Shown here one piece after another: positions 1 to 33,847 of a stretch of DNA of 33,847 nucleotides. The stretch's first letter is position 1; each line of letters begins with the position of its first letter. The position numbers and the translations under genes were made by a program. The notes below the pieces were generated by a model, which was not told the DNA's origin, did not search any database, and was given only the letters and a program-made list of their open reading frames with translations. Origin of the DNA: a virus; IMG/VR virus record IMGVR_UViG_3300029268_000072, positions 1 to 33,847 of that record; one strand, written 5' to 3'.

Positions 1-1
1 C

Positions 2-283
2 CTATCACGCCCTAGACGCCACGGCCTCATAGCCCAGGGCGAGGAGGGCGGCACCTGGCTCATCACTCAAAAGGGCGCGAAATTCCTGCGAGGCGAGCGC
101 ATAGCGCGCGTGGCGGTGATCAGTAAGGTCACCGGACACAAAAGCCACTACCTCGACGAAGCTCAAGACAACATCACGTTCGGCGACTGCATGAAGCGCG
201 AGACACCGTTCTGGGATCTCTCGAGCCCAGCACTCCGCGACCTCGCCGGCGAAAGCGAAGTGGAGCCGGCACGACTTTTCTGA
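2..283 (+). CDS. Phage winged-helix-like protein, 5' partial
   Basis: The reading frame is open from base 2 to a TGA at 281-283, giving 93 residues with the start outside the window. It contains HGLIAQGEEGGTWLITQKG followed by FLRGE, which resembles the common phage proteins in which a helical DNA-binding part is followed by a W.IT.KG..FL segment. No catalytic motif is visible and the function is unknown. It precedes the RusA resolvase by 12 bases and probably belongs to the DNA replication and recombination genes that lie to the left. The reading frame is supported by its protein-like composition and by its fit against the next gene. Confidence 0.7.
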   Translation, partial: LSRPRRHGLIAQGEEGGTWLITQKGAKFLRGERIARVAVISKVTGHKSHYLDEAQDNITFGDCMKRETPFWDLSSPALRDLAGESEVEPARLF

Positions 284-289
284 TAAAAT
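261..289 (+). promoter_or_regulatory. Putative promoter for rusA, leaderless geometry
   Basis: TGGAGC (261-266), a 17-base spacer, then TAAAAT (284-289). Only six bases separate the -10 box from the ATG at 296, so a transcript would start at or beside the start codon. The -35 box is weak and the site overlaps the end of the upstream gene. Confidence 0.4.
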
Positions 290-295
290 ACGGGA

Positions 296-670
296 ATGAA
301 AACCCTCATCATCAAAGGCGAACTCACCGACCTGAACACCTACATCAAAGCCCTCAACGGAAACAGGTGGAGCGGCAACAGCATCAAGCAAACGGAGACG
401 GAGCGTGTGGCATACGAAGCCCGACTCGCCCGTCTCTGTGCGGTTCAGGAATACCCCGTGAAGATCACGTATCGCTGGTACTGTCCGGACCAGCGCAAGG
501 ACACCGACAACGTGGCATTCGCCAAGAAGTTTATCAACGACGGCCTGGTCCAGGCGGGCATCCTCGAGAACGACTCTCGCAAATTTGTCTCGGGATTCGC
601 GGACGAATTCTACATCGACAAAGCAAACCCAAGGGTCGAGGTGGAGATATGCACTGCTTGTCCACAGTAA
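296..670 (+). CDS. rusA: RusA-family Holliday junction resolvase
   Basis: The 124-residue product matches the small phage RusA resolvases, which cut four-way DNA junctions made during recombination or replication. Visible signature: KDTDN at residues 68-72, followed by the K-K-x-x-N-D-G-L stretch (77-84), an E-N-D at 91-93, and a C-terminal V-E-V-E-I strand. The acidic residues D69, D71 and D82 or D93 are the likely metal ligands. Length is close to the E. coli enzyme (120 residues). It is likely to act with RecT and the nuclease at the other end of the window, which would be near neighbours if the genome is circular or permuted. No Shine-Dalgarno sequence precedes the ATG. Confidence 0.87.
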   Translation: MKTLIIKGELTDLNTYIKALNGNRWSGNSIKQTETERVAYEARLARLCAVQEYPVKITYRWYCPDQRKDTDNVAFAKKFINDGLVQAGILENDSRKFVSGFADEFYIDKANPRVEVEICTACPQ

Positions 671-675
671 TACGA

Positions 676-703
676 TTGCACGAAAATACGAAAGGAGTAT
701 AAT
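676..703 (+). promoter_or_regulatory. Promoter upstream of the 713 gene
   Basis: TTGCAC (676-681), a 16-base spacer, and a perfect TATAAT (698-703). The ATG is nine bases after the -10 box, so the mRNA is predicted to be leaderless or nearly so. An AAAGGAG at 691-697 lies inside the spacer, upstream of any start point, so it would not be in the transcript. Confidence 0.6.
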
Positions 704-712
704 CATAAGCAT

Positions 713-916
713 ATGGCAAAAGAAAACACAGAAGAAAAGCGCAAGACCTACTCCCTGGATCCGGAGAAGTCGCGCGATCTCGCACGGCACGCGCTCGACA
801 TGAGCGAGGAGCTGGGCAAGACCGTACCGCGCCAAACGATCCTCGATGCACTCGTTGAGTGCCTCAAAGACAAGGCAGTATTTACCAAAGTGCGTAACAT
901 AATCAAAAAGCTATGA
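713..916 (+). CDS. Small helical protein, unknown
   Basis: The 67-residue product is charged and apparently helical. An N-terminal segment with KRKTYSLDPEKSRDLARHAL is followed by two predicted helices (roughly residues 35-65). A short basic strand before helices is reminiscent of ribbon-helix-helix regulators, but no family signature is clear. It has its own strong promoter with a near-leaderless start in the CATATG context used often in this genome. Its end overlaps the start of the LicD-like gene by four bases, so the two are translationally coupled. Function unknown; a small DNA-binding regulator is only a guess. Confidence 0.6.
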   Translation: MAKENTEEKRKTYSLDPEKSRDLARHALDMSEELGKTVPRQTILDALVECLKDKAVFTKVRNIIKKL

Positions 917-1449
917 TCGAGAGAGCCCGAGCAGTGAAAAATGTCGTCGAGCTCCAATCGATCTTCCCCGCCAGCTTCGCGGTCTACGGGACAGCCCTCG
1001 GATCTCTCCGAGAGCAGAACGTCATCGAGCACGACCCCGATGCTGACATCGGCGTCTTCAGCGAGGACTTCTCCTGGGCCGGTGTGAACGAAGCGATCCG
1101 CAGAGGGTTCGTCATCGAGGCCGTCTTCGGCTCTCGGTACTACGGCATGGAGATAGCATTCATCAGGAACGGCGTGAAAACTGACCTGATGCTTTTTTAT
1201 GCCGACCCTGAAAACCCAAGCAAGCGATTCAATGTGCTGTGGGAAAACGGCGGACGAGACGGATTGAAAAACGCCATCGTCCACGAATACGATGCGGAAC
1301 TCCTCTCGCATATCCAGGGCACGCTCGGAGACGCAGCCATTCGAACACTGGGACAGGCCTACGTCGAAAAGGTCTACGGAGAAAACTGGCGCACACCCGT
1401 CAAGGAATGGGACTGGCGCAACGATCATCTATGCAAAAAAACTGGATAA
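913..1449 (+). CDS. LicD/FKRP-like nucleotidyltransferase
   Basis: The 178-residue protein has the LicD-type core: F-A-V-Y-G-T-A-L-G-S-L-R-E at residues 22-33, then IEHDPDADIGVF (38-49), whose aspartates D41, D43 and D45 would bind metal. Related proteins transfer phosphocholine or another phospho-group to cell-surface sugars, such as teichoic acid or lipopolysaccharide. It ends with a tryptophan-rich W-R-T-P-V-K-E-W-D-W segment also seen in the family. It overlaps the methyltransferase by 19 bases, and a GT2 gene follows. Together they suggest modification of a host glycan or virion sugar. The actual donor and acceptor cannot be read from sequence. Confidence 0.75.
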   Translation: MIERARAVKNVVELQSIFPASFAVYGTALGSLREQNVIEHDPDADIGVFSEDFSWAGVNEAIRRGFVIEAVFGSRYYGMEIAFIRNGVKTDLMLFYADPENPSKRFNVLWENGGRDGLKNAIVHEYDAELLSHIQGTLGDAAIRTLGQAYVEKVYGENWRTPVKEWDWRNDHLCKKTG

Positions 1450-2015
1450 CATTTTACGAAAACAAAAAGGCGCCGCTCGAGCCGTCGAGCTTTGCGAAAT
1501 TCATCCTGGACAGAAACATCCCAGGCAACACGCTCATCGACCTTGGAAGCGGCAACGGCCGTGACACCTACGCCCTAGCCGAAAGGTACAAGGCGCGCGG
1601 TGTGGATCCGGCAACCTTTCCGGACCGAACGGACTGGGCGAGCTTCGCCAAGGCACCGTGGCAAACAATGGCCGAGGAGATCAAACAGGCCGACATCGCG
1701 TACTCCCGCTTCTTCCTGCACTCGATAACGCCTGAAGAAGTCGCGGAAATTATCCGGCTCACACCCCGATACTTCATAGCTGAAGCACGGCATGTCGGAG
1801 ACGTGCCAAAGGTCTACCCTGACAACGACCACGAACGCCGCTACGTCGACGGGCAGCTGCTCCTCGATGTCCTGGCCGACAACGGATTCACCGTGCATTT
1901 TTATGAATTAGGCAGGGGACTCGCGCCGTACAAAGACGAAGATCCTCTGCTCGTGCGGGTAATAGCAAAGAGAAAAATTGACGACACACTCAACAAAACC
2001 AGAACTACTTTATAA
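1431..2015 (+). CDS. Class I SAM-dependent methyltransferase
   Basis: The product (194 residues from the ATG at 1431) has a clear motif I, LIDLGSGNGRD, at about residues 32-42, followed by an acidic strand end at G-V-D-P. A central Y-S-R-F-F-L-H-S-I segment takes the place of the usual motif IV, and a C-terminal LLVRVIAKRK strand closes the fold. The frame stays open upstream to 1239, but that part is the out-of-frame shadow of the LicD-like gene, so 1431 is chosen. The 19-base overlap with the LicD-like gene implies a shared pathway, for example methylation of a sugar or aminoalcohol decoration. The substrate is unknown. Confidence 0.78.
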   Translation: MQKNWITFYENKKAPLEPSSFAKFILDRNIPGNTLIDLGSGNGRDTYALAERYKARGVDPATFPDRTDWASFAKAPWQTMAEEIKQADIAYSRFFLHSITPEEVAEIIRLTPRYFIAEARHVGDVPKVYPDNDHERRYVDGQLLLDVLADNGFTVHFYELGRGLAPYKDEDPLLVRVIAKRKIDDTLNKTRTTL

Positions 2016-2055
2016 AATACTCGAGGCCAACGCACCTTGAAACCAGCCTAAAAAT

Positions 2056-2259
2056 ATGACATCAAATCTTACAGTAGCAAAACCAAAAAAGAGTATCACG
2101 TTTTATTCTCTCTTGGAGAAGTACGACGGAGATATTAAGAAAGCAACAGCAGGTGAGTTGCGCCGTGTACGTCCAAATGGGCTTTCAAACCTATTCAAGG
2201 CGTGGAGAGTATACGACAAACTAAAAAACGAAAACGCACCTGTCGAACTCCAAGGGTAG
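2056..2259 (+). CDS. Small basic hypothetical protein
   Basis: A 67-residue, lysine- and arginine-rich protein (KPKKSITFYSLLEKYDGD at residues 9-26) with no recognised domain. The middle looks helical and ends in W-R-V-Y-D-K-L. It lies alone between the methyltransferase and the glycosyltransferase, about 40 bases after the former and 80 before the latter. The start is in the AAAAATATG context shared by neighbours and has no Shine-Dalgarno sequence. It may be a nucleic-acid-binding protein, but nothing visible proves that. Confidence 0.5.
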   Translation: MTSNLTVAKPKKSITFYSLLEKYDGDIKKATAGELRRVRPNGLSNLFKAWRVYDKLKNENAPVELQG

Positions 2260-2338
2260 AATTATTTGCACGAAAAAAAAGAGATGGGTGGCATAGCTGG
2301 GGGAATGAAATTATAAATGACATAGATTTATTAAAAAT

Positions 2339-3979
2339 ATGAAAAACACAACCGCAATAATCATCAGCTTCCTCCGACCTGCATACACCATCGGGTGCAT
2401 CGAGTCGCTGAAGCGCCACTACCCCGACATCAACATCGTCGTGGGAGAAAACGCCGACCACAACGCCGAGCTCGCCAAGACCTGCGCGGAATACGGGGCC
2501 AAGTACGTCCAGCTCCCCTACGACTCCGGCGTCTGCGTCGGCCGCAACATGCTCATGAAGCACGTGGAGACGGAGTACGTCCTCGTGGGCGACGACGACT
2601 TCTTCTACGAGGAGCACACCGGCATCGACAAAATGCAGACACTCCTCAATGGACACCCCGAGATAGACCTCATCGGAGGCAGGGTGATCCAGGACGGAGT
2701 GGTACGAAACTACCAGGGAAGCATCGAGCGATACTCCCGCCACCTCATCAACCGGCCGATAAAGCTGGACGAGGCGGAATTTAAATACGACAGCGCAAGC
2801 GGACTGCGATACATCAAGTGCGACCTCACGTTCAACTTCTTCGTGGCACGCGTGGAGCGCATCAAAGACATCCCCTGGGACGAGCAGATCAAGGTGGCAT
2901 ACGAGCATGAGAGCTGGTTCATCGACCTGCAAGACGCCAAGGTAAACGTCTACTTCTCGCCGGAGCCAATCGTGATTCACAAGCCCGAGCACCTCCGCAA
3001 GGCGGTGGAAAAGGCGGACGCGCACCCGACATACCAAGCATTCAGAATGCGGCGATGCGACAAGGAGCGCTTCTATACCCGCCACAAGCTCGACTACCTC
3101 ATCGACATGAACGGCGTAAAGGACTACGCACCAAACAGCACCCAGGAGATCCGCAAGAACGATATGAAATTCGTGGACGTCTGCATCACCACATTCAAGC
3201 GGCCGAAAGCCCTGGAGCGGCTGCTCTTCTCAATCGCCGAGTACTATCCGATGGCGAACATCTACGTGGCCGATCAGGACAAGGTACTCGACCGCGCATT
3301 CTACAAAGACCTGCGGGACCGGCTGTACGATCACGGCCTGGTTAAACGCCTCTCCGTGGAGAGCTTGCCATACGACTGCGGCGTAAGCTACGCGCGCAAT
3401 CACCTCGTCACTTCAACGCCCAACAAATTCAAACTGATACTCGACGACGACATGGAATTCACCAAGGAGACGGACATCGGGAAATTCATCAAAATAATGG
3501 AGGCCGACAATCGAGCCGGCATCGTGGGCGGACTCATGAAGCAAAACGGAGTAGAGGTGCACTTTGAATTCGTGCCGGAGAAGAAAGGCGACGCCATCTT
3601 CCACACTGAGAATAAAACGAATTGGAAAAATCACCTGGGCGTGCGCTACAAGAAAAGCGGATGCGTGCTCAACTTCGCCCTCTTCAAAAAGGAGATCTTC
3701 GAAATCATTCAGTGGGATCCGGAGCTCAAGGTCACCGAGCATACGGACTTTTACCTGCGCTTCCAATCGCTCGCCTACAACGTGCTCTACACGCCGGACG
3801 TGGTGATAGGCCATCCGTCGGCCGAGCGGGATCCGGAATACAAACAGCTCCGCACCCGGGACGAATTTCAAAAGCTGATGTTCCGCAAGCACGGGGTCAA
3901 GCGCATGAAGTACCTGAACGGGCAGGTGGTCGAGCTCGCAAAGGACGGTTCGCTTACTCGCTATAAAGAAACGGCATGA
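2339..3979 (+). CDS. Tandem GT2-type glycosyltransferase
   Basis: This 546-residue protein contains two GT-A (family 2-like) domains. Domain 1 (about 1-270) begins with an I-I-I-S-F-L-R-P strand, has YDSGVCVGRN at 61-70 and a metal-binding DDD at 85-87. Domain 2 starts at about residue 276 with D-V-C-I-T-T-F-K-R-P, has YDCGVSYARN in the matching position and a second DDD at about 369-371. The repeat points to an internal duplication or a bifunctional enzyme adding two sugars. No membrane segment is seen, so it should act in the cytoplasm on a nucleotide-sugar donor. With the LicD-like and methyltransferase genes it forms a glycan-modifying cassette, perhaps for superinfection exclusion or virion glycosylation. 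Confidence 0.8.
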   Translation: MKNTTAIIISFLRPAYTIGCIESLKRHYPDINIVVGENADHNAELAKTCAEYGAKYVQLPYDSGVCVGRNMLMKHVETEYVLVGDDDFFYEEHTGIDKMQTLLNGHPEIDLIGGRVIQDGVVRNYQGSIERYSRHLINRPIKLDEAEFKYDSASGLRYIKCDLTFNFFVARVERIKDIPWDEQIKVAYEHESWFIDLQDAKVNVYFSPEPIVIHKPEHLRKAVEKADAHPTYQAFRMRRCDKERFYTRHKLDYLIDMNGVKDYAPNSTQEIRKNDMKFVDVCITTFKRPKALERLLFSIAEYYPMANIYVADQDKVLDRAFYKDLRDRLYDHGLVKRLSVESLPYDCGVSYARNHLVTSTPNKFKLILDDDMEFTKETDIGKFIKIMEADNRAGIVGGLMKQNGVEVHFEFVPEKKGDAIFHTENKTNWKNHLGVRYKKSGCVLNFALFKKEIFEIIQWDPELKVTEHTDFYLRFQSLAYNVLYTPDVVIGHPSAERDPEYKQLRTRDEFQKLMFRKHGVKRMKYLNGQVVELAKDGSLTRYKETA

Positions 3980-4185
3980 GACAAAACAACCCGACAGGAA
4001 CGGTCATCGAAGCATTAGCCGGCACCCGCTTCAAGGTGCAGATGGACGACGGCAAAGAGATCCTCTGCTACCTGGCCGGCAAGCTCCGGCTGAAGCGCAT
4101 CAACATCCTGGTGGGCGACAAAGTCGAAGTCGTCCTGGATCCGGCCGGAGGCACGGCTACGAATAGAATCGTTTGGCGGAAATAA
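3976..4185 (+). CDS. infA: Translation initiation factor IF-1 homologue
   Basis: The 69-residue product aligns by eye along its full length with bacterial IF-1 (72 residues in E. coli). It has G-T-V-I-E-A-L at 8-14 and FKVQMDDGKEILCYLAGKLR at 19-38. Then comes R-I-N-I-L-V-G-D-K-V-E-V at 41-52 and a final R-I-V-W-R-K. This is a single OB-fold S1-type domain that binds the A site of the 30S subunit during initiation. Its ATG overlaps the TGA of the glycosyltransferase by four bases. A phage-encoded IF-1 is rare. It is striking beside genes lacking Shine-Dalgarno sites, and might adapt host ribosomes to phage mRNAs (inference). Confidence 0.88.
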   Translation: MRQNNPTGTVIEALAGTRFKVQMDDGKEILCYLAGKLRLKRINILVGDKVEVVLDPAGGTATNRIVWRK

Positions 4186-4202
4186 AAATTATACGATATA
4201 AT
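4174..4202 (+). promoter_or_regulatory. Promoter, leaderless geometry, for the 4211 gene
   Basis: TGGCGG (4174-4179), 17 bases, then TATAAT (4197-4202); an 18-base alternative uses TTGGCG at 4173. The ATG at 4211 is eight bases after the -10 box, so the transcript should begin at or just before the start codon. It lies across the end of infA and would initiate the packaging and head operon. Confidence 0.55.
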
Positions 4203-4210
4203 ATAAACAT

Positions 4211-4627
4211 ATGATTACACGCGAAAATTTAAACAAACTGCACGCACTCACCAAGGCGGTGAATGATGCAAAGGAGTCGGCATCGGAGTACCTCCGCACC
4301 GCTCAAGACAGATTCAAAAGCCGAACGCACAAGCTGATGCGCGAGGGCAAAGAGATCGAGCTCACCGAGAAAGTATTGTGGGACGAAGTGTTCTACATGG
4401 GGCCGACATGCCAGGCGGGGAAGATCCTGCAAACGGTTCACCCTGAAGTGTTCGAGGGATACAAGAAGCAAGACGAGGCCGCAAACGAGCTGAAGAAATT
4501 CACGATCGTGGAACTCGGCGTCGACTACGCCGCACTCTCGCTTAGCGACTACCTGATGGTCACCGAGTCCCTCTTCGAGCTCATGCTCGGCGAGCGCGGA
4601 TTACCAACTAAGCCACCCTTAAATTAA
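4211..4627 (+). CDS. Hypothetical helical protein
   Basis: A 138-residue, largely helical protein. The first half (about 1-55) has charged heptad-like spacing that may form a coiled coil. The second half contains Y-M-G-P-T-C-Q-A-G-K-I-L and a long acidic helix. No family is recognised. It starts in a CATATG context directly downstream of a strong -10 box and is followed after four bases by another small gene. Its place just upstream of the terminase genes makes a packaging accessory role possible but unproven. Confidence 0.65.
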   Translation: MITRENLNKLHALTKAVNDAKESASEYLRTAQDRFKSRTHKLMREGKEIELTEKVLWDEVFYMGPTCQAGKILQTVHPEVFEGYKKQDEAANELKKFTIVELGVDYAALSLSDYLMVTESLFELMLGERGLPTKPPLN

Positions 4628-4631
4628 ACCT

Positions 4632-4895
4632 ATGGCAAAAGACGACAAAATTCTCAAGGCCGACACAACGGTCAAAAAGGACTTCAACTACTCCCTCGAC
4701 GGGGTGAACTTCAGCGTCACCATCCGGATCGACGTCAAAAAGGAGCTTAAGGCAATGATCCAAACCATCGACCGATGCAAGGCCGACATGGAGCTCGTAG
4801 TACCGGAGCTCAAGCTGATGTCCCTCGAGATGCCCGACCTGACGACGCCCGTTGTGAAATCGGTGGAGGAGGCGAGCACTGAAAGCGGAACCTAG
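4632..4895 (+). CDS. Small hypothetical protein before terminase
   Basis: An 87-residue protein with a short lysine-rich N-terminus, a beta-like segment (YSLDGVNFSVTIRIDVKKEL at about 20-39), then one helix with a cysteine. The tail is acidic and serine/threonine-rich. No recognised domain. It is probably cotranscribed with the 4211 gene (four-base gap). Its TAG stop is embedded in a six-base-pair hairpin (4891-4906) that begins the noncoding region before the terminase. Confidence 0.6.
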   Translation: MAKDDKILKADTTVKKDFNYSLDGVNFSVTIRIDVKKELKAMIQTIDRCKADMELVVPELKLMSLEMPDLTTPVVKSVEEASTESGT

Positions 4896-5073
4896 CGACG
4901 GCTAGGCAGAGGCCGGAAGTGTCTGTACTTTAACAGGGTGAGGGCGAACCACGGAGGGAGATCACATCAAACCCGTAGGTGCATCAATGACGTTCGGGTC
5001 GCACCCGTTCGGTCCGGCGGTGGAATCCCGCCTTAATCGTCTTCTCCACCGAGAGCACAACTTCAAAACGCTT
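4891..5073 (+). other. Structured noncoding region before terminase
   Basis: About 180 bases without a convincing gene. Visible inverted repeats are CCTAGC-GACG-GCTAGG (4891-4906), CGGGT-CGC-ACCCG (4995-5007), and CGGTGGA (5018-5024) pairing with TCCACCG (5045-5051). An alternative GGCGG/CCGCC hairpin lies inside the last pair. The position directly upstream of the small terminase gene is where packaging (pac or cos) sites are often found. A long 5' leader or small structured RNA is the other reading. There is no U-run, so it is not a simple terminator. Confidence 0.4.
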
Positions 5074-5739
5074 ATGGAAGAACCAACAGCAACAATCAAA
5101 TTAACGCCAGGAAACCGCACTGTGAAAGGGAGGCGGTCTTTGCCGATGGCTGAAACACGACAGACGGGCAAGCAGAGCCCTGTCGCCTACCGATTCAAGG
5201 ATCCACGGGTCGGCGAAATGGACGTCCTCAATAGCGCCAACGGGTGGTGGATAGGGGTCGAGGGCGGTATAAAACTCCAAAAGCTGGTAGATGCCTATTG
5301 TTTCTACTACACCGACGACGAAGCTATATCCTACGCGGGTATTTCGATCGGCCAGCTCAAATACTTCCAGGAGCTACATCCCGACTTCTATGCCATAAAA
5401 CACGCCGCTAAGCGCCAGCCGGACATGCATGCGAAGAAGAAGATCGTAGAGATAGCGGGCAAGGACGTGCAGTGGGCTGCGTGGTGGCTGTCTCGAACGC
5501 AAAAGGAGACATTCAGCACCCGGGTCGAAGCCACTGGTGCGAACGGGCGCGACTTATTCGACGGCCTCACCGAGCGATACAAGGAGCTGGTAGAAAACCT
5601 GCGAAAAGCGCATAAAGAAAACAAACAATATGATCCAACCGATGATAAAGAACACGCTAGCGCACTTGATGCCGGACACATTGATGCCGGACCGGTCGGG
5701 GCTAGAGATGAAGCCACCCCTGCCGAAACTGTCGCCTGA
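5074..5739 (+). CDS. terS: Terminase small subunit
   Basis: From the ATG at 5074 the product is 221 residues. The core has the helix-turn-helix DNA-recognition pattern of small terminases: Y-T-D-D-E-A-I-S-Y-A-G-I-S-I-G-Q-L-K-Y. It continues with H-P-D-F-Y and a conserved W-W-L-S-R-T-Q-K-E-T-F-S-T-R region before the acidic tail. TerS binds the packaging site and regulates the motor. The frame is open back to 4987, but that part looks noncoding and structured. A later ATG at 5146 is also possible. The 3' end overlaps the large subunit gene, which supports the assignment. Confidence 0.8.
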   Translation: MEEPTATIKLTPGNRTVKGRRSLPMAETRQTGKQSPVAYRFKDPRVGEMDVLNSANGWWIGVEGGIKLQKLVDAYCFYYTDDEAISYAGISIGQLKYFQELHPDFYAIKHAAKRQPDMHAKKKIVEIAGKDVQWAAWWLSRTQKETFSTRVEATGANGRDLFDGLTERYKELVENLRKAHKENKQYDPTDDKEHASALDAGHIDAGPVGARDEATPAETVA

Positions 5740-7141
5740 CGACCTCCTGGCACTGTACGGCTTCGCTTCGATGTTCCGCGTCGAGGGCGATACCGGCGAC
5801 AAAAAAATAACCGAGGGTCAGCTCCACATCTTCGGGGCTATTATTCTGCGCCATCACAACCGCGTCGAGATCATCTGCTCAACCCAGTACGGGAAGTCCC
5901 TATGGGTGGCGCTCGCCGCAATCATCCTCACGTGCTTGTTGGGCAAGGTGGTGGTCATCGTCGCTCCGTCAAAGGACAAGGCGAAGATCATCATGCGCTA
6001 CTACATCGAGCACCTCGGAGACAATCCTCTCTTCTTCACGAAGCTCGAAAAAAACAGCCGGCTCGAGAAGCTCCGCATGGAAGAAAACAAGGAGCGCATC
6101 ATGCTCAACAACGGCGGGGGCATCTTCGTCGTCTCAACCGATGAGAAGAACAGCAAGAAGTCCCTGGAAGCGGCGATGGGTCAAGGAGCGGAGATCGTGA
6201 TCGGCGACGAATTCTGTCTCGTGAGCGACAACACCGAGGCGACCATCTTCCGTATGATCGCCGGAAAGGGAGAGGACGCGACCTATGTGAAGATCGGCAA
6301 CCCGTTCTACTCGGCACCGCCAAACAGTCACTTCCTCCGCACCTGGCTCCAGGTCAACACGTACCACCGCATCTTCATCGACTACCGCCAGGCGCTCAAA
6401 GAGGGGCGATACTTCCAGGAATTTATCAACGAAGCGAAAAGCAAACCGCTCTTCGACATCCTCTTCGAGTGCCTATTCCCTGACCTCTCCGTGATGGACA
6501 AGGACGGCTACCGACTGCTGGTACTGCCCGAGCAAGTGAAATTCGGCGTCACGCCGGAGATCCTGAAAGCGGCGATGGCAAAGGCCAAGGAGGAGCAAGG
6601 GGGCGTGCTGAAGATCCGGCCAAAGCTCGGAGGCGACATCGGAGGAGGCGGGGACTGGAACGTCTTCGTGGTGCGCTGGAACCGCATGGCATGCGTGGTG
6701 CGCCAAAGCAAGACCAACGACACAATGACCAACGTCACCGCGGTCCAGGAGCTGATGGCAGAATTCGGAATCGCGGCGGAGGACGTGAACCTCGACGACA
6801 TCGGCATCGGCCGAGGCGTGAGCGATCGTCTCAAGGAACTGGGGATAGCGATCAATCCGGTCAACGTCGGCGAGCCGGCCGTATTCAATCCGGACTCATT
6901 CGCCAACCTCAAAGCCGAGCTGTGCTGGGAAGCGCGCAAGTGGGCGATGGCTGACGACGCCCGTGTGGATAAACGGGACGAATGGGTACAGCTCACCTGG
7001 CTGAAGTACAAGACGCTCTCCGATCGCAAGGTGCAGATGGAGCCAAAGGCAGACCTGAAAGCGAGAACCGGAGCATCGCCGGACTTCGCTGAAGCATTTT
7101 ATTTGACATTCGCAGAGCAACCGTTCGTCGGTTTTGTTTGA
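5630..7141 (+). CDS. terL: Terminase large subunit
   Basis: The 503-residue protein is the packaging motor ATPase and headful nuclease. Walker A-like C-S-T-Q-Y-G-K-S is at residues 83-90, and Walker B I-V-I-G-D-E is at 189-194. A C-terminal RNase H-like nuclease has GGDIGGGGDW (334-343, metal-binding D336), a second aspartate cluster in L-D-D-I-G-I-G, and a third near S-P-D-F-A-E-A-F. The frame is open from 5630, overlapping terS by 110 bases. The true start may be the ATG at 5708, which would leave a 32-base overlap and remove a poorly conserved N-terminus. Confidence 0.92.
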   Translation: MIQPMIKNTLAHLMPDTLMPDRSGLEMKPPLPKLSPDDLLALYGFASMFRVEGDTGDKKITEGQLHIFGAIILRHHNRVEIICSTQYGKSLWVALAAIILTCLLGKVVVIVAPSKDKAKIIMRYYIEHLGDNPLFFTKLEKNSRLEKLRMEENKERIMLNNGGGIFVVSTDEKNSKKSLEAAMGQGAEIVIGDEFCLVSDNTEATIFRMIAGKGEDATYVKIGNPFYSAPPNSHFLRTWLQVNTYHRIFIDYRQALKEGRYFQEFINEAKSKPLFDILFECLFPDLSVMDKDGYRLLVLPEQVKFGVTPEILKAAMAKAKEEQGGVLKIRPKLGGDIGGGGDWNVFVVRWNRMACVVRQSKTNDTMTNVTAVQELMAEFGIAAEDVNLDDIGIGRGVSDRLKELGIAINPVNVGEPAVFNPDSFANLKAELCWEARKWAMADDARVDKRDEWVQLTWLKYKTLSDRKVQMEPKADLKARTGASPDFAEAFYLTFAEQPFVGFV

Positions 7142-7156
7142 GTTTCGTTTAATATG

Positions 7157-7170
7157 TGTTATCATATAAT
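7157..7170 (+). promoter_or_regulatory. Promoter motif TGTTATCATATAAT
   Basis: A perfect TATAAT (7165-7170) lies ten bases before the ATG at 7181. The preceding bases GTGTTATCATATAA are repeated exactly at 9668-9681 before the prohead protease gene, so this is a shared extended -10 promoter. No good -35 hexamer is visible. Confidence 0.6.
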
Positions 7171-7180
7171 CACATCAACC

Positions 7181-7378
7181 ATGTCTCAATCAAAAACAAA
7201 ACGATTCCGAAAAGAAGTAAGGCGAGTGGTCGACGCGAACTTCGGCATCGGTATGGAGGCGCTCTCAAACATCACCAGACCACGACCGCGCTGGTGCCCA
7301 AAGGTCGTGTGGATGCTGGCGTACGTTCCGCTCTTCAAGAAGCAATACCTGCATCTTATTTATAAGCACATGAAATAA
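7181..7378 (+). CDS. Small membrane-associated hypothetical protein
   Basis: From the ATG at 7181 the product is 65 residues. A basic N-terminus (SKTKRFRKEVRRVVD) is followed by R-P-R-P-R-W-C-P-K and a hydrophobic V-V-W-M-L-A-Y-V-P-L-F stretch that could insert in or lie on a membrane. The frame is also open from 7154, but 7181 follows the promoter -10 box by ten bases and is preferred. No family is recognised. It sits between terL and the 7381 gene, with only two bases before the latter. Confidence 0.55.
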   Translation: MSQSKTKRFRKEVRRVVDANFGIGMEALSNITRPRPRWCPKVVWMLAYVPLFKKQYLHLIYKHMK

Positions 7379-7380
7379 AT

Positions 7381-7596
7381 ATGGCAGAAAAACAAGAAAC
7401 CAAAATCAACAAGGTACCGCTCAAAGAAGCGGAGACGCGAGAAGAAAAACTGCTCCTCGGTTTTCTTTCACAAGAAGCGGAGCGTGTTGAATTCGGACAA
7501 ATCGTGGTAGAATTCACTATAAGAAACGGCAAGATCACGTACATGAAGTCGAACGAGATCAGCCGCACGTTCAACGTAGGCACGCCAGGTGCTTGA
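7381..7596 (+). CDS. Small phage protein, DUF2292-like
   Basis: A 71-residue protein whose second half, VEFGQIVVEFTIRNGKITY (about 36-54), resembles the small DUF2292-type proteins (F-G-x-V-x-[hydrophobic] then N-G-K-I). The N-terminal half is charged and helical. Function is unknown. The start is in the AAATATGG context and is two bases after the previous stop. The resemblance is by memory of the family pattern only. Confidence 0.5.
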   Translation: MAEKQETKINKVPLKEAETREEKLLLGFLSQEAERVEFGQIVVEFTIRNGKITYMKSNEISRTFNVGTPGA

Positions 7597-7621
7597 CCCT
7601 TGAACAGTTTATTGCAACAAT
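7593..7621 (+). promoter_or_regulatory. Putative promoter for portal transcript
   Basis: TTGACC (7593-7598), 17 bases, AACAAT (7616-7621); TTGAAC at 7600 with TATAGG at 7621 is a less well spaced alternative. The geometry matches the two clear TTGTTG-17-TA[CT]AAT promoters at 20507 and 25430 that precede the same RNA element. Confidence 0.4.
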
Positions 7622-7632
7622 ATAGGCAACAG

Positions 7633-7670
7633 TCCTTACGGAAGAACCGAGGGATGCGAGCCAAAGCATC
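7633..7670 (+). promoter_or_regulatory. Conserved leader RNA element, copy 1 (start-proximal)
   Basis: The core CTTACGGAAGAACCGAGGG is shared with copies at 20553 and 25478. Hairpin A pairs TCCT (7633-7636) with GGGA (7651-7654), and CGG (7639-7641) with CCG (7647-7649), around the loop AAGAA. Hairpin B pairs GATGC (7653-7657) with GCATC (7666-7670) and so competes for bases 7653-7654. There is no U-run. Hairpin B ends three bases before the portal ATG, so in this copy control would act on translation initiation rather than termination. Confidence 0.7.
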
Positions 7671-7673
7671 ACT

Positions 7674-9665
7674 ATGGAACTTCCACACTTTATAAAATCA
7701 ATCGGCGACAGGTTTAGAGCAAAGCGATACCTCGGTCTTCTGACCGGCGCACTCCCTGTCAACTCACGCTCATGGGGCGCGAGCGACTTTCTTAATGCAC
7801 TCGAAATCTCCCTCTACACAAACCGAGCGATCGCAAAACGCGCGGACAAAGTAGGCGAGATTGAATTCGTACTCAAGGACGCCAAGGATAACGAAATCGA
7901 AAACGACCCAGTCCTCGACCTCCTCTACAAACCAAACAAGCTGTTCTCCGGCGCTGACTTCTGGTCGCTGTACCAAAAATACTACGACGCAGTCGGCGAG
8001 GTTTACATCATGCTCGAAAGCGACAGGCAGATCTTCGAAGCAAAGAGGATCACGGCAATGCATCTGCTTGTCCCCACCGCAGTCACACCGCACTTCAACA
8101 AGGACGGGTCACCGGAGAAATTCGTGTACCGCACCAACGACGCAACGGTGGAGTACAAACCGGAGCAAATTATTTACACACACAACCCTGATCCAAAGAG
8201 CCCGCTACGGGGCCAGTCGCTTCTCAAGGCCGGAGTGAATGCCATCCAAACGGAAACGCAGATCAGCACCTACCACTCAAGGATCCTCGAGAACGGGGGC
8301 AAGGTGGAGGGTGTCTTCAAATTTAAGACCGGACCGCTCACCGAAAACCAGCTCACGCAGATCAAGGACAAGTACCAAAAGGAATACGGCGAAGCGAAGA
8401 AAGCCGGACTGCCTCTCTTCCTCGGAGGAGACGCGGACTACGTCAAGACAGGTCTCACACCGGACGAGCTCGCATTCCTCGAAGCGAAGAAAATGACGCT
8501 CGAGGATATTTGCATACTCACCGGCGTACCGAAATCACTCCTTGCCTCAACCGCTGACGTGAAGTTTGACAATGCCGATGCCGACCGCGCTATCTTCTTG
8601 CGCGAGACAATCAAGCCGCTCCTGAAGAAGCTCGCGGTGGCACTCGACACGACCCTCTTCCCTGACGGCCGCAACCTGACGTTCATCGACCCGACTCCGG
8701 AAAACACGGAGGAGAAGCGAAAGAACATCGAGACGGCAAACACCATCAGCGCACTCACCACAAACGAAAAGCGCAAGCTCCTTGGAGAACTCGGCATCAT
8801 CCTCGACCCAGTGGGCAAGGAGGGCGACGACATCCTCATACCGTTCAGCGTATCGCCTCTAGGGGCAGAACCGGCACCAGCGCCGGCCCAGGAGGATCCT
8901 GAAGAAAAGGGTATCGAGACAAAGGAAATCGAGCACCCGCTCCGCGACTACGATATGCGGCGCCTCTACTGGGGCATGCAGATCAAACGCATGGACGCGC
9001 GCGAGAAGAAGATGAAGAACGCGCTCAAGGGATACTTCGATGACCAGGAAAAGCGAATCACCGAAGCGCTCTCCCCTGCCAAGTCCCGATACTTCCGCAA
9101 GACACAGCTCGACGAACTGCTCTCAATCGAAATGGAGGTCAAGATCGGCAAGAAGATATTCATCCCGATACTGACTGAGCTTCTGAAGCAAGCCGGCATC
9201 GATGCGATCGAACTCGCGGGTAGCAAATACGGCTTCATCCTCAAAGACGAAATCAAAAGCTGGCTGGAGAATCGAGCCGACATCTTCTTGAATAAAATCA
9301 ACGAGACGACGTTCGCCAAACTCCAGGACGAATTTAAAGCGAGCTTAGAAGCAGAGGAGGGTCGAGAGGGTCTGATCAGCCGGATCCAGGATGCCTACGG
9401 AGGCATACAGAAATCAAGGGCTGGCCTCATCGCACGCACCGAGACACACAACGCAACTCAGTACGGAACGATGCAGGGGTACAAACAGGGCGGACTCACA
9501 ACCAAGATATGGGTCGCAGTCCTGGACGGAGCAACGAGGGACTCTCATGCCGCTGTCGACGGCGAGGAGCGTCCGCTCGATAGGCCATTCAGCAACGGGC
9601 TGATGTTCCCCGGGGATCCGAAAGGCGACGCCGGAGAAGTTATTAATTGCCGATGCGTTATCTAG
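7674..9665 (+). CDS. Portal protein fused to MuF-type head protein
   Basis: A 663-residue fusion. Residues 1 to about 380 match HK97-type portal proteins, which form the dodecameric DNA gate at one capsid vertex: A-L-E-I-S-L-Y-T-N-R-A-I-A-K-R-A near the N-terminus, and a V-G-E-V-Y-I-M-L segment. A proline/glutamate-rich linker around 395-415 leads to a C-terminal MuF/SPP1 gp7-like head morphogenesis domain. That domain has A-R-T-E-T-H-N-A-T and ends with D-A-G-E-V-I-N-C-R-C-V-I. These are usually separate adjacent genes. Fusion places about one MuF per portal subunit. Translation start control by the adjacent RNA element is likely. Confidence 0.88.
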   Translation: MELPHFIKSIGDRFRAKRYLGLLTGALPVNSRSWGASDFLNALEISLYTNRAIAKRADKVGEIEFVLKDAKDNEIENDPVLDLLYKPNKLFSGADFWSLYQKYYDAVGEVYIMLESDRQIFEAKRITAMHLLVPTAVTPHFNKDGSPEKFVYRTNDATVEYKPEQIIYTHNPDPKSPLRGQSLLKAGVNAIQTETQISTYHSRILENGGKVEGVFKFKTGPLTENQLTQIKDKYQKEYGEAKKAGLPLFLGGDADYVKTGLTPDELAFLEAKKMTLEDICILTGVPKSLLASTADVKFDNADADRAIFLRETIKPLLKKLAVALDTTLFPDGRNLTFIDPTPENTEEKRKNIETANTISALTTNEKRKLLGELGIILDPVGKEGDDILIPFSVSPLGAEPAPAPAQEDPEEKGIETKEIEHPLRDYDMRRLYWGMQIKRMDAREKKMKNALKGYFDDQEKRITEALSPAKSRYFRKTQLDELLSIEMEVKIGKKIFIPILTELLKQAGIDAIELAGSKYGFILKDEIKSWLENRADIFLNKINETTFAKLQDEFKASLEAEEGREGLISRIQDAYGGIQKSRAGLIARTETHNATQYGTMQGYKQGGLTTKIWVAVLDGATRDSHAAVDGEERPLDRPFSNGLMFPGDPKGDAGEVINCRCVI

Positions 9666-9667
9666 CG

Positions 9668-9681
9668 TGTTATCATATAAA
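9668..9681 (+). promoter_or_regulatory. Promoter motif GTGTTATCATATAA
   Basis: Identical over 14 bases to the motif at 7157. The -10 box TATAAA (9676-9681) is six bases before the ATG at 9688, which predicts leaderless transcription of the prohead protease gene. The motif overlaps the end of the portal gene. Confidence 0.55.
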
Positions 9682-9687
9682 AACATT

Positions 9688-10689
9688 ATGAAGCAGAAAT
9701 TTACAAAAGGAGAGAAAGCGTACTTGCAAATGCCGGTGAAGGTGAAGTCCATCGACAAAGAGCTCGGCACGCTCGAGGCGATATTCTCCACACAAGACGT
9801 CGATCGCCACGGAGACATAGTCCTGCAAGACGGGTGGGATATTTCAATGTTCAAAAAGAACCCCGTCATTCTCAACTCTCACAACTACGGCGACGCCGCA
9901 GAGGTGATCGGGAAAGCGTCGGGCGTGAAAGTGGAGGCCAAAAAGCTCCAAGGTAAAATCACGTTCGCGGTCAATGAGAACCCAAAGGCCAAGATCATCT
10001 TCGACCTCTACGCCGGCGGATTCCTCAACGCGTTCTCCGTGGGCTTCATCCCCACCGCATTCAAGACCAACAAGGATGGCAGTACCGATTGGTACACCAT
10101 CGAATCGGCCGAGCTCCTGGAGGTATCTGCTGTCTCCGTTCCGGCCAACGCACGCGCTCTTGCGAAAGCAAAGGGTATCGACATCGACATGCTAAAATCA
10201 AACGACGATGAAGAACACAAACCAACCAATGAGGACGGCGAACCGGAACCCGAGGGAGACGCTGACGCGCTTCCAAAAGGTGACGAAGTACCGCCAGCTC
10301 CAGGGGAACCCGCTCCCAAAGACGGCGACGGTGGTGAAAGCGAATCAGACGAGGGTGATGAAGAAGCCGGCGCTGATGCAGGAGCACCAGCAGGTGACGA
10401 AGTTATTCCCGAAAAGGATAAAGAGAAGGATAAAGAGGGAGACGAAGCCGAAGCCGGTGCAGAAGCAACTCCTGAAGAGCCGGTCCAGGCAAGCTATGCT
10501 TCCAAGGTAGTGAAAGCGATCGCAAACATCGACTCACGCCAACGGGAGGAGCTGAAGCGGGCGGCCAAGATCATCAAGTCCATCCTAGACGGCGACGTAG
10601 AGGGGACGAGAGTCGAGGCAAAGGTGCACGAACAGATTCAGAAGCGTAAAATTAACCAAGCGATCCGATCCCTCATGAAAGTGAGGTAA
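9688..10689 (+). CDS. Prohead protease with acidic scaffold-like tail
   Basis: From the ATG at 9688 the protein has 333 residues. The first 170 are an HK97-type (U35) assembly protease: H-G-D-I-V-L-Q-D-G-W at 41-50, catalytic His in N-S-H-N-Y-G at 65, and Ser in A-F-S-V-G-F at 117. From about 175 to 270 it is dominated by Glu, Asp, Pro and Gly, and the last 65 residues form charged helices ending in basic residues. This tail probably works as the scaffold that organises the capsid protein, as no separate scaffold gene lies between it and the capsid gene. The ATG at 9667 is less likely because it precedes the -10 box. Confidence 0.88.
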   Translation: MKQKFTKGEKAYLQMPVKVKSIDKELGTLEAIFSTQDVDRHGDIVLQDGWDISMFKKNPVILNSHNYGDAAEVIGKASGVKVEAKKLQGKITFAVNENPKAKIIFDLYAGGFLNAFSVGFIPTAFKTNKDGSTDWYTIESAELLEVSAVSVPANARALAKAKGIDIDMLKSNDDEEHKPTNEDGEPEPEGDADALPKGDEVPPAPGEPAPKDGDGGESESDEGDEEAGADAGAPAGDEVIPEKDKEKDKEGDEAEAGAEATPEEPVQASYASKVVKAIANIDSRQREELKRAAKIIKSILDGDVEGTRVEAKVHEQIQKRKINQAIRSLMKVR

Positions 10690-10701
10690 GGATTTAAAAG
10701 T

Positions 10702-10754
10702 GATGATAGTGCCATTAGTCGGATAGGTCGAAACACCCCGGGGCACAGGGCATC
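10702..10754 (+). promoter_or_regulatory. Folded 5' leader of capsid gene
   Basis: In the 100-base gap before the capsid gene, nested pairs can form: GATG (10702) with CATC (10751-10754), GTGCC (10709-10713) with GGCAC (10742-10746), CGG (10720-10722) with CCG (10738-10740), and GGT (10726-10728) with ACC (10735-10737) around CGAAAC. No U-run follows. This could stabilise the most abundant mRNA or regulate it. It shares no sequence with the element upstream of the portal gene. Confidence 0.4.
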
Positions 10755-10789
10755 TAAAATTTAACAGCCAATCATAAGCACACATCACT

Positions 10790-12136
10790 ATGAGTGAAAT
10801 TCTAAAGCGCATTAAGGCACTTTTGGCACAGGGGTTCGCCTCTGCTGACGAAAAGGCCAAGCTCGCTGCCGACGTTGCAAAACTTAAGGCAGTGGATCAG
10901 GCGGCTATCGGAGACGAGGTGGCGAAAGTCAGCGACCTCTCTGAAACCAAGAAGATCCAGAGTGAGGATGAAGCGGATGCTGAAGTAGAAAAGGGTATCA
11001 AAGCCCTCTTCGACCGTCATGCAGATCGCATCGAGAAATCCCTTAAAACGGAGATCAAATCCTACCTCGACGAACAGCGCACCCTCATGGAGCAGAAAGC
11101 GGGTGTATACCATCCGTCACTTGTTGGTAAGCGTAAGGAGCTCTCGAGCCGCCTACGTGACATCACCAAGGCACTGCTCTCCGGAGACGACACCAAGCTC
11201 AAGGAGATGACGACCGATGCATCGGGCTCACCGTTTGCGGGTTACACCGTGGACAGCGAACTCTCTGCTGAAATCCGTCACCTCGTACTTGAGTACGGCG
11301 TAGCCCGTAGAGAGATGATGGCGATCCCTCTAAGCAAGGGATCCTACAAGGCCAACAACCTTGCAACTGATGTCACCGTCTACTGGGTAGATGAGGGCGC
11401 AGTCGTCAGCTCAACACAGGCAGTCCTCGGGCAGGAAGAACTCACACTCAAGAAACTTGGAGCCATCGTTACGATGACCTCCGAATTGCTTGAGGATACC
11501 GAGATCGACTTCATTTCGTTCTTGGCATCACGTGTCGCTGAGGGCTTCGCGCGAGCGGAGGACTTGGCGTTCTTCCAGGGTGACGGCACTTCAACCTACG
11601 GTGGCTTCACCGGCTTGCTCAACGCAACCGACGTCAACGAGGTGACGCTTGCCGGCACGACTTTTGCCTCAATGGATGCTGATGACTTGCTCGACATGGT
11701 CGACGCGACACCTAGCGGAGCTTTGGCTAACGCCAAATTCTACTACCACCGCACGATCAAGAGCATCATCAGAAAGCTCAAAGCTGCGACAACTGGAGAG
11801 TACATCTACCAGCTTCCGTCACAGTCCGGACCGGCAACGGTTTGGGGATACCCTGAGGTTCTTGTGGAGGCAATGCCTGGCATTACCGACACAGCCGCAG
11901 ACACGTCATTCGTTCTCTTCGGAGATTTGCGAAAGGCATGTATCCTGGGCTTCAAATCCACTGGCTTGGTCGCGTCGCGCTTCAACGCTGGTACGGTGAG
12001 AAATGTCGCAAACAATGCTGACATCAACCTCATCACTACCGACCGAGAAGCCGTACGATGGACAGAGCGAACGGGCTACATCCGCATCATTCCGACTGCG
12101 GTCACGAAGCTCACTACTGCGGCGGTCTCCGCCTAA
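10790..12136 (+). CDS. Major capsid protein, HK97 fold
   Basis: The 448-residue protein has a charged helical N-terminal delta-type region (1 to about 130), likely removed by the upstream protease. The HK97-fold body follows: A-R-R-E-M-M-A-I-P near the N-arm, then K-L-G-A-I-V-T-M-T-S-E-L-L-E-D-T in the spine region. F-F-Q-G-D-G-T-S-T-Y-G-G-F-T-G-L-L (about residues 262-278) is typical of this fold, and D-R-E-A-V-R-W-T-E-R-T-G-Y is at the C-terminus. It builds the icosahedral shell. Gene order protease then capsid is classic. It is preceded by a folded leader and followed by a very stable hairpin. Confidence 0.93.
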   Translation: MSEILKRIKALLAQGFASADEKAKLAADVAKLKAVDQAAIGDEVAKVSDLSETKKIQSEDEADAEVEKGIKALFDRHADRIEKSLKTEIKSYLDEQRTLMEQKAGVYHPSLVGKRKELSSRLRDITKALLSGDDTKLKEMTTDASGSPFAGYTVDSELSAEIRHLVLEYGVARREMMAIPLSKGSYKANNLATDVTVYWVDEGAVVSSTQAVLGQEELTLKKLGAIVTMTSELLEDTEIDFISFLASRVAEGFARAEDLAFFQGDGTSTYGGFTGLLNATDVNEVTLAGTTFASMDADDLLDMVDATPSGALANAKFYYHRTIKSIIRKLKAATTGEYIYQLPSQSGPATVWGYPEVLVEAMPGITDTAADTSFVLFGDLRKACILGFKSTGLVASRFNAGTVRNVANNADINLITTDREAVRWTERTGYIRIIPTAVTKLTTAAVSA

Positions 12137-12170
12137 CGTAGTCGCCCTACCACTCGGTAGCGCATCCACT

Positions 12171-12204
12171 CTGATCGTTTTGCCGGCAACGGTGAAACGA
12201 TCAG
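12171..12204 (+). other. 15-bp RNA hairpin with GCAA tetraloop
   Basis: CTGATCGTTT (12171-12180) pairs perfectly with AAACGATCAG (12195-12204). The helix continues through two G-U wobble pairs and CCG/CGG to the GNRA tetraloop GCAA (12186-12189). Weaker hairpins flank it: CTACC-ACTC-GGTAG at 12147-12159, and a GGG/CCC pair just before the next ATG. There is no U-run. It lies 35 bases after the capsid stop and could stabilise the capsid mRNA end, or be a processing site. Confidence 0.65.
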
Positions 12205-12226
12205 GACTGGGTACACTCCCAACACT

Positions 12227-12622
12227 ATGATTTTTCAAGAACGCAAACAATCAAACGATGAGTACGCCTACGACGTGGAGGATGTCTTCGGAACCGTTCA
12301 CATCGAGTCGAGTGTGAAGCTGACCGGCGAGATCCTTGACGGCATCGTTATGGTATTATTGAAACAGAACATCTCAGCCGAGGAGATCCGAGGCGAGGTG
12401 AAGCACGACCAGGGAGTCGTGCAGTACGTCTTCAAGAAGCGCCCAATATGGGAAGATGACGACGAACAAAAAGAACCATGCAACGATACGCCTACCTCAA
12501 CACAAAAACCGGAAAGCGCGTCTACTCGGACACGCCTCTTAAGGATCCCCATCTTAAGCTGGTGCGCGAGATTCGCGGAAGCGTTCCGCGAGGCCTGGAA
12601 AAAGGGGAAAGGAAGCCAGTGA
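12227..12622 (+). CDS. Hypothetical protein downstream of capsid gene
   Basis: A 131-residue reading frame. The first 80 residues look like a real compact protein (VFGTVHIESSVKLTGEILDG, then V-V-Q-Y-V-F-K-K-R-P and an acidic run). The last 45 are low in structure and overlap, in another frame, a more protein-like 56-residue ORF starting at 12478. The true function is unknown. It starts in a CACTATG context seven bases after the GGG/CCC hairpin. The long overlap suggests either that the C-terminus is poorly constrained or that this gene was extended by mutation of an earlier stop. Confidence 0.55.
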   Translation: MIFQERKQSNDEYAYDVEDVFGTVHIESSVKLTGEILDGIVMVLLKQNISAEEIRGEVKHDQGVVQYVFKKRPIWEDDDEQKEPCNDTPTSTQKPESASTRTRLLRIPILSWCARFAEAFREAWKKGKGSQ

Positions 12623-12648
12623 AGTCGGGCACTGGTAAAAATTATTAA
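12478..12648 (+). CDS. Small overlapping phage protein (56 aa)
   Basis: ATG at 12478, TAA at 12646-12648. The product starts MQRYAYLNTKTGKRVYSD and contains T-P-L-K-D-P-H-L-K-L-V-R-E-I-R-G. This is typical of short phage proteins that begin with a beta hairpin (L-N-T-K-T-G-K-R-V-Y-S). It overlaps the 3' third of the 12227 gene by 145 bases in the -1 frame and has the better protein character there. No good slippery heptamer is seen, so independent initiation is more likely than frameshifting. Function unknown; a head-associated small protein is possible from position. Confidence 0.5.
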   Translation: MQRYAYLNTKTGKRVYSDTPLKDPHLKLVREIRGSVPRGLEKGERKPVKSGTGKNY

Positions 12649-12661
12649 CGTAGCTTATAAT
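12633..12661 (+). promoter_or_regulatory. Promoter, leaderless geometry, for the 12670 gene
   Basis: TGGTAA (12633-12638), 17 bases, TATAAT (12656-12661), then eight bases to the ATG at 12670. Same arrangement as the sites at 4174 and 18147. The expected start point is within two or three bases of the start codon. Confidence 0.55.
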
Positions 12662-12669
12662 TTACGCAT

Positions 12670-13173
12670 ATGGCAGCAACAGTAGAAATCGATGAAGCAA
12701 ATGGTGCGGGCGAGACACTCACCCACAACATCACAAACTCCAACATGGGGAGTGCTGATTCGGTGAACTTGGTAGCGGCGAGCAACCCGATAGTCCCGGG
12801 CGATCGTTCCTACATCAAGTATCAAAAAATCCATGTGACTGCGATGGGCGGGTCGTCTCTCATAGACAACCTCAAGGTGTGGCGCACAACCGCACTCGGA
12901 GGATCCGCAACTCACGTCACCAACGCGCGAACCACTTCATACGCGGGCGCACTCGCGTACGCCACGCCAGTAGCCACAGCCGTGTCGACAGTCGACCAGG
13001 CAATGCCTACGTCGGAGCCGGCAAGCGCAAACCTCGGTATCGGTGGGGCTCTCAACGGCTCTCTATCCGATGCAGGGTCATCGGACTATCTCGGACATCA
13101 GATCGTCACTGACGCCGGAGATGTAGCAGGAGCATCCTGCACGATGCACCACCAGTACGACGAGACAGCTTAA
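12670..13173 (+). CDS. Putative virion structural (decoration-like) protein
   Basis: A 167-residue protein rich in Ala, Ser, Thr and Gly with beta-strand character, for example N-L-V-A-A-S-N-P-I-V-P-G-D-R-S-Y and S-L-I-D-N-L-K-V-W-R-T. The C-terminus has V-T-D-A-G-D-V-A-G-A-S-C-T-M-H-H-Q-Y-D. I recall similar D-N-L-K-V-W-R segments in phage head-region proteins of unknown role. It has its own strong promoter and lies shortly after the capsid gene, which fits an abundant capsid decoration or head protein. No enzymatic motif. Confidence 0.6.
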   Translation: MAATVEIDEANGAGETLTHNITNSNMGSADSVNLVAASNPIVPGDRSYIKYQKIHVTAMGGSSLIDNLKVWRTTALGGSATHVTNARTTSYAGALAYATPVATAVSTVDQAMPTSEPASANLGIGGALNGSLSDAGSSDYLGHQIVTDAGDVAGASCTMHHQYDETA

Positions 13174-13183
13174 ACTCAAACCT

Positions 13184-13369
13184 ATGGCAATACACAAATG
13201 CTCGCCTTGCGGTTCAGAGTTTAAGACCGAGGCCGAATACCTCGAACACGCTTGTAAAAAAGCAGAGGGTGCCAAGCCGGGCAGTGCGGAATTCCTAAAG
13301 AAAACCACAATGCCAAACTACGACAAGGTAGCCGAAGCCGCTCAAAAGCGTGGAACCGCGAAAAAGTAA
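13184..13369 (+). CDS. Small zinc-finger protein
   Basis: A 61-residue protein with C6-x2-C9-x12-H22-x-C24 (within KCSPCGSEFKTEAEYLEHAC), a C2HC-type zinc knuckle or finger. A lysine-rich, unstructured C-terminus ends in K-R-G-T-A-K-K. It follows the structural gene after ten bases, with a CCTATG start. It may bind DNA or RNA or mediate protein contacts in the head. It is the last gene before the twin hairpin and terminator that separate this group from the fibre genes. Confidence 0.65.
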   Translation: MAIHKCSPCGSEFKTEAEYLEHACKKAEGAKPGSAEFLKKTTMPNYDKVAEAAQKRGTAKK

Positions 13370-13382
13370 AATTCATAGACGC

Positions 13383-13436
13383 TCGCAATTCAATGCGAAC
13401 GCCGGATAACGGGCTCAATTCAATGAGTCGCGCCGG
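13383..13436 (+). repeat. Twin hairpins with identical loop and CGCCGG tail
   Basis: Two tandem units. Unit 1: TCGCA-ATTCAA-TGCGA (13383-13398), one base, CGCCGG (13400-13405). Unit 2: GGCTCA-ATTCAA-TGAGTC (13412-13429), one base, CGCCGG (13431-13436). Stem sequences differ but pairing, loop, spacing and downstream hexamer are kept, which is the pattern expected of a selected RNA structure. An intrinsic terminator begins five bases later. Confidence 0.65.
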
Positions 13437-13440
13437 AGGA

Positions 13441-13472
13441 AAAAAGCCCCCGACGCAAGCCGGGGACTTTTT
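13441..13472. terminator. Bidirectional intrinsic terminator
   Basis: A-run (13441-13445), G, stem CCCCG (13448-13452) with CGGGG (13461-13465), C, then T-run (13468-13472). The A and T runs make it usable on either strand. It separates the zinc-finger gene from the 13492 gene and sits directly after the twin hairpins. Confidence 0.85.
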
Positions 13473-13491
13473 ATTAAACATCAAACAACTT

Positions 13492-13908
13492 ATGGAAAAT
13501 CAAAAATTCACAATGACAAAAGACGGGGAGACAATCGAGGTCGCACTTGAGAAGTGGAGCTGGGGCGTCGTTTATAAAGACGGCAGGGAACTGCACCAAT
13601 TCGGCGACAAGGGGGATTTCCATCAGATCGCCGAAATCGAGCAGGACAACGTCCGCCTTTTTGTGCTTTATCAAACAGGGGACATGACCAAGCGAATCGA
13701 CATAGTGCTACCCGAGGGAGCAAAAATCATTCATAAATACCGAAACTTCATATTCAACCACGGCCAAGCAGACGAAAAGCACGTGAGAGTTTACATTTTT
13801 GGCTACAGAAAGGACGGCCAGCACTCGCACTTCAACTTTGTTATGCCTGACGGACGAATCATTCAGTCGGACACAGACGTTATAAAGCTAACCGACTTCA
13901 AGCTGTAA
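13492..13908 (+). CDS. Hypothetical protein upstream of fibre gene
   Basis: The protein has 138 residues from the ATG at 13492. The frame is open from 13393, but that would translate the twin hairpins and terminator. It has a tryptophan-rich start, VALEKWSWGVVYKDGRELHQ (about 17-36), then beta-rich sequence with R-I-D-I-V-L-P-E-G-A-K-I and repeated F-N-F/F-G-Y elements. Function unknown. It abuts the large fibre gene with no gap, so the two are probably translated together, perhaps as fibre and assembly partner. Codon use looks more AT-rich than in the capsid-upstream genes, as for the fibre N-terminus. Confidence 0.65.
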   Translation: MENQKFTMTKDGETIEVALEKWSWGVVYKDGRELHQFGDKGDFHQIAEIEQDNVRLFVLYQTGDMTKRIDIVLPEGAKIIHKYRNFIFNHGQADEKHVRVYIFGYRKDGQHSHFNFVMPDGRIIQSDTDVIKLTDFKL

Positions 13909-16900
13909 ATGGACCAACAACAAACAAAATTAAACGACGAATTAAAGCACCTCAGAGGATACTACAAGCAGGTATTCCGCTCCCCCGAGGGCAAAAATAC
14001 GAACATTGCGCGCCTTTATCAGACCCCTATTTTTTACGAAAACAAGCTGGGAGTGGGAGACGGTGATGGACGAATGCGCAAAATTGACGCCACGCTCAAG
14101 TGGGACGAAACAAAACGAGCGTGGATTTTCGTGTTTAATAACTTCCACCCAGCCATTCCCGAATACGCCGACGAATTTATAGAATTCCGCGACGTATTTC
14201 ACGATAAAGACATAACGATCGGACTTAGGCCATACGCACAGCACGTCAAAGGACGTCTCGTCGAGAGCATCGCCGAAACAACCAACGGATACAATGCCGT
14301 GATTTATGACGACGCATTCGGCACGGGCGTCGATTTGATAGTGCACCCGACAGCCACAGGTTTGAGGAAGCTCGTACGCGTGCGCGAATACGCGCGAGAC
14401 AAAGACATGACCTTTGACTTTGAAATGCGGCTGCCAGCCACAGACGCGAGCGTTGCCTTGACAAAAAAAGAGCACAAAGAAAAAGGCGGAGTGAATGCCA
14501 AGAGACAGGCAGCGATTGACCTCGCAGGAGGCAAGAAAATTATTATAGGCAGCGATAAAAACGGAAACAAAAACCGTGAGAATTTTACATACATAAAACC
14601 CGTCAGAATATGGGATAGCGGAAAGCCGGGCAAAGACTCGGGGAGCAAGAGCGAAATCGCTCACGCTCAAATTTTGACAAAAGACGGGAAAAAAATACTA
14701 CGCAAGACAATCCCTGCGGAATTTTTGAAAAACGCAGTCGGCGAAGTTTTCACTGACGCGACAACAACAATTCAAGAAAGCAAAGATACATACTACGGCA
14801 CAGTTTATGAGACAGGCGGACAGCCCGATGCAGATAACTTTTGGACTGGAGGCTGGGGAGATTGGTATTATTCATTCCTTGAGTGGGATTTGACGGGAAG
14901 CCCCGAGGACGACAAAACCCTATGGGCGAAAATTTGGCTAAAGGTAAATAGCGTCGGTACAAACAACCCTGCACCATTGATTTATATGGTAACCAGCGCG
15001 TGGACGGAAGCAGGAGTCACGAGTGCAAACGTGCCAACTTACACAACCAGCTACGGAATGTACCTGACGAACCCCATAACGATTGGAGCAGGAAACTGGG
15101 ACAACAAAGAGATGACGCATATTTATCGCTTTTGGAAAAACGGCGGATATGCAAATTATGGATTGAAAATTCACGCGACAGCAAATTCGGATAGCGTGTC
15201 CTCGTATTATAGCTCAGATCACGCAACAGAAAGCTATCGTCCATATTTGGAAGTAGCCTACGTTGACGACACAAACGGAGGAGTGCAGAAACAACTCATT
15301 CCGGGCGGACTTCCAATCGCAAACTTAAATAACGGAGCCACCGCATACGCCGCAATTCAGGGTCACGGTTCAGCAGAAAGCTGGACGACAACGTATAACT
15401 GGCGCCGCACGCTCATCGCTAACTCGGGAACCATACGCAGAATTTACTACCATCTTGGCTCAGCACCGGGAAGTGAAAAAAATTATAAATTCACGCTTTA
15501 TAGAAACCTATCCGCAGTTTGGAGTACAACCATAAGCGACTTAAATACCTCTTCATATTTTGACCTTGGACTAAACATCACCGCAGGCGACGATTTGGTA
15601 CTCGCGTGCACGCCAACAGGGACGCCTACCGCGACAACACTCCAGTGGGGTATTGAATTCTGGTCGGCCGACAAAAACTACGTAATAGCCGCAGGCTCGG
15701 GAGGGGCACCAGCAGCAGACGGTACGACAAACTACAACAACGCCGCAGTCGGCGGTTCGTGGTTCCCAAACACGAACTACACGATAGAAAACATAATGCC
15801 TCACGCTTGCCGATTAAAGAGGTTTATGTTCAAAGTCTCCACGGCCCCGGGAGCAGGGAAATCGTGGACAATTAAAGCACTCGTCGGAGGAAGCGAGGTC
15901 GCAAGTATTACGCTTTCCGATACGAATACATACGTCACGGCCGACATTGACGCTGACATAAATGCAGGAAACCACCTGATGATTTCAATCACAGGAGCAG
16001 GCACGCCAAGCACCTCGTCCTTTATTGGCTGGGGCTTTGCCGTAGAGCCTGACGTTCTCGGAGAGTCGGCAATTATGGGAGCGACAGCGAATGCATGGGA
16101 CAACACACAAACGACATACAACCGCGTTTGTGCTTCTTACGCTTCAGCAGAAAACGCCACGCGAGCAAACGTTCAAAGAACGATAACATTCGGGGCTCAA
16201 GTTTTGGCCGCGAAAGTCAAACGACTCGTGGCACGAGTAAGCACTGCCCCAACCGCAGGAAAGAGCTGGGACATTTCGCTTGAAAAAAACGGATCGGACG
16301 CAATATCGCTCAACATTGCTGATACAGACCTTTATAATTGGAATACCGTCGATGAGGTCGCCGTTTCCGCTCAGGATTTGCTCAACATAAAAATGATACC
16401 GAACTCAAGCCCAGCCGCAGGAACAGGACGCTGGTCTTTTGTCGTTTATATCGCACCGAGCCCAGTCGTGAAAGACCTCGCACTCGCCTACGCCGTTACG
16501 CTGACAGTAAGAAACAAGACGCTTCAATACGCGATCGTCTCCCCCACTGACATCACAAAAACACTGGCCTATTCAGTGGAGACTTCCCCAGCTGTAACCA
16601 AGACGGCCGCATATCGAGTGCTCACCGCTGGGGCCGTGATGAAAGACCTCGCTTATACGGTCGTATCCCCTGCTGAAATTTCAAAAACGCTGGCTTACAC
16701 AGTGAAAAGCACGCCAGCCGAAATAACCAAAGGACTGGAGTATTCAGTTTTGACCGAAACGGCGATAACCAAAGACACGCAATACGCCGTAAAGGCTCCA
16801 GTCGCGATCACAAAAGCACTGGCATACACAGTCGGCACAGTCGGAGCGATTACCAAAGGGCTCGCATACGCGATCAGGACAGAGCCAGCAATTACGAAAG

Positions 16901-18165
16901 GAACGCAGTACGCGGTTAAATCCCCCGTCGCCGCAGCCAAAGACCTTGAATACGCAATCAACACCCAGCAGGCCGTCACAAAGGCACTCGCATACGCCGT
17001 AAAGACGGCACAGGCGGTCACCAAAGCCCTCACATACGGAGTTTTGACGACAAGCGGAATAACCAAAGGAGCCGAGTACCAAGTACGCACCAGCGACGAA
17101 ATAACGCTCGGGGCGGAATACACAGTCAAATCCCCTGCCGAAATTACGCGAGCATTGGCATACGCGGTAAAAACAGCCAACGAATTGACGAAAGCACTCG
17201 CCTATCAAGTAACAAGCCCAAGTGCAATCACCAAAGGGGCACAATACGCAGTCACAAGCCCCGTGGAAGTCACCAAAACCCTCGCTTACGAGATAAACCT
17301 CGTTTATACGCACGAGATAACCAAGGCAATGGCCTATACGGTGCTGACCGCCTCGGAATTGACCAAGGGCATGGCTTACGCCATCCAAACCGAGATAGGC
17401 ATCACCAAGGGGCTCCTATACGCCGTAAAAGCGCCCCAGGAGCTCACCAAGGGGCTTGTGTACGCCCTCCTGACCGCCAACGAGCTCACAAAGGGGCTGG
17501 CCTACGCAATCGTGGCCGAGGGGGCAATAACCAAAGGCCTCGAGTACCAGGTAACATCCGAACAGGCGGTCACCAAAGGACTCCAGTATGCGGTCGTGGC
17601 TCCCCAGGAAATAACCAGGGCGCTTGCATACGCCGTCCTCACTGCTCCGGAGATCACGAAAGGATTGGCGTACGCGATCCTGACATCCGGCGCGCTGACG
17701 AAAGGGCTCGCATACGCAGTCACAACCGAGCAAGCAATCACCAAGGGCTTGCAGTATTCTGTGCTCACCGAAAACGCACTGACCAAGGGACTCGCATACG
17801 AAATCGTCACGGCCCAGGAGATTCAAAAAGGCCTGGCCTACGCGGTCATCACTGAAGAGGCGATCACCAAGGCACTCGGATACGCAATCCTAACCACGGC
17901 CGGCATTACGAAAGGCCTGGAGTACGGCATCGTGGTCGAGGGCGGGGTAACGAAAGGACTGGCATACGACGTGATCACCACACACGCGATCACAAAGGGC
18001 ATGGAGTACGTCCTGCAAATCAACCCGTACTTCCCGCTCCCATCACCGTACACGCCGAAGAGCGGCATCTATACGGCGAAGCAAAGCCCCTACGGAGGCC
18101 GGACCAGTCCGTACACGCCCAAGGGTGGGATTTACACCCCGCTGCCTGGTAGAACGTCGAATTAA
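13909..18165 (+). CDS. Giant fibre-like virion protein with 14-residue repeats
   Basis: 1418 residues. Residues 1 to about 280 form a beta-rich N-terminal part of unknown family. About 285-450 looks like a DNRLRE/carbohydrate-binding beta-sandwich (K-D-T-Y-Y-G-T-V then F-L-E-W-D-L-T-G, ending R-P-Y-L-E-V-A-Y-V). About 455-850 has three related lectin-like sandwich repeats, each with A-P-G-x-x-K-x-W/Y. Residues 853-1374 are about 37 copies of xTKxLxYxVxxxxx, and the C-terminus repeats S-P-Y-T-P-K-x-G-I-Y-T. Position between capsid and connector genes suggests a head fibre or other virion adhesin that binds host glycans. No secretion signal. Confidence 0.75.
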   Translation: MDQQQTKLNDELKHLRGYYKQVFRSPEGKNTNIARLYQTPIFYENKLGVGDGDGRMRKIDATLKWDETKRAWIFVFNNFHPAIPEYADEFIEFRDVFHDKDITIGLRPYAQHVKGRLVESIAETTNGYNAVIYDDAFGTGVDLIVHPTATGLRKLVRVREYARDKDMTFDFEMRLPATDASVALTKKEHKEKGGVNAKRQAAIDLAGGKKIIIGSDKNGNKNRENFTYIKPVRIWDSGKPGKDSGSKSEIAHAQILTKDGKKILRKTIPAEFLKNAVGEVFTDATTTIQESKDTYYGTVYETGGQPDADNFWTGGWGDWYYSFLEWDLTGSPEDDKTLWAKIWLKVNSVGTNNPAPLIYMVTSAWTEAGVTSANVPTYTTSYGMYLTNPITIGAGNWDNKEMTHIYRFWKNGGYANYGLKIHATANSDSVSSYYSSDHATESYRPYLEVAYVDDTNGGVQKQLIPGGLPIANLNNGATAYAAIQGHGSAESWTTTYNWRRTLIANSGTIRRIYYHLGSAPGSEKNYKFTLYRNLSAVWSTTISDLNTSSYFDLGLNITAGDDLVLACTPTGTPTATTLQWGIEFWSADKNYVIAAGSGGAPAADGTTNYNNAAVGGSWFPNTNYTIENIMPHACRLKRFMFKVSTAPGAGKSWTIKALVGGSEVASITLSDTNTYVTADIDADINAGNHLMISITGAGTPSTSSFIGWGFAVEPDVLGESAIMGATANAWDNTQTTYNRVCASYASAENATRANVQRTITFGAQVLAAKVKRLVARVSTAPTAGKSWDISLEKNGSDAISLNIADTDLYNWNTVDEVAVSAQDLLNIKMIPNSSPAAGTGRWSFVVYIAPSPVVKDLALAYAVTLTVRNKTLQYAIVSPTDITKTLAYSVETSPAVTKTAAYRVLTAGAVMKDLAYTVVSPAEISKTLAYTVKSTPAEITKGLEYSVLTETAITKDTQYAVKAPVAITKALAYTVGTVGAITKGLAYAIRTEPAITKGTQYAVKSPVAAAKDLEYAINTQQAVTKALAYAVKTAQAVTKALTYGVLTTSGITKGAEYQVRTSDEITLGAEYTVKSPAEITRALAYAVKTANELTKALAYQVTSPSAITKGAQYAVTSPVEVTKTLAYEINLVYTHEITKAMAYTVLTASELTKGMAYAIQTEIGITKGLLYAVKAPQELTKGLVYALLTANELTKGLAYAIVAEGAITKGLEYQVTSEQAVTKGLQYAVVAPQEITRALAYAVLTAPEITKGLAYAILTSGALTKGLAYAVTTEQAITKGLQYSVLTENALTKGLAYEIVTAQEIQKGLAYAVITEEAITKALGYAILTTAGITKGLEYGIVVEGGVTKGLAYDVITTHAITKGMEYVLQINPYFPLPSPYTPKSGIYTAKQSPYGGRTSPYTPKGGIYTPLPGRTSN
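16465..18030 (+). repeat. 42-bp coding repeat array (about 37 units)
   Basis: In-frame units encode variants of ITKGLAYAVLTANE; T-K, L, Y and V positions are nearly constant and the last five residues vary. Almost all units are exactly 14 residues. One unit near 17269-17316 has 16 (ending N-L-V-Y-T-H-E). Alternating hydrophobic residues suggest a beta-solenoid or stacked-strand rod. Nearby units are similar in DNA, so unequal recombination could change rod length. Confidence 0.9.
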
Positions 18166-18175
18166 AAGCTATAAT
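18147..18175 (+). promoter_or_regulatory. Promoter for head-tail connector operon
   Basis: TGGTAG (18147-18152), 17 bases, TATAAT (18170-18175). ATG follows 14 bases later at 18190, leaving a leader of only about seven bases, too short for a Shine-Dalgarno site. Resembles the promoter at 12633 in both boxes and spacing. Confidence 0.5.
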
Positions 18176-18189
18176 TAAACCACAAACAT

Positions 18190-18813
18190 ATGGCAGCAAA
18201 AGGATACACAACCAAGACCAAAATCGAGAACTATATCCTCCAGGACATAGACAGCTCGTTCGATTCCCAAATTCAAAGCTGGATCGAGGGCATCGAGAGA
18301 ATCATCGACCAAATAACCGGCCGGAACTTCATCGCGGACTCGGCCGCCTCTGCGCGCGTCTTTGACGGCGACGGAAGCAACGAGCTCCTGATCGATGAAT
18401 GCGTGGCGATCACGAAAGTGGAAGCCGGCAACGACGGATACGGTGGCTCGTTCACCGAGGTGCTCGCAACCGGAGCCGACAAATACTTCACCGAACCGGC
18501 CAACGCAATCGCAAAAGGATACCCGATCCACAAGGTCACGCTCCGATCAAAGTCGTGGCTCGAGGGGATTCAGAACCAAAGGATCACCGCCAAGTGGGGA
18601 TACTCGACAGCCGTGCCCGCCGACATTGAATTCGCGGCCACTGTGTTCGTCGCCGGCGTCCTCAACCAGCACAGGCAGGGCGGAGATCAGATCAAGAGTG
18701 AAAGCATCGGAAATTACCAGGTCACCTACAACACCGACAAGGAGGGTGACTCATTCGGTGACTTCACCCGCGCCAAGGAGATCTTGAGCGCCTACACGAA
18801 ATTAAACATATGA
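18190..18813 (+). CDS. Head-tail connector protein (gp6-like)
   Basis: The 207-residue protein resembles HK97 gp6-type adaptors that dock under the portal. An N-terminal helical pair contains S-F-D-S-Q-I-Q-S-W-I-E-G-I-E-R-I-I-D-Q-I-T-G-R-N-F. A beta insert with R-V-F-D-G-D-G-S-N-E-L follows, and C-terminal helices contain A-A-T-V-F-V-A-G-V-L-N-Q-H. The stop overlaps the next ATG by four bases. The order connector, closure, completion protein fits siphovirus neck operons. Confidence 0.8.
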   Translation: MAAKGYTTKTKIENYILQDIDSSFDSQIQSWIEGIERIIDQITGRNFIADSAASARVFDGDGSNELLIDECVAITKVEAGNDGYGGSFTEVLATGADKYFTEPANAIAKGYPIHKVTLRSKSWLEGIQNQRITAKWGYSTAVPADIEFAATVFVAGVLNQHRQGGDQIKSESIGNYQVTYNTDKEGDSFGDFTRAKEILSAYTKLNI

Positions 18814-19130
18814 GCATAGAACGCTTTTACAACATAACCATCGCCGTGACCCGAATGTCCTGGTCCGGAGAAAGCTCGGCTGAAGCATCAGTCGGCTCTT
18901 TCTCGGGACACATACAACAGGCCAACGCGGAGCTCGCACAGCAGATTGCTGAAGCGTGGGGTAAAACCTTTCTCGTGTGGTGCGACAAGACGACCGACGT
19001 CGAGGCGGGGGATACACTCACAATCGCAACGGGCGATCATGCCGGCACGTACTCAGTGAAGAACGTCAGGCAGAACGTCGTCGGGGTTAACCAGCACCTC
19101 GAACTCACCGTCATCAAGGACATCGCGTAA
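18810..19130 (+). CDS. Putative head-closure (neck) protein
   Basis: A 106-residue, beta-rich protein (N-I-T-I-A-V-T-R-M then F-L-V-W-C-D-K-T-T-D-V-E-A-G-D-T-L-T-I and H-L-E-L-T-V-I-K). The size, barrel-like strand pattern and position directly after the connector fit head-closure proteins that plug the portal after packaging. Sequence similarity alone is weak, so the call rests mostly on gene order. Coupled to the upstream gene by ATGA overlap. Confidence 0.6.
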   Translation: MSIERFYNITIAVTRMSWSGESSAEASVGSFSGHIQQANAELAQQIAEAWGKTFLVWCDKTTDVEAGDTLTIATGDHAGTYSVKNVRQNVVGVNQHLELTVIKDIA

Positions 19131-19154
19131 CTGCGGTATACCTGGTGGCCTCCT

Positions 19155-19598
19155 ATGAGATCCACTTTTACAACAGCAATAATAATCGCCGTGCTCATTC
19201 TCGCAATTCCAGGCAAGGCAAACAGTCCACTCGCGCAAAAACCGTATAGAACGCTCCAGCATGCGCCAGTAGATCCGGCCCCGTACAAAGCGGAGCTTCG
19301 AGCCATTGCCCTTGCCAAAGGACTCCCTGAAGCCAAGATCATCGAAATAGAACAGACCATCGGGGGAGTACCAGGCAATGAGGTATGCCCGAACGGAGAG
19401 AGCGGGTGGTACGACAAAGCAGTGGGCGATAACGGCCACTCATTGGGCATGGTGCAGATAAACCTGCCAAGCCACCCGAACGTGACCCGGGAGCAAGCGC
19501 TTGACGCCACGTTCTCGCTGAACTTCATCGTCGACGCATGGTTAAACAATGACATGTGGATGTGGACATGTTGGAAAGCACTCCCCGAAAAATTGTAA
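19155..19598 (+). CDS. Secreted lysozyme/transglycosylase-like protein
   Basis: The 147-residue protein has a hydrophobic signal or anchor at residues 5-20. A lysozyme-like domain follows, with the likely catalytic glutamate E82 in N-G-E-S-G-W and then G-D-N-G-H-S-L-G-M-V-Q-I-N-L-P at 91-105. C78 and C139 could form a disulfide, fitting an extracytoplasmic place. It should cleave peptidoglycan glycan strands. Unusually, it sits inside the neck operon rather than with the lysis genes at 27303-28912. It may therefore be a virion-associated lysin for genome entry, or a second endolysin. Confidence 0.75.
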   Translation: MRSTFTTAIIIAVLILAIPGKANSPLAQKPYRTLQHAPVDPAPYKAELRAIALAKGLPEAKIIEIEQTIGGVPGNEVCPNGESGWYDKAVGDNGHSLGMVQINLPSHPNVTREQALDATFSLNFIVDAWLNNDMWMWTCWKALPEKL

Positions 19599-19607
19599 AA
19601 TAAAGCT

Positions 19608-20042
19608 ATGAGTATTCAATGGGTAGGACTAAAAGAACTGCGAGCGGCAATCGCCAGGAATCCGCAAAAGGTGCTGGACGAAGCGCGCCTGTTCTTGACC
19701 CGGGGCTTGAGCGTCTACAAGCAAGGCATCATCCGCGACCCGTGGAGGGTGGGCGGACTGGCCGGTGGCTCCCCTGTTTCAAACGATCCCCGCTACCCGC
19801 GCAAGTATCAACGACAGCGATCCGGCAACCTGCGCGACACGCACGTCACCGAGATCAACGGGCTTGAGGGTCGAATCGGGCCGAACCTGCAAGCAGCACC
19901 ATACGCGAAGTTTGTGCATCACGGGACCAGGCACATGCGAGGCCGACCCTGGCTCGATTACGTGAAGCAAAACAAAGAGGGCGAGATTGAAAAGCTGTAT
20001 CGTGGTATGCTTAATAATATCGTCGGCGACCTCGCAAGATAA
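19608..20042 (+). CDS. HK97 gp10-like neck/tail completion protein
   Basis: The 144-residue protein has the features of the HK97 gp10 family: L-K-E-L-R-A-A-I near the start, G-N-L-R-D-T-H, and A-P-Y-A-K-F-V-H-H-G-T-R-H-M-R-G-R-P-W-L near the C-terminus. These small proteins join the neck to the tail in siphoviruses. Preceded by the lysozyme-like gene (nine-base gap) and followed four bases later by the tail terminator candidate. Confidence 0.82.
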   Translation: MSIQWVGLKELRAAIARNPQKVLDEARLFLTRGLSVYKQGIIRDPWRVGGLAGGSPVSNDPRYPRKYQRQRSGNLRDTHVTEINGLEGRIGPNLQAAPYAKFVHHGTRHMRGRPWLDYVKQNKEGEIEKLYRGMLNNIVGDLAR

Positions 20043-20046
20043 ACAT

Positions 20047-20475
20047 ATGGGACTCTACGAAACACTTATAGGAAAAATCACAACGACGCTCCAGGCGGTC
20101 ACATCCGTCAAAGACGTCTTCAGCGTGCCGAAAAGCAAGCTGACAAAATTCCCCTGCGTATTTTTCAAGCCCACCGGATTCACCAACACATTCGAAACGA
20201 ACTCGGAGAACATGGCAATCTATCGCTTCATGATGGTGGTGATGGTCGGCACCTCCGGCACAACGCCCGAGACAGCATTCGGCACAGTCCTCCCTCACAC
20301 GGTGGATGACATCATCGCCAAATTCAATGCTGACTGGAACCAGGGAGTCATCGACGGGCACCGATGCACCGTGAAGATAGACAGCGCCGACAGCTGGGAA
20401 ATGTCGGAAGAACAGGACGGCCTTGTGGCATACGCTCCCCTCAACGTGGAGATTAGACTCCTAACCAATAACTAA
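20047..20475 (+). CDS. Putative tail terminator/completion protein
   Basis: From the ATG at 20047 the product is 142 residues. It starts G-L-Y-E-T-L-I-G-K-I-T-T-T-L and has F-P-C-V-F-F-K-P-T-G-F-T-N. The middle of M-M-V-V-M-V-G-T-S-G is a hydrophobic beta strand, and it ends L-N-V-E-I-R-L. This alpha/beta outline and the position before the tail tube match tail terminator (gpU-like) proteins that cap the tail. The open frame begins at 19987, but that extension overlaps the previous gene and lacks protein character. Confidence 0.65.
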   Translation: MGLYETLIGKITTTLQAVTSVKDVFSVPKSKLTKFPCVFFKPTGFTNTFETNSENMAIYRFMMVVMVGTSGTTPETAFGTVLPHTVDDIIAKFNADWNQGVIDGHRCTVKIDSADSWEMSEEQDGLVAYAPLNVEIRLLTNN

Positions 20476-20506
20476 AATGCTTAAGCACGGAGACTGGGCA
20501 CCTCGC

Positions 20507-20535
20507 TTGTTGACAACAAACTAGAGTGCTACAAT
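20507..20535 (+). promoter_or_regulatory. Promoter for tail-tube transcript
   Basis: TTGTTG (20507-20512), 17 bases, TACAAT (20530-20535). TTGACA at 20510 is a better hexamer but has only a 14-base spacer. TCGCTTGTTG is shared exactly with the promoter at 25430. Confidence 0.7.
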
Positions 20536-20552
20536 AAAGTTAAAGGAACCGA

Positions 20553-20606
20553 TCCTTACGGAAGAACCGAGGGACCGAGCACCAGTGATGCTCTGTCCCC
20601 ATTTTT
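20553..20606 (+). promoter_or_regulatory. Leader attenuator, copy 2 (before tail tube)
   Basis: Hairpin A: TCCT (20553-20556) with GGGA (20571-20574) and CGG/CCG closing an AAGAA loop. Hairpin B: GGGAC (20571-20575) and GAGCA (20577-20581) with TGCTC (20589-20593) and GTCCC (20595-20599), then the U-run at 20602-20606, a typical intrinsic terminator. The strand GGGA is needed by both, so A and B exclude each other. This is the layout of an attenuator or protein-dependent antiterminator. Confidence 0.8.
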
Positions 20607-20632
20607 ATTAAAAATAACTTAACAACAAACAT

Positions 20633-21619
20633 ATGGAAATCGTAGGACGACAAATAGAATTCGGAGTCGCAACAGAAGCGAGCCGAGGTTCCGCAGAAAC
20701 TACTGCGGACAAGTGGATGCGAAAAGTCACGGCAAACGTCGTTGAACGCGCAACGCATGCGCTTGATGACAGTACGCGCGGACGACTTGAGGACGGCGAG
20801 GGTCGCCGAAAAGTGCAGTCCCACATCGAGGGCGACGTCGAGGGTATCCTCCACGCCGATGTTCTCGGGTGGTTCCTCGCAAACATCTACGGAGTGGTCA
20901 ACACCACGACCGTAACGGGATCGGTAAAATCTCACGTCTTCACTCTTCGCCAAAACATCCAGCACCAATCGCTGACACTCTTCGCAAAGGACGGCTCCGT
21001 CCAGCAAAGCGTATTCAGTAACGCGATGATCAACACACTGGAGATCACCGCCGCAATCGACGACTACGTTCGCTTCAGCGCGAGCTTCCTCGCCGCAGTC
21101 GCCGCATCAAACAGCGCGACCCCGAGCTATGATACCGAGTACGACTTCGTCGCACGCGATATCACTGTGAAGATCGCCGACTCTGAAGCAGGACTCGCCG
21201 GCGCGACAGCAACCAAGGTCAAAGACCTCGGCATCAAGTGGGACCAGGGACTCATCCGCGACCACGTCGTCGGTGCATACGCTCCGGGCGACATCTACAA
21301 CGCCCGTCTCATGATCGACGGAAACTTCACTCTGAACTTCGCCGACGAGACATTCAAAGACCTCTACCTCGGCAACACTGCCAAGTACATGAGCATCACG
21401 ATTGCCGGAGAAGCCGACATCGGATCGGGCAACTTCCCTACCATCACCATCGTGCTCAACAAGGTACAGTTTATGGACTGGAACCGAGCCGGCGGAGCAA
21501 ACGAACTGGTCACCGAACCGATCACGTTCCGCGCATTCTACAACCCAACGGATTCGGAGCAGTCGACCGTAACCGTCAAGAACCTCACAGCTTCGTACGC
21601 TAACGTACCGAGCGCATAA
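20633..21619 (+). CDS. Major tail (tube) protein
   Basis: A 328-residue beta-rich protein with few lysines clustered and many Thr/Ser. It starts with V-G-R-Q-I-E-F-G-V-A-T-E-A-S-R-G, a common opening of siphovirus tube proteins. It contains A-A-I-D-D-Y-V-R-F-S-A-S-F and ends with P-I-T-F-R-A-F-Y-N. Its place after the terminator candidate and before the frameshifted chaperone and tape measure makes the call firm. It forms the hexameric rings of the tail. Expression is apparently controlled by its own promoter and leader attenuator, as expected for a protein needed in large amounts late. Confidence 0.85.
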   Translation: MEIVGRQIEFGVATEASRGSAETTADKWMRKVTANVVERATHALDDSTRGRLEDGEGRRKVQSHIEGDVEGILHADVLGWFLANIYGVVNTTTVTGSVKSHVFTLRQNIQHQSLTLFAKDGSVQQSVFSNAMINTLEITAAIDDYVRFSASFLAAVAASNSATPSYDTEYDFVARDITVKIADSEAGLAGATATKVKDLGIKWDQGLIRDHVVGAYAPGDIYNARLMIDGNFTLNFADETFKDLYLGNTAKYMSITIAGEADIGSGNFPTITIVLNKVQFMDWNRAGGANELVTEPITFRAFYNPTDSEQSTVTVKNLTASYANVPSA

Positions 21620-21624
21620 GCAAT

Positions 21625-21948
21625 ATGAAACAGGTCAAACTCTCAACGTGCACAGTCGACATCGTCGAAAAAATCACCTGGGGAATGCAGGAGGAGATCC
21701 GCGCAGCAATGCTCGGAGGTATCCGCGTCTCGGGACTCACCGATAAAGAAAAGCAGAACCTGGAGCTTGACTCCGCTGTCCTCATGAAAGCGAAGTACAA
21801 AGCGCTCGAGCTCTGCGTGAAGAAAATCACCGACGCCGAGGGCAAGGAATCTACCTACTCAAAGGAGTGGATGGATAACCTCTCGGTGGAAGATGGCGAC
21901 GCTCTCTTCCTGGCGGTGAATGAAGTGACGGATCCAAAAAAAAAATAA
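21625..21948 (+). CDS. Tail assembly chaperone, short form (gpG-like)
   Basis: The 107-residue protein precedes the tape measure and ends D-P-K-K-K immediately before TAA. It contains A-A-M-L-G-G-I-R-V-S-G-L-T-D-K-E and a helical second half. In lambda and many siphoviruses, this slot encodes gpG, which binds the tape measure during tail assembly, plus a frameshifted G-T product. Here the final codons run over ten A's, the classic slippery arrangement. It begins in a CAATATG context four bases after the tail tube stop. Confidence 0.82.
   Translation: MKQVKLSTCTVDIVEKITWGMQEEIRAAMLGGIRVSGLTDKEKQNLELDSAVLMKAKYKALELCVKKITDAEGKESTYSKEWMDNLSVEDGDALFLAVNEVTDPKKK
21936..21945 (+). other. Slippery A10 frameshift site
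   Basis: Ten consecutive A's encode lysines just before the TAA at 21946-21948. Slippage by -1 reads A-A-A, A-A-A, then ATA at 21945 and continues in the open frame to 22148. Both ribosomal slippage and RNA polymerase slippage on the homopolymer could produce the longer product. Confidence 0.8.
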
Positions 21949-22148
21949 CCCCAGGATCCAAGCTACGACAAGAGCTCGAGGGGAAGAAACAGTGGAGTGA
22001 GCCGGTCATCTATGAGGCGTTATCAGCAAGGTACGGATGGACGCCGAATCAGATCCGCGAACTCTACCTCGAGGATGTGCTCCAATACCTCGAGATCATT
22101 GCGGAAATTAACCGCATCGAGAAAATAAGGAGCATGAAACAAAAATAG
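21945..22148 (+). CDS. Frameshift extension of tail chaperone (gpT-like)
   Basis: In the -1 frame relative to the 21625 gene, 67 codons run from 21945 to a TAG at 22146-22148. The sequence includes S-E-P-V-I-Y-E-A-L-S-A-R-Y-G-W-T-P-N-Q-I-R-E-L and a leucine-rich helix typical of gpT-like extensions. The frame has no useful start codon of its own, its only Met being near the end. It should therefore appear only as a C-terminal extension of the chaperone. It ends two bases before the tape measure ATG. Confidence 0.85.
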   Translation: MTPGSKLRQELEGKKQWSEPVIYEALSARYGWTPNQIRELYLEDVLQYLEIIAEINRIEKIRSMKQK

Positions 22149-22150
22149 CT

Positions 22151-23695
22151 ATGGATCAAAGGCAACTATCAATCGTACTTAAGCTCCAGGACGAGGCATC
22201 GAAAGAACTTCGAAAGCTGTCCGGCGAGCTCGATACCGCACAAAAAAGCACCTCCCGTTGGGGCGGTGCCTTGGAGTATGTGGCTGGCGCAGCCAAGTAC
22301 GCAGTAGCGGCACTCGGAACGGCGGCTCTTGCGGGTGCAACCTGGGGTGTGAGCGTTGCCGCGCAACTCGAAACTGCACAGGTCGGCCTCGGCACACTTC
22401 TCGGATCCACCGAGAAAGCGGCGGCGACTGTGGAGCGACTGAAGAAAGAAGCGGCACGCACGCCGTTCGAACTCCCGGGTCTAACCCAGGCAGTCCAGCT
22501 CCTCACCTCCGTCACCAAGGACGGCGACAAATCAATCGACATCATTCTCAACATCGGAGAGGGACTCGCAGCGATGGGCAAAGGCCAGGCGGAACTTGAC
22601 CGCATCATTGTGAACCTCCAGCAGATCGCGGCGGTCGGAAAAGCAGCCACGATCGACATCAAACAATTTGCATTCGCAGGTATTCCGATTTACGAAATGC
22701 TCACCGAGACAACCGGCAAGTCCGGAGAAGCACTCGCCGAGCTCATCGATAGCGGAGGGGTGACATTCGACCTGCTCACAAAGATGTTCGACGAAGCCAA
22801 CAACGCCGGCGGTCGTTTCTTCAACGCATACGTGAACCAGTCCGGCACGTTCAACCAGGCGATGTCGAACATGAAAGACAGCGTCGGAATCCTTATGGCC
22901 GACCTCGTAAAAGAGACGGGCATATTTGGCGGACTGACTCAGGCAATGATTGTCTCCTCCCAGTGGATCGGAAACTACAAGCAGAACATGGCGGACGCGC
23001 GCGACACCTTGCTCGAGTGGATCAACCTGCTCGACCAAAAGACAGGCCTCGTCACATTGCTCAAAGACGCATGGGCAAACCTCGTTTTTATATTCAACGA
23101 CCAGCTGAAGCCGGCACTGATGGAACTGTGGGAGACGCTCCAGCCGTATAAGCCGTACCTCGAGGCACTCGGACAGGTACTCGGCACCATGCTCGTGATC
23201 GCAATCGGCGGGCTGATCATAATCGTCGGCGGACTCGCCGCAGGACTCGTCCAGCTCCTCACGTGGATCACCAAAGTGGTCGACGCAATTATGTCGTGGC
23301 TGAAGCCGGCACTCGATGCCATCGGTACCACAATACTCGCCGTCTACGACTCAACCATGAAGCTCATTGACGCATTCAAAAGCGCATGGGAGTGGGCCGG
23401 CAAGGTGGCAAGCAAGACCGGTAGCTTCGTCTCAAGTGCGGCAACCAGTGTCGCAAACGCGATTCTCCCTGGCCGTGCTTCAGGCGGACCCGTAACAGCC
23501 GGAATGCCGTACATGGTAGGCGAACGCGGTCCGGAATTGTTTGTACCAAAGTCATCAGGCAGTATTATTCCAAATGGAGGAATGGGAGGCGTGGTGGTCA
23601 ATGTCTATGGGGATGTTTCAGGAAAAGAGCTCGTTGCAAAAGTCCAGGAGGGAATAATGCAATCGCTTAGCCAAAACATGAGGTTCGCAGTATAA
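22151..23695 (+). CDS. Tape measure protein (short)
   Basis: 514 residues, helical, with alternating polar and hydrophobic segments. An N-terminal coiled-coil region (L-Q-D-E-A-S-K-E-L-R-K-L-S-G-E-L) leads into the conserved A-A-Q-L-E-T-A-Q-V-G-L-G-T-L-L-G-S-T tape-measure core. Strong hydrophobic helices at about 345-375 may form the DNA-ejection channel. The end resembles the usual R-A-S-G-G-P-V motif and M-V-G-E-R-G-P-E-L-F-V-P. At roughly 0.15 nm per residue, the tail should be near 77 nm, short for a siphovirus. No peptidase or lysozyme insert. Confidence 0.92.
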   Translation: MDQRQLSIVLKLQDEASKELRKLSGELDTAQKSTSRWGGALEYVAGAAKYAVAALGTAALAGATWGVSVAAQLETAQVGLGTLLGSTEKAAATVERLKKEAARTPFELPGLTQAVQLLTSVTKDGDKSIDIILNIGEGLAAMGKGQAELDRIIVNLQQIAAVGKAATIDIKQFAFAGIPIYEMLTETTGKSGEALAELIDSGGVTFDLLTKMFDEANNAGGRFFNAYVNQSGTFNQAMSNMKDSVGILMADLVKETGIFGGLTQAMIVSSQWIGNYKQNMADARDTLLEWINLLDQKTGLVTLLKDAWANLVFIFNDQLKPALMELWETLQPYKPYLEALGQVLGTMLVIAIGGLIIIVGGLAAGLVQLLTWITKVVDAIMSWLKPALDAIGTTILAVYDSTMKLIDAFKSAWEWAGKVASKTGSFVSSAATSVANAILPGRASGGPVTAGMPYMVGERGPELFVPKSSGSIIPNGGMGGVVVNVYGDVSGKELVAKVQEGIMQSLSQNMRFAV

Positions 23696-23708
23696 TAAAA
23701 CGCGGTAT

Positions 23709-23933
23709 ATTCATCAGTGCAACAGTAAACAATACAGACAGTGGAGATCTGATGTTTTTCAAAGAGACAACTGGGCTTGCCAAACATGCGGAGCACGCAG
23801 CACAAAAGGAAGTCCTGTATATTTGGAATCACACCACATTTTAGGGTGGGCAGAATATCCTACACTGAGATTTAAAACTGACAATGGGATTACTTTGTGC
23901 AAACAATGCCACCTGTTAACACGAAAAAAATAA
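23709..23933 (+). CDS. HNH endonuclease ORF without a standard start codon
   Basis: Codons from AGT at 23724 encode S-K-Q-Y-R-Q-W-R-S-D-V-F-Q-R-D-N-W-A-C-Q-T-C-G, then L-E-S-H-H-I-L-G-W-A and N-G-I-T-L-C-K-Q-C-H. This is a complete HNH domain with two zinc-binding Cys pairs. The frame is open from just after a TGA overlapping the tape measure end, yet contains no ATG, GTG or TTG before the domain. ATT at 23709 is the only near-cognate start. The domain looks intact, not decayed. It is AT-rich compared with its neighbours and ends one base before the hub gene, which suggests a homing endonuclease insertion. Confidence 0.65.
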   Translation: MHQCNSKQYRQWRSDVFQRDNWACQTCGARSTKGSPVYLESHHILGWAEYPTLRFKTDNGITLCKQCHLLTRKK

Positions 23934-23934
23934 T

Positions 23935-25443
23935 ATGGCTATCCATGTACTCATCAACACAGCAGACGTCACCGACCAAATCGAGCAGGGCACGCTCGAG
24001 GTCGTTCAGCGCATCACCAATCAGGTCGATAGCGCTAACTTCAGCGTGCGAAAAGCCGGAGCGAAAACACTCACACCGGCATACGGAGACGACATAGAAA
24101 TATACGATGGCGCGACCAAGATATTCGGTGGCACCATCATCAGCGTGCAACAGTCCCCGACCGCCGGCCCAGGAGGAATTGAGTACGACGTGCGATGCGT
24201 GGATCACACCTACGCATTCGACAAGACCCTCGCCTCAAAGACGTACGCCGGCGACTCCATCACCGACATCATCACTGACCTGGTGGCTTCATACGCTCCG
24301 ACGTTCACCGTGGCAAACGTGAGCTCGGGTTTTATCATTGAAAAAATAGTGTTCAACCAGGTGCCACTCTCGACGTGCCTGAAGCGACTGGCCGACATCG
24401 TGAATTATGACTGGTACATCGATGAAGAAAAGGACGTCCACTTCTTTCAAAAATACGCCAACACCGCACCGTTCGGACTGACTGATACGGACGGCAATCA
24501 CATATACAAAACACTTCGCCGAAACAGCGACGGAAGCCAGGTGGCAAACCGCATCAAAGTGCGCGGAGGCGAGTATGAGGGCGCGACCTACAGCGACAGC
24601 ATCACCGTCAAAGGAAACGATTCGAAAGCATTCACACTCCCCTACCGATTCGCAAACTTGACCGTCACCCTGGACACTGGAGGCGGGCCGGCGGCGCAGA
24701 ACGTTGGCACCGACTTCATCGACGACTTCACCAGCGAGGACGTCCTCTACAACTTTGCCGAGCAGATGATCCGCTTCGAAAACAACCTCGCCGACGGAGA
24801 CGTGATCGCATTCACCGGAAACCCAAAGGTGCCGGTCTTTGCCGTTGCTGAAGATCCGGTATCAATCGCCGAGTACGGGAAGATCGAGAAGCTCCTCCGC
24901 GACGACTCAATCGAGAGCAACGCAGTCGCACGCCGACGCGCGAACGCCGAGCTGTACGCATACGCAGAGCCCGTCATCGACGCGAAATTCCGCACCTACA
25001 CATCGGGGCTTCGAGCCGGCATGCTCATCACCGTACAGAGCGACAATCAAAGCATCGCCAGCGAAGAACTGATGATCAAAAACCTGACGTTCCGCATGCG
25101 CGACCATGCCAATTTTTCATACGAAGCCGAAATGGTATCGACCAAACGCTACGACTTCATCACCCTGCTTCAGAAGATCCTCGAGCCGGATCCGCGACCG
25201 AGCGACGAAAGGGAAGTCAGCGAGGAGATCTTCACCGACACGCAGATCGTGACGTGCCAGGAGGAAACAGAATTCGTCGCAGCATTCGAGGACAACGCCC
25301 AGGTGGAAGCCCAGGAAAACATGGTCATCGACCCGTTCGGAGACGAGACAGATGCCCTCTATGTGCTGTCCCCATATGCTCCGACAAGCCAAACCGACCC
25401 GAAGCGCCCGGGACGGCTGGACATATCGCTTGTTGTATATTAA
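23935..25443 (+). CDS. Tail hub/baseplate protein
   Basis: A 502-residue protein with the layout of gp27-like tail hub proteins: an N-terminal beta-barrel (F-S-V-R-K-A-G-A-K and D-D-I-E-I-Y-D-G-A-T-K-I-F-G-G-T-I). A second domain has L-K-R-L-A-D-I-V-N-Y-D-W-Y-I-D-E-E-K-D-V-H-F-F, a well-known hub signature. The final third is acidic and irregular. Hub proteins close the tail tip and anchor fibres. No distal tail (Dit) protein gene lies between the tape measure and this gene, the usual place; only the HNH ORF is there. The start follows the HNH stop by one base. Confidence 0.8.
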   Translation: MAIHVLINTADVTDQIEQGTLEVVQRITNQVDSANFSVRKAGAKTLTPAYGDDIEIYDGATKIFGGTIISVQQSPTAGPGGIEYDVRCVDHTYAFDKTLASKTYAGDSITDIITDLVASYAPTFTVANVSSGFIIEKIVFNQVPLSTCLKRLADIVNYDWYIDEEKDVHFFQKYANTAPFGLTDTDGNHIYKTLRRNSDGSQVANRIKVRGGEYEGATYSDSITVKGNDSKAFTLPYRFANLTVTLDTGGGPAAQNVGTDFIDDFTSEDVLYNFAEQMIRFENNLADGDVIAFTGNPKVPVFAVAEDPVSIAEYGKIEKLLRDDSIESNAVARRRANAELYAYAEPVIDAKFRTYTSGLRAGMLITVQSDNQSIASEELMIKNLTFRMRDHANFSYEAEMVSTKRYDFITLLQKILEPDPRPSDEREVSEEIFTDTQIVTCQEETEFVAAFEDNAQVEAQENMVIDPFGDETDALYVLSPYAPTSQTDPKRPGRLDISLVVY

Positions 25444-25458
25444 GAGACGCGCTATAAT
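25430..25458 (+). promoter_or_regulatory. Promoter before the 25541 gene
   Basis: TTGTTG (25430-25435), exactly 17 bases, TATAAT (25453-25458). The sequence TCGCTTGTTG is shared with the tail-tube promoter. It overlaps the last codons of the hub gene. This is the best sigma-70-like promoter in the window. Confidence 0.75.
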
Positions 25459-25477
25459 TTATTCATCAGTGGAGTGA

Positions 25478-25532
25478 CTCCTACGGAAGAACCGAGGGAG
25501 CACGGCTCTTTTCGTGCCGGCTCCCTATTTTT
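25478..25532 (+). promoter_or_regulatory. Leader attenuator, copy 3 (before fibre genes)
   Basis: Hairpin A: CTCCT (25478-25482) with GGGAG (25496-25500), plus CGG/CCG around AAGAA. Hairpin B: GGGAGCACG (25496-25504) with CGTG (25513-25516) and CTCCC (25521-25525), with a CCGG bulge, followed by a T-rich tail to 25532, an intrinsic terminator. Both hairpins use 25496-25500. Compared with copy 2, the shared strand and its partners on both sides have changed together, which preserves both folds. Confidence 0.8.
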
Positions 25533-25540
25533 GTAAAAAT

Positions 25541-26101
25541 ATGAAACAACACTTCAACGCAAACGAAAAGGGCAAGGTCACAGGAGAGTACATGGCGATC
25601 TCCTTGGCACCTTGGGTCACCCGAAAAATGAAAATCGTCGACGACATCCGCGACGCGATTCGAACTCAAAACTGGAGGATCCTCAAAGCACTCCAGGAAT
25701 GCGGAGTCATCCTCTCCGTCAAAGAAGCACACAACATCATCCCGACCACCGGCCGGAATGTTCTCGCGCGCATACTCGCGGGCGACGTGACCTACACCGG
25801 CGAGGTGGACTACGGTGCACTCGGCTCCGCCGCCTCCCCTGCTTTCACAAACGCATCAACACAGCTCACGACTGAAGTGTACCGAAGCCAGGCCGACAGC
25901 CAGGCCTTTGACGACAACATCGCATACATCGACTGGTTCATTGCGGCCGGCGACGTAGCCGATCAGACGTTCGAGGAATTCGGTGCGTTCATCGACGGAA
26001 CCGGCGCAGCAAACTCCGGACAGGCATGGTCGCTCCTGAAGACCGGAGGGTGGGTAAAAAGTGGTAGTATGTTCATATCAGGAAAATATACATTCGTATG
26101 A
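25541..26101 (+). CDS. Putative tail tip/fibre attachment protein
   Basis: From the ATG at 25541 the product is 186 residues. It contains I-I-P-T-T-G-R-N-V-L-A-R-I-L-A-G and E-V-D-Y-G-A-L-G-S-A, a pattern I recall in phage tail fibre proteins with a short helical N-terminus and beta-rich body. It ends with T-G-G-W-V-K-S-G-S-M-F-I-S-G-K-Y-T-F. The open frame starts at 25514, but that part overlaps the terminator hairpin. It is controlled by a promoter plus attenuator and followed by the glycine-rich fibre gene, so it likely connects fibre to hub. Confidence 0.6.
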   Translation: MKQHFNANEKGKVTGEYMAISLAPWVTRKMKIVDDIRDAIRTQNWRILKALQECGVILSVKEAHNIIPTTGRNVLARILAGDVTYTGEVDYGALGSAASPAFTNASTQLTTEVYRSQADSQAFDDNIAYIDWFIAAGDVADQTFEEFGAFIDGTGAANSGQAWSLLKTGGWVKSGSMFISGKYTFV

Positions 26102-26134
26102 TGAAAATAACTTGCAAACTTTGTATAAAATCCT

Positions 26135-27301
26135 ATGGCACAAGCAAAAAATGATTGGAGTGCGGGAGATCAGGTGGACGCCGCCGATCTTAACACCCAC
26201 GGCACAGAAATAAATAAAAGGTTCGAAGCCATTCACCTCTTCGGTGATGGAAGCGACGGAGACGCAGACATCAACTCCGGCTCTTTTTCTTCCGGACCGA
26301 TCACATCGAACGCGCTCACTCGAGACGCGTACTTCGACAACCTCACCCTCTCGGGCGGGGATTTGAATATGGCAGGATACCGCGTATTCGTTCGCGGGAC
26401 TCTCACGCGAAACAGCACGTACAAACTCACCAGGAATAACACCTCGGCCGGAGGCAACGGCAACAACGGCGGCGGGGCAAACCCATCATTCGGAAACGAC
26501 TCGGCAGCGGGCGGAAGCGCAGGATCAGCACAGTCAGACGGCACCCTCAAGGGAGGCGTGGCCGGAGTAGCGGGTGGTGCGTCCGGTGCAGGGGGCGGAA
26601 TCGACTCAGGAGGGAGCGCAGGGAGCGCAGGAACCACTGGGACGGCAGCTAACCCATCTATCAGCGTAAACGGAGCCGCTGGAGGCGCTGGAGGGGCTGG
26701 AGGGGCAGGAACCAACTATGGGGCAGGTGGAGCGGGCGGTGCGGGCGCAGGAGGCACAGCAACAGGGGCTTCAATGAAACCTCGCCTACCAGCAACGGCA
26801 TACCTCATGCTCGACCTCACAGGCACAACCTGGGCGCAATACCTTGCAGCCGCAGGTGGAGGCGCAGGAGGCGGTGGAGGCGGTGGCGGTGGATTTAACA
26901 CCCAACAAGCACAATGGAACTTCGGAGCAGCCGGAGGATCCGGAGGAGGTTCAGGCGGAAGCGCCGGAGCGTTCTTCATCGCGGCTCGAAACATCGTACT
27001 CAACGGAACGGGCGTATGGCTTGAGGCCAAGGGTGGAGTCGGAGGTAACGGCGGAAACGGCGGAGGCGCAAACGGCGCAGCTGGTTCAGTCGGAGGCGCG
27101 GGAGGCGGCGGAGGCGGCGGAGCGGGTGGATCCGGCGGATCAGGCGTGCTCATGTACCTCGCCAAGACCGGAGCAACACCGACAATCGACCTCACAGGAG
27201 GATCAGCATCGGCTGGAGGCGGAGGCGCATCAAACGGAAGCGCGGGCACAACCGGAGCGACTGGTACACTGTGGGAAATTGACCTAAGCACCACCGAATA
27301 A
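26135..27301 (+). CDS. Glycine-rich tail fibre/adhesin
   Basis: The 388-residue protein opens with an N-terminal attachment segment, DWSAGDQVDAADLN (about 7-20). Residues about 108-380 are dominated by G-G-x, G-A-G and G-G-G-G runs, interrupted by beta segments such as A-Y-L-M-L-D-L-T-G-T-T-W and I-A-A-R-N-I-V-L-N-G-T-G-V-W-L-E-A-K-G. Runs like these form polyglycine-II helix bundles in phage adhesins. The loops between them contact host receptors. It is the likely receptor-binding protein and may vary quickly through repeat recombination. Confidence 0.78.
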   Translation: MAQAKNDWSAGDQVDAADLNTHGTEINKRFEAIHLFGDGSDGDADINSGSFSSGPITSNALTRDAYFDNLTLSGGDLNMAGYRVFVRGTLTRNSTYKLTRNNTSAGGNGNNGGGANPSFGNDSAAGGSAGSAQSDGTLKGGVAGVAGGASGAGGGIDSGGSAGSAGTTGTAANPSISVNGAAGGAGGAGGAGTNYGAGGAGGAGAGGTATGASMKPRLPATAYLMLDLTGTTWAQYLAAAGGGAGGGGGGGGGFNTQQAQWNFGAAGGSGGGSGGSAGAFFIAARNIVLNGTGVWLEAKGGVGGNGGNGGGANGAAGSVGGAGGGGGGGAGGSGGSGVLMYLAKTGATPTIDLTGGSASAGGGGASNGSAGTTGATGTLWEIDLSTTE

Positions 27302-27302
27302 A

Positions 27303-27632
27303 ATGGAATCACTACTCACACCAGGCAATATAATGTTCGCACTCGGGATCATCGGCATGATCTTCACGGTCTTCGCCTACTTCAAGAACCCGCAGATCGA
27401 CCAGGACAAGCGCGACGCGCTCCTGGCTCAACAGGTGAACTGGCAAAACGAGAGCACCGACAGGCGCTTCAAAGAGATGCAGGAGAGCTTTAACGCCCTC
27501 TTGCTTCAGAGCAGCAACCACATCCACACCGTCGACACCAAAGTCGACAAGGTCAACGACTCAATGACCGCAATGAGCAACGAGATCACGAAGCTCGCAA
27601 CCATTATTCAAGAACGCATCCCTAAAAAGTAA
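27303..27632 (+). CDS. Membrane-anchored coiled-coil protein (holin-like)
   Basis: 109 residues: one N-terminal membrane segment (about 9-27, I-M-F-A-L-G-I-I-G-M-I-F-T-V-F-A-Y-F), then a charged helical region with heptads typical of a coiled coil, ending in basic residues. It stands directly before the endolysin and after the fibre gene, so a role in lysis (holin, antiholin or hemolysin XhlA-like protein) is likely but not certain. Starts one base after the fibre stop. Confidence 0.6.
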   Translation: MESLLTPGNIMFALGIIGMIFTVFAYFKNPQIDQDKRDALLAQQVNWQNESTDRRFKEMQESFNALLLQSSNHIHTVDTKVDKVNDSMTAMSNEITKLATIIQERIPKK

Positions 27633-27643
27633 GCAATTTTTAT

Positions 27644-28714
27644 ATGGACGCACAAACACAAGACCCGCACTTCCAGTCCGGTGCCGTCATTGACACCCGA
27701 ACGGAAGCCGAAAAAGCAAAGGACTGGTACCAAAGAGAAGTGGTAGCCAGCATCAACCCCGTCACCTGGACCGAAAAGCCCCGAGAGACGTGGCGCAAGT
27801 TTCCTATTTTCAATCAAAACGGCTCGGGATCCTGCGTAGCGCAGACCCTCGCCAAGCTCCTCGGGGTCATGTACTGGCTCAAGGAGAAAGTGTACGTGCA
27901 CTTCAGCGCGACTCACATCTACCAGCGCCGAAGCAATAAACCGTCCGGAGGCATGGCCGGCGTCGATGCATTCAACATCGCCACGAAAGGCGTCACGCTC
28001 GAGGAGCTCGTCCCTAGCCAAAGCATGACCGACGCGCAGATGGATGCGGTCGTGATCCCGCAATACAAGCAGGACGTCGGCTCGATATTCAACGTGCCGA
28101 ACTACCTCCAGCTCGCCATCAAAGACATCGACACGATCGCCTCAACCATTCAGACAACCGGCAAAGCGGTGATGGCGTGGTTCTACTTCCAAAACGATGA
28201 ATGGACGGAGCGACCGACCATCAAGAACGGAGCCCTAGACCTCTATGCACCGAGCACGGCTCGGCACAGCGTGTCGGCGGTCGACTTCACGCTGGTGGGA
28301 GGCAAGAAGTGTCTCATCATCGAGGACTCATGGGGACCAGGGTACGGCATCGGAGGCCAGCGAATAATCGACGAGGACTTCTTCAAAGACCGCAACTGGT
28401 TTGCCGCATACCCGATCGCGTTCAAATTCCAGGATCAGACACAGCCACAGCCGACGCCAACACCGAAGCCGGCCTACACGTTCAACAAAGACCTGCAATT
28501 CGGAATGACCGATGCGGACGTGACTGCGCTCCAGGACATCCTGCGATACGAGGGACACTTCCCAGCGAACACTACGAGCACCGGATACTTCGGCGCGATC
28601 ACCAAAACAGCCGTGCAAAAGTTTCAAGACAAGTATAAAATAGCAGTGGCAACAGACCCGGGATACGGTCGAGTCGGAGCGCGCACACGGGCAAAATTAA
28701 ACGAGCTTTATTAA
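27644..28714 (+). CDS. Papain-like endolysin with peptidoglycan-binding domain
   Basis: 356 residues. The papain-like (C1) peptidase domain covers about 45-260, with Q58 (oxyanion hole), catalytic C64 in G-S-G-S-C-V-A-Q-T, and H208 in A-R-H-S-V-S-A-V-D-F. The third residue is D228 in E-D-S-W-G, where papains usually have Asn. A Pro/Thr/Gln linker (about 264-275) leads to a PG_binding_1 domain: F-G-M-T-D-A-D-V-T-A-L-Q, T-G-Y-F-G-A-I-T and G-A-R-T-R-A-K-L-N-E-L-Y. Likely cleaves peptide cross-bridges. The binding domain pattern recalls Parcubacteria-type proteins. No signal peptide, so it needs a holin. Confidence 0.85.
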   Translation: MDAQTQDPHFQSGAVIDTRTEAEKAKDWYQREVVASINPVTWTEKPRETWRKFPIFNQNGSGSCVAQTLAKLLGVMYWLKEKVYVHFSATHIYQRRSNKPSGGMAGVDAFNIATKGVTLEELVPSQSMTDAQMDAVVIPQYKQDVGSIFNVPNYLQLAIKDIDTIASTIQTTGKAVMAWFYFQNDEWTERPTIKNGALDLYAPSTARHSVSAVDFTLVGGKKCLIIEDSWGPGYGIGGQRIIDEDFFKDRNWFAAYPIAFKFQDQTQPQPTPTPKPAYTFNKDLQFGMTDADVTALQDILRYEGHFPANTTSTGYFGAITKTAVQKFQDKYKIAVATDPGYGRVGARTRAKLNELY

Positions 28715-28726
28715 TCAATCACACAT

Positions 28727-28912
28727 ATGGAAACGAACACAAACCTATCAGTCGGGGACGCAGCATCACTCCTTATCGGAGCAGGGCTCACACAGCTCAG
28801 TGACGTCACGATCGCACTCACGCTCATCGGCGTAGGCGTCGGACTCAAGATCCTCGTCGCCTTTCTTCAGAAGAAAGGACTCGACGTAAAGAGCGACGTC
28901 AACAACGGATAA
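28727..28912 (+). CDS. Small membrane protein (holin candidate)
   Basis: 61 residues with a hydrophobic stretch from about 10 to 48 that could form one or two membrane helices (A-A-S-L-L-I-G-A-G-L then I-A-L-T-L-I-G-V-G-V-G-L-K-I-L-V-A-F-L) and a charged lysine-rich end. Size and place, just after the endolysin and before a terminator, fit a holin. The 27303 protein could be the partner or antiholin. Confidence 0.62.
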   Translation: METNTNLSVGDAASLLIGAGLTQLSDVTIALTLIGVGVGLKILVAFLQKKGLDVKSDVNNG

Positions 28913-28933
28913 CACCGGCCCCAGGAAGCAACG

Positions 28934-28964
28934 AAAAACACCACCCGAGAAAGGTGGTGTTTTT
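28934..28964. terminator. Intrinsic terminator after lysis genes
   Basis: Perfect 12-base inverted repeat AAAAACACCACC (28934-28945) and GGTGGTGTTTTT (28953-28964) with a seven-base loop and T-run, usable on both strands. It closes the structural and lysis operon. Confidence 0.9.
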
Positions 28965-28967
28965 ATC

Positions 28968-29096
28968 TTGCGCGCGCTTTGTAAAAAAGCTGAGGACGGA
29001 GGAGTGTGGCAAAGCCCCGTCCCTACAGGGAATTGTAGCACTTTGTGCCACAAGTGCCACTTCAATAGGAAAGAACACAAGAGCAGCAACAAATAA
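28968..29096 (+). pseudogene. Possible HNH endonuclease remnant
   Basis: A 42-codon frame from TTG at 28968 to the TAA at 29094 ends with T-L-C-H-K-C-H-F-N-R-K-E-H-K. This resembles the last zinc-binding part of HNH nucleases (L-C-x-x-C-H). The rest of the domain is missing, and the upstream part overlaps the terminator's right flank. A chance match is possible because the motif is short. Base composition is mixed. Confidence 0.25.
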
Positions 29097-29098
29097 AG

Positions 29099-29107
29099 TT
29101 ATACACA
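29099..29107 (+). other. DnaA-box-like site TTATACACA
   Basis: TTATACACA fits the DnaA-box consensus TTATNCACA without mismatch. It lies in the noncoding gap between the lysis genes and the 29206 gene, just upstream of a promoter. A second perfect box occurs at 31202. A replication origin nearby is possible but two isolated boxes are not proof. Confidence 0.35.
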
Positions 29108-29127
29108 GTATGTCCACTTCCCCAGCA

Positions 29128-29156
29128 TGGACATTCTCAATACGATTTCGTATAAT
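29128..29156 (+). promoter_or_regulatory. Promoter for the 29206 operon
   Basis: TGGACA (29128-29133), 17 bases, TATAAT (29151-29156). Transcription would give a leader of about 43 bases before the ATG at 29206, unlike the leaderless sites. No Shine-Dalgarno sequence is seen in this leader. Confidence 0.65.
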
Positions 29157-29205
29157 CACACTATACCAATAACAACAGCATGCGGGTGGAAGCCCCGCCA
29201 AAACT

Positions 29206-29520
29206 ATGAGAATGACAATAAGAAAAGCAGAGGTGAGGTTAGGGGAGGCATTCAACAAGATGCCAGGAAAGGAGGTGGTCGAGAAGCACCTCGCAGGATT
29301 GCCATACGGAGTGGCCATAGTCGATGGAGACAGATCATACTGGCAGAACGCCGAGGACACGCTGGTATTTCAAATCGATGGCGGCGAGCTCTACCGCTTC
29401 GGAGGCAACATCATCGAAGCGATCGCATCGGTATGGAGCATGGTGTACTCAACGGGTGCGGACGAAGTGCACACCAGCCAGCAAGGGTCGAAATTAACAG
29501 TCAGAATGTGGTGGGACTAA
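29206..29520 (+). CDS. Hypothetical protein
   Basis: A 104-residue protein with an alpha/beta look. It has V-E-K-H-L-A-G-L-P-Y-G-V-A-I-V-D-G-D-R-S-Y-W-Q-N, then L-V-F-Q-I-D-G-G-E-L-Y-R-F-G-G-N, and a C-terminal strand K-L-T-V-R-M-W-W-D. No family recognised. First gene after the lysis terminator and the TGGACA promoter, so probably the start of the early or middle operon that leads to recT. Confidence 0.65.
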   Translation: MRMTIRKAEVRLGEAFNKMPGKEVVEKHLAGLPYGVAIVDGDRSYWQNAEDTLVFQIDGGELYRFGGNIIEAIASVWSMVYSTGADEVHTSQQGSKLTVRMWWD

Positions 29521-29531
29521 CCAACAAAAAT

Positions 29532-29762
29532 ATGACAAAACTTCAAATCACAGCATGGGTCATCGGAGGCATCGCATTTATCGCGCTGACACTCTGGTGG
29601 AGCGCCGGCCACGACAAGGCAGTCATGGAAGCGGCGGAGAGATACGAGGCATGCGTAAAGGTCGAATACAACACAACGCCGAGCGCCTGGTACGCAGAGC
29701 ACGGCGAATATCCTGAAGTAAGCGGGTGCGAGATACTTGACAGTATGGATACAAAGGAATAA
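29532..29762 (+). CDS. Small single-pass membrane protein
   Basis: From the ATG at 29532 the product is 76 residues. A membrane helix at about 5-25 (I-T-A-W-V-I-G-G-I-A-F-I-A-L-T-L-W-W) is followed by an external or cytoplasmic tail with two cysteines (A-C-V-K-V-E-Y and V-S-G-C-E-I-L) that could form a disulfide. The tail motif S-A-W-Y-A-E-H-G-E-Y-P-E has no known function. Phage proteins of this type may act at the envelope, for example in superinfection exclusion, but there is no direct evidence. Confidence 0.6.
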   Translation: MTKLQITAWVIGGIAFIALTLWWSAGHDKAVMEAAERYEACVKVEYNTTPSAWYAEHGEYPEVSGCEILDSMDTKE

Positions 29763-29771
29763 AATTAAACT

Positions 29772-30269
29772 ATGCAATTTCAAGATCTAACAAATATAAA
29801 ATTCGGTCGTCTTACGCCAATAAAACATTTAGGCAGAAAAAAAGGCGGCACGATGTGGCTCTGCAAATGCGAATGTGGAAACAAGAAAGAAGTGCATGCA
29901 TCGCACTTGAAACAAGGGAATGTGGTGAGCTGCGGATGTGTACGATCCGAGACAGTAAAAGGACGAAACACATCGCACGGAAACTCGCAAAGAGGAAATC
30001 ACACACTCATATATCAGACGTGGCAATCGATGAAAAACAGATGCCAGAATGAAAATGACCATAGATATCCTGAATGGGGTGGTCGAGGTATCACCGTCTG
30101 CAAGCGGTGGCAGAAATTTGAGAACTTCCTTGCCGATATGGGGGAGAGGCCAAAAGGTAAAACCATTGATCGTATCGATAACGAGAAAGGATATTTTTTG
30201 AGCAACTGCCGATGGGCGACTCCAAAAGAGCAAGCAAACAATAGGAGAAAAAACCATGACCAAAATTAA
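29772..30269 (+). CDS. HNH-like homing endonuclease
   Basis: 165 residues. The N-terminal DNA-binding part (F-G-R-L-T-P-I-K-H-L-G) is followed by a zinc-binding segment with C32, C34 and C54, C56 (C-K-C-E-C-G-N and S-C-G-C-V). Then come W-G-G-R-G-I-T-V-C-K-R-W, F-L-A-D-M-G-E-R-P and the HNH-like I-D-R-I-D-N-E-K-G-Y-F-L-S-N-C-R-W-A-T-P-K-E-Q. This arrangement is common in phage genomes and is taken to be a mobile homing nuclease. It is AT-rich compared with flanking genes, as expected for a recent insertion, and its stop overlaps the next gene by 14 bases. Confidence 0.82.
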   Translation: MQFQDLTNIKFGRLTPIKHLGRKKGGTMWLCKCECGNKKEVHASHLKQGNVVSCGCVRSETVKGRNTSHGNSQRGNHTLIYQTWQSMKNRCQNENDHRYPEWGGRGITVCKRWQKFENFLADMGERPKGKTIDRIDNEKGYFLSNCRWATPKEQANNRRKNHDQN

Positions 30270-30642
30270 GATCAACCCAACCGAGCACGCCGTGCTGGAA
30301 GTGCTCGAAGCGAACAGTCGGAGAGACGGCGAACTCTGCATCACATTCTCCTGGATCGCGGACGACGCCAAGCTCGCGCTCAAGGAGGTGCGGCGTGCTT
30401 GTCGCTCCCTGAAGAAGAAAGGCCTGGCGGAATTCTATCGCGGGCTGATGACCGAGGACGGCGAGGTAGCAGGGTCGGGCTACTGCGTCAGCAAGGCCGG
30501 AGAAGCGTACCTGAAGCCCTGTGACGTCTGTGGCGACGTCATAACCTACGACTACGCGGCAGACAACGGCGCGCAGATCCTGGAGTGCGAGAAGCATTAC
30601 AAACAGAGCCCGAAGCTCACTCAGACCCAAACACTCCTATGA
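30256..30642 (+). CDS. Winged-helix protein with C-terminal zinc ribbon
   Basis: 128 residues. Residues about 8-75 have the winged-helix outline (E-H-A-V-L-E-V-L-E-A-N-S then L-A-L-K-E-V-R-R-A-C-R-S-L-K-K-K-G-L-A-E-F). C-x2-C (C-D-V-C-G-D) near 93 and a later Cys-His (E-C-E-K-H-Y) could hold zinc. Probably a DNA-binding regulator or replication accessory protein. This is the only start in the window with a convincing Shine-Dalgarno-like GGAG (about 30243-30246), at normal spacing, inside the overlapping HNH gene. Its end is coupled to the next gene by ATGA. Confidence 0.68.
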   Translation: MTKIKINPTEHAVLEVLEANSRRDGELCITFSWIADDAKLALKEVRRACRSLKKKGLAEFYRGLMTEDGEVAGSGYCVSKAGEAYLKPCDVCGDVITYDYAADNGAQILECEKHYKQSPKLTQTQTLL

Positions 30643-30863
30643 AATGGCAGAACCTCCTCAAGAAGAAGTGCCCGAAGTGCGGCGGCGAGCTCCATCCGGT
30701 AAAAGACCGCGCAATTTTATACGCCTGCTCCTCGTGTGAATTTCTGATCACGCGCAGGAAGTACGCCGAGATCCTCGCCGACCCGACACACATCATGCGG
30801 AGGTTCCTGACCGCCGAGGAGCTTTATAACTTAGACGAAGCAATTAAAAAATCATATGCATAA
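30639..30863 (+). CDS. Zinc-ribbon protein
   Basis: From the ATG at 30639 the product is 74 residues. Two CxxC knuckles, C-P-K-C-G (about 10-14) and C-S-S-C-E-F (about 29-34), form a zinc ribbon, followed by a helical tail with R-R-F-L-T-A-E-E-L. Zinc ribbons of this type bind nucleic acid or protein. It is translationally coupled on both sides: four-base overlap upstream, eight-base overlap downstream. Confidence 0.72.
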   Translation: MKWQNLLKKKCPKCGGELHPVKDRAILYACSSCEFLITRRKYAEILADPTHIMRRFLTAEELYNLDEAIKKSYA

Positions 30864-31140
30864 CAACACCGTACCAATTTCAAAGTGCTGTCAGGCCGAG
30901 GTCACCGAGGACTTCAAGGACAACCCTCGCGATCACCGCGACCCGATAGAGATATACCGATGCACTCAGTGCAAAAAGGAGTGCGAGCTGGAGGACGACG
31001 AAGTGTGCGCGGACTGCCTCGGGACCGGAGAGGTCACAGTCGACGAGGCCGCATACGCCGGAGAGCCGCACATGGCACCGATCGGAACCCGAACGTGCCG
31101 CTGTAAGGCGCGAGAACACGATGACTATGACGGAGAATAA
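30856..31140 (+). CDS. Cysteine-rich zinc-binding protein
   Basis: 94 residues with ten Cys. There is C-C-Q-A-E-V near the start, C-T-Q-C-K-K-E-C at about 36-43, C-A-D-C-L-G-T-G-E-V (DnaJ-like zinc motif), and R-T-C-R-C-K near the end. Probably two zinc sites. A role in protein or DNA binding is likely; no enzyme motif. It is the last gene before the terminator at 31164. Confidence 0.7.
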   Translation: MHNNTVPISKCCQAEVTEDFKDNPRDHRDPIEIYRCTQCKKECELEDDEVCADCLGTGEVTVDEAAYAGEPHMAPIGTRTCRCKAREHDDYDGE

Positions 31141-31163
31141 AAAGAAAAGCCAACAACAGAAGT

Positions 31164-31196
31164 AAACACCGGCCCAGGAATGCGCCGGTGTTTTTT
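31164..31196. terminator. Intrinsic terminator
   Basis: AAACACCGG (31164-31172) pairs with CCGGTGTTT (31185-31193) around a 12-base loop, with T's to 31196. It ends the 29206-31140 operon. The 5' part (ACACCGGCCCAGGAA) is nearly repeated at 28912-28928 before the other terminator. Confidence 0.88.
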
Positions 31197-31201
31197 ATTA
31201 G

Positions 31202-31210
31202 TTATCCACA
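31202..31210 (+). other. DnaA box TTATCCACA
   Basis: Exact match to the E. coli DnaA-box consensus, in the noncoding gap between the terminator at 31164 and the promoter at 31230. Together with TTATACACA at 29099 it may mark a host-initiated replication region. Spacing of two kilobases argues against a compact origin. Confidence 0.4.
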
Positions 31211-31229
31211 GGTTCAATACGAAATCATA

Positions 31230-31258
31230 TTGACGGGGGATAAAAATGGGGATAGAAT
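31230..31258 (+). promoter_or_regulatory. Promoter for HNH-recT operon
   Basis: TTGACG (31230-31235), exactly 17 bases, TAGAAT (31253-31258), a strong sigma-70-like match. The transcript would have a leader of about 46 bases before the ATG at 31311. It likely drives the recombination genes. Confidence 0.7.
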
Positions 31259-31310
31259 AGAGAAAGGTTGAGGTCGACGGCCTAGACATTATTAAATAAA
31301 AAACACTGGA

Positions 31311-31631
31311 ATGAAAAAAATAAAACTAAGCCAAGGAAAACATGCTCTCGTAGACAGCGAGGACTTCGAGTACCTGAGTCAATGGAAGTGGTGCGCCGAA
31401 AAGCGCAGACACACATTCTATGCTGTCCGGTCTCAATGGATAGGCGGCAAAACTAAAAAGACCAGCATGCACAGATTGCTTGCCCGTACGCCGAGGGGAA
31501 TGGATACAGATCACCTCAATGGAAACGGCCTTGATAACAGGAAAGCAAACCTACGATCGGCTACTCGCAAAGAAAACCTCAACGCTCATAGGGCAAAGCT
31601 CCAAGGTATCCAGTGGGACTTTAAGAAGTAA
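31311..31631 (+). CDS. HNH endonuclease, AP2 domain lost
   Basis: 106 residues. Typical start L-S-Q-G-K-H-A-L-V-D-S-E-D-F-E-Y-L-S-Q-W-K-W, then M-H-R-L-L-A-R-T-P-R-G-M-D-T-D-H-L-N-G-N-G-L-D-N-R-K-A-N-L-R, the HNH_3 motif with the metal/DNA-cutting His in D-H-L-N and N in D-N-R. Related phage proteins usually continue into an AP2 DNA-binding domain. Here the protein stops at G-I-Q-W-D-F-K-K, which looks like the first strand of AP2, so the binding domain is truncated. It lies between the promoter and recT and may be a degenerate mobile element. Confidence 0.8.
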   Translation: MKKIKLSQGKHALVDSEDFEYLSQWKWCAEKRRHTFYAVRSQWIGGKTKKTSMHRLLARTPRGMDTDHLNGNGLDNRKANLRSATRKENLNAHRAKLQGIQWDFKK

Positions 31632-31642
31632 AAATAACAAAC

Positions 31643-32506
31643 ATGCAATTAGCAGCAATCAAAAACGAGCAAGATCTTAAAGTGGTGCTCTCGGGAGAAT
31701 ACCGAAAGCAGATCGAGAACTACTTCGGCAACCCTCAACGGGCGCTCGAATTCCTCAGCAACGTGGTGGCAAGCGTGCAGAGAAATCCGAAGCTCATAGA
31801 GTGCTCGCCGCAGTCGCTCATCAACAGCTTCATGGTGATGGCATCCCTGAAGCTCATGCCCTCCGGCATATCCGGAGAAGCATACGTCCTCCCCTACAAC
31901 ATAAAAAACCAGGGGATGATAGCGCAATTCCAACTCGGCTACCAAGGGCTGGTGACGCTCTTCTACCGGGCCGGCGTGCGGTCAATCACCGCAGAGATCG
32001 TCTACGAAAAGGACGACTTCAAGTACACGAACGGAGTGCTGGCACACAACCCCGACGTCTTCGCAGATGACCGAGGAGCGGCCAAGGGCGCATACGTCAT
32101 CATCGAACTACAGGCGGGCGGGCTGATCACAAAGGTGATGAGCAAGAAGCAGATCCTCGACATCGCCAAGAAATTCAGCAAGAGCTTCTCGGGCTTCGGT
32201 CCCTGGAGCGAGGGTCAGGATCCGGAACTGTGGATGTGGAAAAAGACCGTGCTGAAGCAAGCGGCAAAGCTGGTACCGAAAAACGAGACGATCTTCAAAG
32301 CGATCGACGCGGACAACCAGGACAGCATTATTAGCGACCGACTCGACAAGGCAAAGATCGAATCGAGCAGTTTAAAAATGGGTAACTTATTAAAAGATGG
32401 ACATGAAAACAACGACGCAAAAAACCAAGAAACCTCGGGTGAGGAAAACCAAGATACGCAGGGCGATGACGATTCCCAAGGCGGTGAAGCTGGGGGAGCA
32501 AAGTAA
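31643..32506 (+). CDS. recT: RecT-family single-strand annealing protein
   Basis: 287 residues. The RecT core includes L-I-N-S-F-M-V-M-A-S-L-K-L-M-P-S-G-I-S-G, then E-A-Y-V-L-P-Y-N and I-A-Q-F-Q-L-G-Y-Q-G-L, the best-known signature. A further conserved part is E-L-W-M-W-K-K-T-V-L-K-Q. RecT coats single strands made by a partner exonuclease and anneals them to homologous DNA. The C-terminal 35 residues are Gln, Asp, Glu and Gly rich and look disordered, perhaps for SSB or nuclease contact. It overlaps the nuclease gene by up to 104 bases in another frame. Confidence 0.93.
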   Translation: MQLAAIKNEQDLKVVLSGEYRKQIENYFGNPQRALEFLSNVVASVQRNPKLIECSPQSLINSFMVMASLKLMPSGISGEAYVLPYNIKNQGMIAQFQLGYQGLVTLFYRAGVRSITAEIVYEKDDFKYTNGVLAHNPDVFADDRGAAKGAYVIIELQAGGLITKVMSKKQILDIAKKFSKSFSGFGPWSEGQDPELWMWKKTVLKQAAKLVPKNETIFKAIDADNQDSIISDRLDKAKIESSSLKMGNLLKDGHENNDAKNQETSGEENQDTQGDDDSQGGEAGGAK

Positions 32507-33847
32507 CGACGTCAGCGCATTCCCAGTCAAGCACTACAGCGCGAGCTCCATGGTTCGCTTCTCAACCAACCCGATCCTCTTCAAGATCATGGACATCAAC
32601 GGGGACAGGTTCGATACGAGCATGAGCATCAGCGCCATCATCGGCCAGGCCTTTCACAAGGCGATGGAAACCTACTACGGAGGCAACGACGCAATGGCGG
32701 TGGCCAGCGAGGCCGAGGCAATCGAGTGCGGGCTCAAGGCGGGCATGGCGTTCCTCGAGGCATACAGCGACGGCTTCATCACCTACACCGACGCAGTGCC
32801 AAACAAACAGAAAGCCCTCGAGATGCTCGCGTTCGGCTTCAACAGCTACGTCTCACTGATGCCTTACAACAACGGGGACGAACTGGTGGCATGCGAGGAG
32901 AAGCTCGAGCAGAACGTGAACGTGGAGTGGCGAGGCCGCCAGCTCAACCTGCCGGTGCGCCTCAAGGGATACGCGGACAAGATCGTCCGCAGCAAAGGAA
33001 AGCTGAAGATCAAGGACTATAAAACCTGCCGAGCATTCAGCGATCCGGAGAAAATCGACGGGGCGAAGATCATCCAGGCGGTTATGTACTACCTGCTGAC
33101 CTACGCCACATACGGAGAGGAGCCCTACTCAATGACCTACGAAGAAGTGAAGCTCACCAAAAACAAGGACGGTGGTCCGCAGGTGAGAGAGTACGAGATG
33201 GTCTTCAAAGACAACGACCTATACTTCGACTTTTTCTTCCGCTTCTACGAGGACATGACCAGGGCACTGAACGGAGAGATGGTCTTCGTGCCAAACATCA
33301 ACGCATTCTACGACAACGAGGTGGCAATCATTTCCTACATCCACCGCCTGGACCAGAGTGCAGAACAGGCCGAGCTGATGAAAAAGCACAAGGTAGACAA
33401 CCTCACCGACCTCCTCAAAAAGGAAATTCAGTCCGCCGGCAACATGAGAAAGCTCATGAAGTCGGTCGAGGAGAAATTTGTATCAGCTAAGAACCTTAAC
33501 TACGAAAAAATGGCAAACCAAGAAAAAATCCAAACCAAGCTCCTCGAGCACGGCATGATGCTCCAATTCGAGGACAAGATCGAGGGTGCGTCGGTAGACC
33601 TCTACCGCTACGTGCCATCCATAGGGCTCAAAATGAGCAAGCTCAAGGGGTATGTGGACGATGTGGAGCAAGTGCTCGGAGTGGCCGGCATACGCGTCCT
33701 AGCACCTATTCCCGGCTCAAAATTGGTAGGTTTTGAGATACCAAAGGAAGTCAGAACATTTCCAAATTTACCAAGTGAGGGAGTTAGTCAGTTTAAATTA
33801 GCTATTGGCCAAACAGTCAATGGAGAAGTAAGAAGATTTGATATTAG
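32403..33847 (+). CDS. PD-(D/E)XK nuclease fused to FtsK-type translocase, 3' partial
   Basis: The frame is open from ATG 32403 to the window end (481 residues seen). Starts at 32466 or 32550 are also possible. The RecB-like nuclease spans about 43-300: H85 in Q-A-F-H-K-A-M, D192 in L-K-G-Y-A-D-K-I, D205 and K207 in K-I-K-D-Y-K-T, and Q225 with Y229 (Q-A-V-M-Y). From about 370 it changes to an FtsK/SpoIIIE alpha-beta region: V-D-L-Y-R-Y-V-P-S-I-G-L-K-M-S-K-L, then A-P-I-P-G-S-K-L-V-G-F-E-I-P. The ATPase motor should follow beyond the edge. With RecT this suggests a motor-driven end-resection enzyme. Confidence 0.8.
   Translation, partial: MKTTTQKTKKPRVRKTKIRRAMTIPKAVKLGEQSNDVSAFPVKHYSASSMVRFSTNPILFKIMDINGDRFDTSMSISAIIGQAFHKAMETYYGGNDAMAVASEAEAIECGLKAGMAFLEAYSDGFITYTDAVPNKQKALEMLAFGFNSYVSLMPYNNGDELVACEEKLEQNVNVEWRGRQLNLPVRLKGYADKIVRSKGKLKIKDYKTCRAFSDPEKIDGAKIIQAVMYYLLTYATYGEEPYSMTYEEVKLTKNKDGGPQVREYEMVFKDNDLYFDFFFRFYEDMTRALNGEMVFVPNINAFYDNEVAIISYIHRLDQSAEQAELMKKHKVDNLTDLLKKEIQSAGNMRKLMKSVEEKFVSAKNLNYEKMANQEKIQTKLLEHGMMLQFEDKIEGASVDLYRYVPSIGLKMSKLKGYVDDVEQVLGVAGIRVLAPIPGSKLVGFEIPKEVRTFPNLPSEGVSQFKLAIGQTVNGEVRRFDI

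Follow-up and report, generated by a model that had tools for sequence, protein, structure and literature searches.

A compact tailed phage carries a Patescibacteria-derived initiation factor IF-1 with changes on its ribosome-facing side

Introduction

Phage genes for translation initiation factor IF-1 have so far been reported from huge phages. IF1 and IF3 genes occur in such genomes and were proposed to redirect host translation (PMC7162821), and translation initiation factor 1A belongs to the core genes of the Jug phages, the genomes of which are 360–402 kb long (PMC12363816). Besides Jug, an IF-1 is encoded by Lak phages (~540 kb), by other huge phages and by Sinorhizobium phage Phosso (469 kb), whose protein is annotated as IF-1. 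These genomes are very large and many of them carry several translation genes, and in such company the role of IF-1 itself is hard to isolate. Phages also encode ribosomal proteins such as bS21, and such copies of translation parts have been suggested to promote phage production (PMC6375957, PMC9723584). Unlike bS21, which is a ribosomal protein, IF-1 is a transient initiation factor.

Here, we describe an altered IF-1 in small phages. The stretch of DNA that was analysed (the window) is the 33,847-nucleotide IMG/VR virus record IMGVR_UViG_3300029268_000072, which encodes a terminase, a portal–MuF protein, head, tail tube and tape measure proteins, an endolysin, RecT and RusA. In contrast to the huge phages, IF-1 is the sole translation gene seen in this ~35 kb phage genome, and neither tRNA genes nor a second IF-1 were found in the window. 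The annotated huge-phage IF-1s are 42–48% identical to the window protein. A small IF-1-like protein, annotated as hypothetical, is also found in the Bacteroides phages DAC16 and relatives (41–48% identical to the window IF-1), but their genomes are much larger (~178 kb). Another IF-1-like protein is present in MT835508, an unannotated gut record of 46.7 kb. A literature search of partial coverage found no description of IF-1 in a phage of Patescibacteria.

Results

The phage IF-1 gene, a homologue of infA, is a plus-strand ORF at positions 3976–4185 that encodes 69 residues; its length, coordinates and motifs are as originally given. It lies in the following gene order:

296–670, + strand: RusA-like resolvase, start of the conserved gene block (PF05866, 24.8 bits; 62–69% identity in relatives)
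2339–3979, + strand: family 2 glycosyltransferase (GT2), 546 residues (PF00535, 92.9 bits; 53–68% identity in relatives)
3976–4185, + strand: phage IF-1, 69 residues (Pfam, NCBIfam, PDB and AlphaFold/Foldseek; three phage lineages)
4211–4627, + strand: conserved 138-residue protein, the gene after IF-1 (46–53% identity in relatives, 69% in G761)
5073–5739, + strand: terminase small subunit, from an internal start within ORF 4987–5739 (phrog_4102, E 8.6e-5)
5630–7141, + strand: terminase large subunit (phrog_2, E 1.1e-17; PF03237)
7674–9665, + strand: portal/MuF fusion protein (phrog_2662, E 1.6e-85)
10790–12136, + strand: major head protein (phrog_10, E 6.8e-44)
20633–21619, + strand: tail tube protein (PF18906, 80.6 bits; 79–84% identity in relatives)
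22151–23695, + strand: tape measure protein (PF20155, 83.2 bits)

The tape measure protein is consistent with a siphovirus-like tail.

The original prediction that the 69-residue protein is IF-1 is borne out by Pfam, PDB and fold searches alike. The Pfam family eIF-1a (PF01176) matches the ORF with 57.1 bits (E 1.4e-15, cut-off 30.2) over model positions 5–64 of 64, and the second-best family, RsgA_N, reaches 32.8 bits. The top NCBIfam model is TIGR00008 (infA), with 58.0 bits against an equivalog cut-off of 61.15. The top matches among PDB sequences are twelve bacterial IF-1s (best E 2.6e-14). The AlphaFold model (34 sequences) has a mean pLDDT of 85 and displays the strand and short-helix order of IF-1. 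Its closest PDB folds, as found by Foldseek, are IF-1 chains (TM 0.84–0.87), while RsgA is at TM 0.77. A better match to another small OB-fold family was not found. The RsgA N-terminal domain and S1-like families are rejected on the Pfam scores and the fold matches, the GTPase domain of RsgA is absent from an ORF that stops at 69 residues, and a non-IF-1 OB family is contradicted by the IF-1 match taking in the C-terminal RIVWR strand. ORF 3976–4185 is a genuine IF-1.

Related phages and prophages were sought with the tail tube protein as query. Two relatives, G004 (seen as L005, IMGVR_UViG_3300005077_000121; 35.6 kb) and G392 (seen as L054; 34.9 kb), have portal proteins that are 63% and 54–55% identical to that of the window, respectively. 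The window proteins map onto both in collinear order, with the contig ends at differing points, a pattern that fits near-complete genomes of ~35 kb with a circular map. A fourth copy of the gene is found in L002, a fragment record of 7.9 kb, the IF-1 of which is 96% identical to the window protein. Comparison of these two genes gives a dN of 0.036 and a dS of 0.584 (dN/dS ~0.06), so the phage IF-1 is under purifying selection. These values, together with the conservation of the locus in three phage lineages, exclude a chance ORF. Among annotated phages, there are no DNA-level relatives of window positions 3000–8000.

In the window, L002, G004 and G392, IF-1 is located between GT2 and the gene of the 138-residue protein. 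In the first three, the GT2 stop and the IF-1 start share the sequence ATGA, and in G392 the two ORFs have 17 nt in common. Because of these overlaps, IF-1 is likely to be translationally coupled to GT2. Here again the original prediction stands: the gene belongs to a compact tailed phage and lies a short way upstream of the genes for the terminase and the structural proteins. A further relative, G761 (37.3 kb), has a portal that is 67% identical to that of the window. It contains RusA, GT2 and the 138-residue gene in the same order, but its GT2 stop lies ~20 nt before the start of the 138-residue gene, and IF-1 was not found elsewhere in this genome either. Since both flanking genes are adjacent in G761, IF-1 is cargo, and it is dispensable. 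Loss of IF-1 from G761 and an earlier branching of G761 are not told apart by the portal tree, in which the outgroup branch is too long. The synteny kept in three phage lineages and the existence of a relative that lacks only IF-1 at this site rule out host contamination.

The nearest cellular relatives of the phage IF-1 are infA products of Patescibacteria, namely those of REEB51 (L012; 61–65% identity) and of Nomurabacteria (47–49%). The phage proteins share the OB fold and the conserved core residues with these housekeeping factors, but the setting of the genes is different. In the host contigs that were read, infA adjoins ribosomal protein genes, and in Nomurabacteria also rpoA, whereas the phage copy resides between GT2 and the 138-residue gene. 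A tree with host and phage IF-1s, which confirmed the placement of the protein among IF-1 proteins, contains 117 rows and is built on 73 columns, too few for its deeper forks. All four phage IF-1s group in a single clade (support 100/99) inside a set (99/94) that includes 18 Patescibacteria hosts; this clade is separate from the other viral IF-1s taken from IMG/VR. The nesting of the phage clade within Patescibacteria IF-1s shows that the gene was acquired from such a host. In the class of REEB51, the sampled genomes with a match carry a single IF-1 (272 of 286), as do nearly all of the phylum (362 of 380 with a match); phylum-wide, it is the class of REEB51 that matches the phage profile best. 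As the Nomurabacteria relatives suggest, the host class is probably Paceibacteria.

Proteins distantly related to the portal and to the tail tube are found in 5 and 6, respectively, of 384 genomes of the class of REEB51, one of them in a 146 kb contig. Their identity is 24–31% for the portal and 31% for the tail tube (in G363), and no second IF-1 was found in these genomes. The ultra-small Patescibacteria are therefore the probable host of the window phage, and the assignment goes no further because these relatives are distant and their genomes have no second IF-1. A search of GTDB genomes with an alignment of phage IF-1s only returned no relatives, and a search with a single phage IF-1 protein returned three host infA genes. 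A scan of IMG/VR with an alignment of host and phage proteins gave 115 IF-1 stretches, some of which are small contigs of cellular DNA. L061 was rejected as a phage IF-1 because of its cellular dnaK/nifU context, as was L094, which is identical to the E. coli IF-1.

The four phage sequences were compared with 77 hosts residue by residue (E. coli numbering). K39, R41, R66 and R70 (K36, R38, R64 and R68 in the window protein) are present in all four. Other positions are changed in the phage proteins. Position 18 is A/G instead of the host loop proline, and position 21 is a new R. Position 46 (window N43) is N, where 74/77 hosts have K/R; position 64 (window T62) is T/S, where K/R is found in 76/77 hosts; and position 65 is N instead of G. 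K/R at position 43 and W at position 69 also set the phage proteins apart from essentially all hosts. None of the 77 hosts has the phage residues at positions 43, 46, 64, 65 and 69. In alignment with close hosts, the phage proteins also have a two-residue insertion in the β4–β5 loop. A basic residue at 46 and 64 is usual for IF-1, though not demanded by the curated family models.

In C. difficile IF1, modelled on the T. thermophilus complex, R41 and R46 contact A1492/A1493, K39 contacts G530, the β1–β2 loop enters the minor groove of helix 44, and R64 and R66 are on the uS12 side (PMC10913371). Loss of the helix 44 contact residues had been named as evidence against the original prediction, and the outcome is divided: K39, R41 and R66 are kept, while the basic residues at 46, which contacts A1492/A1493, and at 64 are lost. 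Of the nine diverged core columns, six are among the 18 columns (out of 60) with a contact or an NMR perturbation (hypergeometric 0.016, a value that varies with how contacts in this hand-assembled set are counted and that ignores shared ancestry), which is suggestive of divergence concentrated on 30S-facing positions. The net charge of the phage IF-1s is 2 to 5, within the range of the hosts (median 4), and the basic residues lost at 46 and 64 are matched by those gained at 21 and 43. This suggests that contacts with the 30S subunit were relocated rather than abolished.

The genes of the window lack Shine–Dalgarno sites, as was originally noted for the packaging and structural operons: SD-like motifs precede 0/21 ATG genes in the window, 1/22 in G004 and 0/26 in G392. 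The further idea that this absence singles out phage genes for the phage IF-1 does not hold. Such motifs precede only 4/83 Patescibacteria host genes, compared to 3/83 in a control interval. Initiation without Shine–Dalgarno sites is common to these hosts and phages, and the absence of these sites thus cannot separate phage from host mRNA. Leaderless starts were also rejected as a phage-specific feature, with −10-like motifs near starts in 3/21, 5/22 and 6/26 genes of the three phages versus 18/83 in hosts.

Discussion

We give a probability of about 0.55 to the reading that the phage protein is a working, host-derived IF-1 that would compete for the 30S A site and, by an altered grip on helix 44, shift initiation in favour of the phage. 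The phage lineage would have acquired infA from a Patescibacteria host and then altered the ribosome-facing side of its product. During infection, the protein would be produced through translational coupling to GT2, the gene before it, and, judging from the conserved contact residues, may bind the host 30S A site via K36, R38, R64 and R68 (window numbering). Competition there with the single host IF-1 is plausible. Helix 44 would be held differently, with N43 in place of K/R46 and with changed β1–β2 and β4–β5 loops, and this altered hold could shift initiation kinetics or start-site stringency toward phage production. Several observations stand against this reading. The loss of R46 and K64 could weaken binding, the gene is dispensable in G761, and host genes are also devoid of Shine–Dalgarno sites, leaving no sequence feature by which phage starts could be told from host starts. 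The assignment of the phage to Patescibacteria is, besides, indirect. It is a tentative proposal that a specialised small-phage IF-1, with no basic residue at 46 and with reshaped loops, changes which start sites Patescibacteria ribosomes accept. If true, a single gene would take over translation initiation in hosts that make no use of Shine–Dalgarno pairing.

The main rival of an altered grip is a simple dose effect, which we consider rather unlikely. Here the phage IF-1 would be equal to that of the host and would supply more factor while phage mRNA floods the cell, and its surface changes would be drift or co-adaptation to the ribosome of one host. The retention of K39, R41, R66 and R70, the host-like net charge, the offsetting basic residues at 21 and 43 and the purifying selection all fit a mere increase in dose, but drift is difficult to reconcile with the same unusual residues being kept across three lineages with portals 54–63% identical, and with N46, T/S64 and N65 being absent from every sampled host.

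Shut-off of host translation is improbable. An IF-1 with altered release would block the A site or subunit joining, and phage mRNA would be spared by its timing or abundance. The changes do coincide with the contacts to A1492/A1493 and helix 44 (PMC10913371), and bound IF1 prevents formation of bridge B2a (PMC13345285). However, the late genes of the phage depend on the same ribosomes and lack Shine–Dalgarno sites just as host genes do, which leaves selective sparing without a visible basis.

E. coli IF1 and OB proteins of the cold-shock type have been proposed to act as RNA chaperones or transcription antiterminators. A phage IF-1 acting in this way would aid read-through into the downstream late operon, and its gene does lie shortly before those of the terminase and the structural proteins in every lineage that carries it. 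This role has only a slim chance: it would not need the 30S contacts K39, R41, R66 and R70, which are fully conserved, and G761 has the same operon without IF-1. A slighter chance still attaches to the proposal, made purely by analogy, that the phage IF-1 might shield the decoding centre from abortive-infection nucleases or A-site toxins by occupying the A site, where IF-1 holds A1492/A1493 (PMC10913371, PMC13345285). Finally, another small OB-fold family (RsgA N-terminal or S1-like) or host DNA misassembled into the contig is a negligible prospect in spite of the RsgA_N match, given the far higher IF-1 score, the tree placement and a locus kept in independent phage assemblies.

On the favoured reading of a competing IF-1 with an altered grip, the phage protein may change how infected cells start protein synthesis. 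A lone IF-1 that is under selection and changed on its ribosome face, together with a relative that has no IF-1, constitutes a natural plus/minus pair, which makes the role of a lone phage initiation factor directly testable, and this in hosts whose translation seems to begin without Shine–Dalgarno sites.

Additional features of the locus

The two-domain GT2 (2339–3979) is kept in every relative, including the one without IF-1, and possibly modifies a surface or virion component. A TATAAT-like (−10-like) box at window positions 4190–4213 is located just before the ATG of the 138-residue gene and has matching sites in L002, G004 and G761. It could yield a nearly leaderless transcript that begins just after IF-1.

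The terminase large subunit ORF of G004 (L005, positions 6761–9907) is 1048 residues long and has apparent intein-like insertions that are not present in the 503-residue window version. At the ends of L002 (1–130 and 6190–7925), the right end resembles a cellular chromosome in being AT-rich (34% vs 55% GC) and in coding for a signal-peptidase-like protein; it is a prophage junction, or else the assembly is chimeric. L056 (IMGVR_UViG_3300010163_003696, 14.8 kb) is a phage-like fragment in which an IF-1 from a different branch is found near a RusA-like gene.

Upstream of the terminase small subunit there is a structured RNA of ~110 nt:

4935–5062, + strand: structured RNA, a closing helix and three hairpins

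It is found in five lineages (window, L004, L005, G392 and G761), and 10 of its 27 pairs show compensatory changes. In the alignment, 92.6% of cells are paired, compared to 80.5% in shuffles (0/500 on every measure) and 35–53% when the structure is slid. There is no Rfam match to this RNA, and when viral contigs were scanned for its exact motif, matches occurred only in this phage group. It could be a packaging signal, a regulator or a ribozyme.
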